Origin: Pseudofrankia saprophytica | GTDB lineage: Bacteria; Actinomycetota; Actinomycetes; Frankiales; Frankiaceae | DNA: 64,000 nt | Assembly (NCBI RefSeq): GCF_000235425.2 | Contig: NZ_KI912266.1 | Span: 1,409,823 to 1,473,822, forward strand | Direction: 5' to 3' | Shown here: piece after piece, positions 1-64,000 of the stretch | Numbering within the stretch: the first letter of the stretch is position 1 | Layout of the letters: each line of letters begins with the position of its first letter | The notes under the pieces: generated by a model | Told to the model about the DNA's origin: nothing | Databases searched by the model: none | What the model saw: only the letters and a program-made list of their open reading frames with translations | Made by a program: the position numbers and the translations under genes

Positions 1-34
1 TCCGCCGACCTGGCCAACCCGCCGAGGAGCACCC

Positions 35-1579
35 GTGAACGACCGCGAACCGCCCTCTGCCACGGGTTCCCAGCGCCAGCTACCCCTGGGGGACGACCCT
101 GACCTGCATGCTGTCTGGCGGCAGGCGGTGGCCGGGGTGGCGGACGGGACGCTGTCCGCGCAGCAGCGGGCCTGGCTGCGGCTGACCAGGCCGCTTGGCC
201 TGGTGCAGGACACCGCGCTGCTCGCGGCCCCGAACGAGTTCACCAAGGACCTGCTCGACTCCCGGCTGCGCCCGTTCCTGGCCACCGCGCTGACCGCCGC
301 GTACGGCCGGGAGATCCGGGTGGCCGTCACCGTCGAACATCAGACGGATCCCGAGCCGATGACCGGCCCGATGGTGCTGCCGTCGGCGCCGGTGGCGGTC
401 ACCCGCGAGCGCGAGGACCCGGCCCACGACGGGGCCGGCCGCGGGGGCGGGGCGCCGGAGCAGTTCCTCGACCCGTCGGCGCCGCCGATCCAGCGGGTGG
501 CCACCGGGCTCGGCCGCGACCCGGAGCCGCGGCCGTCCGAGCCGGCCCGGCTCAACCCCCGGTACGTCTTCGAGACGTTCGTCATCGGCGACAGCAACCG
601 GTTCCCGCACGCGGCCGCCGTGGCGGTCGCGGAGGCGCCGGCGAAGGCCTACAACCCGCTGTTCATCTACGGGGACTCGGGACTGGGCAAGACCCACCTG
701 CTGCACGCGATCGGCCACTACACGCTGAAGCTCTACCCGGACTCCCAGGTGAAGTACGTCAGCACCGAGGAGTTCACCAACGACTTCATCAACTCGATCC
801 GGGACGACCGGCAGCAGGCCTTCCAACGGCGCTACCGGGACACCGACGTGCTGCTGGTCGACGACATCCAGTTCCTGGAGAACAAGGAGCGGACGCAGGA
901 GGAGTTCTTCCACACCTTCAACGTCCTGCATGACACCGAGAAGCAGCTGGTCATCTCCTCGGACCGCTCTCCCAAGCAGCTCTCCGCGCTCGAGGACCGG
1001 CTGCGCAGCAGGTTCGAGTGGGGGCTGATCACCGACGTCACGCCGCCGGACCTGGAGACCAGGATCGCGATCCTGTCGAAGAAGGCGGCCACCGAGCGGC
1101 TGCCGGTCCCGCCGGACGTCCTCGAGTACATCGCCACCCACATCCAGCGCAACATCCGCGAGCTCGAGGGCGCGCTCATCCGGGTCGCCGCGTTCGCCAG
1201 CCTGAACAAGTCCCATGTCGACCGCACGCTGGCCGAGATCGTGCTGCGCGACCTCATCCCGGACGCGACCAGCAGCGAGATCACCGCGACCTCGATCATG
1301 AACGCGACTGCGGCGTACTTCGGGGTCTCGATGGAGGACCTGTGCGGCACGTCCCGCAGCCGCGTGCTGGTGACCGCCCGCCAGATCGCGATGTACCTCT
1401 GCCGGGAGCTGACGGACCTGTCGCTGCCGAAGATCGGCCAGCAGTTCGGTGGCCGCGACCACACCACCGTCATGCACGCCGACCGCAAGATCCGCGGCCT
1501 GATGGCGGAACGCCGCGCCATCTACAACCAGGTCACCGAGCTGACCAACCGCATCCGCGCCGAGACCCGGCACCTCTAA
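35..1579 (+). CDS. dnaA: Chromosomal replication initiator DnaA
   Basis: ATP-dependent initiator that binds DnaA boxes at oriC, opens the duplex and recruits the helicase. The 514-residue product has an N-terminal helicase-contact domain, a Pro/Gly/Arg-rich linker (about residues 105-175) that is long as usual in actinobacteria, and an AAA+ core with Walker [10 protein letters not shown] at 213-221 and Walker B VDDIQF near 275-280. The C-terminal box-binding domain carries the signature GGRDHTTV at 472-479. The GTG start at 35 follows a GAGGAG ribosome site at 24-29. It is the first gene of the origin cluster and is followed directly by the origin spacer, whose many DnaA-box-like sites could also feed back on this gene. 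Confidence 0.98.
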
Positions 1580-1639
1580 CCCCGGCCAGTGGCCAGTGGC
1601 CACTGGTTCCGCCGCTCCACGTCCCGCCGACGGGCCATA

Positions 1640-2260
1640 GATACCCCCAGGCTGTGGATATCGCTGGGTATGAACAGGCGTTGGCGTGAGCTTGCGCGCT
1701 CCGTGGACTCTCGTCGCCGCGTTCGCGGGCGATGGACGTTTCTTCCTGATTCTGAATGACTAGTCATCTGCTTCCGAGTGACTAGTCTGCCCAGGTCAGC
1801 TGGGCGCCGTACCCATTGCATCGGCCGGAGATCCGGCGAACGAAGCACTTCTTTCGCAACTGGCCCAGTCCGTCAGGAACAAACCACCGGGGCGCCCACA
1901 GCGGCCGCGAGACCACTTGGGTGGTATTCACCCACAGCTTGTGGACAAGCCTGTGGATGAACTGGGGGCGGGCTGCGGACAACCCTGCGGACGGGCTGTG
2001 GAGAACTGGGGACAGCCTGGGGACGACGTGGGGGCAACCGGTGGATGAACGGTGCATGGCGCCTGGGGACGGAACGGCCCTGTGGACGACGACCCGGCTC
2101 ACCCACAGCTCCACCCACACGCTCTCCACCGTGCTCCTGGGCCCCTGACCTGCGCGAACGCTGGTTATCCCCAGTTTCCACAGGCCCTACTACTACGGCG
2201 ATCCATTAAATTTTCCAAGAGATCAAAAGCCTGAAGTACTGGGCCCTGGGGACAACGCGC
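1640..2260. other. oriC: Replication origin oriC (dnaA-dnaN spacer)
   Basis: The 994-bp spacer between dnaA and dnaN has no convincing gene and is full of DnaA-box-like 9-mers. The clearest are TGTGGATAT (1653), TGTGGACAA (1940, the actinobacterial consensus on the minus strand), TGTGGATGA (1952), TGCGGACAA (1974), TGTGGAGAA (1997), TGTGGACGA (2081), TTATCCCCA (2165), GTTTCCACA (2174) and TGGGGACAA (2247). From 1940 to 2048, ten such 9-mers follow at 10-12 bp intervals in one orientation. An AT-rich patch at about 2203-2230, rare in this GC-rich window, is a good unwinding-element candidate. The call rests on context and box content. Exact borders are estimated. Confidence 0.92.
1756..1787. 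repeat. Paired TGACTAGTC palindromes 3' of dnaA
   Basis: A perfect 12-bp palindrome ATGACTAGTCAT (1756-1767) is followed by a second TGACTAGTC (1779-1787). The shared 9-mers start 22 bp apart, which is two helical turns. This looks like a paired binding site for a dimeric regulator at the left edge of the origin region. No protein can be named from sequence. Confidence 0.45.
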
Positions 2261-2573
2261 CGAGCGCCTGGTCTGGTCGGACGCCTCGCGCCCGGCCGCC
2301 GTGGTCTCCTGCGTGATCTCCTGGCCGATGCCTTCGACCGGGCTACCCGGCCGGGGTTCGCGTGGTGGCCGACAGGTCCACTCCCCGCCGAGGGGACGTG
2401 GACGTGACCGCTCCAGGCCACGCCAGAGAACCTTCGGCGCGCCGCCGCCCCGCGCCGACCTGCCCCGGTCGCTCTGCGTGGTCGCTCGCTTGCGCGGATG
2501 ACTGGACCGCTCGCAGGGCTGTCGGAGGGCTCTGAGATGCTGGTTCGGTTCGTCGCCGCCAGAGGAGGCAGGC

Positions 2574-3740
2574 ATGAGGTTCCGGGTTGAACGGGACGAG
2601 TTCACCGAGGCGGTTGCCTGGACCGCGCGCAGCCTGCCGAGTCGCACGGCTACCGCGGCCCAGCAGCAGGTGCTGACCGGGCTGCTCCTTGACGCGAGCG
2701 GGCCGGGCCTGGTGGTTGCCGCGTTCGACTACGAGGTGGCCGCCCAGGCGAAGCTGGAGGCGACGATCTCCGAGGAGGGGCGCGCGCTCGCGCCGGGCAA
2801 GATGCTCGCGGAGATCACCAAGCAGCTGCCCGCCGCGCCGGTCGAGGTGTGGACGGAGGGCAACGGCCTGGTGATCGCCTGCGGGAACGCGCGGTTCACC
2901 CTGCGGACCATGCCCGTCGAGGAGTACCCGGCACTGCCGCCGCTGCCGCCCATCACCGGCTACATCGAGGGTGGCGCGTTCGGCGCCGCGGTCTCCCAGG
3001 TGGCGGTCGCCGCCGGCAGGGACGACACCCTGCCGGTGCTCACCGGTGTTCGGCTCGAGATCGAGGGCGATGTCCTGACGCTCGCCGCCACCGACCGCTA
3101 CCGGCTCGCGGTGCGCACTCTCAAGTGGCGTCCGGAAAGCCCCGACGCGGCTGGTGTCGCGCTCATTCCGGCGCGCACGCTGCTCGACACGGCCCGGTCG
3201 CTGTCCGGGGGCTCGGTCGAGGTCGCGATCGCGCTCGGCACCGGCCCTTCCGGCGAGGCGCTGGCCGGTTTCGCCGGTAACGGCCGGCAGACCACCACCC
3301 GGCTGGTGGACGGCCAGTTCCCGCCGTACCGCAAGCTGCTGCCCGACTCGTGCCCGCTGATCGCGGCGGCGGAGAAGGCTCCGTTGCTGGAGGCGGTCAA
3401 GCGGGTCGCCCTGGTGGCGCCCAAGACGGCGCCGGTGAAACTCGCGTTCACCGAGGACCATCTGGAGCTGGAGGCCGGCAGCAACGGCGGTGAGGCGCAG
3501 GCGTCCGAGACGTTGCCGTCGACCTACTCCGGCCCGGACCTGGCGGTCGCGTTCAACCCGGCCTACCTGCAGGACGCGCTGAACGCGATCGACTCCGACC
3601 AGGTCGAGTTCGGCTTCGCCAGCGCCGATGACGCCGAGGTCGCGGCGAAGAAGCCGGCGATCCTCACCGGCAAGGGCGCCGGCGAGGGCGAGGCTCCCGA
3701 CTACCGCTATCTGCTCATGCCGATCCAGCTGAACGGCTGA
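2574..3740 (+). CDS. dnaN: DNA polymerase III beta sliding clamp
   Basis: Ring-shaped processivity clamp that tethers DNA polymerase III and many repair factors to DNA. The product has 388 residues, the usual length, with the family N-terminus (MRFRVERDEF) and the C-terminal ending YLLMPIQLNG that forms the partner-binding pocket region. Three repeated clamp domains are expected, and the DTLPVLTGVRLEIEG segment marks the second. It has its own ribosome site (AGAGGAGGCAGGC just before the ATG). It is followed by recF with only a 9-nt gap, so dnaN and recF are likely co-transcribed. Confidence 0.98.
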   Translation: MRFRVERDEFTEAVAWTARSLPSRTATAAQQQVLTGLLLDASGPGLVVAAFDYEVAAQAKLEATISEEGRALAPGKMLAEITKQLPAAPVEVWTEGNGLVIACGNARFTLRTMPVEEYPALPPLPPITGYIEGGAFGAAVSQVAVAAGRDDTLPVLTGVRLEIEGDVLTLAATDRYRLAVRTLKWRPESPDAAGVALIPARTLLDTARSLSGGSVEVAIALGTGPSGEALAGFAGNGRQTTTRLVDGQFPPYRKLLPDSCPLIAAAEKAPLLEAVKRVALVAPKTAPVKLAFTEDHLELEAGSNGGEAQASETLPSTYSGPDLAVAFNPAYLQDALNAIDSDQVEFGFASADDAEVAAKKPAILTGKGAGEGEAPDYRYLLMPIQLNG

Positions 3741-3749
3741 ACGGGTGAC

Positions 3750-4853
3750 GTGCACGTCACGCATCTGCAGCTGGTCGACTTCCGGTCCTACTCGTCGCTT
3801 GAGCTGACCCTCCCGCCCGGAGTGGTCACGTTCGTGGGATCCAACGGCCAGGGCAAGACGAACCTGCTCGAGGCCGTCGGCTACCTGGCGACGCTCGGCA
3901 GCCACCGGGTGTCTGGCGACGTGCCGCTGATCCGGGAGGGCGCCGAGCGCGCCGTGATTCGTTCTCGGGTCGTGCGCGCGGAGAGGGCGGCGCTGGCCGA
4001 GATCGAGATCGTCAGCGGCCGGGCGAACCGGGTCCGGCTGAACCGCCGCCAGCTCCCTCGCCCTCGCGACCTGCTCGGCCTGCTGTCGGTCGTGCTGTTC
4101 GCGCCGGAGGACCTGGCGATGGTCAAGGGCGACCCGGCTGAGCGACGCCGCTTTCTCGACGAGCTGCTGGTGGCGCGCGCTCCCCGGCTGTCCGGGGTGA
4201 TCGCCGACTACGAGCGGGTGCTGCGCCAGCGGACCACGCTGCTGCGGGCCAGGGGCGACCTGCGCACGCTGGACTCCTGGGACGAGGCGCTGGTTCGGCA
4301 CGGCGCCGAGCTGCTCGCCGCCCGGCTCGCGCTCGTCGACGACCTGCGCCCCCAGATCGCCACGGCCTACGCGGCGGTGGCGGGAACCGAGACGTCGACG
4401 GCCGTCGGGGTCGACTACCGGTGCTCGGTGCCGTTGCCCGAGGGCGCCGACCGGGAGGCGATCGCGGGCGCGATGCTCGCCGAGCTGGCCGCCCTGCGGC
4501 CGCGGGAGGTCGAGCGCGGCGTGACGCTGGCCGGCCCGCACCGCGACGAGCTGGTCCTGTCGGTGGGCGGCCGGCCGGCCCGCGGCTACGCGAGCCACGG
4601 CGAGTCGTGGTCGCTCGCCCTCGCGCTGCGGCTGGCCGCCTTCGAACTGCTGGGCGCCGACGACCGCGGCCCCGTGCTGCTGCTCGACGACGTGTTCGCC
4701 GAGCTCGACACGCACCGCCGCCGCCGGCTCGCCGAGCTGGTCGCGTCGGCCGAGCAGGTGCTGATCACCGCGGCGGTCGGCGCGGACGTGCCGGAGGAGC
4801 TGGGGGGGCCACGGTTCACCGTGCGGACGGGGGAGGTCAGCCTTGCCGACTGA
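3750..4853 (+). CDS. recF: DNA replication/repair protein RecF
   Basis: SMC-like ATPase that helps load RecA at single-strand gaps in the RecFOR pathway. The 367-residue product shows Walker [10 protein letters not shown] at 30-38, the signature region near [14 protein letters not shown] and [16 protein letters not shown], and Walker [13 protein letters not shown]. The GTG start at 3750 gives the standard RecF N-terminus ([13 protein letters not shown]). Its 3' end overlaps the next gene by 11 nt, which suggests translational coupling. Confidence 0.97.
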
Positions 4854-5526
4854 GCCAGGCGAACAGACGGACGGCCGGGCGGCGGTCGGCCGGCCCGGGC
4901 CGGCCGACCATCCTGGGCCGGCGGAACCGGCCGGGGCGGCCACGCCCAAGGGGGCCGACCTCGCCCGTCAGGTGCTTGCCGCCGCGAAAGCGGATGCCAG
5001 GGCCCGCGCACGCTCGGGGGGCCGAGCCGGCCGCAACCCCGACGGGAACGCCGACTCCCCGAACTCCTCGCGGCCCGACTCCCGTCCTGAGGGAACGGAT
5101 GGCGACGACGACCGGGAGCCACCGCGCCGGCCGAGGCTGCCGGGAATCGCCGCGCCGGGGCGGGAGTGGCGCGAGCCCACCTCCCTCGGCACCGCCGTCG
5201 AGCGGATGCTCGCGGCGCGCGGCTGGCGCGCGAAGGCGGCCGACTCGACGGTGCTGGCGCGCTGGGATGCCATCGTCGGCCCGGACATCAGCGCGCACGC
5301 CACCCCGGTCTCGCTGCGCGACGGAGTGCTGGAGCTCGCCGCGGAGTCGACCGCCTGGGCCACCCAGCTGCGTTTCCTGGCCGGCCGGATCCTCGGCGAG
5401 CTGCGCCGGGAGCTGGGCCCCGACGTCGTCACCCGGATCAACGTGCGCGGGCCGTCGGCGCCCTCGTGGCGGCACGGGCCTGCTCAGATGCCCGGCGGCC
5501 GAGGGCCTCGCGATACCTACGGATAG
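4843..5526 (+). CDS. DUF721 / DciA-like protein
   Basis: A 227-residue protein with a disordered, charged N-terminal half and a conserved C-terminal DUF721 domain (about residues 110-205) containing [20 protein letters not shown] and TWATQ-like segments. In other bacteria DciA proteins of this family help load the replicative helicase DnaB, and the position between recF and gyrB is the standard actinobacterial one. The TTG start at 4843 overlaps the recF end and has GGGGGAGG upstream. Helicase loading here is inferred from family, not shown. Confidence 0.9.
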
Positions 5527-7802
<2,276 letters not shown>

Positions 7803-7803
<1 letters not shown>

Positions 7804-7938
7804 TCGGGACGAACCCTGTTCGCCGCCCGAGGCGGGCAGCCCTGGTCGCTGGCCTTTGGCCAGCTTCCCGGGCAGCCCGCGATGTCCGCCCAGGGGGGCG
7901 ACCCCCTGGAACCCCCGATGTCGGGCTTCGTCCGACGG
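7803..7938 (+). repeat. Hairpin repeat family 1, copy A
   Basis: Starts at the gyrB stop codon with GATCGGGAC and contains three successive hairpins: GCTGGCC-TTT-GGCCAGC (7848-7864), CCAGGGGG-gcga-CCCCCTGG (7890-7909) and GTCGG...CCGAC (about 7920-7936). Hairpin order, spacing and connecting text (GGAACCCCCGATG) match copy D next to tRNA-Ala. Copies B and C after tRNA-Ile share the first two hairpins. It may act as a terminator or 3'-end stabiliser, and it leaves no room for a gene. Confidence 0.75.
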
Positions 7939-8041
7939 GGTGCCCGGCAGGGCGATCGACGGGGTCTTGGTCATGAGCGAGCGCGGCTGGCCGGTGCGCA
8001 GGCTGGCCGCGCTCGGTGGCACCAACTGCGACATAGCGCAC

Positions 8042-8092
8042 TAACCGACTAGTTCCGTGCTGTTGGGGTAATAACCGACAGGTTCCGCACTG
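8042..8092 (+). repeat. Direct repeat upstream of gyrA
   Basis: Two 21-bp units starting TAACCGAC at 8042 and 8072 (17 of 21 positions identical) lie 30 bp apart, about three helical turns. They sit 16-66 bp before the gyrA GTG, so they are placed to bind a regulator or to overlap the gyrA promoter. The protein that would bind is unknown. Confidence 0.5.
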
Positions 8093-8107
8093 CCCTGGAA
8101 GGACATC

Positions 8108-10600
<2,493 letters not shown>

Positions 10601-10633
10601 CGGCGGGGCTGACGGGCAGCTGAGGGGAGACGC

Positions 10634-12043
10634 GTGAGCGACAAGGACGAACGGTCGGGTAGGGCCGGCGCGCTCCCGGCGACCGCCACCGACGACGAGG
10701 GCTCAGCATCGGGCAACGGCAACCCGTTCTTCGAGCGGCCGGGGAGCAAGAACGACTCGGCCCCCACCCGGTCGCCCGCCGACAGCGCTCCCGCCAGGAC
10801 GGCGACGAAGACGCCCACGTCGCCAGGAACTGGCGTGGGCGAGGCCGACGTTGAGAAGACCGCGGTCGTGCGGTCCGTGACCTCGTCGGCGGCGTCGGCC
10901 GCGGCGAAGAAGGCCCCGGCGAAGACGACCACGCTGGACGCGAAGCCGTCGCCGTCCGCGTCCGCGGCGACGGCAACGGTCCCCGCTCCGGTTGTACCCC
11001 CGCCGCCGAGCGCGGACAAGGGCGGTTCGGACCGCTCTGACCGGTCGGAGCCTTATGCCGCGGCTGGCCGCGGCGCGCCGGCCAAACCGGCCGGAGCGGA
11101 CCAGCAGGCGCAACCTCCGCGCGACCCCGACACGATGGCCATCGTGCGTAACCCAGCTCGGGGCCCGGAGAAGGCGCGCGACGCCGGCCGCGATGCCCGT
11201 GCCCGCGGCGGTGCCGCCGAGCCCGCGGAGCAGCGGGACCGGCCAGAGCGCGCCGCGCCGCGGCCAGAGCGTGCCGACCGTCCGGGCGCCGCCGACACCC
11301 GCAAGGTCGCCGCCGTCGCCGCCCCCGGTCCCGACCCGGACCGGACCGTCGCGGAGCCGGTGAAGCCCGACCTGGCCAAGCCGTCTCGCGCTCCCGCCGT
11401 CCCAGCCGAACGCGTGCCGGCGCCGACGTCCGCCAGCCGTCCCGCCGGGCCGGTGGGTGCGCCGCTGGGTAGCCCGGGGCTCGACCGTGGGCGCGCCGAC
11501 CAGGAATGGGCGAGGCCACCGCGCGACGGTCGCCAGGACCCCGGCGCCGCCGGTTACCCCGGGCCGACCGGTCACCAGGGCCAGCCCGGCCGGTACGACC
11601 GGCCGGAGCCGGCGCGCCAGGACCCGCGCCAGGACTACGTGGACGGCTACCAGGAGGGTGAGGACGACCTCAGCCAGGTTGGCGCCGGCCGACGCGCCAA
11701 GCTGCGGCTCACCCGGGTCAGCCCGCTGACCGTGACCAGGCTGGCGTTCGCGTTCTCGCTGTGCGTCTTCCTCGTCATCATGGTCGCCGTCGCGGTGCTC
11801 TGGTTCGTCCTGAACTCGATCGGCGTCTTCGACAGCATCGTCGAGGCGGCGGGCACGCTGACCACGGACGAGAGCCACAACGTCAGCTCCTGGCTGTCGT
11901 TCGGCCGCGCCATGCAGATCAGCCTGCTCATCGGCGCGATCAACGTCATCCTGATCACGTTGCTGTCCACGCTCGGCGCACTTCTCTACAACCTCTGCTC
12001 CGACATGATCGGCGGCATCGAGGTCACCCTCAGCGACCGCTGA
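10634..12043 (+). CDS. DUF3566 membrane protein
   Basis: A 469-residue protein with a long, low-complexity Ala/Pro/Arg/Asp-rich cytoplasmic N-terminus (about 1-350) and a C-terminal DUF3566 domain. Two transmembrane helices are visible, FAFSLCVFLVIMVAVAVLWFVL and ISLLIGAINVILITLLSTLGALL, followed by a short tail. Proteins of this family sit directly after gyrA in most actinobacteria, including the mycobacterial Rv0007 locus, and are of unknown function. The GTG start at 10634 follows a GAGGGGAGA ribosome site. The N-terminal extension is unusually long compared with many relatives. Confidence 0.88.
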   Translation: MSDKDERSGRAGALPATATDDEGSASGNGNPFFERPGSKNDSAPTRSPADSAPARTATKTPTSPGTGVGEADVEKTAVVRSVTSSAASAAAKKAPAKTTTLDAKPSPSASAATATVPAPVVPPPPSADKGGSDRSDRSEPYAAAGRGAPAKPAGADQQAQPPRDPDTMAIVRNPARGPEKARDAGRDARARGGAAEPAEQRDRPERAAPRPERADRPGAADTRKVAAVAAPGPDPDRTVAEPVKPDLAKPSRAPAVPAERVPAPTSASRPAGPVGAPLGSPGLDRGRADQEWARPPRDGRQDPGAAGYPGPTGHQGQPGRYDRPEPARQDPRQDYVDGYQEGEDDLSQVGAGRRAKLRLTRVSPLTVTRLAFAFSLCVFLVIMVAVAVLWFVLNSIGVFDSIVEAAGTLTTDESHNVSSWLSFGRAMQISLLIGAINVILITLLSTLGALLYNLCSDMIGGIEVTLSDR

Positions 12044-12162
12044 CGTCCCGGCGGCGCCGCCCACAGCGGCGCCGCCATCCTGTACTCTTGGCTCCGGCAG
12101 GAGCTCTTCGCCCCCTTGGGGCCCTTGGATATCCTGTAGGCTGCGACGCAGACGTGACATAC

Positions 12163-12236
12163 GGACCTATAGCTCAGTCGGTTAGAGCGCTTCCCTGATA
12201 AGGAAGAGGCCGGTGGTTCAAGTCCACCTAGGTCCA
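12163..12236 (+). tRNA. ileT: tRNA-Ile (anticodon GAT)
   Basis: A 74-nt cloverleaf. The acceptor stem GGACCTA pairs with TAGGTCC. The anticodon stem CTTCC/GGAAG holds loop CTGATAA with anticodon GAT at 12197-12199. The T arm is GGTGG-TTCAAGT-CCACC and the discriminator base is A12236. CCA is not encoded. The position after gyrA-DUF3566 is conserved in actinobacteria. The usual neighbour tRNA-Ala is absent here and lies on the other strand 14.5 kb away. Confidence 0.97.
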
Positions 12237-12249
12237 CTCGAGCTGGTTT

Positions 12250-12460
12250 CCGCTGCTTGTTGACCTTTGGTCAACTTCGCCGGGGGCCGTTATTTTGCTC
12301 CGGGGCCGAGCCCCGGACCCCACGCCAGGGGGCTTCGCCCCTGGACCCCTGGATCGTTTGGGCTACGTTGCGTTGCTCGTTGACCTTTGGTCAACTTCGT
12401 TGGGGCCGCTGTTTTGCTCCGAGGCCCGGGGCTCGCGCCAGGGGGCTTCGCCCCTGGGCT
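12250..12460 (+). repeat. Hairpin repeat family 1, copies B and C (tandem)
   Basis: Two imperfect tandem copies start just after tRNA-Ile. Each has GTTGACC-TTT-GGTCAAC (12259-12275 and 12379-12395, exactly 120 bp apart) and then CCAGGGG-gcttcg-CCCCTGG (12325-12344 and 12438-12457). Between them lie shared stretches such as TTTTGCTCC. Compared with copies A and D the first stem has changed on both arms (GCTGGCC, GGTGGCC or GTTGACC), yet pairing is kept. Confidence 0.75.
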
Positions 12461-13094
12461 TCCGGGTCGTCTGGGTTATGTTGCTTTTGTTTCTTGCTTG
12501 GTTTTTGGCTTCCGGGGTGGAGGGCTGCGGGGGAGGCTTGTCCTCTGGGGTGTTTGTGGTTTTTTTTGAGGTGACCGGGGTTTTGTTTGTGGCGGAAGTT
12601 TGTTTCTCGTCTTGCGGATGATGATGGTCTTTGTTTGAGGCTGGCTTGGGTCGGGGATGCGTGGGCTCGTCGTGGTTGGCGTGATCTTGAGCCATCCATC
12701 GCCGACGCCTGGGGCTCGGATCGGGATGGTGCGCGTGTCGGTGCGTGGCCGGGCGGAGCGCGACAGTGCCCGATTTGGGGGCGCAGACATGGGGCCGATT
12801 CGAGTTCGTGCTCTGATTTTTTAGGGCGTTGCGCTACGCAACCACTTGATTGCTTACCGAAGGTAGCGGGTAACCACTTTGGGTGTCTGCCCTCTCACCG
12901 CTTCGGTGGGAACGGGGACGGTCGGACTGATCGATTCGTCCGCAATGGACCGACTCGTCACGGGGACGGCGGCGAGGTTGGGGAGCGGGTCCGATGTGCA
13001 GGAAGATCGGACCAATCTGTCCTAATGTGACAAGTCACGGCGCTGCTCTCGACAGGTTGGCGAGAGAGAGCCTGAAGCTTGGGAGGGCGCACCG
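12461..13094. other. Gene-free spacer with a G/T-rich strand
   Basis: About 630 bp with no credible coding sequence. From about 12476 to 12660 the plus strand is strongly enriched in G and T (for example GGTTTTTTTTGAGG around 12560), unlike the surrounding DNA. Further right is a GTTGCG-CTA-CGCAAC hairpin (12828-12842) after a T run. Small open frames on either strand here have no codon bias or recognisable domain. Confidence 0.5.
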
Positions 13095-14354
13095 TTGCGG
13101 ATCGCGTTGCTGTCGTACCGCAGTCTCCCCACCTGTGGGGGCCAGGGCGTGTACATCCGCCAGATGTCCCGCGAGCTCATCGGCCTCGGCCATGAGGTGA
13201 CAGTGTTCAGCGGGCCGCCGTACCCGGTCGTGGACGAAGGGGTCGAGCTTCAGCGGCTACCGAGCCTGGACCTGTGGAGCGAGCCGAACCCGCTGCGCTG
13301 GCCGTCGCCGCGTGAGCTACGGGACGCGGCCTCGATGGCCGAGTTCGTGATGATGCGGACGGGCCAGTTCTCCGAGCCGCTCGCGTTCAGCCTGCGCGCG
13401 AACAAGGCGGTGCGGCCGCGCAAGGGCACGCCGCCGCCGTTCGACATCGTGCACGACAACCAGACGCTGGGATACGGGCTGCTGTCGCTGCGCAGGGCGC
13501 TCGAGCCGCATCGCATCCCGCTCGTCGCGACGTTGCACCACCCGATCACCGTCGACCGCCGGTTGCACCTGGAGGCGACGAAGGGGCTCAAGGCCCGCTT
13601 CGGGGTCCGTCGCTGGTACTCGTTCCTTCCGATGCAGGCTCGGGTCGCCCGCCGGCTGGACGGCATCGTCCTACCGTCCGAGAGCTCGCGGACCGACGTC
13701 ATCGCCGAAATGGGCATCCCGTCCGAGCGGATGCACACGGTGCCGCTCGGTACCGATCATGAGGTTTTCTCGCCCAATCCGGCCGTGGCCAAGGTTCCCG
13801 GCCGGATCGCCGTGGTCACCAGCGCGGACGTCCCCCTCAAAGGGCTGCTGGTGCTGCTCGAGTCGCTCGCGAAGATCAGGGTCGAGCGGGAGAACGCGCA
13901 CGTCGTCTGCGTGGGCAAGGCCCGTCCCGGTGGCGCCGCCGCGCGCCAGGTCAGCGAGCTGGGCCTGACCGACGCGGTCACCTTCCGGTCCAACCTCGAA
14001 CAGTCCGAGCTCGTCGACCTGCTGCGGTCCGCCGAGGTCGCGGTCGTGCCGTCGCTGTACGAGGGCTTCAGCCTGCCGGCCGTCGAGGAGATGTCCTGCG
14101 GGCTGCCGCTCGTCGCGACCACCGCTGGCGCGCTGCCGGAGGTGACCGGGCCGGACGGCGAGGCGGCTCTCACCGTGCCACCCGGCGACCCGGACGCGTT
14201 GGCTGTGGCCATCAGCCGGCTGCTGGGCGACCCGGAGCTGCGGGCCCGGCTTGGCGCCGGCGGGCGCCGCCGCGTCGAGGAGCGGTTCTCCTGGCGGGTG
14301 GCCACCGCCGCGACCGCCGACTGGTACGCCGAGCGAATCGCGGCGCTTCGGTAA
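13095..14354 (+). CDS. Glycosyltransferase family 4
   Basis: A 419-residue GT4-type retaining glycosyltransferase. The N-terminal Rossmann half starts MRIALLSYRSLPTCGGQGVYIRQMSREL, with the acceptor-side glycine loop. The C-terminal half carries the nucleotide-sugar site, including PSLYEGFSLPAVEEMSCGLPLVATTAG, with the conserved Glu of the EX7E region. The TTG start at 13095 has GGGAGGGC upstream. It begins an operon with the methyltransferase (3-nt gap) and the cyclase-fold protein. Such a set could build or modify a sugar-containing lipid or small metabolite. Donor and acceptor cannot be read from sequence. Confidence 0.9.
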   Translation: MRIALLSYRSLPTCGGQGVYIRQMSRELIGLGHEVTVFSGPPYPVVDEGVELQRLPSLDLWSEPNPLRWPSPRELRDAASMAEFVMMRTGQFSEPLAFSLRANKAVRPRKGTPPPFDIVHDNQTLGYGLLSLRRALEPHRIPLVATLHHPITVDRRLHLEATKGLKARFGVRRWYSFLPMQARVARRLDGIVLPSESSRTDVIAEMGIPSERMHTVPLGTDHEVFSPNPAVAKVPGRIAVVTSADVPLKGLLVLLESLAKIRVERENAHVVCVGKARPGGAAARQVSELGLTDAVTFRSNLEQSELVDLLRSAEVAVVPSLYEGFSLPAVEEMSCGLPLVATTAGALPEVTGPDGEAALTVPPGDPDALAVAISRLLGDPELRARLGAGGRRRVEERFSWRVATAATADWYAERIAALR

Positions 14355-14357
14355 CCG

Positions 14358-15161
14358 ATGCTGACAGTCGACTTCGACCAGTTCCCGGTCGGCCCTGGCG
14401 AGCGTGTCCTCGACCTGGGCTGCGGGGCCGGTCGGCATACGTTCGAGGCGTACCGCCGTGGCGCGGACGTCGTGGCGCTCGACTATTCGTTTGGCGACGT
14501 GCAGGCGGTGGGCGGGATGCTCGCCGCGATGGCGGCCGAGGGCCAGGTGCCGGAACGGACGCGGGCGGGCGCGGTGCGCGGCGACGCGTTCGGCCTGCCG
14601 TTCGCCGACGCGACGTTCGATCGGGTGATCGCCGCCGAGATCCTCGAGCACCTGCCGGCGGACGAGAAGGCGATGGCCGAGCTGGCCCGGGTGCTGCGAC
14701 CCGGTGGGCTCGCGGCCGTGACGGTCCCGGCCTGGCTGCCGGAACGGGTGTGCTGGGGCCTGTCCACCGGCTACCACACGGTCGAGGGTGGCCACGTGCG
14801 CATCTACCGCCGCGACGAGCTGGTCGGGCGGCTGACGGCCACCGGCCTGGAGTACATCGGCGGGCACCAGGCGCATGCCCTGCACTCGCCGTACTGGTGG
14901 CTGCGTTGTCTCGTCGGTGTCCATGACGACGACCATCCGGCCACGAAGCTTTACCACCGCCTGCTGGTCTGGGACATGATGAAGCGCCCCAAGCTGACCC
15001 GGTGGGCCGAGCAGGTACTCAACCCGATATTGGGGAAGAGCGTGGTCCTCTACCTGCGCAAACCGCTCGTTGTGCCCGGCCCGGCGTCCGAGCCCAACGA
15101 GACGCAGGCAGCGGCCGCCACGCTCACGAAACTGGAGGAGACCAGCCGTGGTGTCGGCTGA
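14358..15161 (+). CDS. Class I SAM-dependent methyltransferase
   Basis: A 267-residue methyltransferase with motif I VLDLGCGAGRHTFEAYRRG, an acidic motif II (DVVALDYS) and the post-I region AAEILEHLPADEKAMAELARVLRPGG typical of the Methyltransf_11 fold. Four nucleotides separate its ATG from the glycosyltransferase stop. It overlaps the next gene (start 15148), so it is probably co-translated. The substrate is unknown, and the partner genes suggest the glycosylated product of the same operon. Confidence 0.9.
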   Translation: MLTVDFDQFPVGPGERVLDLGCGAGRHTFEAYRRGADVVALDYSFGDVQAVGGMLAAMAAEGQVPERTRAGAVRGDAFGLPFADATFDRVIAAEILEHLPADEKAMAELARVLRPGGLAAVTVPAWLPERVCWGLSTGYHTVEGGHVRIYRRDELVGRLTATGLEYIGGHQAHALHSPYWWLRCLVGVHDDDHPATKLYHRLLVWDMMKRPKLTRWAEQVLNPILGKSVVLYLRKPLVVPGPASEPNETQAAAATLTKLEETSRGVG

Positions 15162-16521
15162 CCAACCCGATCCGCATCTGGTCCGGCCGGACGGACTCAC
15201 GATGCCCGCCCTGCCCGACCATCCCGGTCAGCGGCCGGGCTGGCCCGAGCAGATCCGGCGGCCCGACCGCCCCGCCCGGCCCGCACCGGCACCGTGGCCC
15301 GCGCCACTGCTGACCCGGGCCGAGATCGTCGAGACGGCCGACGCGCTCGTCACCATGCAGGAGCCGGACGGCGCGATCCCCTGGTTCGCCGGCGGCCACA
15401 CCGAGGCCTGGGACCATCTCGAGTGCGTGATGGCGCTCGAGGTCGGCGGTCGGCAGGACGCCGCCAGCCGGGGCTGGGACTGGCTGGTGCGCAACCAGCG
15501 TCCCGACGGCTCCTGGGCCGGCAGCACGGTCGGTGGCGTGGTCAAGCAGGACCACGCGGACAGCAACCAGTGCGCCTATGTCGCCACCGCGGTCTGGCAC
15601 CACTGGCGGCGCACCGGCGACCGCGCGTTCGTCACCCGGATGTGGCCCGTGGTCAGGGCCGCGCTGGACTTCGTGGTCGACATGCAGGCCCCCAGCGGCC
15701 AGATCTGGTGGGCCCGGTCGACCGACGGCAGCGACTACCCGGCGGCGCTGGTCACCGGCTGCGCCAGCACCCTGCACAGCCTGCGCTGCGGGCTCGGCCT
15801 CGCCGACCTCGTAGGTGAGGCGCAGCCCGGCTGGGAACTGGCCACCGGCGCGCTCGCGCACGCGGTGCGGGCCCATCCCGAGTACTTCCTGCCGACCGAT
15901 CGCTGGTCGATGGACTGGTACTACCCGGTGATCGGCGGCGCGCTGAAGGGTGCCGAGGGCCTGGCCCGGCTACACGCACGCTGGGACGACTTCGTCGTCG
16001 ACGGCCTGGGTATCCGGTGCGTGGATGACGAGCCATGGGTCACCGGTGCCGAGACGTGCGAGCTCGCGATCGCGATGCACCTGGTCGGAGAGACGGCCGC
16101 GGCGCGCACGCTCGTCGACGACATGCAGCACCTGCGCCACGACAACGGCGCCTACTGGACCGGCTGGCAGTTCGAGACCGGCTGCCACTGGCCGGTGGAG
16201 CACAGTTCCTACACGGCGGCCGCCGTCATCCTCGCCGTCGACGTGCTCGCCGGCGGCGTCAGCGAGGCTGTCTTCCGCGGCGACGACCTGCCCGAGCCGA
16301 TGACCATCCTGGAGCCCGTCGAGGGCGGGGACAGGTTCCTCTCCAGGCCCGCGGCCCCGCCGACGGGCCGGCTCACGGGCCGGGTCCCGCCGCTCCCGCG
16401 TAGCCGGGACCAGCTGGAACTTGCCTGCGACTGCGAGCCGGCCCCGCTGCTCGCCACCTGGGCCAGCGGCCCGCTCGCCGACCGCCTCACCGAGGGGCGT
16501 CGACAGCAGGTAGCGGGTTAG
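15148..16521 (+). CDS. Prenyltransferase/terpenoid-cyclase-fold protein
   Basis: A 457-residue protein of the alpha/alpha-toroid class often annotated prenyltransferase or squalene-oxidase repeat. Repeat-like stretches include MQEPDGAIPWFAGGHTEAWDH, VRNQRPDGSWAG and MQAPSGQIWW. There are many aromatic and acidic residues but no clear DXDD motif, so cyclase activity is uncertain. It could be a glycan-acting toroid instead. GTG 15148 is chosen over the longer open frame because GGAGGAG lies at 15134-15140, 7 nt upstream. It overlaps the methyltransferase by 14 nt and is the last gene of the operon. Confidence 0.75.
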   Translation: MVSADQPDPHLVRPDGLTMPALPDHPGQRPGWPEQIRRPDRPARPAPAPWPAPLLTRAEIVETADALVTMQEPDGAIPWFAGGHTEAWDHLECVMALEVGGRQDAASRGWDWLVRNQRPDGSWAGSTVGGVVKQDHADSNQCAYVATAVWHHWRRTGDRAFVTRMWPVVRAALDFVVDMQAPSGQIWWARSTDGSDYPAALVTGCASTLHSLRCGLGLADLVGEAQPGWELATGALAHAVRAHPEYFLPTDRWSMDWYYPVIGGALKGAEGLARLHARWDDFVVDGLGIRCVDDEPWVTGAETCELAIAMHLVGETAAARTLVDDMQHLRHDNGAYWTGWQFETGCHWPVEHSSYTAAAVILAVDVLAGGVSEAVFRGDDLPEPMTILEPVEGGDRFLSRPAAPPTGRLTGRVPPLPRSRDQLELACDCEPAPLLATWASGPLADRLTEGRRQQVAG

Positions 16522-16564
16522 CCCAGGTAGCGGGTTAGCAGAGCTCCGCGGCCGGGGCTGCTCC

Positions 16565-17182
16565 CTAGGGCACGCGCTCCAGGACACGGAGAGAGCCGGT
16601 GCGGGAACGCTCCTTGAAACCGTCGTCCAGGGCTCGCAGGAAGATGTGGTACGGAGCCTGGCCCCCGTCCGCGGGGTCGGGGAACACGTCGTGGATGAGC
16701 AGCGTGCCGCCTGGCAGGACGTGGTGCGCCCACGCCTCGTAGTCCGCCTGGGCCTGGTACTCGGCGTGGCCACCGTCGATGAACAGCAGCGAGACGGGTG
16801 TCGTCCACCAGCCACCGACCTGCTCCGTGCGTCCGACGACGAGGGTGACGACGTCCTCCACGTCGGCGTCCTCGAGGTTGCGACGCAGGAAGGGCAGCGT
16901 GTCCATCCGGCCAGTGCGCGGGTCGACCACCGTCGTGTCGTGGTGCTCCCAGCCTGCCTGGTTCTCGTCCGAGCCGCGGTGGTGGTCGACCGTCACGACC
17001 TGGGCCCCCGCCTCCCGAGCGGCCGCCGCCAGGTAGATCGTCGACTTTCCGCAGTAGGTGCCGACCTCGAGGATCAGCCCACCCGCGGGCACCGTCCTCG
17101 CCGCGTCGTAGAGCGCGTCACCCTCGTCCTCCGGCATGAAACCCTTCGCGGCCAGCGCCGCCCGCCGCAAACGCTCGTCCAC
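16565..17182 (-). CDS. Class I SAM methyltransferase (O-methyltransferase-like)
   Basis: About 205 residues with motif I LILEVGTYCGKSTIYLAAAAREAG, then VVTVDHHRGSDENQAGWEHHD and SLLFIDGGHAEYQAQADYEAWAHHVLPGGTLLIHDVFPDP. This layout matches the Methyltransf_24 / TylF-like fold, with an Asp-rich metal region. It converges on the toroid-protein gene and probably serves the same pathway. GTG 17182 is preferred because a longer frame would run into the PadR gene on the same strand. The ribosome site is weak, so the start is uncertain. Confidence 0.8.
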   Translation of the reverse strand: MDERLRRAALAAKGFMPEDEGDALYDAARTVPAGGLILEVGTYCGKSTIYLAAAAREAGAQVVTVDHHRGSDENQAGWEHHDTTVVDPRTGRMDTLPFLRRNLEDADVEDVVTLVVGRTEQVGGWWTTPVSLLFIDGGHAEYQAQADYEAWAHHVLPGGTLLIHDVFPDPADGGQAPYHIFLRALDDGFKERSRTGSLRVLERVP

Positions 17183-17237
17183 AAGGTAGGTACTACCAGA
17201 AACGGGCCTGTCGGTCCGCCGCCCCGGACCGACGCGA

Positions 17238-17783
17238 TCAGTCCGCGGGATCGGAGTCGCTGACCGGCGGCATGGCGCGGGCCCACTCGGCCCAGTCCGC
17301 CAGTGCCTGGAAGAGCCGGATGCCGGCCTCGGCCGCGAGGCGGATCGACCGCGTCTGTGGGCTGTCACCGTAGTCGCCGCGATCCTTGGCATTGGCATGC
17401 TCGCGGTAGAGGTTCGCCTGTTCGGCGAAGTAGCGGCCTTCCCGTTCGAGGTGGGCGTCGAGGTCGCCGGGCGACATCAGCCAGAAGAACACGGAACGAA
17501 GCAGGGGCTCGACGCGCAGGGTGTGGTCGACCTCGCCCTCGGTGAGCCAGCGGCGGACCTCGTCGAGACCGGCATCCGTGATGCCGTATGCCTTTCGCCC
17601 CCTCGGTCCTCGGCTCTCCACCTCGATCAGGCCGGCTTCGGCCAGGCGGCCGAGCTCGGCATAGATCTGGGGGTGCTGGGCGGGCCAGATCGGCCCGAGG
17701 GTCTCCTGAAACCGACGGGTGAGGTCGTAGCCGCTGGCCGGTCCCTCGGCCAGCAGCCCGAGCAGCCCATGTCGCAGGGACAT
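17238..17783 (-). CDS. PadR-family transcriptional regulator
   Basis: A 181-residue PadR repressor. The winged helix begins MSLRHGLLGLLAEGPASGYDLTRRF and continues with PAQHPQIYAELGRLAEAGLIEVE and a GRKAYGITDAG wing. A C-terminal helical dimerisation domain follows (Vir_act_alpha_C type, about residues 90-170). ATG 17783 is chosen because GGGGGTGAGG precedes it and because the longer frame would begin inside the operator. It is divergent from an SDR gene and probably represses both itself and that gene. Confidence 0.92.
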   Translation of the reverse strand: MSLRHGLLGLLAEGPASGYDLTRRFQETLGPIWPAQHPQIYAELGRLAEAGLIEVESRGPRGRKAYGITDAGLDEVRRWLTEGEVDHTLRVEPLLRSVFFWLMSPGDLDAHLEREGRYFAEQANLYREHANAKDRGDYGDSPQTRSIRLAAEAGIRLFQALADWAEWARAMPPVSDSDPAD

Positions 17784-17807
17784 CCTCACCCCCTCTCGTC
17801 GGTAGGC

Positions 17808-17827
17808 ACATGTACACCTTGACATGT
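17808..17827. promoter_or_regulatory. PadR operator between padR and the SDR gene
   Basis: The 20-bp sequence ACATGTACACCTTGACATGT contains the known PadR-family pattern ATGT-N8-ACAT (17810-17825). It lies 25 bp upstream of the padR start and in the divergent promoter region of the SDR gene. Further ATGT/ACAT half-sites follow at about 17837-17885. Function is inferred from motif and position. Confidence 0.75.
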
Positions 17828-17894
17828 CGCCGCGGCCACATGGATGCTCACACCTGTATCGACCAACATGTCATCCAATCCATGTGAGGCATCG

Positions 17895-18758
17895 GTGTCG
17901 CAGCCAACAGATCACCCGGCGGTCCTCGTCACCGGCGCCGCCGGCGGCATCGGAACGGCCATCACCGAGACGCTCGCCAGGCGTGGCTTCCACGTGTACG
18001 CGGCCGTACGCGGCGGCGGTGAGCACCTGAAGGGCCTTCCGAACGTCGACGTCGTAGGCCTGGACGTCACGGACCGAGACAGTGTTCGTGCCGCGGCCGA
18101 GCAGGTCACCGCCGCCCGGCGCGAACGCGGCCTGCGAGCGGTGGTGAACAACGCCGGAGTGATTGTCCACGGTCCGGTCGAGCTGGTCGCCGGCGCCGAG
18201 TTGGAGCGCCAGTTCGCCGTCAACGTCTTCGGCGCGGTCGAGGTCGCGCAGGCGTTCCTTCCGCTGTTGCGAGCGGGCCGCGGCCGCCTGGTGAACATCA
18301 GCGCCCCAAGCGCGAGTGTCGCGGTCCCGTTCGCCGGGCCGATCTCGGCGAGCAAGGCGGCACTCGACTCGTTCTCCGACGCCGCCCGGGTCGAGCTGGC
18401 GCCGTGGGGGATCCACGTCGTGACCGTCGTTCCCGGGGCCATCGAGACCCCGATCTTCGCCAAGGCCGACGCCGCCGCCCAGGCCGTGCTGCGCGAGGCG
18501 GACCCGCGCACGGTCGCCCTGTACAGCCGTCAGCTCGAGGCCGTCGCCGCCGCGCAGGTGGCGATGAGGACCTCGAAGGCCCAGACCGTCGCGGACACCG
18601 TGCTGCGCGCGATCGAGGCCTCCAAGCCCAGGGCCTACTACCTCGCCAATGCCGATGCCCGCGCCGCCGTGATGCTCTCCCGCCTGCCGACCCGGACCAA
18701 GGACCGTCTGCTGACCCGCCTGCTCGGCCTGCGCAAGGCGGTTCCAGCGGCGTCTTAG
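17895..18758 (+). CDS. Short-chain dehydrogenase/reductase (SDR)
   Basis: A 287-residue NAD(P)-dependent oxidoreductase of the classical SDR type. The cofactor loop is VTGAAGGIGTAI, followed by the structural NNAG in AVVNNAGVIVHG. The catalytic Ser lies in VNISAPSAS. The expected Tyr-x-x-x-Lys reads PISASKAALDSFSDAAR, so the Tyr position holds Ile or Ser rather than Tyr. That missing Tyr is worth noting. GTG 17895 has GAGG 5 nt upstream and avoids the operator. It is probably controlled by the divergent PadR repressor. Confidence 0.88.
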   Translation: MSQPTDHPAVLVTGAAGGIGTAITETLARRGFHVYAAVRGGGEHLKGLPNVDVVGLDVTDRDSVRAAAEQVTAARRERGLRAVVNNAGVIVHGPVELVAGAELERQFAVNVFGAVEVAQAFLPLLRAGRGRLVNISAPSASVAVPFAGPISASKAALDSFSDAARVELAPWGIHVVTVVPGAIETPIFAKADAAAQAVLREADPRTVALYSRQLEAVAAAQVAMRTSKAQTVADTVLRAIEASKPRAYYLANADARAAVMLSRLPTRTKDRLLTRLLGLRKAVPAAS

Positions 18759-18849
18759 TACCCGGACGCGCGCTCGCCGTGCGGCGATCGCGGGCCTCCA
18801 CGCCCGAGCCGCGCATTTCCTTTCCCGTTCCCGGCTATGGTCGGAACTC

Positions 18850-19533
18850 GTGGATCGTGCCGCGTCGGAGCGCCATTGGTCAGAGCGACATTGGGTTGAC
18901 TGGCACCGGCAGTACGACGTCACGGGGTCACCGCTGAGCCGTCGGCTCGCCATCGTCCAGCGACGCATTCGGCAGGCGCTGGACGAGCAGCCGCCCGGGG
19001 AGATCCGGGTGCTGAGCATGTGCGCGGGCCAAGGCCGCGACATCCTCGGCGCGGTGGTTGACCATGAGCGCCGCGACGACGTCCGGGCCAGGCTCGTCGA
19101 GCTCGCCCCCGACCTTGCCGCCGACGCGGAACGCGCGGCGCGGTCCGCCGGACTGGACGGCGTGCGGGTTGTGGTCGGGGACGCGGCGGACGTCGGCATG
19201 TACGAGGACATCGCCCCGGCGCACATCGCCCTGGTCTGCGGAGTGTTCGGCAATGTCAGCGACGCTGACGTGCGACACACCGTCGAGCAACTGCCCCGGC
19301 TGTGCCAACCCGCCGCGACCGTGATCTGGACACGTCATCGCCGGGCGCCTGATCTCACTCCAGCGGTGCGTTCCTGGTTCGCCGCGGCGGGATTTGAGGA
19401 GGTGGGGTTCGACACCGAGGACGGCTTCCTGATCGGTGTGGGAACCCACCGGCTGGTCGGACCGACGTCGCCATACCGGCCGGACATCCGGCTGTTCGAC
19501 TTCGTCGGTGACGGCGGAGAGGCGCACCTCTAG
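18850..19533 (+). CDS. SAM-dependent methyltransferase-like protein
   Basis: A 227-residue protein with a SAM-binding region (EIRVLSMCAGQGRDILGAV), an acidic second-strand segment (RARLVELAPDLA) and GDAADVGMYEDIAPAHIALVCGVFGNV, where the usual catalytic segment is expected. It resembles small actinobacterial class I methyltransferases with an N-terminal DWHRQYDVTGSPLSRRLAIVQ stretch. The GTG start at 18850 gives that full N-terminus. It converges on a metallophosphoesterase gene. No substrate can be assigned. Confidence 0.8.
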   Translation: MDRAASERHWSERHWVDWHRQYDVTGSPLSRRLAIVQRRIRQALDEQPPGEIRVLSMCAGQGRDILGAVVDHERRDDVRARLVELAPDLAADAERAARSAGLDGVRVVVGDAADVGMYEDIAPAHIALVCGVFGNVSDADVRHTVEQLPRLCQPAATVIWTRHRRAPDLTPAVRSWFAAAGFEEVGFDTEDGFLIGVGTHRLVGPTSPYRPDIRLFDFVGDGGEAHL

Positions 19534-19547
19534 CCGGGCGTCGTGCC

Positions 19548-20294
19548 TCACCCGATGCGGATCGCCTCCGGAAGCCGGTAGACGGCGAACGGGGCGCCGA
19601 TGACCGGTGCGGCGACGTTGCGTACGGGAGTCCCGGCGGGTGTCGCTCCGACCTCGGTCCCGTAGTGCGCGTGGCCGTGCAGGGCCAGCGCGACCGGGCG
19701 CCGGTCGGGCGCGGGTTCGCCGTCGATCGCCGCGCCGAGGAGGTGGCTGCCCAGGAACGGATACAGCTCAAGCGGCTCACCCACGAGGGTTTCCCGGATC
19801 GGCGCGTAGTGCGTGAGGACCACCCGGAGATCGACGTCGAGCCGCTCAAGTGCGTCTCGCAACGCTCCCCCGGCCGTTTCGGCCAGCCGAGCAAATATCT
19901 TCATTTCCTGCTCTCCGTGCGCGGCAGCCGCGCAGCCGGTGAAGCCTCCGGGGAATCCCTTCACGCCGGCGATTCCGACCTGTCCGCCGGCGGTGTCGAC
20001 GACGGTGGACGACCCCTCCAGCACGGTCACGCCAGCGGCGGTCAGCATCTCGGTGAACATCGCCTCCTCGCCGCGGTCGTAGTCGTGGTTGCCGAGAATG
20101 GCGATCACTGGCAGGTCGAGGCCACCGAACAGGTCGCAGACCTCCGCGGCGGAATCGGTGTCGCCATCCTCGGTCAGGTCCCCGGCAAGAAGAAGAACGT
20201 CGGCCACGTCGGCCGCACGCTGATATAGCGGCCGAAGCCGAGCCGCTGCCCCGGTGGTGACGTGGAGATCTCCTACTGCCGCGATTCGGACCAT
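19548..20294 (-). CDS. Calcineurin-like metallophosphoesterase
   Basis: A 248-residue enzyme with the full set of dinuclear-metal motifs: GDLH (residues 8-11), LLLAGDLTEDG, AILGNHDYDRG, a VVLTHYAP histidine and LHGHAHYG near the end. It likely hydrolyses a phosphomonoester or phosphodiester, and the substrate is unknown. ATG 20294 gives the family start MVRIAAVGDLH. The longer upstream open frame lacks any conserved text and would overlap the next gene's 3' end. A 140-nt gap separates it from the oxidoreductase on the same strand. Confidence 0.9.
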   Translation of the reverse strand: MVRIAAVGDLHVTTGAAARLRPLYQRAADVADVLLLAGDLTEDGDTDSAAEVCDLFGGLDLPVIAILGNHDYDRGEEAMFTEMLTAAGVTVLEGSSTVVDTAGGQVGIAGVKGFPGGFTGCAAAAHGEQEMKIFARLAETAGGALRDALERLDVDLRVVLTHYAPIRETLVGEPLELYPFLGSHLLGAAIDGEPAPDRRPVALALHGHAHYGTEVGATPAGTPVRNVAAPVIGAPFAVYRLPEAIRIG

Positions 20295-20434
20295 GACCCG
20301 ATCATCCCTGCTGCCCGTCCGGCGAGCGGACGGTTGAGCGATCTGGCCTGGCACCGCGGGTGCCGTCGGCGGGTACCGCTGTGCCGCGCCGCCATCCGCA
20401 GAGCTCGAGGCCATCCCGGTACAGCACGGCGACC

Positions 20435-21880
20435 TCATCCGGCGTAGACGTGGGTGTCCTCGATCTCGGTGATCGTCGCCTTGGGCGGTGGGCGGAAGCC
20501 GAGCTGGACGACCTGTTCGGGAACCGCCGTCGCCAGCAGCCAGTCGGTCGCGACGTGCGCCCGGTTGGTGCCCGCGCCGAGGGCCAGCAGGTGATAGGCG
20601 CGGGTGACCGCGGCGGCCGGGACGCCGGAGAGGTGAATCCCGAGCGGGTTGGCGACGGCGTCGGTGCCGCCGAGGTCGACGACGAATCCGAGGTCGCGGT
20701 GGCGGTATGGCCGGGCCTTGCCGTAGCCGATCGAGGCGGCGACGTTGCGCCCCGCGGCGGCCCCCTGGCGGACGGCGTGCTGCGCGGTCTGGCCGGCGGG
20801 CGCGCCGTCCCTGGTCACGTCAGGCACCGCCGCCGCGTCGCCGAGCCCGAAGACACCGGCCGCGCCGGGAACGTTGAAGTACTCGTCGACGACGAGACGG
20901 CCCTTGACGGTCTCGGTGCCCACCTTTTCCATCAGCGGGTTGGGAGTTATGCCCGCGCACCAGACGAGCGTGTGCGCGGGCACGACCTCGCCATCGCTCA
21001 GCGTGACCGAATCGGCGGCGACCCTCGTGACGGAGGTTTCCAGCCGGACCTCCACTCCGCGGTCGCGCAGCACCTTCATGGCGCCCGCCCCCAGGGCCTC
21101 GTCGAGCTCCGGGAGCACCCGGGGCGCCAGGTCGAGCAGGATCCAGCGAAGCTCGTCGGCTGCCAGCCGGGGGAAACGTTCCAGCACACCGGCGGTGAAC
21201 CGGCGCATCTGCGCGGCGATCTCCGTTCCGGTGTAACCGGCGCCGACCACGACGAACGTGCACCGAGCTCGTCGCTCGGCGGCGTCGGTGGCCATGTCCG
21301 CGTACTCCAGCTGACGCAGCACGTGATCGCGTAGATAGATGGCCTCGGCGAGGTTCTTCATACCGAGGCCATGTTCGGCCAGGCCGGGAATGTCGAAGGT
21401 CCGGGTGAGTGATCCCGGCGCCAGGACGAGACGGTCCCAGCCGGTCTCATGCGTCGAGCCGTCGCTGCCCAGAACGGTGACCGTGCGGCCGGCGAGGTCG
21501 ACGTCGACGGCATGCCCCGGACGCAGGACGGTTCGCCGCAACGCGCTCCGGACCGACACCGCCAGGTGCCGCGGCTCCACCTCGCCGGTGCACACCTGGG
21601 GAAGCAGGGAGGTGTAGAGCAGATGGTCCGTGGGGGAGACGAGCTCGAGGTCCGCCGCGCCGGCCGGTAGCCGTGCCTCGAGGTGCCGGAGAACGCCGAG
21701 ACCGGCGAACCCGCCGCCGACGACGACCACCCGCGGTGACCCGCCGCGGGTGGAGGCGTCGCCGGCGGTCGCCTCACCACGCTGACTTCCGGTAGGAGCG
21801 CCCTCGCCCCTCGCGGCCACCCGACCGCGAACGCGCTCGGCCATACGTGCGGCCCGTGCCACCGCGCTGGAGTTCTTCAC
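20435..21880 (-). CDS. NAD(P)/FAD-dependent oxidoreductase, NDH-2-like
   Basis: A 481-residue flavoprotein of the type II NADH dehydrogenase family. The FAD-binding loop RVVVVGGGFAGLGVLRHLEARL lies near residue 45, the NAD(P) loop TFVVVGAGYTGTEIAAQMRR near 210, and GVFGLGDAAAVPD binds FAD again. Type II enzymes pass electrons from NADH to quinone without pumping protons. The C-terminus has no obvious amphipathic membrane anchor, so a soluble reductase is possible. GTG 21880 has GGGGGAAGGA just upstream. It lies 29 nt after the methyltransferase on the same strand, so co-transcription is likely. Confidence 0.88.
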   Translation of the reverse strand: MKNSSAVARAARMAERVRGRVAARGEGAPTGSQRGEATAGDASTRGGSPRVVVVGGGFAGLGVLRHLEARLPAGAADLELVSPTDHLLYTSLLPQVCTGEVEPRHLAVSVRSALRRTVLRPGHAVDVDLAGRTVTVLGSDGSTHETGWDRLVLAPGSLTRTFDIPGLAEHGLGMKNLAEAIYLRDHVLRQLEYADMATDAAERRARCTFVVVGAGYTGTEIAAQMRRFTAGVLERFPRLAADELRWILLDLAPRVLPELDEALGAGAMKVLRDRGVEVRLETSVTRVAADSVTLSDGEVVPAHTLVWCAGITPNPLMEKVGTETVKGRLVVDEYFNVPGAAGVFGLGDAAAVPDVTRDGAPAGQTAQHAVRQGAAAGRNVAASIGYGKARPYRHRDLGFVVDLGGTDAVANPLGIHLSGVPAAAVTRAYHLLALGAGTNRAHVATDWLLATAVPEQVVQLGFRPPPKATITEIEDTHVYAG

Positions 21881-21909
21881 GGTTCGGTCCTTCCCCCTGT
21901 CGAGGGCTT

Positions 21910-22689
21910 TCAGAACCGCCGGACGCGCAGGACGCCGGTAAGCATCGGGAGGGTGAACTCGCCGAGGGCGGTCTCCGGTCTGCTCGCGAGGAAGGCGCGA
22001 ATCCGGCCGAGCGCGGCCTCTTGTTCCTGTTCTGGCATGACCAGCATCCCCGCGTGCGTCGCGATCTTCGCGACGAGGGAGTCGGCGGTGCGGCGCTGGC
22101 CGTGCCCGAACTCGGCCTGCTCCGGCGAGCCGAACCGGGCGCCCAGGCCGTCGGCTGGCAGGTGCAGGTCCGCCGTCGCGGCACGCCAGGTGCTGAGCGT
22201 GTCGCGCGGGCCGATGGCCGCGCTCCCGCCGGCCCGCGCGAGCCCGGCAACCCAGTCGACCCGGTCGTCGGTGACGTTCCACAGGCCAGCCAGGATGCCG
22301 CCGGGCGCGAGGACCCTGGCGATCTCCGGTCCCGCGACGGCCATGTCGAACCAGTGCATGGCGTGGCCGGCCAGCACGGCATCGACGGACGCGTCCGGCA
22401 GCGGTATCGCCTCGGCACTACCCGGCAGGGCACGGACAGCAGGCAGCGTGCGGCGCAGCTCGGCCAGCATCGCCGGATCGGGCTCGACCGCGATGACTTC
22501 GGCGCCCACCGCCCTCAGCGTGGCGGTCAGCTTGCCGGTTCCGGCGCCGAGGTCGAGCACTCGCGGGCCGGGCGCGGGCTCGAGCGCCCAACGCACCGCG
22601 GCCTGCGCGTAGTCCGGGCGATGCTCGGCATACGCGGTCGCCGCCGCACCAAACGACGAGCCGAGAAGTAGCTGTTCGTGCTGTTCCAC
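21910..22689 (-). CDS. Class I SAM-dependent methyltransferase (UbiE/Methyltransf_11 type)
   Basis: A 259-residue protein with motif I RVLDLGAGTGKLTATLRAVGA, motif II EVIAVEPDPAMLAELRR and LAGHAMHWFDMAVAGPEIARVLAPGGILAGLW, the common methyltransferase post-motif region with the HWF signature. The N-terminus FGAAATAYAEHRPDYAQAAV is also typical of this family. It is the first gene of a two-gene unit with the flavoprotein downstream. The link to quinone chemistry is only suggested by that neighbour. Confidence 0.88.
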   Translation of the reverse strand: MEQHEQLLLGSSFGAAATAYAEHRPDYAQAAVRWALEPAPGPRVLDLGAGTGKLTATLRAVGAEVIAVEPDPAMLAELRRTLPAVRALPGSAEAIPLPDASVDAVLAGHAMHWFDMAVAGPEIARVLAPGGILAGLWNVTDDRVDWVAGLARAGGSAAIGPRDTLSTWRAATADLHLPADGLGARFGSPEQAEFGHGQRRTADSLVAKIATHAGMLVMPEQEQEAALGRIRAFLASRPETALGEFTLPMLTGVLRVRRF

Positions 22690-22811
22690 GCGATCACCCT
22701 GTCTGTGCCCGAAGTACCTCTACTGCCGCACCGGCTACTGGTCGTGTCCGTCTGGCGAGAAGTCCAAAGGTGAACCCCACCCTGATCGACTACGTACCAC
22801 GCGCAGGGGGA

Positions 22812-22829
22812 TCTCGGGGGCAAAGCCCC
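22812..22829. repeat. Solo GGGGGC-AAA-GCCCCC hairpin
   Basis: A short perfect hairpin (22815-22820 with 22824-22829). Read on the minus strand it resembles the second hairpin of repeat family 1, so it may be a decayed relic of that family. It lies upstream of the methyltransferase gene. Confidence 0.4.
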
Positions 22830-22880
22830 CTGAGAGCGGTGGCCTGCGTCGCGTCGAAACCTCGGCCGGCGCGCGGGCCG

Positions 22881-22938
22881 TTCATGATCTGGTGGAATCT
22901 TCGGCCCTATAGCTCCGAAGATTCCACCAGATCATGAA
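22881..22938. terminator. Perfect 24-bp inverted repeat (family 2, copy 1)
   Basis: Arms 22881-22904 and 22915-22938 are perfectly complementary over 24 bp around a 10-nt loop. A second copy with compensatory changes and the same loop length lies at 59351-59404. The position downstream of a minus-strand region suggests transcription termination, though no U tract follows. A mobile hairpin element is the alternative. Confidence 0.65.
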
Positions 22939-22956
22939 AGCGGATCGGCCGTGGCC

Positions 22957-23154
22957 TCAGGTTATGGCCATGCGGTAGGCGCGGCCGGGTAGGTCGCATC
23001 CTCCAACGGCGCTCCGGGCGCGCTGAAGCATGGACGTGATGGTTTCACGGATGAGTGGGTGGGTTCGGACAGGTTCGGGCGCGAGGTGCTCCGCTGCGCG
23101 GAGAATTTCGAGGGCTTGTGCGTGTCCGCACGGCTCGTAGCCGCCGCTGGGCAT
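22957..23154 (-). pseudogene. Remnant of a helix-turn-helix regulator C-terminus
   Basis: The 65-residue frame contains EILRAAEHLAPEPVRTHPLIRETI and ends RSAVGG...LPGRAYRMAIT. This resembles the C-terminal end of actinobacterial XRE-type regulators (APExVRxHPLVRETV ... ELRGLAYRMG). No DNA-binding half is visible upstream. I read it as a decayed fragment, and the assignment rests on remembered family patterns only. Confidence 0.45.
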
Positions 23155-23234
23155 CGCGTGCGGCCCGGCGGCGAGGCCGGGTCGACGACACCATCGGTCG
23201 GGCAGTACGCGCCTGGTCGATCTTCACTCGACGC

Positions 23235-23717
23235 TCAGAGCTCAATGGCGGCGACGATCACGCCGCCTGCGGTGAGAACGATGTTGAGCAAGGCAATGAA
23301 GGCGCCGACGATTCCCGCGGTCCTGGCGGCTCCGCCGAGCGGCCGGCCACCGCGGGTGAGACCCGCCAGCCACGCTGCGCACCCACCGAGCAGGCCAGGA
23401 GCCCCGGACCAGAACACGACCAGAGTGAGGACTGACAAGGCGCCCAGCACGATCGCGCCCACCCGCGCCCGTTCGGGCGTGCGAATCAACCACAATGCGC
23501 TGCCGACCCCGATGACGAGGGCGGTCGTGCCCACCACGCTGACGCCGATCATCGACTCGATCGGACCTTCGCTCCGGTGGGGGTCCTTGTCGTTGAACAG
23601 GATGTCGGCGACGAAGACGGCGATGAACCCGAGAACGCACACGCCGTAGACAGTTCCGACCAGGACGCGGGCAGACGGTAGGGAGAAAGACCTGCGTACC
23701 GCGGCAGATGTTGACAT
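23235..23717 (-). CDS. Four-helix membrane protein of unknown function
   Basis: A 160-residue protein with four predicted transmembrane segments: LVGTVYGVCVLGFIAVFVADI, SVVGTTALVIGVGSALWLI, VGAIVLGALSVLTLVVFW and IVGAFIALLNIVLTAGGVIV. The third-fourth loop is Gly- and Ala-rich. ATG 23717 has GAGG upstream and follows an N-terminal stretch without conserved text. The start lies back to back with the beginning of the histidine kinase reading frame on the other strand. Shared control is possible but no domain is recognised. Confidence 0.7.
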   Translation of the reverse strand: MSTSAAVRRSFSLPSARVLVGTVYGVCVLGFIAVFVADILFNDKDPHRSEGPIESMIGVSVVGTTALVIGVGSALWLIRTPERARVGAIVLGALSVLTLVVFWSGAPGLLGGCAAWLAGLTRGGRPLGGAARTAGIVGAFIALLNIVLTAGGVIVAAIEL

Positions 23718-23883
23718 GACAGCCTCGTTAGTTTCGTGCACCCGGAAGGTCCGAGTCGCCACGGAGATCGTCATCGTTGCGATGTCCCGCACGCGACGCC
23801 CTCGCGTCCCGTCCTCTCCCGACAGTTTCCCGATGCCGTCCCGACGCGAGCCCGCGGCCTACCCGTCATCAGCGCTGTGCCCC

Positions 23884-25816
23884 ATGCTGTCGAGTGTGGC
23901 GGAGACGGCCGAATACGGTGCCAGCGGCGACGTCCGTTCAGCGGAGGTGACGGCCGAGGTTCTCGCTGCCGCCGTGTGCTTCGTCCTGGGCGTGGGCCTG
24001 ACGGCTTTGTCCTTGCGCCTGGCGCCGCAACGGAGCCCCGGCCTGGCATTTCTGGCCGGCTGGCCGGTCTTCGCGGTGGCCGGCGGTGTGGTTCTCGACC
24101 AGCAACCCGCTTCCCGCATCGGGCGTGTTCTTACGCTGCTCTCGCTCGCCCCCGCTCTCGACCTCGGATGGGCCGGGGCACGCTTCGGTAGCGTGTCGTC
24201 GGCGCACTACATCGCGAATGCGGTCTCCGAACTGGCCGCTGTACAGGTCGCAGCCGTCGCCCTCGCGATTCCGGTGGCAGTTCGACCTCCGAAACACCGT
24301 GGCTGCGCGATTGGCCTCGTGGTCCTCGCGGCTGCCGGAGCACTGACGGTCCTGCTCGCTCAGGCACGGGTCGTTCACATGTCCGCGCGGGGCGCAGGCT
24401 GGGCTCTGGTCGTTCTGGGATGTGCTGGGCTCTGGACGCTCGTCGCGCGAGCGGCCTGGACGGACGGTCGTACCAGCCGACGGCGGGTGGTCTGGCTCCT
24501 GGTCGGCCTCGCCTTGGCCGGCGCTCTCGTCACGGTCGCCTGGTCGCTCATGTCAGCCGAACTCGCGTACTACGTCACAGGTTCGGTCGTTGCCGTGACC
24601 GCGATGACGGTGGCACGGCTGTGGTTGCGTGATTCCTTCCGACCCCTCGACGAAGCCGCGTTCGACGTCGTCCTCGTCGTCGCCGCTGTCGGCACCGCCG
24701 TGCTGGCAGCCGCGCTCGTCCGAATCGGCGCCGGCCTCGTGCGGGTGCCGTCACCCGGCACCTCGGCCGTGTTCACCGCGCTGGTCACCGTCGTCATGGC
24801 TGCCCCCGCTGCACTGTGGGTCCGACGCGCGGCGACGACACACCGCTACGGCAGCGGCGTCCTGTCCCCCACCGACGTCGCGGTCATCACGGCCGACCTG
24901 CACGCCAAGATCGAACCACGTAGCCTCCTCGACAAAGCCGCACGCATGGTCGCGGCCGCGAGCGGCAGCGCCGGGGCACGCATCGTTCTCGGCGAGGACG
25001 CTCCCGTCCTCTCCGGGCACTGGATCCTCCATCCACTTGACGTCGGGGGGGGACAGAGTCGGCGCACTGCTCGTCGCGTCTCGCCAGCGAGAGGGGCCCG
25101 AGCCGCGCCAGCAGAAGATTGTCGCCCAGTTACTGCCCACCGTGGCCCTCGTCGCGCGCGCCGTCGGGCTTGCGGTCGAAGCCGAGCACGCCAGGCGGGA
25201 CGTCGCCCGTGAACGGGATGCCGAGCGCAAGCGGGTCATGGGCGACCTGCACGACGGACTAGGCCCGGTACTAGCTGGAATGAGCATGCGGGTGCAGGCG
25301 ACACTGCGCTCCGCTCCGCCGTCGGAACACACCGAACTGTTGACCGATCTTGCTCGCGACCTGGCCGTTTGCCGCACCGACCTGCGGCGCATCGTCGCCG
25401 GCATCGCGCCGTCCACCCTCGACGACGGCGACCTCGCGGCGGCCCTGGACCGGCTGGTCGAGTCGTTCCAACGCGTAGCAGGAGCTCCCCAGCTCACGCA
25501 CGAGATCGCGCTGGACGAACAGATGCCCTCGGCCATGCAAGTAGCCGTCTACCGCTGCGTCGCGGAGGGCGTGACCAATGCGCTTCGTCATGCGGCGGCC
25601 TCGACGATCGACGTGAAGGTCGCGACTTGCCGTGGCGATGTCCTTGTCGAGGTCAGCGACGACGGAGTCGGCAGCCAGGCGGTCCCCGGTGTAGGCCTCT
25701 CGTCCCTGGCGCAACGCGCCAGCAGCCTGGGTGGCGCGTTGACGATCACCGCCATCACCCCGAGGGGAATGCGCATGCGAATGATCCTGCCCACCACCGA
25801 ACCGGCCGGAACATGA
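23884..25816 (+). pseudogene. Sensor histidine kinase split by a G8-tract frameshift
   Basis: Two overlapping frames together encode one NarL-type sensor kinase. The 5' frame (to a stop at 25212) has about eight hydrophobic helices and the start of a GAF-like domain up to PVLSGHWILHPLDVGG. The other frame continues with DRVGALLVASRQREG, a HisKA_3 segment ERKRVMGDLHDGLGPVLAGM with the phospho-His, and a HATPase domain (EGVTNALRHAA, VEVSDDGVG), ending at 25816. They join at eight Gs, 25045-25052, and seven Gs would restore one open frame. The start at 23884 is uncertain and other in-frame ATGs exist upstream. It overlaps the response regulator by ATGA. It may be a true mutation, phase variation or a sequencing error. 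Confidence 0.85.
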
Positions 25817-26463
25817 TCAACGTACTCGTCGTCGATGACCATCCCGTCGTCCTCACCGGCCTCACCGCGCTCATCGGATCCGATCCCCAGCTGTCCGTGT
25901 TCGGGACGGCCCGATCCGCCGCGGCCGCTCGGGAGCTGCCCGGTGATCACGGACCGACTGTCGCCGTGGTGGACCTGCAGCTGCCGGACGGCGACGGTAT
26001 CTCCCTCGGCGTCGAACTCAGGCGACGATGGCCGGCGCTGCGTGTACTCGTCCTCACCATGCACGCCGACGACGCCACCGTGATCCAGAGTCTCGCGAGC
26101 GGCCTGAACGGCTATCTCCTCAAGGACGCCGACCCCGAGGACGTCCTCGCCGCGATCCACTCCGCCGCCGGCGGCTCTTTGGTCGTCGGGCGAGGCGTCA
26201 GCGCCGTCGTGGTCGCCGCAGCCGCATCGGCCCCGCGGACCGATGCCCTCGCGGCATTGCACGCGCGAGACCTGGAGCTCCTGGACCTCATGGTCGAGGG
26301 CATGCCTGTCTCCCACATCGCCGCGCGTCTCTACCTGGCTCCCAAAACCGTCCGAAATCGGATCTCGGAACTGCTGAGAAAGCTGGCAGTCACCTCACGC
26401 GAGGAGGCCGTCTCGCTAGGACGAGCGGCAGGCCGCGGCAGCAACAGCCACTACCGGTACTGA
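25813..26463 (+). CDS. NarL/FixJ-family response regulator
   Basis: A 216-residue receiver plus LuxR-type DNA-binding protein. The acidic pocket is D8 D9, the phosphoacceptor D54 lies in VAVVDLQLPDGDG, and the switch Thr and Lys lie in VLTMHADD and GYLLKDADPEDVL. The C-terminal helix-turn-helix reads LHARDLELLDLMVEGMPVSHIAARLYLAPKTVRNRISELLRKL. ATG 25813 overlaps the kinase stop, so the two are one operon. If the kinase is really inactive, this regulator may be uncoupled or served by another kinase. Confidence 0.93.
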   Translation: MINVLVVDDHPVVLTGLTALIGSDPQLSVFGTARSAAAARELPGDHGPTVAVVDLQLPDGDGISLGVELRRRWPALRVLVLTMHADDATVIQSLASGLNGYLLKDADPEDVLAAIHSAAGGSLVVGRGVSAVVVAAAASAPRTDALAALHARDLELLDLMVEGMPVSHIAARLYLAPKTVRNRISELLRKLAVTSREEAVSLGRAAGRGSNSHYRY

Positions 26464-26520
26464 TCACTTTCAAGGCCTGGACGCCATCCCCAAATGGGGT
26501 CCACAACGACGAAAAACAGA

Positions 26521-26550
26521 AAAGGCCGCCCACCACGCGAGGCGACCTTT
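26521..26550 (-). terminator. Terminator hairpin, U-tract on the minus strand
   Basis: AAAGGCCGCC (26521-26530) pairs with GGCGACCTTT (26541-26550) in 9 of 10 positions. Read leftwards it is followed by a T-rich run (TTTTCTGTTTTT on the minus strand), a typical intrinsic terminator for the tRNA-Ala transcript. It could also stop the response-regulator transcript from the other side. Confidence 0.7.
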
Positions 26551-26609
26551 AACCATCAATAAAATCTTGATTGTCGATACAATAAAAGTTTCCGACCGAA
26601 ATCGGACTC

Positions 26610-26722
26610 AAGTCGGGCGAAGCCCGGCATCGGGGGTTCCAGGGGGCCGCCCCCCTGGGCAGACATAACGCGGGAACCCGGGAAGGTGGCCAAAGGCCAC
26701 CGAACAGGGCAGTCCCGATCGC
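26610..26722 (-). repeat. Hairpin repeat family 1, copy D
   Basis: Minus-strand copy next to the 3' end of tRNA-Ala. In that orientation it starts GATCGGGACTGCCCTGTTCG, then has GGTGGCC-TTT-GGCCACC (26701-26685), a CCAGGGGG...CCCCCTGG hairpin, GGAACCCCCGATG and a CGGGC-TTC-GCCCG hairpin. It matches copy A after gyrB over about 110 bp, but lacks about 28 bp present there. Confidence 0.75.
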
Positions 26723-26723
26723 G

Positions 26724-26796
26724 TGGAGACGAGGGGACTCGAACCCCTAACCCCTGCCTTGCAAAGGCAGTGCTCTGCCAGTTGAGCTACGCCCCC
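26724..26796 (-). tRNA. alaT: tRNA-Ala (anticodon TGC)
   Basis: A 73-nt cloverleaf on the minus strand. The acceptor GGGGGCG pairs with CGTCTCC (two G-U pairs). The anticodon stem CTGCC/GGCAG holds loop TTTGCAA with anticodon TGC (plus-strand 26761-26763). The T arm is AGGGG-TTCGAGT-CCCCT with discriminator A. CCA is not encoded. In many actinobacteria this gene directly follows tRNA-Ile near gyrA. Here it is 14.5 kb away on the other strand. Confidence 0.97.
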
Positions 26797-26930
26797 GTGC
26801 GGTGCGACCGGCGGGTGGCACCGGCCCGGCGGCCGTACCGCAGCGCGCCCCGCCAAGCGTACGACATGCGGGCAGGGGGTGAGGAGCCCCGAAGCGCCGA
26901 CGGTATCGGGACTGGCGCTCCGATCGTTGA

Positions 26931-28355
26931 TCAGCAGCGGCCCATCTGGTCCAGCCAGGACGCGAGCAGCGGTGGCAGCTGGTCGTAGCAGGCGGGACGG
27001 GTCGACGGCGGGGCGGCGGGCGACGTCGGGGCCTGCGCCGGCGGCGGGGTGGAGGTGGGCTGTGGCGCTGGGGCGGCCGTGGCGGGCCGCCGCGGTGGGA
27101 CTGGCCGGGTTGTCGAGTTCGCGGAGGCCTCGGCGTGGAGCGACGGGGTGGCCAGGGGAGCGCCCGGGAACGAGAACGACGTCGGGTCGGCGGCCGGGGT
27201 GCTCGGCGTGGCCGCGGAAGTTCCGTCGGTGCCGGTCGCGGCGGGGAATCCGGCGTCGGAGGATGAGGCCTGCCCAGCGCCGGGACCGACGCTGAACAGC
27301 ACGGCGCCGCCGGCGATCATGACGATGACTGCGGCGACGAGGGCGATCGCCGTCCGGCCGGTCGGACTGTTGGCGAAGGTGCCCGTGCGCAGCATGTTCA
27401 GCCACTCCTGGGGGCCTCTTCCCGCAGGTGCGTGCGCCTGTTCGATGGGGATGAGGAGCCGGGAGGTCCGGTACTTGATCTCATCCTCATCGAGTTCCTC
27501 GGGGCCGCCGCTGGCTCCCTCGGCTCCCTCGGTCTTCCCGGCTGCCTCGACCGGGCGAGCGTCTTTCGTCTCGCCGCCGCCGGTGCCGACCTGGTCGCTG
27601 TCGGCGGCGGCGGTGCCAGCGGCGGTGGTGTTGGCGGCGGTCGCCTCGGGACCGCCGGCCGTGGGCGGCCCGGCAGATGACGGGGCTTCCAAGCCCCCAC
27701 CGTCGCCACCGCCGGCCTCGGACCCGGGGCTCACGGCGGACCCGGGGCTCCCGGCGGACCCGGGTGCCGAGACCTCAGGGGCGGGCGGGTCCACGGGCGG
27801 GTCCACGGGCGCGAGCGGAGAGAGGAGAAGGCCGCCCTTCACCGTGGCTTCGGGGTCGGCGCCGTCGTCTCCTGGCGAGTACGAGGATGGGACGGCTCCG
27901 CTGGCCGCGGCGTCGCCGAGGACCGGGAAGGAGGCCTCGGACGGGTGCGGGGCCGGCGGTGGGACGGCTGACCGTCGGGACCGGAGGAACGCGGCGATGC
28001 CCATGGATCTGCGCCGCGCAGTGGACGCGAGCCGGTTTCCGTTGTCCGTTTCCGGGGCTTTTGTCGCCCACAGATCGGTGGTCTGTCGAGGTTCGCCGCG
28101 GCTGTTGTCGTCGCGGTCCTGGACATCGGCGGTGTTCACCGGCGGTTCCGGGGCGGGTGACACCGGGCCGGCCGCGTTGCCGGACGTGGCGCCGTCCGCC
28201 GGGACCGTGCCGGCCTGGAGCGCGTCGTCTCGGAGCGCGACCTCGTCCTGGGGCGAGGATCGGACCATCTCGGGGCGCACCGTTGGGGCGTCCTGGGCCG
28301 AATCCGTTACGTCTCCTACGCCGCTGTCCCAGCCCCCTGTGACCGGTTCGCTCAT
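26931..28355 (-). CDS. Proline/alanine-rich single-pass membrane protein
   Basis: A 474-residue protein with a long low-complexity N-terminus (about 1-320, rich in Ala, Pro, Gly, Ser and Asp, with GSAGSPGSAVSPGSE-type repeats). One transmembrane helix follows, TAIALVAAVIVMIAGGAVLFSV near residue 340, then a Pro/Thr-rich outer segment. The short Cys-containing end reads RPACYDQLPPLLASWLDQMGRC, and its two Cys could form a disulfide. No domain is recognised. It lies 260 bp downstream of a ParA-type ATPase on the same strand, so a surface or positioning role is possible but speculative. Confidence 0.7.
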   Translation of the reverse strand: MSEPVTGGWDSGVGDVTDSAQDAPTVRPEMVRSSPQDEVALRDDALQAGTVPADGATSGNAAGPVSPAPEPPVNTADVQDRDDNSRGEPRQTTDLWATKAPETDNGNRLASTARRRSMGIAAFLRSRRSAVPPPAPHPSEASFPVLGDAAASGAVPSSYSPGDDGADPEATVKGGLLLSPLAPVDPPVDPPAPEVSAPGSAGSPGSAVSPGSEAGGGDGGGLEAPSSAGPPTAGGPEATAANTTAAGTAAADSDQVGTGGGETKDARPVEAAGKTEGAEGASGGPEELDEDEIKYRTSRLLIPIEQAHAPAGRGPQEWLNMLRTGTFANSPTGRTAIALVAAVIVMIAGGAVLFSVGPGAGQASSSDAGFPAATGTDGTSAATPSTPAADPTSFSFPGAPLATPSLHAEASANSTTRPVPPRRPATAAPAPQPTSTPPPAQAPTSPAAPPSTRPACYDQLPPLLASWLDQMGRC

Positions 28356-28615
28356 CGTGACGTGCCCCTGTCGCCTACATCTCGCGCTTCTCGCGCGGGT
28401 CCGCGCGCCATGCGGCGGCGCAGCGCGGCGCCTGGGCGCTGACTACCGATTCTCACGGTTCCACATCGCGGTAGATGACCGCCGACCAGCCGGGCAAACC
28501 ACGCGCGTACCAACAACGGACTATCAAGGTCCCGTTGGCCGAGCGGCGGAGCTTGGGCATGGGTGCGCGGCGTCCTTGTCGGTGAGGCCGGTGTCCGGTG
28601 AGGCTGGCTGGTGGG

Positions 28616-29743
28616 CTACTGCCTGGTACCGGTGGCGGAGACAGGGAGACGGGGCAGGGTCGGGTCGAGGTAACGCAGCCGCTCGCGCACGTTCACCGCC
28701 AGATCGCGGAACTCCTGGTAGCACTTGCGGACCTGGGTCTGCGCCGCGGCAAGGGCGCCGTCGCCCGCCCGCAGTTCGAACATCGGCTTGCGGGCGTCCT
28801 GCGCCAGCGGCATCAGCGCCTGGTAGTGCGGCAGGTTCGCGATCTCGAACGACTTGTCGAACGGGTCGGCGCGCTGGGTGCCGAGCACCGACGTCGCGAA
28901 CACCTCGGGGATCCTGTCGAGCCAACGGTCGTACGCCCGCACCGGCCGGTCTCTCCCCGAGGCCGGCTGCATGATGACGTAGCCGATCGGCATCATGAGG
29001 GCGCGCGGCGCGGCGATGCGGTCGGGCACCTTCGGCAGCACCATGCCCTGCCAGGTCGAGCGCCAGTCCCGCAGCGTCGGGCCCAGGTTGCGCAGGCCGC
29101 GCAGCGAGAACAGGTCGGCGCCGATCGGCATCAGCACGGTGTCCGCGGACAGCAGCGCGGCCCGGTTGATCGCGCCGAGGTTCGGTCCGACGTCGATGAG
29201 CACGATCTCGGCGCGAATCGCGCGCCCGCCGTGGTCGACGACCCGGTGCAGCGCGGTGGTCGTACGCAGCGCTGCGACGTCCTTGCCGAGGAAGCTGTTC
29301 GGCCAGGCCGCCGACAGCTTGTCCTCGAAGACGGAAAGGTCGACGTCGCCGGGCAGCAGCCAGACGTTGTCGTCGACGGATACCGGGTCGAACAGCGCTA
29401 CGTCCCCGACACCTTCCATGATCGGCGCGATCGCCGTCGCGATGGTCCCCGTGCCGGCGGCGATCCGCGGGCGTCGCCCGCCGCCGAGGATGTCGAGGCG
29501 CCGCGGGGCCGAGGACGCCGTCGAGCCGATCCCGCCGTTCGCCGGAGCGCCGGCGGCGGGCTGCTCCTGCCACAGCGTCGCGAGCTCGTCCTCGTCGAGG
29601 AACTGCGCGGTCAGGTTCGCCTGGGGGTCGAGGTCGACGGCGAGCACACGGTGCCCCTGGCGCGCCAGCATGTGCGCGAGATGGAAGGTCAGCGTGGTCT
29701 TGCCCACGCCACCCTTGTTGTTGAACAGCGCCATCGTGATCAA
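28616..29743 (-). CDS. ParA/MinD-family ATPase
   Basis: A 375-residue deviant-Walker ATPase. The P-loop FNNKGGVGKTTLTFHLAHMLA lies near the start, followed by VLAVDLDPQANLTAQFL and EIVLIDVGPNLGAINRAAL. Such ATPases position plasmids, chromosomes or protein clusters using ATP-driven surface gradients. No ParB gene lies nearby, so it is an orphan, not the chromosomal parA. The TTG start at 29743 is favoured because GAGGGGG lies 6 nt upstream. ATG 29734 is the alternative. The P-loop is preserved. The insertion around residues 60-110 is longer than in simple ParA proteins. Confidence 0.88.
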   Translation of the reverse strand: MITMALFNNKGGVGKTTLTFHLAHMLARQGHRVLAVDLDPQANLTAQFLDEDELATLWQEQPAAGAPANGGIGSTASSAPRRLDILGGGRRPRIAAGTGTIATAIAPIMEGVGDVALFDPVSVDDNVWLLPGDVDLSVFEDKLSAAWPNSFLGKDVAALRTTTALHRVVDHGGRAIRAEIVLIDVGPNLGAINRAALLSADTVLMPIGADLFSLRGLRNLGPTLRDWRSTWQGMVLPKVPDRIAAPRALMMPIGYVIMQPASGRDRPVRAYDRWLDRIPEVFATSVLGTQRADPFDKSFEIANLPHYQALMPLAQDARKPMFELRAGDGALAAAQTQVRKCYQEFRDLAVNVRERLRYLDPTLPRLPVSATGTRQ

Positions 29744-30102
29744 CGCCGGCCCCCTCGCGCCGCCCACCGGGCCCGTGTCAGCGCGAAGCCGCCAGGTTTC
29801 CGCCGGCGGCGCGAGGACCCGCCATTCTGGTGCCCCCTTGGACCGGGGCCGGCGAAGCCGCGCAGCTGAGCAGCAGCGCGCGTCCGGCGGCTCTGACGGC
29901 CAGGAAAGCCGGCCATACCGGCATGTTGCGCGCGCACCCGACCATTGTCCCTCTGCCTCCCCAGCGCGACGCATTGCCAGGGTGGTAGGCCGCCAACAGC
30001 GTGGCTCGGTTCGACACGGTGACCATTCGAGACGGTGACCACCGGAGAGCACCGTGCCTGGTGGGCGTCGTGCCGCGAACCGGGGAGGGCCCTTTCGGTC
30101 AG
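29744..30102. other. Gene-free spacer upstream of the ParA gene
   Basis: About 360 bp between two minus-strand genes. Open frames here have no family features. It presumably holds the ParA promoter, but I see no confident -10/-35 or palindrome. Confidence 0.4.
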
Positions 30103-30921
30103 TCAGCTCGAGGGAGCGAGCGGCGGCCAGTCCGCCGGGATGGCCGCCGTGGGCAGGCGACCGAGCAGCCAGCGCAACGTCTCCTGGGTCGAGGCCCGCA
30201 CGGTGACCACCCGTGGACCGGCTCCGCAGGCGCGTGACGGCCGGTCGCCCGGCGCCAGCAGCACGGTGACCTCCGGTGGCAACCGTCCCGGCAGGCGCGC
30301 CGCGCTCCACGCCCACTCGGCGTCGACGTAGGTCGCCGGCAGGTCGGCCCAGCCAGGACCGCCCTTGTCGACGAGCCCGAGGTCGACGAGATGTACCTCG
30401 ACCTCACGCCAGCGCGCGAAGACCAGGTCGGCCAGGCTCGTCGGTGCCCCTCGGTGGTAAGCGAGCCCGGTCCGCCAGACATCGACGTGGGTGCGGTCCC
30501 AGGCGCGTTCGAGCGCCACGATGGCCCTTGCCAGGTCATCGCGGATCACCGCCGCCGGTCGGAGGGCGGCCGCGTCCAGGTCCGTGGCCGGCCTCGTCTC
30601 GGCCTGGACTGCCCGCCTCGCGACCGTCGCGGCCTCGGACGCCCCCTCGAACAGCCCGGCGTGGGTGTCGGCGTCGTGAGCCAGGTGGCTCAGCACGTGC
30701 CCGACGGTCCGGCCGGAAAGCAGCGACGGGCGGGCGACGACGTGGTCATCGACGGCCGAGGCGAGGGCGAGCAGCCGCCGATGCCCGGTGGCCACGCCCG
30801 CGAGCAGGTCGTGCGGGACCGGCGAGGGGACGTAGCCGGAGCCGGCGGGCGTGACGTGCGTCTCCCGGGCGGACGGTGGGATGCCCGGCTCCCGGGTGCC
30901 GGACCGAGTCTCGGTGGCCAC
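30103..30921 (-). CDS. Maleylpyruvate isomerase/DinB-fold protein (mycothiol-dependent type)
   Basis: About 272 residues. The DinB-like helical metal-binding region VGHVLSHLAHDADTHAGLFEGA and the preceding LLAGVATGHRRLLALASAVDDH match the MDMPI N-terminal domain. The middle, FARWREVEVHLVDLGL, carries the third conserved His. The C-terminal SCP2-like part, VTVLLAPGDRPSRACGAGPRVVTVRAS, is also typical. Such enzymes use mycothiol and a divalent metal to isomerise or detoxify small organic substrates. The start is unclear. GTG 30921 is one candidate without a strong ribosome site. Confidence 0.75.
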   Translation of the reverse strand: MATETRSGTREPGIPPSARETHVTPAGSGYVPSPVPHDLLAGVATGHRRLLALASAVDDHVVARPSLLSGRTVGHVLSHLAHDADTHAGLFEGASEAATVARRAVQAETRPATDLDAAALRPAAVIRDDLARAIVALERAWDRTHVDVWRTGLAYHRGAPTSLADLVFARWREVEVHLVDLGLVDKGGPGWADLPATYVDAEWAWSAARLPGRLPPEVTVLLAPGDRPSRACGAGPRVVTVRASTQETLRWLLGRLPTAAIPADWPPLAPSS

Positions 30922-31642
30922 CAGCTCACGATGGGCCACCCCGGCCCGCCCGTCCAACCGAGCCTCCGCGGGCCACGCCGCCTGTCGGACGGCCCGAGGC
31001 CATGCCGCGACGTCGCCCACCCATGGACCGCGTCCCCAGGACCGCGTCCTGGACGCTGCCCATCCACAGCCGACGTCGACGTGGTCGAACGTCGTTTGGG
31101 CTGGCCGTGGCCCGCACGATGCCCGTGGGTGGTCGACGTCGCCGGCGAGACGTAGCCGGCCAGCTGGCGGGCGTCCCACGACGCTGCCCGTCCCGGCGGA
31201 GGCGCTGACCCACCCGAGGAGTCGTTCGGAGTAGGTCACGGTCCGTGGCTTGGACCTCACTGGTGCCCCTGGGGCTTCCCGGACACGCTCCGCCCGCACG
31301 CTGACCACCTGAAGGGCAGTGCCACGTCGAGACCACGTCGGCTGGTATCCATCCGTGTGCGGACACTTTCCCTGGGGGAGCAGCGTCACCCGAACGCCCC
31401 GGGACCGCGCTCGGCGTCCTCGGCCGGTCCACGCAGGTGGCGGGTCCGCGGGGTTTCCGGCTGGCCGACGCGCCGGCGAACGCCCGGGAGCGGAATCCCT
31501 GGCGCGAGGCGTCGATGGGCCCCGATTCAGCCGGGAAATCGAACCTTTACGTCGGATCCCTTGTCGAGGTCTTGTTCCGCTGTCAGTCTGGCTCGGCGTC
31601 AGTGCGTAACTTCTACGGGTTGCCGTAGATCTGTCACGGAAA
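30922..31642. other. Gene-free spacer before the polyamine operon
   Basis: About 720 bp between the divergent isomerase-fold gene and potA. I see no coding sequence with family features. It has a few GTCGACGT-type partial repeats near 31060-31140. It should contain both divergent promoters, but none is clear. Confidence 0.4.
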
Positions 31643-32920
31643 GTGAGAAGGGCGGGTGCGAGCTTGGCGGTGACCGCGGACGAGGGGCCGGTGTCCGCCG
31701 TGGACGCGGTGGATGATGCGACGTCGCTGTCCACCCAGGTGTCCACGACGGTGCCCACGGGTGGAACGGGTGACACCTCGCCCGCGATCGAGCTGGTCGG
31801 CGTCGCGAAGGAGTACATGTCGCGCCGCGGCGCGGTGAGTGCCGTCGAGACCATCGACCTGCGCATCACCGAGGGCGAGTTCTTCTCCCTGCTCGGCCCG
31901 TCCGGTTGCGGCAAGACGACCACGCTGCGCATGATCGGCGGGTTCGAGGAGCCCAGCCGTGGCCAGATCCTGCTGCACGGCCTGGACGTGACGTCCGTCC
32001 CGCCGAACAAGCGCGACGTCAACCTGGTCTTCCAGAGCTACGCGCTCTTCCCGCACCTCGACGTCGCGGGCAACGTCGCGTTCGGCCTCAAGCGCAAGGG
32101 CGTCGCCCGCGGCGAGGTACGCCGCCGGGTTGGCGAGATCCTCGACCTGGTCGAGCTCGGCGCGCTCGCCGACCGCCGGCCCCGGGAGCTGTCGGGCGGC
32201 CAGCAGCAGCGAGTCGCGCTCGCCCGCGCGCTGGTCAACCGGCCGCGGGCCCTGCTGCTCGACGAGCCGCTCGGCGCGCTGGACCTCAAGCTGCGCCAGA
32301 CCATGCAGATCGAGCTGAAGCGGATCCAGCGCGAGGTCGGGATCACGTTCGTCTACGTGACGCACGACCAGAGCGAGGCGCTGACCATGTCGGACCGCAT
32401 CGCCGTCATGAACAAGGGCCGGATCGAGCAGCTGGCCGCGCCGCGTGAGCTCTACGAGCGGCCGCGCACCCGGTTCGTCGCCGGCTTCATCGGCGTCTCG
32501 AACGTCATGCGCCGCACCGTGCGCACGGTGACCACCGAGGGGACCGGTCGGGTCGCGACGCTCGACACCGGCGTGGACGAGCGAATGATGATCGACGTGG
32601 TTCCCGAGCTGGGCGAGGTGTCCACCGGCTCGGTGGTCGAGCTCTCCGTCCGCCCCGAGAAGATCGAGATGACCGCCGAGCGACCGGACGGGGACGTCTG
32701 CATCCTGCGCGGGCGGGTCACCGAGGTCGTCTACCTGGGCACCAACACCACCTACACGGTGTTCACGCCGGGGGGTGACGAGCTCACGGTCTTCTGGCAG
32801 AACAGCGCGGACGCGAGCGACCTCGCGAGCCGTGGCGACGAGGTGTGGCTGTCCTGGCGGTCGGACCACTTCTGCGCGCTGGCGCCGGGGGGCGCCGACC
32901 AGGTGCCCACCACCGGCTGA
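31643..32920 (+). CDS. potA: Spermidine/putrescine ABC transporter ATP-binding protein
   Basis: A 425-residue ATPase. Walker A is GPSGCGKTTTLRMIGG, the Q-loop is FQSYALFPHL, the signature is LSGGQQQRVALARAL, Walker B is LLLDEPLGALDLKL, and the switch His lies in YVTHDQSEAL. A TOBE-type C-terminal half (RPEKIEMTAERP) matches PotA/CysA importers. It powers uptake through the two permeases downstream. The start is uncertain: GTG 31643 is used here, but TTG 31664 or GTG 31670 would drop an unconserved segment. Confidence 0.92.
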   Translation: MRRAGASLAVTADEGPVSAVDAVDDATSLSTQVSTTVPTGGTGDTSPAIELVGVAKEYMSRRGAVSAVETIDLRITEGEFFSLLGPSGCGKTTTLRMIGGFEEPSRGQILLHGLDVTSVPPNKRDVNLVFQSYALFPHLDVAGNVAFGLKRKGVARGEVRRRVGEILDLVELGALADRRPRELSGGQQQRVALARALVNRPRALLLDEPLGALDLKLRQTMQIELKRIQREVGITFVYVTHDQSEALTMSDRIAVMNKGRIEQLAAPRELYERPRTRFVAGFIGVSNVMRRTVRTVTTEGTGRVATLDTGVDERMMIDVVPELGEVSTGSVVELSVRPEKIEMTAERPDGDVCILRGRVTEVVYLGTNTTYTVFTPGGDELTVFWQNSADASDLASRGDEVWLSWRSDHFCALAPGGADQVPTTG

Positions 32921-32984
32921 CCCTCCGGGCCACCCACGTAAGCCAAGAACCACAGTTCGACTGCACCCGTGGAGGACCCCCATC

Positions 32985-34301
32985 GTGACGACTCACGACA
33001 GCTCGGACCGTCCCGGCGCGCACCAGGCGCCCGCCCCCGCGACCCTCGGGACAGCGGCCGCCGGAGGTGCGAAAGAAGATCATTCTCGCACCTCCTTTGG
33101 CTCAGCCGTCGACCCGGCGCTCCTGCGCGGGCTGACCCAGCCCAGGCTGGGCCGTCGCGACGTCTTCCGGCTGGGTGGCCTCGCCGGCGCGGCCGCGTTG
33201 CTGGCCGCCTGCGGGGTCAAGGGCGAGAAGAAGGACGACTCGGCCAGCGTCGCGCCCAGCGACTTCTGGGCCGGCAAGACCAAGACCAACACGCTCGACT
33301 TCTCGAACTGGCCGCTCTACATCGACGTGTCGGACGACGGGAAGTCCAACCCGTCGCTGGACAAGTTCAAGGCCGACACGGGGATCAAGGTCAACTACCG
33401 CGAGGACATCCAGGACAACGAGTCGTACTTCGGCAAGGTCCGGCCGAGCCTCGCCGCCGGGAAGTCGATCGGTGCCGACCTGATCGTCATCACCAACGGC
33501 ATCTTCCTCGACAAGTTCATCCAGCTCGGCTATCTCGCGCCGCTCGACCAGGCGAAGCTGCCGACGTTCGCGGCGAACGCGGACGCCAGCGTGAAGAACC
33601 CGTCGTACGACCCGGGGAACAAGTACACGGTCGCCTGGCAGTCCGGCCTCACCGGCATCGCGTACGACCCGGACAAGACCGGCCGGGAGATCACCAGCTA
33701 CGAGGACCTGTTCGACCCGAAGTTCGCGGGCCACGTCGGCATGTTCGGTGACAACCTCGACCTGCCGAACCTGGCGCTCGTCGGCATCGGGGTGAACCCG
33801 GAGAAGTCCACCCCGGACGACTGGAAGAAGGCCGCCGAGAAGCTGAACAAGCAGCGCACCGACGGCATCGTCCGCAAGTACTACACGCAGGACTACATCG
33901 ACGCACTGGCGTCCGGTGACCTGTGGATCTCGATGGCGTGGTCCGGGGACGTGTACCAGCAGGTCGCGGAAGGCAAGAACCTGCGGTTCGTCGTGCCCAA
34001 GGAGGGCGGGATCCTCTGGACCGACAACCTGTGTATCCCGATCACCGCCCAGCACCCGGTCGACGCGATCACCTACATGGACTACGTGTACAAGCCGGAG
34101 ATCGCCGCGATGCTGGCCGAGTACATCAACTACATCACCCCGGTGCCGTCGGCCAAGCAGGACGTCTCCCCGGCGCTCGCCGACTCGCCGCTGATCTTCC
34201 CGAGCGAGAGTGACCTCGCGAAGACCCACCGTTTCCGCGTCCTCACCACCGACGAGGAAACCGAGTGGAACAAGATCTTCCAGCCGGTCTACCAGTCGTG
34301 A
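32985..34301 (+). CDS. potD: Spermidine/putrescine-binding lipoprotein, Tat-type signal
   Basis: A 438-residue substrate-binding protein. The signal is odd: a 56-residue N-terminal extension precedes a twin-arginine motif RRDVFRLG (57-64) and a lipobox LLAAC (Cys76). This suggests a folded lipoprotein exported by Tat. The mature part has the SBP_bac_8 text FSNWPLYIDVSDDG, YREDIQDNESYFGKV and NIPTA-like metal-free pocket stretches, close to PotD. GTG 32985 has GGAGGA upstream. Its stop overlaps potB by GTGA. Confidence 0.9.
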   Translation: MTTHDSSDRPGAHQAPAPATLGTAAAGGAKEDHSRTSFGSAVDPALLRGLTQPRLGRRDVFRLGGLAGAAALLAACGVKGEKKDDSASVAPSDFWAGKTKTNTLDFSNWPLYIDVSDDGKSNPSLDKFKADTGIKVNYREDIQDNESYFGKVRPSLAAGKSIGADLIVITNGIFLDKFIQLGYLAPLDQAKLPTFAANADASVKNPSYDPGNKYTVAWQSGLTGIAYDPDKTGREITSYEDLFDPKFAGHVGMFGDNLDLPNLALVGIGVNPEKSTPDDWKKAAEKLNKQRTDGIVRKYYTQDYIDALASGDLWISMAWSGDVYQQVAEGKNLRFVVPKEGGILWTDNLCIPITAQHPVDAITYMDYVYKPEIAAMLAEYINYITPVPSAKQDVSPALADSPLIFPSESDLAKTHRFRVLTTDEETEWNKIFQPVYQS

Positions 34302-35230
34302 CCGCCGAGTCCGCGGCCCCCGTCGCCCCTGCCCCGGGGGCCCCTGGCCCCCGGGGCAGGCGGCGGGGCGGGCGGTGGCGCTCGCCGCTGGCCCCGTACC
34401 TGCTGGCGCTGCCGGGCGGGCTGTGGCTCGCCATCTTCTTCGTCGTCCCGATGCTGGTCATGCTCTCGGTCTCCCTGCAGACCGGGAACGTCGTGGACGG
34501 CTTCGCGCAGACCTTCCACTTCGCGGTCTACCCCGACGCGATCAGGCAGTACTCCGACCAGTTCATCCGGTCCTTCGTCTACGGCGGGATCTGCACCGTC
34601 CTGTGCGTCGTGCTCGCCTACCCGATGGCGTACTGGATCGCCTTCCACGGCGGACGGCGCCGCTCGACCTACCTGTTCCTGGTCCTGCTGCCGTTCTTCG
34701 TCTCGTTCGTGATCAGGACGGTCTCCTGGAAGTTCCTGCTGGCCGACGACGGCGTGCTGCTGGGCAACCTGAAGGACCTTGGCCTGTTGCCGGGTGACTT
34801 CCGGGTGCTCGCCACCTCGACGGCGGTCATCGGGGGCCTGACCTACAACTCGTTCCCGTTCATGCTGCTGCCGATCTACGTCGCCCTGGAGCGGATGGAC
34901 CCGAAGCTGCTCGAGGCCGCCGACGACCTCTACGCGGGCCGGGCGGCGGTGTTCGGCCGGGTGGTGCTGCCGCTGTCGATGCCCGGCGTGTTCGCCGGGG
35001 TGCTGCTCACCTTCGTGCCCGCGACCTCGGACTACGTCAACGCCTCGATCCTCGGCGGCACGGGCGACACGATGATCGGCAACATCATCCAGACCACGTT
35101 CCTGACGAACGCGGACTATCCGCTGGCGTCCGCGATCTCGTTCATCCTGATGGTGATCCTGCTCATCGGGATCTTCGTCTACGCGCGCGTGCTGGGCACC
35201 CGCGACGTCTTCGAGATGGGCACCCGATGA
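34298..35230 (+). CDS. potB: Spermidine/putrescine ABC permease PotB
   Basis: A 310-residue inner-membrane permease with about six helices, starting with YLLALPGGLWLAIFFVVPMLVMLSVSL. It has the cytoplasmic EAA loop (LLEAADDLYAGRAAVFGRVVLPLSMPGVFAG) that contacts the ATPase. GTG 34298 is chosen because it overlaps the potD stop by 4 nt. The longer frame at 34265 would read through potD. It pairs with PotC. Confidence 0.93.
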   Translation: MTAESAAPVAPAPGAPGPRGRRRGGRWRSPLAPYLLALPGGLWLAIFFVVPMLVMLSVSLQTGNVVDGFAQTFHFAVYPDAIRQYSDQFIRSFVYGGICTVLCVVLAYPMAYWIAFHGGRRRSTYLFLVLLPFFVSFVIRTVSWKFLLADDGVLLGNLKDLGLLPGDFRVLATSTAVIGGLTYNSFPFMLLPIYVALERMDPKLLEAADDLYAGRAAVFGRVVLPLSMPGVFAGVLLTFVPATSDYVNASILGGTGDTMIGNIIQTTFLTNADYPLASAISFILMVILLIGIFVYARVLGTRDVFEMGTR

Positions 35231-36162
35231 GCACGGCCGCGCCCGGTGCCTCGGCTGCGGCCGCGGCCGCCACTGCCACGGCCACGGCAGAAGCCACGGC
35301 CACGTCCACGACGCCGAAGGGCCGGCCCAGGGCCAGGCGTCCGCGCGGCCGGCTCGGCGAGCACCTGCTGCGGTTCTACACCTGGGTGATCCTGCTGTGG
35401 CTGGTCGCGCCGATCATCTCGATGATCGTCTTCAGCTTCAACGACACGCACAGCAAGCAGAACAACACGTGGCAGGGATTCACCCTCACCTGGTGGAAGC
35501 GCATCGGCGCCATTCCCGACCTGACCACCGCGCTGGAGAACTCGCTCACGATCGCGCTGCTGTCGACCCTCATCGCGACCGTGCTCGGCACGATGATCGG
35601 CATGGCGATCGGCAAGCACGCGTTCCGCGGCAAGGGCGCCGTGAACCTGCTGCTGTTCGCCAACATCGCCGCGCCCGAGGTGGTGCTCGGCGCGTCACTG
35701 CTGTCGCTGTTCATCACGCTTGGCATCCCGCGCGGATACCTGACGATCCTCATCGCGCACGCGATGTTCAACATCGCGTATGTCGCGGTGGTGGTCAGTA
35801 CGCGGCTGGCCAGCTACGACCTGAGCCTCGAGGAGGCGGCCCGCGACCTGGGCGCCGGTCCGTTCGCGACGTTCCGGCTGGTCACGCTGCCCATCATCTT
35901 CCCGGGCGTCATGTCGGGTGCGCTGCTCGCGTTCTCGCTGTCGATCGACGAGTACATCATGACGCAGTTCAACGCGGGCGGGACGCTCACGTTCCCGCTG
36001 TGGGTCTTCGGGGCGACCAGGGTCGGCGTCCCGCCGCAGGTGAACGTGATGGCCACGATCATCTTCATGGGCGGTGTGCTGCTCGCCGTCCTGGGCGCGA
36101 CCATCGGCCGAGGCCGGCGCCCTCGACCACCGGCCGAGGACACAGCCAGCGTTCCGGCCTGA
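35227..36162 (+). CDS. potC: Spermidine/putrescine ABC permease PotC
   Basis: A 311-residue permease with an Ala/Thr-rich N-terminus and six helices beginning FYTWVILLWLVAPIISMIVFSF. The EAA loop LEEAARDLGAGPFATFRLVTLPIIFPGVMSG is typical. Its ATG overlaps the potB stop by ATGA, and it completes the operon. The last helix, VMATIIFMGGVLLAVLGATIG, precedes a basic tail. It is probably polyamine specific, although other cation substrates are possible for this family. Confidence 0.93.
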   Translation: MSTAAPGASAAAAAATATATAEATATSTTPKGRPRARRPRGRLGEHLLRFYTWVILLWLVAPIISMIVFSFNDTHSKQNNTWQGFTLTWWKRIGAIPDLTTALENSLTIALLSTLIATVLGTMIGMAIGKHAFRGKGAVNLLLFANIAAPEVVLGASLLSLFITLGIPRGYLTILIAHAMFNIAYVAVVVSTRLASYDLSLEEAARDLGAGPFATFRLVTLPIIFPGVMSGALLAFSLSIDEYIMTQFNAGGTLTFPLWVFGATRVGVPPQVNVMATIIFMGGVLLAVLGATIGRGRRPRPPAEDTASVPA

Positions 36163-36241
36163 CTCGGCGATGTCAGCCGGCCGGGCCTGCGCGCGAACAG
36201 CCCGAACAGCCCGAACCGAACAGCCCGAACAGTTCCGCGGG

Positions 36242-36373
36242 TCAGTCCTGGCCGGTGCTGGCGGAGGTCGCCTCCCGCCACAGATCGATCTGCTCGCCCT
36301 TGTCCCGGCGCCAGCGGGCGGCCAGCGCGGCGGCACTGGCCACCGCGGCGATCAACGCAAGCTTGCGCATCAT
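36242..36373 (-). CDS. DLW-39 family small protein
   Basis: A 43-residue protein on the minus strand. It has one short hydrophobic stretch (MRKLALIAAVASAAALAARW) then RRDKGEQIDLWREATS, containing the conserved DLW that names this actinobacterial family. GGAGAG lies 6 nt before the first of two adjacent ATGs (36373, or 36370). Relatives often sit near the gyrA region. The function is unknown, and it could be a small membrane-associated peptide. Confidence 0.85.
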   Translation of the reverse strand: MMRKLALIAAVASAAALAARWRRDKGEQIDLWREATSASTGQD

Positions 36374-36514
36374 CGGACGCTCTCCTTGTCCTGGTTGCTG
36401 GGCTCCCGCCCCCGCGTCGTCACGGTATCCCGGGGGCCTCGCGGCCGCGATCGGGCGCTGAGCCCGACCTGCCCGGGTTGGCCGCCGGCCCGGCGCTCAG
36501 TGCTGGTAGATGAC

Positions 36515-37057
36515 TCAGTGCTGGTAGGTCGCTCGCAGGACGCCGCGGGCCAGCGTGTGGAACGCGAGATTGAAGCCCACGACGGCGGGCGAGACCGCGT
36601 CGTTGATCTCCAGCTTCGGCACGTCCACCGCGTGGACGACGAACACGTACCGGTGCGGGCGGTCGCCCGCCGGCGGTGCCGCGCCGCCGTAGTTCTTCGT
36701 CCCCCAGTCGCACGCCACGTGGTAGGCGCCCGCGGGCAGACCGGTGAGGTCGCCCGAGGCCGCGCCGGTCGCGAGCTCGGTGACCGAGGCCGGGACGTCG
36801 ACGAGCACCCAGTGCCAGAACCCGGAGCCCGTCGGCGCGTCCGGGTCGTAGCAGCTGATGACGAAGCTGGCCGTCTCGGCCGGGAACCCGGACCAGGACA
36901 GCTGCGGAGAGAGGTCCTCCCCACCGGCGCTGCTGTGCACCTGGGCCAGGGGCAGCGGCTCGCCGTCGGTCAGGTCCGTGCTCGCCACGGCGAAGCCGGG
37001 AGCGGGCGGCAGCAGGTCGAGCGGGTCCGGCGCCAGTGCGCGGTCGGCCAGCGACAT
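36515..37057 (-). CDS. YbhB/YbcL-family phosphatidylethanolamine-binding-like protein
   Basis: A 180-residue PEBP-fold protein. Conserved features are GEDLSPQLSWSGFP, ISCYDPDAPTGSGFWHWVLVDVPASVT (the DPDAP and HW anion-pocket segments) and YGGAAPPAGDRPHRYVFVVHAVD. Bacterial members are of unclear role, probably ligand or lipid binding. It has no signal peptide, so it is likely cytoplasmic. It is divergent from the P-II gene. Confidence 0.92.
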   Translation of the reverse strand: MSLADRALAPDPLDLLPPAPGFAVASTDLTDGEPLPLAQVHSSAGGEDLSPQLSWSGFPAETASFVISCYDPDAPTGSGFWHWVLVDVPASVTELATGAASGDLTGLPAGAYHVACDWGTKNYGGAAPPAGDRPHRYVFVVHAVDVPKLEINDAVSPAVVGFNLAFHTLARGVLRATYQH

Positions 37058-37167
37058 ACGGCGTTCCTCCAGAAGAGCAAGGGTGGGCAGCGCGGCCCGG
37101 CACGCGTCGGCTCTACGCTTTGGCGGAACGAAAACCCGCAGTCCGAGCGCATGAGTGGGGCCTGGTC

Positions 37168-37506
37168 GTGAAGCTTGTCACCGCAATTCTCCGCCCGCAC
37201 CGGGTGGCCGACGTGCGCGCCGCGCTGACCACTTTCGGTATTCATGGCATGACTACTAGCCAGGTAACCGGTTACGGTATGGAACTTTGGCGTACCAGTT
37301 CGTATAGGGGGCAGGCCTTCCACGACGAGACCGTCAGTAACGTTCGGCTGGAGATCGTCACCGACGATGCCGACGCGGAGGACGTCGTCAACGTCATCCT
37401 GCGCTCGGCCGCGAGTACCGCGAGCGGTGCCGGGAAGGTCTGGATCACCCCGGTCCACACGCTGGCCAGGGTGCGTACCGGCGAGCGTGGTACCGACGCG
37501 CTCTGA
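37168..37506 (+). CDS. P-II-like protein without Tyr51
   Basis: A 112-residue P-II family protein of standard length. Compared with GlnB/GlnK it keeps the N-terminus (MKLVTAILRP), Y46, the ATP-binding residues G87, G89, K90, R101 and R103, and the ending RTGERGTDAL. It has F51 in place of the modified Tyr51, E39 in place of Gln39 and N58 in place of Lys58, so uridylylation/adenylylation and classic 2-oxoglutarate binding are probably lost. GTG 37168 is chosen by homology, with AGTGGGG upstream. No amtB or glnD lies nearby. It may be a nucleotide sensor rather than a nitrogen sensor. Confidence 0.88.
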   Translation: MKLVTAILRPHRVADVRAALTTFGIHGMTTSQVTGYGMELWRTSSYRGQAFHDETVSNVRLEIVTDDADAEDVVNVILRSAASTASGAGKVWITPVHTLARVRTGERGTDAL

Positions 37507-37619
37507 GTTCCACCCGCGGCGAGCTCACGTGCCGCGAGTTCCAGACGATGCGTATTCAGATGTCGTCTGTTGTGCCGTGCCGGCCCGAGATGGCGTAAGC
37601 TAACCTCGTCTCGGTCGTC

Positions 37620-37652
37620 CTGCTCGTCGAATCCCCCCGTATCGACGAGCAG
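37620..37652. terminator. Bidirectional terminator between the P-II and DedA genes
   Basis: CTGCTCGTCGA (37620-37630) is perfectly complementary to TCGACGAGCAG (37642-37652), with an 11-nt C-rich loop. A T run (GATTTTTC) follows a few bases later. It lies between convergent genes, so it can stop both. The 400-bp spacer holds no other clear feature. Confidence 0.8.
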
Positions 37653-37907
37653 GCGATCGGGATTTTTCGTGTCCGCCGTGCCTCAGGCGGCTTCACCCAG
37701 GTTCTGCTGCCGCGTCGCGGTGGGCACCGAGCGTGCTCGGCCATCGCTGTCGGAGTTCCAGAAACCCGGGATCCCGTTGGGACGGCGGCCCGCGGCGGAC
37801 GGTCCGCGCCCGCGACACCGTGACGGGTCGGCCTGCGGCTGCGGCTCGCGGCCGTGCGGCTCGCGTAGGTCGGGCAGATCGGGCAGATCGGGGCGGGGGC
37901 CCAGCCC

Positions 37908-38738
37908 TCAACGCCGGTGGCGGCCGCCACCGGCGGCCCGGCGGGGCGGCGCGGTCGACGGCTGGACGGACGGGCGAAGACGCGAGCGGACGAGGACCTG
38001 GGTCGTGTCGTGGCCCATGGGAAGTACCTCGTCGTCCCCCAGCGTCTCGTAGAGCGCGTCGTCGCCTCTCTCAGAGCGGGCGGCGGCGCCAGCGCCAGCG
38101 CGGCGCTTGGCCGAGCGGCGGGCGCGCAGGACCTCGAAGCCGATCGGGACCACCGAGATCAGGACGATGAGGACGAGAATCGCCTCGATGTTGTTCCGGA
38201 TGAAGCCGATCTGGCCGAGGAAGTACCCGAGGGCGGTGACGCCGCAGCCCCAGAGCACGGCACCGACCAGGTTGTACATGACGAACGTGCGGTAGTTCAT
38301 CCGGCTCACGCCGGCGATGATCGGCGTGAAGGTGCGGATCACCGGCACGAAGCGGGCCAGCACGATCGACTGGGGGCCGTGCCGCTCGAAGAAGGCGTGC
38401 GCCTTCTCGACGTTCTCCTGCTTGAACAGCCGAGAGCTCGGGCGGCGGAACAGCGTGGGGCCGACCTTGCGGCCGAACAGGTAGCCGGTCTGGTCACCGG
38501 CCGCGGCCGCCAGGCCGATCAACAGGCAGGCGACCCAGATGGGGGTGGAGACCTCGCCGCGCGCGATCAGCATGCCGAACGTGAACAACACCGAGTCGCC
38601 CGGCAGGAAGAAGCCGATGAGCAGTCCCGACTCGGCGAACACGAGGATCAGGATCGCCACGAGGCCGGCCTTGGCCAGGGTGTCGGCGTTCAGGAAGGCG
38701 GGCAGGGCAAGCGTGTTCGCCGCGATCGAGGTGGTCAC
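37908..38738 (-). CDS. DedA-family membrane protein
   Basis: A 276-residue inner-membrane protein with about five helices. Family motifs are visible: FAESGLLIGFFLPGDSVLF, GDQTGYLFGRKVGPTLF, the FxRHGPQSIVLARFVPVIRTFTPIIAGVSRMNYRTF segment and a Gly-rich re-entrant region. DedA proteins help move lipid carriers or phospholipids between leaflets and are needed for normal membrane potential. The Arg-rich C-terminus RRRSAKRRAGAGAAARSERGD is a poorly conserved cytoplasmic tail. Confidence 0.92.
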   Translation of the reverse strand: MTTSIAANTLALPAFLNADTLAKAGLVAILILVFAESGLLIGFFLPGDSVLFTFGMLIARGEVSTPIWVACLLIGLAAAAGDQTGYLFGRKVGPTLFRRPSSRLFKQENVEKAHAFFERHGPQSIVLARFVPVIRTFTPIIAGVSRMNYRTFVMYNLVGAVLWGCGVTALGYFLGQIGFIRNNIEAILVLIVLISVVPIGFEVLRARRSAKRRAGAGAAARSERGDDALYETLGDDEVLPMGHDTTQVLVRSRLRPSVQPSTAPPRRAAGGGRHRR

Positions 38739-39093
38739 AGTGCGGGCCTCCGGGAGCGGACGCGGACGCGAGGATGGCCAGCCGCCCGCGGGAACGGCAT
38801 GCCCGCCCGTCGATGGCCCAGTCCGTGGGTCCAGATCAGGGTAACCAGCGCCTCCGCTCGCCCGGCCGGCGGCTGCCGGGCGAGCGACCCGACCCGGCCG
38901 CTGTGTCTTGGTTCATACCCGTCGCCGGTGGGGCCTCGCGGTTCCGGTCCAGGACGCGTGATCCCGACGCCGAGTTGGACCTGGGGCCACTGGTTTTGGC
39001 GCAGATCAGTGATCGGTTGTGTCTCCGGCCAAATCGGCCGTCATGGACTCACGTGAAACATTCGCGAACACAGGGGGTGATTAACCTCTATGT
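38739..39093. other. Spacer between dedA and the lipase gene
   Basis: About 355 bp between divergent genes. No coding sequence is convincing. A short GGGGGTGA purine stretch (39073-39080) precedes the lipase start and may act in translation. No strong promoter is recognised. Confidence 0.35.
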
Positions 39094-40368
39094 GTGCGGG
39101 CGCGGCGATCCCCGGGCGGACCGGGCGGACGAGGGGCACGGCGACGGCTGACGGGCGTCGCCGCGGCTCTGGCTGTCGCGTGCGTGACCGCGTCGCTGGC
39201 CGCCTGCGGCTCCGGCGGTGACGGTGGTGCCCGCCCGGCGCCCGCCACGTCGGCGGCGACCGTGCCGACGCAGGCGGGCACCGAGCTACCAGCGGATATC
39301 AGCCCGGGCGCGCCGGGCGAGCTGATCTCGGCGACGGCGCTCGCCGCGTCGGACGGGCTGGCGGCCTGGCGGGTCGTCTACCACACGCGCGACCAGAACG
39401 GCGCGGACGTCGCGGCGTCGGGGCTGGTCGTCACGCCGGCGGCCGGGCAGGGCGGCGCCGTCCCGGCCGGGGGCCGGCCGGTGGTCGCCTTCGGGCACGG
39501 CACGACCGGCGTCGGCGACAGCTGCGCGCCATCCAGGGCCAACCCGCCGCTGTCCGCCATCGGCGGCGCGCTCGGGCTGGTGACGCAGGGGTACGTGCTC
39601 GCCGCCGCCGACTACATCGGGCTCGGCACTCCCGGCGAGCACGCGATCTACGTCGCCCGTCCGGAGGGCCAGGCGCTGCTCGACGTGGTCCGGGCCGCTC
39701 GGGAGCTCCCGGCGGCGCACGCCGGCGCGAGCGTGGTCATCTGGGGCTACTCGCAGGGTGGCCAGGCCGCTCTGGCCGCCGGAGCGCTCGCCGCCCGCTA
39801 CGCGCCCGAACTCCGCCTCCGCGGGGTGGTGGCGACCGCGCCCCTGGCCGACCTGCCGAACTCGCTGCGCAGCCTGCTCGCCGAGCCCAACGGGGTCGCC
39901 TACCTGCTGCTGGCGGCGCTAGGTGTCTCCGTGATCGATCCCGGCGTACGGCTTTCCGACGACCTCACCCCGCAGGGGAAGCGGCTGTTGTCGATCGCCC
40001 GGAACAAGTGCGCGCTGGACCTGCTCGTGGCAAGCGCCGGGCAGACCGGTACGACGGTGTTCGTCCACGACCCGCTGACCACCGAGCCCTACGCCTCGGT
40101 GTTCGCCGCCCAGCACGCCTCGGTCATAGCGCCGATGCCGCCTGTGCTGGTCCTGCAGGGCGACATCGACGACGTCATCCGTCAGCCCATCACGGACGGT
40201 GTGGTGCGCGACCTGTGCGCCGCCGGTACGGCGGTCGAATACCACCGCTACGCGATCGCGGATCACAGCACGGTCGTCGGCGCGTCCTCTCCCGAGATGT
40301 ACAGCTGGATCGCGGACCGGTTCGCCGCCGTCGCACCGCCGGTCCACAACATCTGCGCTGGCCTCTAG
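39094..40368 (+). CDS. Secreted lipase-family lipoprotein
   Basis: A 424-residue alpha/beta hydrolase of the secretory lipase type. A signal peptide ends in lipobox LAAC (Cys38). The mature part has an oxyanion-type GHGTTGVGDSC, the nucleophile in GYSQGGQAA, LVLQGDIDDVI with the Asp, and the likely catalytic His in YAIADHSTVV. This layout fits Candida-type secretory lipases and related actinobacterial proteins. It likely acts on ester lipids outside the cell. The GTG start at 39094 gives the Arg-rich n-region. Confidence 0.87.
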   Translation: MRARRSPGGPGGRGARRRLTGVAAALAVACVTASLAACGSGGDGGARPAPATSAATVPTQAGTELPADISPGAPGELISATALAASDGLAAWRVVYHTRDQNGADVAASGLVVTPAAGQGGAVPAGGRPVVAFGHGTTGVGDSCAPSRANPPLSAIGGALGLVTQGYVLAAADYIGLGTPGEHAIYVARPEGQALLDVVRAARELPAAHAGASVVIWGYSQGGQAALAAGALAARYAPELRLRGVVATAPLADLPNSLRSLLAEPNGVAYLLLAALGVSVIDPGVRLSDDLTPQGKRLLSIARNKCALDLLVASAGQTGTTVFVHDPLTTEPYASVFAAQHASVIAPMPPVLVLQGDIDDVIRQPITDGVVRDLCAAGTAVEYHRYAIADHSTVVGASSPEMYSWIADRFAAVAPPVHNICAGL

Positions 40369-40493
40369 CGACCTTCCCGCCGGCCAGTCGGAGCCGCCCG
40401 GTCGACCCGGCGGCGGCTGCGCGACGATAGCGCGGCCCTGGGTGGCGCACTGGGCACCAAAGTCGGGGCGCTACTGGCTGATATGGGCCGCGG

Positions 40494-40530
40494 CTCGCGT
40501 CGACTGGGTGACACTCGCGTCGACTGGGTG
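40494..40530 (+). repeat. 17-bp direct repeat upstream of the ROK gene
   Basis: CTCGCGTCGACTGGGTG occurs at 40494-40510 and again at 40514-40530, with a 20-bp period. It sits 54-90 bp upstream of the ROK start, so it may be an operator or a recent short duplication. Confidence 0.5.
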
Positions 40531-40583
40531 GCAACTGGGCCGAAGGTGGTTCGGCCTCGCTGGGAGAGACGGAGAATGGCGCG

Positions 40584-41582
40584 GTGACTCAGGACGGCGT
40601 ACCACGCGCGGGCGGCGCGGGCACGGACCCGGTTCTTGGCCTCGACCTCGGCGGCACGTCGATCAAGTGGGTGACCATGGTCGATGGCACGGTGACCAAC
40701 AAGGGTCAGGTGCCCACGCCGCGGACGGGCGTCGACGACGTGCTGCGCGCGCTCGCCGGTCTCGCCGCCGAGGTCCCGGAGGCTCGGGCGATCGGCATCG
40801 CGGTGGCGGGCGCGCTCGACCCGGTCGCCGGCAAGCTGCTCGTCGTCCCGAACATCCCCGGGGACTGGCCCACCCGAGCGATCGGCCCCGAGCTCGCGGA
40901 CGCCATCGGGCGGCCGGTCAACCTCGCCAACGACGCGCGTGCCTTCGCCTATGGCCAGCTGCGCCACGGCGCCGCCGCGGCGGCCAACGACGCGATCTTC
41001 GTGACGCTCGGCACCGGCATCGGCGGCGCGATCGCCTCCGACGGCCAGCTGCGACTCGGCTACCACCGCCGTGGCGGCGAGATCGGGCACGTGCCGGTCG
41101 AGCCCGAGGACGGCCGCAAGTGCGGTTGCGGGGCGATCGGCTGCCTGGAGACCATCGCGGGTGGTCGGGCGCTGGCCGAGATGGGCGCCGACCTGGTCCG
41201 GACCGGCTCCGCGCCGGCGCTCGCCGCGGCGGTCGAGGGCCGGCCCGAGCTGGTCACGCCCGGGCACGTGGTCAAGCTCGCCTCCGTCGAGCCGGCGTGC
41301 GCGCGCCTCGTCGCCCGAGCCGGCAGGGCGCTGGGCATCGTGCTGGCCTGCCTGGCGAACGCGCTGGCACCCGAGATCATCGTGTTCGGCGGCGGGGTGT
41401 CGGCCGGTCTGTCGGCCTTCCGCCCGCACCTCGACGACATCATGTCCCGCTACACCGTGCTCGTGGAGAACCCGCGGATCGCCACCGCCATCGACGGTTT
41501 CGCCGGTGCGGTCGGCGCCGGCGCCTGGGCGGCCGAACCGCCGGTCGGCTACCCGCCCGCGATCGCCCCCGGCGTCCGCTGA
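40584..41582 (+). CDS. ROK-family sugar kinase
   Basis: A 332-residue kinase with the ATP loop LGLDLGGTSIKWVTM, GIAVAGALDP, LANDARAFAYG, the LGTGIGGAI phosphate segment and the Zn-binding CGCGAIGCLETIAGG. ROK kinases phosphorylate glucose or N-acetylsugars. There is no DNA-binding N-terminus, so it is a kinase rather than a repressor. GTG 40584 is chosen by homology. The substrate could be glucose, inferred from family only. Confidence 0.9.
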   Translation: MTQDGVPRAGGAGTDPVLGLDLGGTSIKWVTMVDGTVTNKGQVPTPRTGVDDVLRALAGLAAEVPEARAIGIAVAGALDPVAGKLLVVPNIPGDWPTRAIGPELADAIGRPVNLANDARAFAYGQLRHGAAAAANDAIFVTLGTGIGGAIASDGQLRLGYHRRGGEIGHVPVEPEDGRKCGCGAIGCLETIAGGRALAEMGADLVRTGSAPALAAAVEGRPELVTPGHVVKLASVEPACARLVARAGRALGIVLACLANALAPEIIVFGGGVSAGLSAFRPHLDDIMSRYTVLVENPRIATAIDGFAGAVGAGAWAAEPPVGYPPAIAPGVR

Positions 41583-41592
41583 CGTCGACTCG

Positions 41593-42825
41593 TTACCCCA
41601 GTTGGTCGCGGCGGCGCCTCAGGTAGGCGGTCTCGGCGGTGTTGCCCGCCAGCTCGATGGCTCTGTCGTAGGCGCCGCGGGACTCCTGGCTGTTGCCGAG
41701 GCGGCGTAGGAGGTCGGCGCGGGTCACGTGGTAGGCGTGATATCCGGCCAGCCTGCCCTCGAGGCGGTCGACGGCCGCCAATGCCACCTCCGGGCCGTCG
41801 AGCTCGGCGATCGCGATGGCCCGGTTGAGGGCGACGATCGGCGAGGGGTCGAGACGGGCGAGCTGGTCGTACAGCGCGACGACCTGCGACCAGTCGGTGT
41901 CGCGCATGTCGCGGGCGGAGGTGTGCACGGCGTTGATCGCCGCGAGGATCTGGTAGCGGCCAGGGGCCACCGCGGCGGCCAGGCGCTCGCGCACCAGCCG
42001 ATGACCCTCGGCGATCAGCGCCGCGTCCCAGGCGCCGCGGTCCTGCTCGCCAAGGGCGACCAGCTCGCCGCTCGCCGATACCCGGGCGGTGCGGCGGGCC
42101 TCGGTCAGGAGCATCAGCGCCAGCAGCCCGGCCACCTCACCGTCCCGCGGCATGAGGGCACGGATCAGGCGAGCGAGCCGGATCGCCTCGGCGGTCAGGT
42201 CATGACGTACGGGATCGGTGTCGGGACCGGTCGCCAGGTAGCCCTCGTTGAAGACGAAGTAGAGGACGGCCAGCACGCCGCGGACGCGTGCCGGGAGATC
42301 CTCCGCGGACGGCGCCCGATAGGGGATGCGGGCCGCCTTGATCTTGGCCTTCGCGCGGGTGATCCGCTGCCCCATGGCCGTCTCCTGGACCAGGAAGGCG
42401 CGGGCGATCTCGGGCACGGTCAGACCGGCGACCATGCGCAGCGTCAGCGCCACGCGGGCCTCCATCGCGAGCGCCGGGTGGCAGCAGGTGAAGATCAGCC
42501 GAAGCCGCTCGTCGTCGATGGCGCCGAGAGGCTCGGGCGGGTCGTCGTCGTACAACAGCTGAGCCTCCTTCTGCCTGATATCGCGCTTGCTCTCGCGCCG
42601 GATCCGGTCGATGGCCCTGCGGCCCGCGGTGGTGGTCAGCCAGGCGCCGGGGTTGGGCGGCACGCCGTCGGCCGGCCAGTGCTCCACCGCGGCCGCGAAC
42701 GCCTCGGCCGCGGCCTCCTCGGCGATGTCGAGATCACCGAAACGCCTGGTCAGGGAGGCGACCACCCGCGCCCACTCCTCGCGGTGGGCCCGTGCGATCG
42801 CCTCCCGGACGTCGGCTCGGTTCAC
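41593..42825 (-). CDS. ECF42-group RNA polymerase sigma factor
   Basis: A 410-residue ECF sigma factor with region 2 VVASLTRRFGDLDIAEEAAAEAFAAAVEHWP, ITTAGRRAIDRIRRESKRD, and region 4 MEARVALTLRMVAGLTVPEIARAFLVQETAMGQRI. A long C-terminal extension of TPR-like helices (about residues 190-405) is the mark of the ECF42 group. Its partner, a DGPF protein, overlaps the start by 4 nt. ECF42 factors are known to control their DGPF neighbour. No anti-sigma gene is present, as expected for this group. Confidence 0.92.
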   Translation of the reverse strand: MNRADVREAIARAHREEWARVVASLTRRFGDLDIAEEAAAEAFAAAVEHWPADGVPPNPGAWLTTTAGRRAIDRIRRESKRDIRQKEAQLLYDDDPPEPLGAIDDERLRLIFTCCHPALAMEARVALTLRMVAGLTVPEIARAFLVQETAMGQRITRAKAKIKAARIPYRAPSAEDLPARVRGVLAVLYFVFNEGYLATGPDTDPVRHDLTAEAIRLARLIRALMPRDGEVAGLLALMLLTEARRTARVSASGELVALGEQDRGAWDAALIAEGHRLVRERLAAAVAPGRYQILAAINAVHTSARDMRDTDWSQVVALYDQLARLDPSPIVALNRAIAIAELDGPEVALAAVDRLEGRLAGYHAYHVTRADLLRRLGNSQESRGAYDRAIELAGNTAETAYLRRRRDQLG

Positions 42826-43145
42826 AGGAACGGCCGGACCTCGACCTTCCGGTTGCAGGCCTTCGACCCCTCGGCCGCCAGCTTGAGCGCCACGTCGAGG
42901 TCCGCGGCCTCGATGATCCAGAAGCCGGCGAGGAACTCCTTCGACTCCACGAAGGGCCCGTCGGTGACCATCGCCTCCTGGCCTCGGTTGTCGATCACCG
43001 TGGCCGTGTCGGGCACCCCGAGGCCGCCGGCGAAGACCCAGTGGCCCTTGGCCACGAGCCCCTCGTTGAACACGTCGATCGCGGCCTCCTCGTCCGGAGT
43101 GGCGAGGCCGGGCCCGTCAAAGATCACGGAAACCAGGTACTGCAT
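42822..43145 (-). CDS. YCII-related DGPF-motif protein
   Basis: A 107-residue ferredoxin-like (Dabb-type) protein with the motif TDGPFVESKEFLAGFWII and a start MQYLVSVIFDGPG. It is the classical partner of ECF42 sigma factors and overlaps the sigma gene by ATGA, so the two are co-expressed. Biochemical function is unknown, and small-molecule binding is suspected from the fold. Confidence 0.92.
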   Translation of the reverse strand: MQYLVSVIFDGPGLATPDEEAAIDVFNEGLVAKGHWVFAGGLGVPDTATVIDNRGQEAMVTDGPFVESKEFLAGFWIIEAADLDVALKLAAEGSKACNRKVEVRPFL

Positions 43146-43199
43146 CTCTGATCATCTCCTGCGTTTCGGGGTGCCCCTCGTGGGCGGCCCTCACCCCTA

Positions 43200-43227
43200 C
43201 TACGAACACCTCCACCCCGATCCGACA
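43200..43227 (-). promoter_or_regulatory. Candidate ECF42 promoter
   Basis: On the minus strand TGTCGG (43227-43222) is followed 17 bp later by CGTAG (43204-43200), about 55 bp before the DGPF start. The -35 is one base from the TGTCGA reported for ECF42 promoters. The rest of 43146-43723 has no gene that I can support. Confidence 0.4.
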
Positions 43228-43723
43228 CAGCTCCCGGACTTTTTCGAGGAACCCCTGTAGGTCCCCGGTTGATCTTCCAAGCAGTTCTGCGGCGAGGTCG
43301 ACGGCCGGGTTACTCGGGCGCCCACTCGGTGTCGACGTCGCCGGACCTGGCCGATTCTCCGTCCGTCTGGCTGGCGGGTGGTCGCTATGCCTGGCATGAC
43401 GCGCGCTTGCGATAGTTCGGCGTCCCGGGCAAGCTGACACCTTCTCATTGGATCGCGGTTTCGGGCGGCCGGACGCCGGTCGCACCTACGGACAGCGTCG
43501 GGCAGCGGTCGCCTGGTCGACCAAGGACGATCAGCGGCGTGCCGACTGATCTTGGGCCACGGACTCGCCGGATGCGGGTGCGGTACCGCGCCCACGACGG
43601 AGAGCATGGCCCCGAGCCGCTGGGGTCAGGGAGACCGGTCAGCGAGCCGATCAGCGTCTGCAGTATGGCGAACGACAAGTCCCATCAATAATTGATCTTG
43701 GCGGGGCTTGAAGCCAAGCTGGC

Positions 43724-45148
43724 TTAGCGCCGGCTGTCCGGCTGGACGACGCTGAGGTCGCCGTAGCTGGACAGCGCGTCGGCCGTGTCGCCGGGCCTGC
43801 CCAGGAGCACGTGGTCCAGGAAGGCGAGACAGGCGCCGGCGGTGACCCGCAGACCCCCGGTGCGGCCCGGCGAGCCGACGATCGAAGGCACGGGCGGTAG
43901 GTAGAGGGGCGCGTCCGTGAAGGTGAGATGCGCGGCGCCGGGGACGGTGAGCAGGTAGCTGGGCCCGGCGCTGAGGCTGAGGACCTTGGTGAGGCGGGGG
44001 AGGTAGTCCGGGCTGGGTGTGCCGATGGTGCTGGTGAGGGCGAGCGCCGGTTGGTGGTAGGGGCGCGGGGTGGGGTCGTGGGAATAGCCGTCCAGGTCGA
44101 TGACGGCCGCGAACCGGGGGTCCTGGTGGGCTGCCTGCAGTGCGGCGCTGCCGCCGAAGGAGTGGCCGGTCACCGCGACCCGCGCGGTGTCGAGACGTCC
44201 GGACAGGGGGCCAGGGATCTGCCCGTGCTCCACGCGGTCGAGCTGGGTGAGGACGAAGCTGAGATCGGCGGCGCGGATCGCGGTCGCGGAGGCCGCTTGA
44301 TTTTCGCCCTCTGCCCGGTCGCTGGTGGCGCCGAGCCTGGTACGGATCACGCGGCCGTCGGTGAGCACGACGGCCGCGGAGTCGTAGGGGTGGTCGAGGG
44401 CCGCGACGACATAGCCGTGGCTGGCCAGCTCCTCCGCCCACGCCGTGTTCTGCGTTCGCACTCCTCCCGCCCCGGGGGAGAACAGCACGATGGGGAACCG
44501 TTCGCCTCCGGGGGCCGGCGGGGCGTCGGGCACCGCGTGCGTGCGCGCCCGCGGAAGGCCGTCGAGCAGGAAGCCGGGGACGCCGACATAGTGCGCCAGC
44601 GCGTCGGAGACGGTGCGCGCCTCGGCCTGCGTGCGTCCCAGGTACGGGGCGCGCTGCGCGCCTGCGGGGCTCTGCCGCGCGGGGTACCAGAGTTGGACCA
44701 CGACCGTGCGTCGGTCGTGGGGGTCGGCCGTGGCGGTCTCGGCGCGCGCCGGGTCCGTCCACTGCACCACGCTGGTGCCAACGGCGGAGCTCCCCGACGG
44801 CTTGGGGAACACCGGCCTGGGCAGTGCCCAGGCTGTCGCGGGGCCCGAGGCGATCAGACCGAGGCACAGCGCCGATCCTGGCAGCGCGAGCCACCATGGG
44901 GCCCGGCGCGGCGAGCGGTCATCGCGTAGGGGCAGTAGCGGAGCGAGGGCGAACGGGGCGGCCGCAGCCGCGCCGACGAGTACCGGCACCACCTGCCAGC
45001 GCAGCCCCACCACGCCCAGCACCAGTCCGGAGAGCGCGACGGTTGCCACCGAGCCGAACGTCAGTGGCCGACGGGCAGCCGCGGGGAGCCAGCGCGCCAC
45101 CACCAGGGCGACCGCGCCGAGCACCAGCAGGACTTCCAGGGGGGACAT
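43724..45148 (-). CDS. Membrane-anchored PAF-acetylhydrolase-like esterase
   Basis: A 474-residue protein. Its N-terminus has three hydrophobic segments (VLLVLGAVALVVARWL, GSVATVALSGLVLGVVGL and VLVGAAAAAPFALAPL) and a fourth near residue 90. An alpha/beta hydrolase follows with ERFPIVLFSPGAGGVRTQN, the nucleophile in VTGHSFGGSAALQAA, AVIDLDGY and a late His in VPGAAHLTF. It matches PAF acetylhydrolase / chlorophyllase-like enzymes. ATG 45148 has GAGGGA upstream. It probably acts on ester substrates at the membrane. Confidence 0.83.
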   Translation of the reverse strand: MSPLEVLLVLGAVALVVARWLPAAARRPLTFGSVATVALSGLVLGVVGLRWQVVPVLVGAAAAAPFALAPLLPLRDDRSPRRAPWWLALPGSALCLGLIASGPATAWALPRPVFPKPSGSSAVGTSVVQWTDPARAETATADPHDRRTVVVQLWYPARQSPAGAQRAPYLGRTQAEARTVSDALAHYVGVPGFLLDGLPRARTHAVPDAPPAPGGERFPIVLFSPGAGGVRTQNTAWAEELASHGYVVAALDHPYDSAAVVLTDGRVIRTRLGATSDRAEGENQAASATAIRAADLSFVLTQLDRVEHGQIPGPLSGRLDTARVAVTGHSFGGSAALQAAHQDPRFAAVIDLDGYSHDPTPRPYHQPALALTSTIGTPSPDYLPRLTKVLSLSAGPSYLLTVPGAAHLTFTDAPLYLPPVPSIVGSPGRTGGLRVTAGACLAFLDHVLLGRPGDTADALSSYGDLSVVQPDSRR

Positions 45149-45295
45149 CCGCAGTCCCTCGACGATCTGGGTCACGTGCACCATGCTGGATCCACATGCA
45201 CGCCGCCACATCGGCCGCAAGATCGAAATCGTGTGCTACCTGGGGCTTACCGAAGGTGTGCTCGGCATCCGCCTCAGTGCGTACTGTCGAGGGGA

Positions 45296-45600
45296 TCAAG
45301 CCAAGACACGGCGAGGGGCGTGGCCGTCCGGCTCGCTGAAGACCTCGAACGCCCAGCCGTGAGCGGTCGCGACCTGCCCGGTCCACGCGAAAGTGAACGC
45401 CACCTTCTCGTCGGCCAGCCGCCGACGAGGCTTCACGTCCACCACCGTGACCAGGCCATCTTCGCGGACCGCGACGAAGTCCGGCACATGACGACGCGCC
45501 GCGCCCTCGACCCTCGCCACGAGCTGGAACGGCTGCGACACGATCCTCCGCAACCGGCTGTCCCGGTCCGCCAGCAGCAGCCAGGCCAGTCGCCGGCGCG
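45296..45600 (-). pseudogene. Fragment of a TnsA-like transposase endonuclease subunit
   Basis: The frame contains IVSQPFQLVARVEG, RRHVPDFVAVREDGLVTVVDVKP and ATAHGWAFEVFSEPD. This matches the TnsA-like N-terminal domain with the PD-(D/E)xK-type pattern (PDF ... VDVK) found in actinobacterial TnsA-like proteins. The part after EVFSEPD is cut short by a stop and no start is clear, so it appears truncated. No TnsB, TnsC or end repeats are seen nearby. Confidence 0.55.
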
Positions 45601-45695
45601 GACCGGCCCGGGGCGGCTCGGCGGTGCCGGCCCGGATGCCACGCCCGCCGCGCCGGCGGCCGTGGATACCGAGCCGGCCTGAGCCGGCGGCGTCC

Positions 45696-47228
45696 TCACA
45701 CCCGGGCCGCTGCCTCCGGTTCGCTGGCGTCGGCGGCACTCGTTCCGGCCGGTGGGAGGTCGGGTCGGGACGGCGGCGTGGCTCGTGAGTCCAGGCCGAA
45801 CGAGGCGAGGGCCGCTGCCACGAGCGCTCCGGCCGACACGTACCAGGCGTGCTGGAAGACCGCGTGGCTCGCCGCGCCGGAGGCGCGGCCCAGGATCGCG
45901 ACCAGGACGCTGATCCCGATGACCGAGCCGAGCTGGGTGGCCATCGTCACGATCGCGCTGCCGGTCGCGGAGTCCTTTGGTGGCAGGCCGACCGTGGCCC
46001 GGGTGATCGCGGTCGGCACCGCCAGGCCGTAACCCAGGCCGAGGACCACCCAGGTCGGCAGGAACGCGGCCACGAACCGGGGCTCGTCGGTGACCAGGCG
46101 GGTCAGCATGATCGTACCGACGGCGGCCAGCAGCGCGCCCGCGACCGCGATCCGTCCCGCTCGCAGCCGGGTACGTGCCTGGAGGGTCTCCGCGACCGCC
46201 GAGCCGACCGCGAACATCACCGGGCCAGGCGTGGAGGCCAGCCCGGTGCGGATCACCGAGTAGTGCCAGTGACCCTGGAGCCACAGGATCGTCGAGAGCA
46301 GCTCGATCCCGAAGGCCATGAAGGCGACGGTGGCCACCAGGTTGGCGGTGGTGAACACCCGGTCCCGGAACAGGGAGAGGGTGACGACCGGCGCCGGGTG
46401 GCGGGCGGAGCTGGCCAGGAACGACGCCAGCGCGACCGCCGCGAGGACGAACGCGACGACCACCTGGACGCTCGACCAGCCCCAGTCCGGCGCCTTGACC
46501 AGCCCCAGGGCCAGCGCGCCGATCGCGACGATGAGCAGCCCGCCGCCGCGCAGGTCGGGCAGGTGGTCGCCGGCGTCCCGGCTGCTGGGCAGGTAGCGGG
46601 CGCCCAGCACGATCGCGGCCACCGCGACCGGGATGTTCACCAGGAACAGCCACCGCCAGGACGCCTCCACGAGCAGGCCACCCAGCACCGGGCCGGAGGC
46701 GGCCGACAGCGCGCCGGTGGTGAACCAGATCTTCACGTAGGTGCCGATCTTCGCCGCCGGCGCGGTCAGCAGCACCAGGCCGAGGCTGGCCGGGGTGAGC
46801 AGGGCCGCGCCGGCGGCCTGCAGGACCCGGAACCCGACCAGCACCCAGATGTCGCCGGACAGGCCGGCGCCGATGCTGGCGACGGCGAACACGGTCAGGC
46901 CGAGCAGGAAGCCACCCTTGCGGCCGAACCGGTCCACGAGGCGGCCGGCCGGCACCAGCAGCGCGGCGTAGACGATCGCGTAGCCGTTGAGCACCCAGCT
47001 CAGGTCGGCCAGGGAACCGGCGTGGGTGCCGCGCCCAATGTCGGGCAGGCCGACGTTGGTGACCCACACGTCGAGCTGGGCCAGGAAGCTCGCGATCGAC
47101 AGGATCGCCAGCAGCAGGGCCGGGGAGACGGGCCGGGCGCCGGCGCCCGCACGGCGCTGGCTCGGGATGGGCGGGACGGCGCCGAGATTGGGACCGGCCC
47201 GGTCGGGCTGGGCTTCCTGCTGAGTCAT
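45696..47228 (-). CDS. MFS transporter, DHA2/EmrB-type drug exporter
   Basis: A 510-residue protein with 14 likely helices. Motif A-like text is VPAGRLVDRFGRKGGFLLG, and motif C-like text is ASGPVLGGLLVEASWRWLFLVNIPVA, typical of proton-driven multidrug exporters. Cytoplasmic, Pro-rich ends. It is divergent from a TetR gene, a common pairing in which the regulator is released by the exported drug. Start ATG 47228 is the only good option. Confidence 0.92.
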   Translation of the reverse strand: MTQQEAQPDRAGPNLGAVPPIPSQRRAGAGARPVSPALLLAILSIASFLAQLDVWVTNVGLPDIGRGTHAGSLADLSWVLNGYAIVYAALLVPAGRLVDRFGRKGGFLLGLTVFAVASIGAGLSGDIWVLVGFRVLQAAGAALLTPASLGLVLLTAPAAKIGTYVKIWFTTGALSAASGPVLGGLLVEASWRWLFLVNIPVAVAAIVLGARYLPSSRDAGDHLPDLRGGGLLIVAIGALALGLVKAPDWGWSSVQVVVAFVLAAVALASFLASSARHPAPVVTLSLFRDRVFTTANLVATVAFMAFGIELLSTILWLQGHWHYSVIRTGLASTPGPVMFAVGSAVAETLQARTRLRAGRIAVAGALLAAVGTIMLTRLVTDEPRFVAAFLPTWVVLGLGYGLAVPTAITRATVGLPPKDSATGSAIVTMATQLGSVIGISVLVAILGRASGAASHAVFQHAWYVSAGALVAAALASFGLDSRATPPSRPDLPPAGTSAADASEPEAAARV

Positions 47229-47302
47229 GAGGTGGCTCGCATCTCGCGGTCGGGGGCCCGGCGTGTGCGGCGCGGCGCCCGGTCGGCATGGAGGCCCAAC
47301 GA

Positions 47303-47345
47303 TCTGGACTGTTCAGTAAAGAACTCCGAGGGTTCTGGACTATTC
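47303..47345. promoter_or_regulatory. Operator candidates between the MFS and TetR genes
   Basis: TCTGGACTGTTC (47303-47314) recurs as TCTGGACTATTC (47334-47345), 31 bp apart. Between them lies AGAAC-N7-GTTCT (47320-47336). These lie in the 151-bp divergent spacer, where a TetR repressor would be expected to bind. The exact site is not proven. Confidence 0.5.
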
Positions 47346-47379
47346 CGCCAACAATCAGATCCGTGGATACGATCGCCCG

Positions 47380-47991
47380 ATGGGGCGCCCACCTGGCTTT
47401 GACCGGCGGGAGGTGCTGGCGGCCGTCGAGCGCGAGTTCCGCAAGAACGGCTACGACGGGACGAGCCTCGATGACATCTCGGCCGCGACGGGGCTCGGCC
47501 GCGGCAGCCTCTACGCCGCCTTCGGCGACAAGCGCACGCTGTTCCTGACCGCGTTGGGGGACTACTGCGACCAGGACGAGGCGTCCGGCGCAGCCGCGTT
47601 GGCCGGCCCGGACGAGACCGCGATGGAGCGCCTGCGGGCCTACTTCATCGACTCCGTCGACCGGCAGCTGAACGACCCCGAGCAGCTGGCCTGCATGACC
47701 AGCCGCTTCACCGTCGAGCTGGCCGGCCGCGACCGGGACGCCACGGCACGGCTACGCCAGGGCTTCGAAGCGCAGCGGGCGGCCCTGGCCGACTGCCTGC
47801 GGGCGGCGCAGCGCAACGGCGACCTCGATCCAGCGGCCGAGCCGGTCACGCTGGCGACGTTGCTGGTCGTCGACTTCCGGGGCATCGGCTCCCTGATCGG
47901 GATTGGGCTGGACCGGGCTGAACTCGTCGCCGTCGTCGACGCGACCCTGGCCGGCCTGCCCGTGCCGCCCTCGTCGGCCGCCGCGGCCTGA
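47380..47991 (+). CDS. TetR-family transcriptional regulator
   Basis: A 203-residue repressor. The helix-turn-helix reads FRKNGYDGTSLDDISAATGLGRGSLYAAFGDKRTLF, followed by a C-terminal ligand domain (SDL-type, about 80-190). ATG 47380 is preceded by a weak purine stretch. Divergent from the MFS exporter, it likely represses that gene and itself. Confidence 0.93.
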   Translation: MGRPPGFDRREVLAAVEREFRKNGYDGTSLDDISAATGLGRGSLYAAFGDKRTLFLTALGDYCDQDEASGAAALAGPDETAMERLRAYFIDSVDRQLNDPEQLACMTSRFTVELAGRDRDATARLRQGFEAQRAALADCLRAAQRNGDLDPAAEPVTLATLLVVDFRGIGSLIGIGLDRAELVAVVDATLAGLPVPPSSAAAA

Positions 47992-48280
47992 CTGGCGCCG
48001 GCGCGTCCACCAGGCCACGCCCTGGACCAACCCTCGGAATCTAAAGCTGATCTTGTGATCGGACCGATCTCGGCCCGTTGATCGACAATTGCGACCTGGG
48101 TGCGACAGCGAGGCTATTGCGAGAACACCCGGGCACCGAGGTCATCTGCGGCCGCCCCTGATCAGTGGTGCACCACGGCCCCATCTGTTGCGACCCCAGT
48201 GCCGCCACCGAGCAGCAGCCACGTGAACAACCGATGCGCGCGAGACCTCCCAAGATCACAATTGCCTCGACAGGCGAAGG
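47992..48280. other. Spacer between convergent TetR and oxidoreductase genes
   Basis: About 290 bp without a gene. It has a 12-bp palindrome GTGGTGCACCAC (48165-48176). TTGTGATC near the left edge and GATCACAA near the right edge could mark the ends of a decayed element, but this is weak. Confidence 0.35.
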
Positions 48281-49240
48281 CTAGAGGTCGATGACGACCT
48301 TGCCGTGCACATGCCGGCTGGCCTGAAGCTCGACTGCCGCGCGGATCTGCTCCACCGGGAAACTCGCCGCTATGGGCACACGGAGCTGGCCCGCCGCGAC
48401 CAGGTGAGCGATCTCCTCGATGGCGCCGGGGGCGGCGTTGGCGCCGTTCGCTGGTGTGATCCCGTCGACCTGTGCGGCGATGGTGGTGATGCGCTCGTCA
48501 GGCACGCCAAGTTCTCGTGCCACTTGCATTGTCTCTGTCCCGTACAGGTCGATCGCCGCGGTGACGCCGGCGGGAGCCATGGCGCGGACTCGGTCGAGCA
48601 GGCCGTCGCCGTAGGCGACCGGCTCGGCCCCGAGGGCGCGCAGGGCGTCGGCTGATGTCGCCGATCCCGTCCCGATCACTCGTGCGCCCGCGAGGCGGGC
48701 GAGCTGGACGGCGAACACGCCGACGCCACCTCCCGCGCCGCCGATGAGCAGCGTGTCGCCCGGTCCCGGGTTGACGACGGCAAGGGCGGCCGCGGCCGTG
48801 CACCCCGCAATGGCGAGGGTGGCGGCGGTGCGGTCGTCGACTCCGTCGGGGGTCCTGTGCGCGTCGCCGCCCACCGCGATGGCCCCTGCCACGTCGATGA
48901 CGACATGGTCGGCGACCGCGCGGGAAAGGGCGCCACCGAACACCCGGTCGCCGACCGCGAACGCGGTCACGCCGTCACCGACCTGGTCCACGACCCCGGC
49001 GTAGTCGGTTCCGAACCCGGACGGCAGGGTCAGGCCGAATCGTGTGGCGGTGTCCGCGTCGGAGGTGATGATCCAGTCCATCGGGTTCAGTCCAGCCGCG
49101 GTGACCCGCACGCGGATCTGCCCGGAGGCGGCCCGCGGCGCGGGTACCTCGCGGAGGCTCAGGACCTCGGGTCCGCCGAAGGACTCGAGCCGGATCGCTC
49201 GGCTGGTGGTCGCCGACGTGTGGACGCCCGGTTCCTGCAT
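48281..49240 (-). CDS. Quinone-oxidoreductase-like NADP-dependent alcohol dehydrogenase
   Basis: A 319-residue medium-chain reductase without Zn-binding Cys. It has RVRVTAAGLNPMDWII, GFGTDYAGVVDQVGDGVTAF, GDRVFGG and the cofactor loop LLIGGAGGGVGVFAVQLARLAGARVIGTG. The family reduces quinones or enones with NADPH. It is divergent from a TetR gene and likely repressed by it. The ATG start at 49240 precedes a short Ser/Thr-rich lead. Confidence 0.9.
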   Translation of the reverse strand: MQEPGVHTSATTSRAIRLESFGGPEVLSLREVPAPRAASGQIRVRVTAAGLNPMDWIITSDADTATRFGLTLPSGFGTDYAGVVDQVGDGVTAFAVGDRVFGGALSRAVADHVVIDVAGAIAVGGDAHRTPDGVDDRTAATLAIAGCTAAAALAVVNPGPGDTLLIGGAGGGVGVFAVQLARLAGARVIGTGSATSADALRALGAEPVAYGDGLLDRVRAMAPAGVTAAIDLYGTETMQVARELGVPDERITTIAAQVDGITPANGANAAPGAIEEIAHLVAAGQLRVPIAASFPVEQIRAAVELQASRHVHGKVVIDL

Positions 49241-49278
49241 GCTCGCGTGTCTCCCTTGGCGGCGACGGACGGCGACGA

Positions 49279-49337
49279 AAACGGACTATGCTCCGTTTGG
49301 AGTGGGCACCGTACCACAATCGGAGCGTGTTCCGTTT
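49279..49337. promoter_or_regulatory. Twin TetR-type operators
   Basis: AAACGGA-N6-TCCGTTT (49279-49298) is a perfect 20-bp inverted repeat. AATCGGA-N6-TCCGTTT (49318-49337) is a near copy with one arm mismatch. Centres are 39 bp apart in the divergent spacer, with the second touching the TTG start of the TetR gene. They fit autorepression plus control of the oxidoreductase. Confidence 0.7.
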
Positions 49338-49909
49338 TGGCAGAGTCAGACACTCGCGCGCTGCGTGCGGACGCGACCCGCAACCGCAACCAGCTCCTCG
49401 ACGTGGCGACCCGCGTGTTCGTCTCTGCCGACGGCACTGAGCCGTCCATGCGCGCGATCGCACGCGAAGCTGGGGTCGGCATCGCCACGCTCTACCGACA
49501 CTTCCCCACCCGCGAGTCTCTCGTCGACGCGATCTACCGTGATCAGGTCGCGCGGCTCACCGCTGGCGCCCGCGAGCTACTCGCCCAGCTTCCCCCGCCC
49601 GCGGCGCTACGACGCTGGATGGACCTGTTCGGGGACTGGATTGCGACCAAGAACGGCATGCTCGACACACTGCTCGCGATGATCGAATCAGGCGAGATCG
49701 CCCATGCCCAGACCAGGACCGAGCTGCTCGCAGCCATCGACGCCATCCTCGCCGCCGGCCGTGCGACGGGCGAGCTCCGCTCCGATGTCACCGCCGAAGA
49801 CATCGCCGCCAGCCTCATCGGCATCTTCACCGTGGCCCACCCACCCGACGACGCCAGAGCAGGTCGGCTGCTGAACATTCTGATGGACGGCCTACGGCCT
49901 ACACCTTGA
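49337..49909 (+). CDS. TetR-family transcriptional regulator
   Basis: A 190-residue repressor with helix-turn-helix FVSADGTEPSMRAIAREAGVGIATLYRHFPTRESL and a TetR_C-type ligand domain. The TTG start at 49337 is used because a CGGAG purine site lies about 10 nt upstream and the longer frame covers the divergent gene. Divergent from the quinone oxidoreductase. It likely senses an electrophile or quinone, inferred from its target. Confidence 0.9.
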   Translation: MAESDTRALRADATRNRNQLLDVATRVFVSADGTEPSMRAIAREAGVGIATLYRHFPTRESLVDAIYRDQVARLTAGARELLAQLPPPAALRRWMDLFGDWIATKNGMLDTLLAMIESGEIAHAQTRTELLAAIDAILAAGRATGELRSDVTAEDIAASLIGIFTVAHPPDDARAGRLLNILMDGLRPTP

Positions 49910-50196
49910 GCCGCTCCTCTGGCGCGAACAGCGCGGCGTTCGAGGCGAGGCGATGTCAACAACCCCGTGAGAGAGAGCGCCTAGTCGAGCCCGCGCCCGC
50001 GACCACGAGCCGAAGCGCACAGAAGATCGCCTGCCTGGATCTTGTCGTTTTCGCCAGGGAGGCGACATCCGGCCTGGGAAACGACGCGCGGCACGGGAAC
50101 CTACAGATTCGTATCTATCGGCGACAGTGCGTCATCGTTTATTGTGACTTAATGGAGGTTAAGCGGCAGTACACGAGGTGAGGGGCGTCTTCACGG

Positions 50197-50976
50197 ATGA
50201 GTCGGCGTGATGATCAGATCGACCCGGCGGTGGACGAGCTGCTGACGGGGATGATGCGGCTGTGGGCCGAGGCGCCCCCGGCGGTCCGGTGGCGGGCGCT
50301 ACGCGAGCTGGCCGACAACCGGGCGAGCCTGCAGGCGATGACGATCCACCAGCTGCTTCCGGAGGACGGCTCCCGCCGAGGCCTCGGCGACCTGGCTCGC
50401 GCGCTCGGCGTGACGACCAGCTGGGTCAGCCAGCTGGCCTCGCTGCCCCGCCGCCACGCCGGCCTGTTCGCCTGGGGGCGGGCGCTGGCCGTCGCGTCCG
50501 ACCTGGTGGCCCTCGCCGAGCGGGCCGGCTCCAACCGGCTGTCCGGCGAGCTGTCCGGCATCGTCCGACGCGGCCTGCACGACACCAGCCCGCTGAGCGA
50601 CCTGGAGGACGCGGCCAGCCGCTGGGCGCTCGCCGCCCGCCGCCAGCGCCGCGGCCCCGAGGCGGACGCGCTCGTCGAGCGCCTCGACGCCCTGCTCACG
50701 CGGGTCACCCCCGCGCTCGACCTGGACTGGCTGGCCCGCGCGGAGATCGCCCTCGGCTACCAGACCGGCCGGGCGCCCACCGCCTCTGCTGGCGTCGCGT
50801 CCGCGGCCGGAGCCTCCGCCCCCCGGGCCGTCGCCGCCGGCGCCCGCGTCACCGGTGTCGAGCCGGCGGTTCCCGCGCCACGGCACCCGGCGACCGCCGG
50901 CACGGCCGAGCCTCCACCGCGGCGCGGCCCGAGCGACCCCCTGCCCTGGAGCCGCTACCGCCTTCGCGACCGCTAG
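50197..50976 (+). CDS. Hypothetical protein with a possible helix-turn-helix
   Basis: A 259-residue protein of unknown family. Near residue 60 is GLGDLARALGVTTSWVSQLASLPRR, which reads like a helix-turn-helix. The rest is Ala/Arg-rich, and the C-terminus is Pro/Ala-rich and probably disordered (PAVPAPRHPATAGTAEPPPRRG). The ATG at 50197 has a GAGGGGC-type site. It could be a DNA-binding regulator. It is convergent with the Ser/Thr kinase gene downstream. Confidence 0.6.
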   Translation: MSRRDDQIDPAVDELLTGMMRLWAEAPPAVRWRALRELADNRASLQAMTIHQLLPEDGSRRGLGDLARALGVTTSWVSQLASLPRRHAGLFAWGRALAVASDLVALAERAGSNRLSGELSGIVRRGLHDTSPLSDLEDAASRWALAARRQRRGPEADALVERLDALLTRVTPALDLDWLARAEIALGYQTGRAPTASAGVASAAGASAPRAVAAGARVTGVEPAVPAPRHPATAGTAEPPPRRGPSDPLPWSRYRLRDR

Positions 50977-51029
50977 CGAACCCGGCGAGCAGCCGGCGGG
51001 CCATCCATCGGACGGCGGCGCCGAGCCGG

Positions 51030-52763
51030 TCAGGGCCGGCGGACCAGGGCGCCGGTCGGCCGGCCGGCGGCGGAGGAGCCGGAGATGTAGGTCAGCCTGC
51101 CGTCGGGCTCCAGACGCAGGTGGACGGCGTCACCCTGGGTGCACGCCTGCATGCCCAGGATGGTCGGGTTCTCACCGGAGCCGGGGATGTCCACGACGAT
51201 CACCTCGTCGCCACCGGGGCCGCCGAACCCGGCGAACCGCAGGTCTCCCGTGCAGCGCAGCGGGCTTACGTCCACGCCGAGGACCCTGGTCAGGATGGAC
51301 TCCGCGTTGCCGAGGGTCTGCCCGCTCTCGCCTGCCCGCAAGGTGATCACCACCTTCGAGACGAGACCATCCTGGGAGGTCACGTCTCCCTCCCAGGTCC
51401 CCACGTAGCCCGCGGGCAGGACACCGGGCCGTGGCGTGCCGGTCTCGCTCGGTCGCGTGGAGCCGCCGTCGGAGCTCGAGGTGCGCGCCGCACTGGTGAC
51501 GGCCGGGGAGGAGACGGCCGGGGAACCGGTGGGACTGGTCGTCTCCAGGCCCTCGAGTCCGTCGTCACCCCTCGAGCCGGGCACCACCAGCAGGACGACG
51601 ACCAGCAGGGCGGCGATCGCGAGACTCAGGAAGCCCGCGGCCGCGGCCGTGATGAGCCGGCGCCGACGAGGGTCGCCCGCGGGTGGCACCGGCACCGGCC
51701 CCGGCATCGGCGTAGGTGTCCGCGTCGGCGAGGCCGGGGGCGGAGGCGGGGGGATCGAGGCGGCCTCGGGTCGAGGCGATGACGGCGTGGTGGCCGTCGC
51801 GGGGCTCCACGTGTGGCTGCCCCAGGAACCCGTCGCGCGGCCCGAAGCCTGGCCGGTGGCTGGAGCGGGCGCGTCCAGGTCGAGAAGGGCGATGGCCTGC
51901 CGGCTGATGCCGGTGACGAGGTCGGCCGGCAGCCAGCCGGCCGCGACCAGCGCGGTCGCGTCGCCGCCCGGCGCGAGCGCGGCGAGCACGGCGGGCGGGG
52001 TGGGCCGGGCCGCCGGGTCCTTGTCCAGGCAGGCCCGCACGAGGTCGCGCAGATCGGCGGGCACGGCGGCGAGGCTCGGGTCGCGGGTGACCACGCTGTG
52101 CAGCACGGCGGCGACGATGGAGCCGTCGAACGGGCCGGTGCCGGTCGCGGCGAACACCAGCACGGAGCCGAGCGAGAACACGTCGCTGGCCGGCCCCGCG
52201 TCGAGGCCGCTGACCTGCTCGGGTGACATGAACGCGGGCGAGCCGATCGGTGAGCCGGTCCTGGTGAGCACCGAGGCGTCGATCGCCCGGGAGATCCCGA
52301 AGTCGATGACCCGCGGCCCGTCCAGGCTGAGCAACACGTTCGACGGCTTGAGGTCCCGGTGGACCAGGCCGACGCCGTGGATGGCGACCAGCGCCTCGGC
52401 GAGGCCGGCGCCGAGCGCGCGCACGGTGGGCGCTGGCAGCGGGCCGTGCTCGGACACCGCCTGCGTCAGCGACGGCCCGGGGATGTACGCGGTGACGAGG
52501 TAGGGGTGCTCGGCGTCCGGGTCGGCGTCGAGCAGCGGGGCGGTCCATGGGCCGCCGACCCTCCGGGCCGCGTCGACCTCCCGCCGAAACCGGGCGCGAA
52601 ACGCGGGGTCGTCGGTGTACTCGGGGCGGATCACCTTGACCGCCAGGGTTCTGCCGCCGGCGCCGCGAGCCAGGTATACCCGGCCCATGCCCCCGCCACC
52701 GAGGACACCAAGCAACTGGTAGCCGCCGACGGCGCGGGGGTCGTCTGCACGGAGCGGTCTCAC
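51030..52763 (-). CDS. Transmembrane Ser/Thr protein kinase (Stk/Pkn type)
   Basis: A 577-residue kinase. The N-terminal domain has the Gly loop GVLGGGGMGRVYLARG, VAIK-equivalent LAVKVIRPEY, the catalytic VHRDLKPSNVLL, DFGIS and the P+1 region SPAFMSPEQV. A Pro-rich linker precedes one transmembrane helix (ITAAAAGFLSLAIAALLVVVLLVV near residue 390). The outside part (about 460-575) may sense a ligand, and it has two Cys (PLRCTGD and MQACTQGD). Similar to PknD-like kinases, but with an unfamiliar sensor domain. Confidence 0.92.
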   Translation of the reverse strand: MRPLRADDPRAVGGYQLLGVLGGGGMGRVYLARGAGGRTLAVKVIRPEYTDDPAFRARFRREVDAARRVGGPWTAPLLDADPDAEHPYLVTAYIPGPSLTQAVSEHGPLPAPTVRALGAGLAEALVAIHGVGLVHRDLKPSNVLLSLDGPRVIDFGISRAIDASVLTRTGSPIGSPAFMSPEQVSGLDAGPASDVFSLGSVLVFAATGTGPFDGSIVAAVLHSVVTRDPSLAAVPADLRDLVRACLDKDPAARPTPPAVLAALAPGGDATALVAAGWLPADLVTGISRQAIALLDLDAPAPATGQASGRATGSWGSHTWSPATATTPSSPRPEAASIPPPPPPASPTRTPTPMPGPVPVPPAGDPRRRRLITAAAAGFLSLAIAALLVVVLLVVPGSRGDDGLEGLETTSPTGSPAVSSPAVTSAARTSSSDGGSTRPSETGTPRPGVLPAGYVGTWEGDVTSQDGLVSKVVITLRAGESGQTLGNAESILTRVLGVDVSPLRCTGDLRFAGFGGPGGDEVIVVDIPGSGENPTILGMQACTQGDAVHLRLEPDGRLTYISGSSAAGRPTGALVRRP

Positions 52764-52851
52764 GCGGCGTCATCCCTCCTCGCCCCCGCGGGCCAGTGTC
52801 GCGGGTGCTGGCCCCGGGAATGGCGGCGGGGGTGCAAGGCAGCCGGGGGTG

Positions 52852-53520
52852 TCAGGCGCCGAGGAAGCTCAGGACGGTGTCCATGGCGCGCATGTTGGAC
52901 TGCAGGGAGAAGTGGTCGGCGCCTTCGATGGTCACGCCGGTGGCGTTCGGCAGCATCGCGGCCAGGGCCTCGGGCGAGCCGACGCTGTCGCGCTCGCCGG
53001 TGACGACGAGGACCTGGCAGGTGACGGCGGCCAGCTCCACGGCCGTGAGCGGCTCGACGGGGCGGCGGGCGAACGCGGCCAGCGCGTCCAGGTCGTTGCC
53101 CGCGCTGCGCGCGAGACCGCGGAACAGGCGCGCCCGGACGTCGGCCGGGTCGGCATTGTCGATCGCGAACGGGACGGCCTCACGGATCTCGAGAACCGCC
53201 GGGCCGATGCCCATCAGCACCAGCCGCTCGAACGAGGCGAGCCCGCGCGCGGCGCACTCGAGCAGCAGGCGGGCGCCGGCGGAGAAGCCGACGGCGTCGA
53301 CCGGGCCGCGGTCGGCGAACGCGTCGGCGACGGTCGCCGCGACGTCGGCGTAGTCCGCCGGGTCGGTCGAGTGCGGGGCCGTGCCGTGTCCCGGCAGGTC
53401 GACGGCGATGACGTCCCGTCCCGTCTCCCGCAGCAGGTCGATCCAGCCAGCGGGCCGCCAGCCGTGCTCGCTCGAGGACGCAAAGCCGTGTACCAGGACG
53501 ACCGGCGCGGAATCAGCCAC
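52852..53520 (-). CDS. Alpha/beta hydrolase
   Basis: A 222-residue small hydrolase with the start VVLVHGFASSSEHGW, DLPGHG, nucleophile in DAVGFSAGARLLLECA, VLVVTGERDSVG and the His in EGADHFSLQ. All three catalytic residues are present. Likely a general esterase. It is divergent from a TetR gene and could share control. Confidence 0.88.
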   Translation of the reverse strand: MADSAPVVLVHGFASSSEHGWRPAGWIDLLRETGRDVIAVDLPGHGTAPHSTDPADYADVAATVADAFADRGPVDAVGFSAGARLLLECAARGLASFERLVLMGIGPAVLEIREAVPFAIDNADPADVRARLFRGLARSAGNDLDALAAFARRPVEPLTAVELAAVTCQVLVVTGERDSVGSPEALAAMLPNATGVTIEGADHFSLQSNMRAMDTVLSFLGA

Positions 53521-53622
53521 TCCGGCACGCTAACGCGATCCCCCCGCACCCGCTCGAACTGCCACCTGGGGCCCGAAAGGCCCTCGCTCCCCGGGGCATA
53601 GGTCAGCTCGGCACGGGTAACA

Positions 53623-53638
53623 CTACACAGGTGTGTAG
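53623..53638. promoter_or_regulatory. TetR operator CTACAC-N4-GTGTAG
   Basis: A perfect 16-bp palindrome, CTACAC-AGGT-GTGTAG, lies about 45 bp before the TetR start and 103 bp before the divergent hydrolase start. It is placed for autorepression of the TetR-ABC operon. Confidence 0.65.
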
Positions 53639-53683
53639 CCAACTGCTTCGACGTATAGTCCCGGTCAGGAGGGGGAGAGGACG

Positions 53684-54379
53684 ATGCGGATGGAGCGAGC
53701 GGACGAGGATCTGACCGCCAAGGCGCGGATCCGAGACGCGGCGCTGCGGCTGTTCGCCGAGCAGGGCTTCGAGGCGACGACGATCCGGGGGATCGCCGCG
53801 GCGGCCGGGGTGTCGTCGGGCCTGGTGCGCCACCACTTCGGGTCGAAGGAGGCGCTGCGCGAAGCGTGTGACGCGCATGCGCTCGACCACACGATGGCGA
53901 TCAAGGAGGAAGCCGTCCTCGCCGGCAGGCTGGCCGACTCCGCGTACATGGCCGCCGTCTACCCGTCGGTACTGCTGATGCAGCGCTACCTGGCGCGATC
54001 GCTGGTCGACGGCTCCCCGTCGGCCGCCGCGCTGTTCGACCGCATGGTCGATCTCGCCGAGCAGTGGGCGCGGGACGAGCGGCTGCCGGCGAAGCCGGAA
54101 GACCCGCGGGCGTTCGCCGCCGCGCTGGTCGCCATGCAGACCGGGCTGCTCATGCTGCACGACCAGGTCTCGCGCGCGCTCGGCGCCGACGTCCTCGACG
54201 CGAGCGGGCACATCCGCCTCGGCAGGGCAATCGTCGACCTCTACACGCACCCCCTGCTCACCGAGGACCAGGCCGCCCAGGCGCGGGCCGCCTATGACCA
54301 GCTTCAGGCACGCCCGCCGTTCTCGTCGGCCCTCGCCGGCGACGGTGGCGGGCACGGTGGCGAAGGGCCACGACCATGA
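53684..54379 (+). CDS. TetR-family regulator of the ABC exporter
   Basis: A 231-residue repressor with [46 protein letters not shown] as helix-turn-helix and a C-terminal domain about 100 residues long. It lies on the same strand as an ABC-2 exporter, and its stop overlaps the ATPase start by ATGA, so it is co-transcribed with its probable target. ATG 53684 has GAGGGGGAGAGG upstream. The last residues ([13 protein letters not shown]) look disordered. Confidence 0.93.
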
Positions 54380-55401
54380 GTGAGGCAATCCGGGCGGAAG
54401 GGCTGGTCAAGACGTTCGGGGTGACCCGGGCGCTCGACGGGCTGGACCTGGTCGTACGCCCCGGTGAGGTGCACGGCTTCCTGGGGCCCAACGGCGCGGG
54501 CAAGAGCACGACGCTGCGCATTCTGCTCGGGCTGATGCGGGCCGACGCCGGGATTGCGACCGTGCTGGGCGAGGACGCCTGGCGGGACGCGACGGGGTTG
54601 CACCGCCGGCTCGCGTACGTGCCCGGCGACGTGACGCTGTGGCCGAACCTGTCCGGTGGCGAGGCCATCGACCTGCTCGGCCGGCTGCGCGGCGGGCTGG
54701 ACCCGCGACGGCGCGCCGAGCTGCTGGAGCGGTTCGATCTCGACCCGCGCAAGAAGGGCCGGTCCTACTCGAAAGGCAACCGGCAGAAGGTCGCGCTCGT
54801 GGCCGCGTTCGCCTCGAACGTCGAGCTGCTGCTGCTCGACGAGCCGACGAGCGGCCTCGACCCGCTGATGGAGGACCAGTTCCGTGAGCTGGTCCGCGAG
54901 GAGCAGCGCCGTGACGGGCGCACGGTGCTGCTGTCCAGTCACCTCCTCGACGAGGTCGAGGCGCTGTGCGAACGGGTCACGATCATTCGTGACGGGCGGA
55001 CGGTCGAGGCCGGCACGCTCGCCGAGATGCGCCACCTCACCCGGACCGTCGTGGCGGCGGACCTCGTCGCCTCGGCCGACCCGGCGGTGACCGCCGCCGG
55101 TCTCGCCGCCCTGCCCGGCGTCCACGCCCTGGTGACCGACGGCGACCGGGTCAGCTTCGAGGCGGACGCCAACGCGCTCACCCCCGCGCTGTCGCGGCTG
55201 GCCTCGGCCGGGGTTCGCGGCCTGGTGAGCAAGCCGCCCACGCTGGAGGAGCTGTTCCTGCGTCACTACGACCGGACAGGCCGGGAGAACGCGGTGGAGT
55301 CCGGCGGCGCGACCGCGGACGCGACCAGCGGTGCGAAGCAGGCGGGTGCGGACGCCGAGGCGACCCCCGCCGCCGACGGGCGTGCGGAGGCGCGGCGATG
55401 A
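54376..55401 (+). CDS. ABC-2 transporter ATP-binding protein
   Basis: A 341-residue exporter ATPase. Walker A is [17 protein letters not shown], the Q-loop follows, the signature reads [15 protein letters not shown] and Walker B is [19 protein letters not shown]. The C-terminal DUF4162-like part is Ala-rich. It overlaps the permease by ATGA. The operon probably exports a drug or a lipid, as do related drug-resistance pairs in actinobacteria. Confidence 0.93.
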
Positions 55402-57032
55402 CCAGCCTGCGGGGGACCGGCGCGCTGGCACGGCTGGTGCTGCGACGCGACCGGGTGCTGCTGCCGATCTGGGTCTACATCGTCGGGATCCTCCCGGTCA
55501 GCTTCGCCGTGGCGTTCGCCGACCTGTACCCGACGCCCGCGGACCGGGCGCGCTTCGCGGCGACCGGCGCGCACAACGGCACCTTCACGGCGCTCTACGG
55601 CCGGCTTTCCGGCTCCAGCCTGGGCGAGCTGGTCACCTGGCGCGGTGGGTTCATCCCGGTCGTCGTCGGCCTGATCAGCCTGCTCGTCGTCATCCGGCAC
55701 ACCAGGACAGAGGAGGAGGCTGGCCGGCGTGAGCTGATTGGTTCGACGGTCGTCGGCCGCCAGGCGGGCCTGGCGGCCGCACTCATGGTCACGTTCGCGG
55801 CGAACCTGTGCGTCGCGCTGGTGACGGCGGTCGCGCTGAGTCTGCGCGGCCTGCCCGTGGCTGGGTCGGTCGCCGTCGGCCTGGAATGGGCGGCGGCCGG
55901 CTGGATCTTCGCCGGTGTCGGGGCGGTGGCCGCGCAGCTCACGACCGGCGCCGGCGCCGCGCGCGGGATCGGCGCCGCCGCGCTCGCGGCCGCCTACGCC
56001 GCGCGGATCCTTGGCGATCGCGGCGGTTCCACCACCCCAGGCGGCTCCGGGGGCACGCTGGAATGGCTGTCGTGGGTCTCGCCGATCGGGCTGCTCCAGC
56101 GCGTCTACCCGTTCGCGGGACCGTCCGGCGCCCGGCACTGGTGGGTGTTCGCGGTGGCCGCGGCCATCGTCGCGGTTCTCGTCACGGTCGCCGTGACGCT
56201 GTCGGCGCGGCGCGATCTCGGCGCCGGGCTGCTGCCCGACCGGCTCGGCTCGGCGGCGGCTCGGCCCGCGTTCGGCTCACCGCTGGCACTGGCCTGGCGG
56301 CTGCACCGAGGGCTGCTTGCCGGCTGGGTGGCCGGGTTCGCGCTGCTCGGCGTCGTCTTCGGCGGCGTCGCGAGCGGCGTGACGGACCTGGTCAGTGACA
56401 ACCCCGGCCTGCGTGACGTGTTCACCCGCCTCGGCGGCCGTGCCGAGCTCGTGAACTCCTACCTGGCCTCGATCATGTCCATCCTCGGGATGATCGCCGC
56501 CGGCTACGCCATCCAGGCGGTGCTGCGCCTGCGCGCGGAGGAGGCGAGCGGCCGGGCGGAGCCCGTCCTGGCCACGGCCGTCGGCCGGCTGCGCTGGGCC
56601 ACGAGCCACCTCGTCTTCGCCGTCCTCGGCCCCACGTTCGCGATGCTGGTCGCCGGCACTGTCACGGGACTCGTCTACGGGGCCAGCTCCGGCGGCATCG
56701 GCCACGAGACGGCCAGAGGGCTCAGCTCCGCCGCGGTGCAACTGCCCGCCGTCGCGGTGCTCGCCGCCCTCGCGTTCGCCCTGTTCGGCCTGGTCCCGCG
56801 TCTGTGGCCGGTCAGCTGGGCGGCACTCGCCGCCTGCCTGCTCATCGGCCTGGTCGGCTCCGGCCTGAATCTCAGCCACTGGCTCCTCGACGTCTCGCCC
56901 TTCACCCACGCCACCCGCCCTCCCGGCGGCTCCGTCACCGCCGCGCCGCTGGCGATCCTGTGCGTCCTGGCCCTGGCCCTGGCCGCCGCTGGTCTGGCTG
57001 GCCTGCGTCGCCGCGACATCCCCATCGCCTGA
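55398..57032 (+). CDS. ABC-2 type exporter permease
   Basis: A 544-residue membrane protein with about 12 hydrophobic segments in two halves (for example [44 protein letters not shown] and [22 protein letters not shown]). This matches the tandem ABC-2 permeases of the LinD/TipC-like drug export group. It is the partner of the ATPase at 54376. The ATG overlaps its stop. Confidence 0.9.
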
Positions 57033-57121
57033 ACCGGCCGGTCGGCTGTCGTGGGCGTCGTCCAATCTCAACTGGGCATGCACACGGAAAGAGAGTGGAC
57101 AAACTCAGGGGGTGAGCAGTC

Positions 57122-57763
57122 ATGGTCACGTCGACGGACTTGGTCAGGTCGACATCGACGTCCATGCTGGTACGTGGCACGGTCGCGGTGATTCTGGGGA
57201 TCTTCGCCATCGCGTGGCCCCACATCACCATCGCCGCGCTGGTGGTGGTGTTCGCGGTCTACGTGTTCTGCGATGCGTTCGGCCAGTTCCACCGCGCGTT
57301 CGCCAGCGACCGGGCCGGCCCGGTCGCCGGCCACGTTCTGCTCGGACTGCTGGACATCACAGCCGGCATCGTGGCGCTCGTGTGGCCCGGCATCACCGCG
57401 TTCGTGCTGGCCATCTGGATCGCGGCCTGGGCGGTGGTCACCGGGGTGGTCGAGATCGGGTCGGCCGTCGCCTCCCACGGGACCGGCGGTCTTCGCCTCA
57501 GCCTTGGGCTGCTCGGCGTCGCCAGCATCCTGTTCGGGATCGTCGTGTTCGCCCACCCCTACGCCGGTGCACTAACTCTGGCGCTGCTGTTCGGCCTGTT
57601 CCTGCTCGTCTACGGTGTGAATCTGCTGGTGACGGGCAGCCGGATGCACCGTGGCGACCTGGCCGGCGGACGTCCTGCCGTCGGCGCCGCGGGCTGGAGT
57701 GGGGCCGGCCGGCGCGCGGACGCGACGCAGCGGGCGGACCGTCCGACGTCGAGCCCGCGCTGA
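57122..57763 (+). CDS. HdeD-family membrane protein (DUF308)
   Basis: A 213-residue protein with six helices, starting LVRGTVAVILGIFAIAWP. The repeated DUF308 pattern LLDITAGIVALVWPGITAFVLAIWIAAWAVVTGVVEI is visible. HdeD is linked to acid resistance in E. coli, but actinobacterial relatives are unassigned. The Arg/Gly tail is not conserved. Start ATG 57122. Confidence 0.88.
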   Translation: MVTSTDLVRSTSTSMLVRGTVAVILGIFAIAWPHITIAALVVVFAVYVFCDAFGQFHRAFASDRAGPVAGHVLLGLLDITAGIVALVWPGITAFVLAIWIAAWAVVTGVVEIGSAVASHGTGGLRLSLGLLGVASILFGIVVFAHPYAGALTLALLFGLFLLVYGVNLLVTGSRMHRGDLAGGRPAVGAAGWSGAGRRADATQRADRPTSSPR

Positions 57764-57835
57764 GAGACAACACACACGGATCGGTCGCCTGGGCGCCGCC
57801 ACGACATTTCCCCTTAACGAGGAGCCGGTGCCTGG

Positions 57836-59272
57836 ATGAAGATGGCGGGCATGGTCGCTGCCGCGCAGACCCACGCCACCCAGCCTCGTCCGCCGACGCA
57901 CACCTACTCGGTCACCTGCTCGTGGTCCGGATCCACCGGCGCCGGGTACGAGCGGTACTCGCGGGCCCACGTGGGGCACGCGAGTACCGCCGCGGCGGCC
58001 CTGCGGCTGTCCTCGGACCCGGCGTTCCGCGGTGACCCGGCCCTGCTGAACCCCGAGCAGCTCCTGGTCCTGTCGGCGGCGTCCTGCCAGCTGCTGTCGT
58101 TTCTCGCGGTCGCCGCCCGTGCCCGGATCGACGTGCGCGACTACCAGGAGGCCGGTCACGCCGTCCTGACCGAGGACGGCAGGGGCGGCGGCCGGATCAC
58201 CGAGATCGTGCTGCGGCCACGGATCACGGCCGTCACGGACACGACCGAGGACCGGCTGGGCCGACTCGTCCAGCTGGCGCACCGGCAGTGCTACATCGCC
58301 GCGTCGCTCGCCTGCCCGGTCACCGTCGAGCCGACGTTCGAGATCCTCACCCCGTATGCCTTCCGGGACACCGAGGCGGCGGTACGCCGGCTCGCCCTCG
58401 TCTCCGAGGTCTTCGATCCGGGGTCGCGGGCGTTCGTCGCCGCGCGGGTGCCCGCGGGGACCCGGCCGGCGCTCGCGGTCGACCTCGGCTGCGGGCCCGG
58501 CCACACGACCCGTCTGCTCGCGGCCGCCACGGGCGCGCGGCGCACCGTCGGGCTGGACGCTTCAGGGGCGTTCCTCGCCGTCGCCGGCTCCACCCACGTC
58601 GACGACCAGGCGGGTCAGGCCGGCCAGGCGGGCGTCGAGGGTGGAACCGGCGGCGGTACCGGTGAGGCGGGCGAGATCGAGTTCGTTCGGCACGACGTCC
58701 GACGTGTCCCGTTCCCAGCTCAGGCTCGCGGCGCCGACGTGGTCTATGCGCGGCTCCTGCTGGCACACCTGGCCGACGTCACGACCGCCGTCGACGGCTG
58801 GATCACCCAGCTCGCGCCGCACGGTGTGCTGCTGCTTGACGAGATCGAGTCCATCAACACCGACCAGCCTGTCCTCGCCGCCTACCTTGACCATGCCAGG
58901 CGTCTGCTCGCCGCCCGTGGTACGACGCTGCACACGGGCCGGCTGCTCAACACCGCGCTGCACGACCTGGCCGCTCGCCAGTCGACGCCGGACTTCGAGG
59001 TCGAGTACAACGCCACCGAGCGGCTCAGCCCGCCGGTCGCCGCCGCGGCGGCGATGTTCGCCATGAACCTCGGCGTCTGGCGGGTAGACCCGTTGTTCGG
59101 TGATCGTGAGGCCGAGCTCGACCGGCTCGCCACCGACCTGGCGGCACTGGCGTCCGCGCCGCCGGAGACCGGCGTCATCACCTGGACCCTGCGTCGCGTC
59201 GCGGTTCGGCGCCTCGGCACTGATGCCCACGCCGCCGCCGCCGCTGGCGCCCGCGCGGACCCGGTGCCTTAG
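57836..59272 (+). CDS. OsmC domain fused to a SAM-dependent methyltransferase
   Basis: A 478-residue two-domain protein in one open frame. The N-terminal OsmC-type peroxidase domain (about 20-172) keeps the catalytic Glu74 (NPEQLL) and the two Cys, C84 (AASCQLL) and C152 (HRQCYIAASLACPVTVEPTFEI). The C-terminal domain (about 180-475) is a class I methyltransferase with AVDLGCGPGHTTRLLAAATGA (motif I), and a Gly-rich insert near 258-280 inside the fold. The usual OsmC partner for thiol peroxides is small. The methyltransferase substrate is unknown. Start ATG 57836. No clear operon. Confidence 0.9.
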   Translation: MKMAGMVAAAQTHATQPRPPTHTYSVTCSWSGSTGAGYERYSRAHVGHASTAAAALRLSSDPAFRGDPALLNPEQLLVLSAASCQLLSFLAVAARARIDVRDYQEAGHAVLTEDGRGGGRITEIVLRPRITAVTDTTEDRLGRLVQLAHRQCYIAASLACPVTVEPTFEILTPYAFRDTEAAVRRLALVSEVFDPGSRAFVAARVPAGTRPALAVDLGCGPGHTTRLLAAATGARRTVGLDASGAFLAVAGSTHVDDQAGQAGQAGVEGGTGGGTGEAGEIEFVRHDVRRVPFPAQARGADVVYARLLLAHLADVTTAVDGWITQLAPHGVLLLDEIESINTDQPVLAAYLDHARRLLAARGTTLHTGRLLNTALHDLAARQSTPDFEVEYNATERLSPPVAAAAAMFAMNLGVWRVDPLFGDREAELDRLATDLAALASAPPETGVITWTLRRVAVRRLGTDAHAAAAAGARADPVP

Positions 59273-59350
59273 CGGGAAAATCCTGTGGTCGTTGATCGGG
59301 ACGGTGCCGACGACTCCACCGGATCATCGTTTCACCGGATCATGGCCCGG

Positions 59351-59404
59351 TTCATGATCTGGTGGGATCCTCGGAGCTCGGGGTCCGAGGATCCCACCAG
59401 ATCA
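59351..59404. terminator. Inverted repeat, family 2 copy 2
   Basis: TGATCTGGTGGGATCCTCGG (59355-59374) is perfectly complementary to 59385-59404 over 20 bp, with a 10-nt loop. The left end shares TTCATGATCTGGTGG with copy 1. It lies between convergent genes, and its right arm contains the stop codon of the SRPBCC gene. A bidirectional terminator is likely. Two stem pairs differ from copy 1 in a compensating way. Confidence 0.7.
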
Positions 59405-59920
59405 CCAGTAGCCTCCCGCGCCGGTCGCCTCGACGGCGACGCGGGCGAGGGTTTGCAGCAGCGACTGCCACCATTCGGCGAAGCGCAGCTGGAAGACCGC
59501 CAGCGGGAAGCCATGCCGGGCCACGTGCTCGGGTGGCAGCCGGTCCCAGCCGAAGTGCTCCACGGTGACGCGCGTCTGGACGGGCTGGCCGGCGGCGTCG
59601 TCACGGATCTCGTCGAACCGGACGTGCAGCTCGGTTTCCTGGTCTGGGGCGAAGCTGGCGTGGCGCCAGCTGAGCACGAGCCGGCTGGGCGGCTCCCAGA
59701 CGCGGATGTGGCCGACGACGAACGAGCCGCCGTCGTCATACGTCTCGACCAGCCGGCCGCCCGGGCCCGGTTCGAAGGCGAGGGTTCCCGTTCGGTCGCT
59801 GAACGAGAAGAGGCCGTTGGGCCGCCACCAGTCGGCGATCTGCGCCGTGAACACGGTGAACGCCCGCGCCGCGGGAGCCGGTACCCGCAGCGCGACCAGG
59901 ACGCGTGATCCCTCGGTCAT
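59402..59920 (-). CDS. SRPBCC (AHSA1-like) protein
   Basis: A 172-residue START-like fold protein with RVPAPAARAFTVFTAQIADWWRPNG, GTLAFEPGPGGRLVETYDDG, and VVGHIRVWEPPSRLVLSWRHAS. It binds a hydrophobic ligand or acts in stress response in related regulons. Its ATG overlaps the ArsR stop by 4 nt, so it is third in an operon with the VOC and ArsR genes. Its stop lies within the terminator hairpin. Confidence 0.9.
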   Translation of the reverse strand: MTEGSRVLVALRVPAPAARAFTVFTAQIADWWRPNGLFSFSDRTGTLAFEPGPGGRLVETYDDGGSFVVGHIRVWEPPSRLVLSWRHASFAPDQETELHVRFDEIRDDAAGQPVQTRVTVEHFGWDRLPPEHVARHGFPLAVFQLRFAEWWQSLLQTLARVAVEATGAGGYW

Positions 59921-60345
59921 GGCTGCGACCTCTCGGCCGCGTCGCCCGCGCCGGGAGCATCGGCGGCATCAGGCGCGCCGTCCGGATCGAGCGCCCGGGG
60001 CGTGACGTCCGCGTCGTGTTCCAGGTGGGCGGCGAAGGAGCTGAGCTGCTCCGCCCAGGCCTGCTCGGCGCCGACCAGCCAGCGCCGCAGCTCCGCCATC
60101 GGCGCCGAGGTGAGCGCGTAGATCCGCACCCGGGTGTCGAACTCGGGGCTCGTCTCGGTCACCAGGCCGGACTGGCGCAGCACCCGCAGGTGCTTGCTCA
60201 TCGTCGACGGCGCGGTGCCGAGCTCCTTCGCCAGCTCACCGGCCCGGCGCGGCCGCTCGGCGAGCAGCTCCACGGCGCGGCGCCGGACCGGGTCGGCCAG
60301 CGCGGCAAGCGTGCCGTCCAGCCCCGCGAGCGCGGGCTCGCTCAT
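59917..60345 (-). CDS. ArsR-family regulator
   Basis: A 142-residue winged-helix repressor with LAALADPVRRRAVELLAERPRRAGELAKELGTAPSTMSKHLRVLRQSGLVTET and a YALTSAPMAELRRWL helix. It lacks the CxC metal motif, so it is probably not a metal sensor. Linked genes (VOC, SRPBCC) suggest it controls a small-molecule response. ATG 60345 overlaps the VOC stop by ATGA. The C-terminal Asp/Ala-rich tail is disordered. Confidence 0.9.
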   Translation of the reverse strand: MSEPALAGLDGTLAALADPVRRRAVELLAERPRRAGELAKELGTAPSTMSKHLRVLRQSGLVTETSPEFDTRVRIYALTSAPMAELRRWLVGAEQAWAEQLSSFAAHLEHDADVTPRALDPDGAPDAADAPGAGDAAERSQP

Positions 60346-60806
60346 GCCCAGCCGGTGGCCATGATCGGCTGTCCCAGCTCGGCCTCGGCCTCCGCGCGCG
60401 TGACGTCGCGGATGTGCGCGGAGAACGTCCAGGAGTGCCCCTCGGGGTCGACGGCCCGGTAGGTCCGGTCGCCGTAGAACTGGTCCGCCGGCTCGGCCTG
60501 GATCTGGGCGCCGGCGGCCCTGGCCCGCTCGCAGTGTTCGTCGAGACCGTCGGGCAGCTGGACGTGTACCCGCTGTGTGTTGGCTCCGCCGACGCTCGCC
60601 GGACTGCGCGCCCACTCGGCCCACTCGCCGCCGATCATGATCCGCCCGCGGCCGGCGCAGCTCATCTCGTAGTGGCACATCTCCGGGGCGTCCGGCGGCC
60701 CGTCGATCGCCATCGTGACCTCGAACCCGAACGTCTCGGCCAGCCAGGACAGCGCCGCCTTCGGGTCCCGGTAGTGCAGGCTCGACGTGAACACGTTGTC
60801 ATCCAT
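60342..60806 (-). CDS. VOC-superfamily (glyoxalase-like) protein
   Basis: A 154-residue protein with two betaalphabetabetabeta units: SSLHYRDPKAALSWLAETFGFEVTM, HYEMSCAGRGRIMIGGEWAEW, QRVHVQLPDGLDEHCERARAAGA and YRAVDPEGHSWTFSAHIRDV. The metal ligands (H near 11, E/H late) are present in part. It acts on or binds a small electrophile or drug. ATG 60806 is chosen by the family start. It is the first gene of the operon and probably leaderless. Confidence 0.88.
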   Translation of the reverse strand: MDDNVFTSSLHYRDPKAALSWLAETFGFEVTMAIDGPPDAPEMCHYEMSCAGRGRIMIGGEWAEWARSPASVGGANTQRVHVQLPDGLDEHCERARAAGAQIQAEPADQFYGDRTYRAVDPEGHSWTFSAHIRDVTRAEAEAELGQPIMATGWA

Positions 60807-60809
60807 GTT

Positions 60810-60842
60810 GGAAACAGTTTCCCAATCTGGAAACATTGTCAA
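60810..60842 (-). promoter_or_regulatory. Promoter with palindromic operator for VOC-ArsR-SRPBCC
   Basis: On the minus strand TTGACA (60842-60837) lies about 30 bp before the ATG, so transcription could begin at the start codon. GGAAAC-A-GTTTCC (60810-60822) covers the -10 region, and a further GGAAAC lies at 60829-60834. The palindrome is the likely ArsR site. Confidence 0.55.
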
Positions 60843-61297
60843 GCGGCTGGCTCGACGGGCTGTCCAGAGGTCCAGCGTCGGCCGCCTGTCGGGGGCACAC
60901 CTCCGAGTCGTTGGCCCGCTGCCTCCACAGCCCCGCGGCCAGGAGGACGAGTAGAAACACGGCCCCATCAGGCGCGCGGCGCCGGGGTACACCCACCCAC
61001 GGCCAGCGATCGGTCCCGCCCTGCCCCGGCCCGTCATCTTCACGGACGTCGGCGCCCGCGCCGTCCGAGCCCATGGTGAACGCGGCTTCGCCACCACTTG
61101 GTACCTGGCACCCCCTGACCGCTATCGCGCCCGCCCGCCCGCGCCGCGTCAGCGCCACCGACCGGGCCATCTTCCGCTCGGCCAAGGACATCCGGGAAAA
61201 CCTGGACAGGAGAACATCGCTGTCGATCACGGCGACATGCGGCCCGTCCTTGTGATGACCGCATACGACCGAACAATCCATTTTCAGGGAGGAACGC
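60843..61297. other. Spacer before the deacetylase gene
   Basis: About 455 bp with no supportable gene. It ends in a strong AGGGAGG ribosome site (61286-61292) for the deacetylase. GC content drops near 61250-61300. Confidence 0.35.
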
Positions 61298-63082
61298 ATG
61301 CAATTTGACGTCGCTCCGGTGAGCCTGACAAGCGATGAGCCTGGACCTTTCGTGGTCTGGGCTGGCGACGACGGCTACGACACCCAGGCGGGATATTTCT
61401 CCCTGCTCGCCTCCAACGGGATCAAGGGAACATTATTCCTGTCGGTTGACTGGGTGGACCAGGCCGGGACGTCTCCGGTATACGGGGACTCGTACATCAC
61501 CACCGCACAGGTTGCGGCAATCGTCTCCGCCGGCCACGAGATCGCCACGCACGGCAAGAATCATGAAGATCTTGGGACCTACTACCTGACATACGGTGCG
61601 GTGGCGCTCGATCTCCTGCTAGGTGCCGCCATCGGCGACATTCAATCGAAATTCGGCTTCTCGGTCAAGACGGGTTCCTACCCAGGCGGGTCGGCGAACG
61701 ACCGGGTGAAAGAAATAGTCAGCCGGCGGCACGAGTTCTTCCGCTGTAGCCGGGGTGTGGTCAGCCGAAACGCGCCGGATCCCTTCGACGTCCCGGGAAT
61801 AGACATCCTCGCCCCGTCCCAGGCGACCATCGAGGGGTACATCGACGAGGCCGTGGCGAACCGCAGCATCGTCGTCCTCTTCCATCATGGATCCATTGAT
61901 TCGACGCAGCTGACCAAGGTGTCGAACCTGATTTCCTACGCGGCTGGCGTGGGATGCGACCAGGGGACTTTCTACCGGGCGATGAGCCAGCGGAGCAAAT
62001 GGCTGTCGACGCGTGCGCTGATCGATGCCCAGGGCAACGCCTTCCATCCGGTCGTCCACACCAACGAGCTGATCGTCGACCGCAACGACAATATCGGTGA
62101 CCACTACGTTCTGGATCTGGACGAATCGACCAACGCACCATTCATGGACGCGACGAGTGGAACGCCATTTGAGTTCAGAAAGGACCTCCTCGCGCTCGGC
62201 ACATTTTATGTGGGGCGCCGTCGGGTGTTCGAGGACTTCACGACGACCAACAGTTCGACGACCGTCTCGTCGGGGAGCGCGGGATTCCGGGCCGATGACG
62301 TGGGTCTCTCCATCAGCGGTGCCGGCATCCCGGGCGCCACGACGATCGCGTCCATCGTGTCCCCCACCGCGGCCACCATGTCGGCTGCTGCGACGGCCAC
62401 TGCCACAAACGTGACGGTCACGGTCAACCGGCCCGTGTCGGGTGGCGTCACGTCCGCGGGAGAAATGCGTCTGTACAACGGGTTGGCCATTTACGGGACC
62501 ACGTCGCAGGCGGTGTCCTTCGGGCGCCTCGAATCGACGTTGGAAGGGTCCATCAGCGCGAACCAGTGGCTCAACAACGGTACGGCCGGCTCCGGTGGGG
62601 AGATGACCGTCGACTCGGGTACCGGCGGATCATACGTGAACATCAAGGCGTTCGCGACCAGAATCCGAAGCGAGGCCAACACGATACATCTGCGTCTGGG
62701 TGCCGCCAAGGATGGAATCGATTTCGGCGCGGCCGAGGACGTGACACTCGAACGGGACGGGAGCGGAAACCTCCTCGCCAATGTGACTCTCCAGACGGGT
62801 GGCGACCTGATCGTAGGCAACGCCGGAAACGGGCTCCTGGTCAAGGAGGGGACCAACGCGCGCCTCGGTGCCGCCACGTTGTCCAGCGGCGCGGCCACGG
62901 TCACCACAAGCGCCGTCACCGCGAACAGCCGGATCTTCCTGACCCCGCAGAACCTGTCCGGGGTCGGCACACCTCAGCCGATAGGTGTGTCCGCGAGAGT
63001 CGCGGGAACGAGCTTCACGATCACGTCGGCTTCCTCGAGCGACACTTCGACCATCGGCTGGATGATCGTGGAGCCCGCCTGA
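61298..63082 (+). CDS. Polysaccharide deacetylase domain joined to a phage-tail-fibre-like tail
   Basis: A 594-residue protein with no signal peptide. The N-terminal NodB-like domain (about 15-225) has D24 and D25 (WAGDDGYDTQ), H85 and H89 (ATHGKNHEDL), a TGSYPGG segment and FHHGSID, all near the expected metal and catalytic positions. The rest (about 300-594) is rich in Ser, Thr, Ala and Gly, with TTTNSSTTVSSGSAGF, PGATTIASIVSPTAATMSA and SSDTSTIGWMIVEPA. These resemble phage tail-fibre and minor structural proteins. Codon use is less GC-rich than its neighbours, so recent transfer is possible. It may act on a glycan at a cell or phage surface. Confidence 0.8.
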   Translation: MQFDVAPVSLTSDEPGPFVVWAGDDGYDTQAGYFSLLASNGIKGTLFLSVDWVDQAGTSPVYGDSYITTAQVAAIVSAGHEIATHGKNHEDLGTYYLTYGAVALDLLLGAAIGDIQSKFGFSVKTGSYPGGSANDRVKEIVSRRHEFFRCSRGVVSRNAPDPFDVPGIDILAPSQATIEGYIDEAVANRSIVVLFHHGSIDSTQLTKVSNLISYAAGVGCDQGTFYRAMSQRSKWLSTRALIDAQGNAFHPVVHTNELIVDRNDNIGDHYVLDLDESTNAPFMDATSGTPFEFRKDLLALGTFYVGRRRVFEDFTTTNSSTTVSSGSAGFRADDVGLSISGAGIPGATTIASIVSPTAATMSAAATATATNVTVTVNRPVSGGVTSAGEMRLYNGLAIYGTTSQAVSFGRLESTLEGSISANQWLNNGTAGSGGEMTVDSGTGGSYVNIKAFATRIRSEANTIHLRLGAAKDGIDFGAAEDVTLERDGSGNLLANVTLQTGGDLIVGNAGNGLLVKEGTNARLGAATLSSGAATVTTSAVTANSRIFLTPQNLSGVGTPQPIGVSARVAGTSFTITSASSSDTSTIGWMIVEPA

Positions 63083-63489
63083 AACTCCACGGTCCCGCCG
63101 GAATACTGCTCCGGATTCTTGCCATGTCCTGAGGGGACGGGGGCCCGGGGCGGAAGGAACCGAGACGGTCCTGGCGGAGAAGCCCGCGGTCGGGCTGCGT
63201 CCACGCCACACCACGGGATCATTCCGCCAATCGGGCATAACCTCATGGCCTACGCGCCGAGGACGTCTGGAGAAAAACCCGCCCCGCGCCGCCGCCGTAC
63301 CTTACCTCGGGCTTGTCCGGCGGAGTCGGACTCCCGCCTTCAGCGTGTCCTCCGCGATGTCGCGATGGATATCCGCCAGACTTGACGGGCCAAGGGGAGG
63401 ACGCGACACCCGCCGGTTTGGCGCGCCATGAGGCCGACTGGTTCCGCTGATATCGGCGTCTCGACGGACGATACGGACTAGGAGCAGTA
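63083..63489. other. Spacer before the TylF-type gene
   Basis: About 400 bp without a gene I can support. A GGAG ribosome site (63481-63484) leads to the next start. No promoter or repeat is evident. Confidence 0.35.
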
Positions 63490-64000
63490 ATGGAACTTTC
63501 GCATGTCGATTCCGCCGAATTGGCGGGCCGTTATCTGGACCTGCTGCGAGAAACCCTCACTTTTTCACTCTGGGAGGGGCGGGACGGCAGGATCTGGCGG
63601 CCCCGCCGCGCGGCGCACCGCGTCCTTTTCCGACTTCTCGAGGCGCGCGGACTGGAACTGGTCCGATACAGCGCCGCCGGCGCGCGTGACGTGGGTGGGG
63701 ACTGGCCTCGGCTTGCGCACACCATGACGGGAAGCCGTCGCCTGAAGCAGCTTCAGGAGGCGGTCGAGCAGGTACTCGCCGATGATGTTCCCGGGGACCT
63801 TATCGAGACGGGTGTCTGGCGGGGTGGGTCCGCCATCATGATGCGCGGCGTCCTGGCGGCACACGGTGTACGCGACCGTACGGTATGGGTCGCCGACTCG
63901 TTCGCCGGTCTGCCGGCGCCCAATCCTGAGCGGTGGCCGGATGATGCCGGAGATCCCCACCACAAATGGACCGAGCTCGTGGTGTCCGAGGCCGAGGTGC
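63490..64000 (+). CDS. TylF/MycF-family O-methyltransferase (3' end missing)
   Basis: 170 residues are in the window and the frame is open at its end, so the gene is partial. The protein shows SAM-binding GDLIETGVWRGGSAIMMRGVLAAHGVRDRTVWVADSFAGLPAPNPERWPDDAG, diagnostic of macrocin O-methyltransferase TylF. Family enzymes methylate sugar hydroxyls with Mg2+ and SAM. The start ATG 63490 follows GGAG at 63481-63484. Neighbourhood of the deacetylase suggests a glycan-modifying or antibiotic cluster further right. Confidence 0.88.
   Translation, partial: MELSHVDSAELAGRYLDLLRETLTFSLWEGRDGRIWRPRRAAHRVLFRLLEARGLELVRYSAAGARDVGGDWPRLAHTMTGSRRLKQLQEAVEQVLADDVPGDLIETGVWRGGSAIMMRGVLAAHGVRDRTVWVADSFAGLPAPNPERWPDDAGDPHHKWTELVVSEAEV

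What the first reader, a model, noticed from the sequence alone, without database searches (positions are those of the whole stretch)
61298..63082. Deacetylase with a phage-tail-fibre-like tail at a composition change
The NodB-like domain has its catalytic residues, but no signal peptide, and the last 300 residues look like phage structural repeats. This could be a phage-derived glycan-editing protein, a tailocin part or a domesticated gene. It lies at the border where codon use changes.
Basis: partly seen in the sequence, partly recalled or inferred. Interest (0 to 1): 0.7.

Follow-up and report, generated by a model that had tools for sequence, protein, structure and literature searches.

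The report
Phage-tail-like deacetylase kept by Frankiaceae
Some soil and root-nodule bacteria keep, as a free-standing gene with no recognisable virus around it, a protein built like a virus tail spike that carries a sugar-deacetylating enzyme, so a viral tool for editing cell-surface sugars seems to have become a bacterial gene.

Summary
The ORF is real: 594 codons, 61298-63082. Residues 1-236 are a CE4/NodB-type deacetylase domain with metal and catalytic residues invariant in 8 of 8 copies. The C-terminus is K1-lyase_C (PF24146, E 1e-25), found at the end of phage tail spikes and fibres; residues 311-377 resemble a phage decoration protein. No signal peptide; no internal repeat.

It does not look like a prophage or tailocin part. 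Of 35 Frankiaceae genomes, 8 (the window's included) carry it at full length (78-90% identity to the window's copy, no indels, dN/dS 0.15-0.44); no phage structural gene was recognised among scanned neighbours. The window's genome has no sheath or HK97-type capsid hit. PF24146 was found nowhere else in 393 sampled genomes of the class. The gene has changed site with its 5' region, and its phylogeny conflicts with rpoB.

Unexpectedly, a secreted-type RCC1 propeller has orthologs (83% identity or more) in exactly the same 8 of 35 genomes, adjacent in four, unlinked in four.

Best reading: a domesticated phage receptor-binding deacetylase acting on a kin or neighbour surface glycan after release from lysed cells. 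Architecture and retention are shown; activity, substrate and release are inferred.

The parts
61298..63082 (+). Gene of the phage-tail-like deacetylase, 594 codons, stop included
61287..61292 (+). Ribosome-binding site GGGAGG; a G-rich site stands before the same start in the other seven copies
61298..62005 (+). CE4/NodB-type deacetylase domain, residues 1-236; D24-D25, H85-x3-H89, H197
   Evidence: Pfam PF01522 E 2e-9 (7); invariant residues; model pLDDT 71.8 and fold matches
61988..62227 (+). Linker region, residues 231-310, no match found
   Evidence: no match in phage records by tblastn for 231-381 (48); no Pfam match over cut-off
62228..62428 (+). Phage decoration-protein-like domain, residues 311-377
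   Evidence: PDB 8eci, E 6.6e-5 single sequence, 3.8e-8 profile; weak PHROG 32881 match E 0.0025 (52)
62429..62764 (+). Part without sequence match, residues 378-489
   Evidence: no phage match for residues 377-500 (51); full-length model too poor to use
62765..63079 (+). Tail spike C-terminal domain, residues 490-594 (K1-lyase_C at 520-591)
   Evidence: PF24146 E 9.8e-26 (7); PHROG 24355 E 1.1e-25 (8); Streptomyces phage proteins 52-62% identity
60879..61045 (.). Dispersed repeat upstream of the gene; 7 other copies read in G031, G032 and G008, 5 of them beside transposase-like frames (recognised by eye)
60834..60843 (.). Left synteny border: colinearity with G029, G030, G033 (60843) and G031 (60834) ends here
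61083..63153 (+). Unit shared with relatives whose flanks differ (gene plus about 215 bases before and 70 after, in the window-G033 and window-G017 pairs); ends vary by pair
63490..64000 (+). TylF-type O-methyltransferase, runs past the window end; first gene of a surface-polysaccharide cluster
   Evidence: PF05711 E 2.5e-122 (19)

Best explanation
A domesticated phage receptor-binding enzyme. An ancestral tail spike or minor tail protein, with an N-terminal CE4-type deacetylase and a C-terminal K1-lyase_C foot, was captured by Frankiaceae, lost its virion, and is kept as a free-standing gene that changes site and is exchanged between genera. Shown: domain make-up, intact metal/catalytic residues, no phage structural gene among scanned neighbours, purifying selection, different sites in different genomes, co-distribution with a secreted-type RCC1 propeller. 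Inferred: (1) the C-terminus makes a trimeric, glycan-binding foot, as in the tail spikes that share it; (2) the CE4 head removes acetyl groups, probably N-acetyl, from a surface polysaccharide; (3) with no signal peptide the protein leaves the cell only by lysis (hyphal death, phage attack) or an unknown route; (4) deacetylating kin or neighbour glycans would alter adhesion or remove a phage receptor.
For: Phage-type modules in the tail. CE4 fold whose best VIA match is a virion protein, the HFTV1 turret (Z 19.9, rmsd 2.6, 203 aligned; next, cellular, 17.9); best viral-library match TMq 0.75, with three Arthrobacter minor tail proteins among the 19 hits at E <= 0.001, against TMq 0.66 or less in the 50 PDB rows shown. 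Distant CE4 relatives in 14 Gordonia phage records, 12 annotated minor tail protein (two loci read, 25, 40). Full-length copies in 8 of 35 family genomes, dN/dS 0.15-0.44 over 28 pairs (69, NG86). Right flank in the window's genome is polysaccharide synthesis; of 10 neighbours scanned at other sites none is a phage structural gene by Pfam. Gene dS for G029/G033 versus G017/G019/G021 (other genus) 0.115-0.205, against rpoB 0.303-0.343; AU test rejects the genus split (p 0.0138).
Against: No export route, no activity or expression data. The Gordonia relatives match at only 24-28% (21), and the five related viral-contig proteins aligned lack the second metal His (100). Residues 231-310 and 378-489 match nothing. 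PHROG 24355, named polysaccharide deacetylase, aligned to our protein only at its C-terminal end, so a phage ancestor with the whole architecture was not seen. No viral contig relative was found. The MT3 arginine of classic CE4 enzymes is absent (TGSYP). For the window's own group (own, G028, G032) the gene is not closer across genera than rpoB (dS ratio 0.95-2.0). The window copy does sit beside a polysaccharide cluster (19), which a cellular role would also predict.
Confidence: 0.55

Rival explanations
1. It is the detachable fibre of a particle (prophage, tailocin or gene transfer agent) encoded elsewhere in the genome, as the tail spike TspA, encoded at its own locus, serves the Rhodobacter GTA.
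For: Tail-spike build, single unlinked gene; TspA is co-induced with the GTA while its own neighbours are not, and it detaches from particles (PMC13420450, abstract and section 5 read). G019, G021 and G029 do have sheath genes and G021 a capsid gene (32, 104).
Against: The window's genome has no PF04984 sheath and no PF05065 capsid hit; sheath 3 of 8 holders and 5 of 27 others, capsid 1 of 8 and 5 of 27 (Fisher p 0.35 and 1.0, 117). Only these two marker families were tested.
Confidence: 0.15
2. A decaying remnant of a recently integrated phage, without function for the host.
For: Lower G+C than its neighbours and an IS-linked repeat upstream.
Against: 594 codons without indel or stop in 8 of 8 copies, dN/dS well below 1 (69), ribosome-binding site kept, no phage structural gene recognised at the site (19, 90).
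Confidence: 0.07
3. An ordinary cytosolic polysaccharide-biosynthesis deacetylase of the neighbouring cluster (HfsH-like) that acts on lipid-linked intermediates and happens to carry phage-like C-terminal domains.
For: Next to TylF, flippase-type, glycosyltransferase and epimerase genes in the window's genome; no signal peptide; NCBIfam HfsH is the best named family (E 4.4e-10, 29).
Against: HfsH score 39.6 against a cut-off of 400. The neighbours scanned at the G029, G017, G021 and G033 sites are not such a cluster. A 360-residue tail with virion-type domains is hard to explain in the cytosol.
Confidence: 0.13
4. A secreted effector that deacetylates chitin oligomers or plant/fungal wall sugars around the root.
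For: NodB-type fold; the family contains root-nodule bacteria (PMC9680954, abstract start in listing 102); co-occurs with a secreted-type propeller.
Against: No signal peptide. Absent from 13 of 13 genomes of genus g2 of the family. The tail foot resembles capsule-binding spikes.
Confidence: 0.08

Closest known systems
CE4 / NodB polysaccharide deacetylases (PF01522)
   Same: Fold, DD, H-x3-H and C-terminal His; Pfam score over cut-off
   Different: MT3 arginine replaced (TGSYP); no signal peptide; fused to a tail with virion-type domains
Phage tail spikes and fibres with K1-lyase_C (PF24146): Klebsiella K1 depolymerase (PDB 9k4a, weak match), Streptomyces phages BRock, pSt2308, phiSAJS1, Mischief19
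   Same: Same C-terminal domain at the very end of the protein
   Different: The six Streptomyces phage proteins scanned carry beta-helix, pectate-lyase-like or unassigned parts, no CE4 domain; they lie in tail gene regions
CE4 virion proteins: HFTV1 turret (PDB 8qpg), Gordonia and Arthrobacter phage minor tail proteins
   Same: CE4 domain as a virion surface domain; best fold match
   Different: CE4 is C-terminal in HFTV1 and Gordonia; 15-28% sequence identity
Phage tail deacetylases tested at the bench: Acinetobacter phage Aristophanes gp41, Pectobacterium phage Possum gp66; E. coli phage G7C gp63.1 as cited there
   Same: Tail protein that deacetylates a host surface glycan
   Different: SGNH-type esterases removing O-acetyl groups, in live phages (passages read)
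RcGTA TspA detachable tail spike
   Same: Tail-spike-type enzyme encoded by a separate host locus
   Different: TspA is co-produced with a GTA; no particle was found here

Membership tests
CE4/NodB deacetylase superfamily | Pfam PF01522 over gathering score | tested here: met
   37.9 bits, cut-off 23.1 (7)
CE4/NodB deacetylase superfamily | Catalytic/metal residues DD, HxxxH, C-terminal His | tested here: met
   invariant in 8 of 8; motif names recalled
CE4/NodB deacetylase superfamily | CE4 fold | tested here: met
   model pLDDT 71.8, pTM 0.74 (109); 46 PDB chains at E <= 0.001, nearly all named as deacetylases or CE4 esterases; Z to 19.9 (116)
Canonical CE4 enzyme with all five motifs | Motif 3 arginine (RxPxG) | tested here: not met
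   TGSYPGG or TGSYPYG in 8 of 8, one residue unresolved; motif recalled. So it is filed as a CE4-type domain, not as a canonical CE4 enzyme
CE4/NodB deacetylase superfamily | Deacetylase activity | not testable with these tools
   no assay
Phage tail spike/fibre (sequence kind) | Tail-spike C-terminal domain PF24146 over cut-off | tested here: met
   90.5 bits, cut-off 27 (7); same domain in 6 of 6 Streptomyces phage proteins scanned, 4 of them annotated as tail proteins
Phage tail spike/fibre (virion part) | Encoded among virion genes | tested here: not met
   no phage structural gene among 10 neighbours scanned in the window's genome and 10 at four other sites; the RCC1 neighbour has PHROG matches, one weak to a tail family (90)
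Tailocin / contractile injection system fibre | Linked or co-distributed sheath gene | tested here: not met
   3 of 8 holders, 5 of 27 non-holders, none in the window's genome
GTA-type unlinked tail spike | Co-distribution with a particle cluster | tested here: inconclusive
   PF05065 capsid 1 of 8 holders, 5 of 27 others; other particle genes not tested
HfsH oligosaccharide deacetylase | NCBIfam NF050820 over cut-off | tested here: not met
   39.6 bits, cut-off 400 (29)

The most novel reading that the evidence does not exclude
A two-part domesticated system: a phage-tail-type CE4 enzyme released by lysis and a signal-peptide-bearing RCC1 propeller, each moving as its own unit yet always kept together (8 of 8 holders, 0 of 27 others at 83% identity or more), which together recognise and edit a surface glycan of kin, for example to remove a phage receptor or mark self.
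Probability: 0.25. Interest if true: 0.75.

Novelty: new variant of a known kind. Interest (0 to 1): 0.52.

Why it matters
Virion-borne deacetylases that edit host glycans are known, and so are domesticated phage tails, but the latter are usually whole particles (recalled). A single tail-spike-type enzyme kept alone, exchanged between genera and paired in distribution with a secreted propeller would show that bacteria recruit phage receptor-binding enzymes as free glycan-editing tools. It gives a concrete test: does the free enzyme block phages or change aggregation of Frankiaceae?

Tried and rejected
Tailocin/eCIS fibre: sheath does not track the gene. Prophage: no phage structural gene among scanned neighbours and no HK97-type capsid in the window's genome. 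Cellular repeat protein: no internal repeats, and the tail's matches are phage. Viral relatives in IMG/VR by full protein, profile and C-terminus: pattern matches but no confirmed relative. Plasmids: none. The full-length model was too poor to use (pLDDT 37), so residues 237-594 have no tested fold. A shared operator between this gene and the RCC1 gene: none seen. The upstream repeat was first taken for a promoter motif; it proved dispersed. tRNA genes at the border as an integration site: none in the stretches nearest the gene (L002, L019). PDB sequence search with the deacetylase part alone found nothing at E <= 10. Papers: the listings of searches showed no title or abstract start describing this protein (the held library lacks most subscription journals); passages of PMC9862828 and PMC3483164 gave nothing on CE4 tail proteins.

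Errors: one search used an out-of-frame reference, repeated correctly as 51. The script stopped half way; the script failed at its last step and its rpoB comparisons between genera were misaligned by one codon, replaced (the gene values and AU test stand). In one search six relatives were read on the wrong strand; one search corrected this.

Full report
Observation. The frame 61298-63082 is open for 594 codons with a good ribosome-binding site. The window is G000:C1:1409823-1473822 of a 9.98 Mb genome. By matching contig lengths, its relatives include Pseudofrankia asymbiotica (G028), Pseudofrankia sp. BMG5.36 (G032) and Frankia sp. AgB1.9 (G033) in its own genus, and Parafrankia sp. EUN1f (G021) and P. 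colletiae (G017) in another. So it is, by inference, a Frankiaceae genome of the Pseudofrankia group.

Architecture. Pfam finds Polysacc_deac_1 at 23-142 (E 2e-9) and K1-lyase_C at 520-591 (E 9.8e-26). PHROGs finds a phage 'polysaccharide deacetylase' family and a minor tail family, both over about the last hundred residues. The PDB search finds a decoration protein at 311-377 and, weakly, the K1 capsule depolymerase 9k4a and the cyanophage tail spike 7eea at the C-terminus (E 0.022 and 0.11). D24, D25, H85, H89 and H197 are invariant in 8 of 8 copies; the classic motif-3 arginine is missing (motif knowledge recalled). There is no strongly hydrophobic N-terminus and no internal repeat.

Origin of the parts. 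The C-terminus matches proteins of Streptomyces phages at 52-62% identity (10 records, two phages counted twice). The same domain ends 6 of 6 such proteins scanned, among them a pectate-lyase-type tail spike and two beta-helix minor tail proteins. The deacetylase part matches 14 Gordonia phage records at 24-28%, 12 of them annotated minor tail protein; the two loci read lie just after minor tail genes. Five related viral-contig proteins keep DD, the first His, YP and the last His but not the second metal His. A model of residues 1-236 (11 sequences, pLDDT 71.8, pTM 0.74) has the CE4 fold. Its best VIA match is the HFTV1 virion turret (Z 19.9, rmsd 2.6, 203 aligned), ahead of cellular deacetylases (17.9 and below). 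The viral library gives TMq up to 0.75 and includes Arthrobacter minor tail proteins. The HFTV1 paper describes that turret protein as a trimer whose deacetylase-like domain would modify host glycans; its authors found no bacteriophage homolog for it (PMC12494034, passages). The full-length model failed (pLDDT 37), so the fold of the tail is untested.

Distribution. Of 35 genomes of the family, 8 carry a full-length copy (78-90% identity to the window's, all 594 residues without indel); a ninth reported hit is a 79-residue match at 36% and is not counted. In 393 sampled genomes of the class, 18 reach E 1e-5: the same 8, and 10 that match only the deacetylase part at 27-37%. PF24146 occurs in 8 of 393, always this gene. 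No relative was confirmed in viral contigs or plasmids.

Surroundings. To the right lie a TylF methyltransferase, glycosyltransferases, a flippase-type protein, epimerases and a hexapeptide protein: a surface-polysaccharide cluster. To the left, colinearity with four same-genus genomes without the gene at this site (G029, G030, G031, G033) ends at 60834-60843. Then comes a 140-180 base repeat, of which 7 other copies were read in G031, G032 and G008, 5 beside transposase-like frames recognised by eye. Three genomes (own, G028, G032) share this general site, with local rearrangement in G032. Four (G021, G019, G033, G029, across both genera) share another neighbourhood with a PALP gene (scanned in G033) upstream at varying distance and an RCC1 gene downstream; G017 has a third. 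In pairs such as G033-G017 only about 500 bases before the start to 120 after the stop are alike. Neighbours scanned outside the window's genome were 10 proteins from G029, G017, G021 and G033: RCC1, a GH26-like protein, an integrase-core transposase, a TIR-nSTAND1-WD40 protein and metabolic or regulatory genes, one without match. In PHROGs the RCC1 protein matches phage 'regulator of chromosome condensation' families and, weakly, a tail family (E 5.9e-7); this is the only hint of a phage structural link in the neighbours scanned.

History. rpoB separates the two genera (dS 0.303-0.343 between them). The gene does not: G029/G033 against the three Parafrankia-type genomes have gene dS 0.115-0.205, while G019-G021 (rpoB dS 0.044) differ by 0.229 and G028-G032 (0.066) by 0.597. 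For own, G028 and G032 against those three the gene-to-rpoB dS ratio is 0.95-2.0, so no excess similarity there. The genus split is rejected for the gene (AU p 0.0138). Exchange or replacement between lineages is the simplest account; unequal rates could contribute. dN/dS per pair runs 0.15-0.44 (NG86; 0.09-0.31 by YN00 in seven pairs), so the protein is under purifying selection. Gene G+C is 0.608-0.645 in the eight copies.

No particle. Sheath genes occur in 3 of 8 holders and 5 of 27 others, HK97-type capsid genes in 1 of 8 and 5 of 27, neither in the window's own genome (Fisher p 0.35 and 1.0). Two marker families do not exclude every particle type.

A partner. The downstream RCC1 protein (392 aa, signal-peptide-like N-terminus, seven RCC1 repeat stretches) has orthologs of 83-100% identity in exactly the 8 holders; among matches at E 1e-60 (21 of 35 genomes) none outside them exceeds 67%. 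In own, G028 and G032 the match begins at residue 33-41. In four holders the gene is adjacent; in the window's genome it lies 3.4 Mb away, and in four genomes it too is a unit with its own 5' region between unlike flanks. Fisher p is 4e-8 without correction for shared ancestry; no control set of other accessory genes was run, so a common history remains possible.

Reading. The protein is best seen as a phage receptor-binding deacetylase turned into a free-standing bacterial gene. Tail deacetylases tested at the bench edit host glycans, and pre-treating cells with Aristophanes gp41 blocks its phage (PMC8471582, passages; also PMC9569702, passages), which makes receptor editing a plausible benefit. 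Those enzymes are SGNH-type esterases; a CE4 head suggests N-deacetylation (established knowledge of the family, recalled). Secretion is the open problem. The RcGTA tail spike TspA (PMC13420450, abstract and section 5) is the nearest model of a separately encoded, detachable spike, but no particle was found here.

Noticed in passing
L015:7378-8553 (G029), G000:C1:4845917-4846996: RCC1-repeat protein with a signal-peptide-like N-terminus whose close orthologs occur in exactly the 8 of 35 genomes that carry the deacetylase gene, linked in four and unlinked in four.
   Followed up: partly
L092 (window's genome), about 113 bases before the aligned RCC1 start; also L093, L094: Near-palindrome CTCTGTGTAC-N8-GTACACAGAG (2-3 mismatches in own, G028, G032; not found by the same script in the other five, though the alignment shows a similar stretch); looks like a regulator site. 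None in the window.
   Followed up: no
60879-61045 and L065-L069, L053, L054: A dispersed 140-180 base sequence, in 5 of 7 copies read beside transposase-like frames; probably part of a mobile element.
   Followed up: partly
L015:11713-15990: In G029 a 1425-residue TIR - nSTAND1 - WD40 protein lies upstream of the deacetylase unit; it resembles a defence-type STAND protein (resemblance recalled).
   Followed up: no
49543-49962 (-): Predicted ORF with the second most atypical codon use of 83 in the region; may be spurious or foreign.
   Followed up: no
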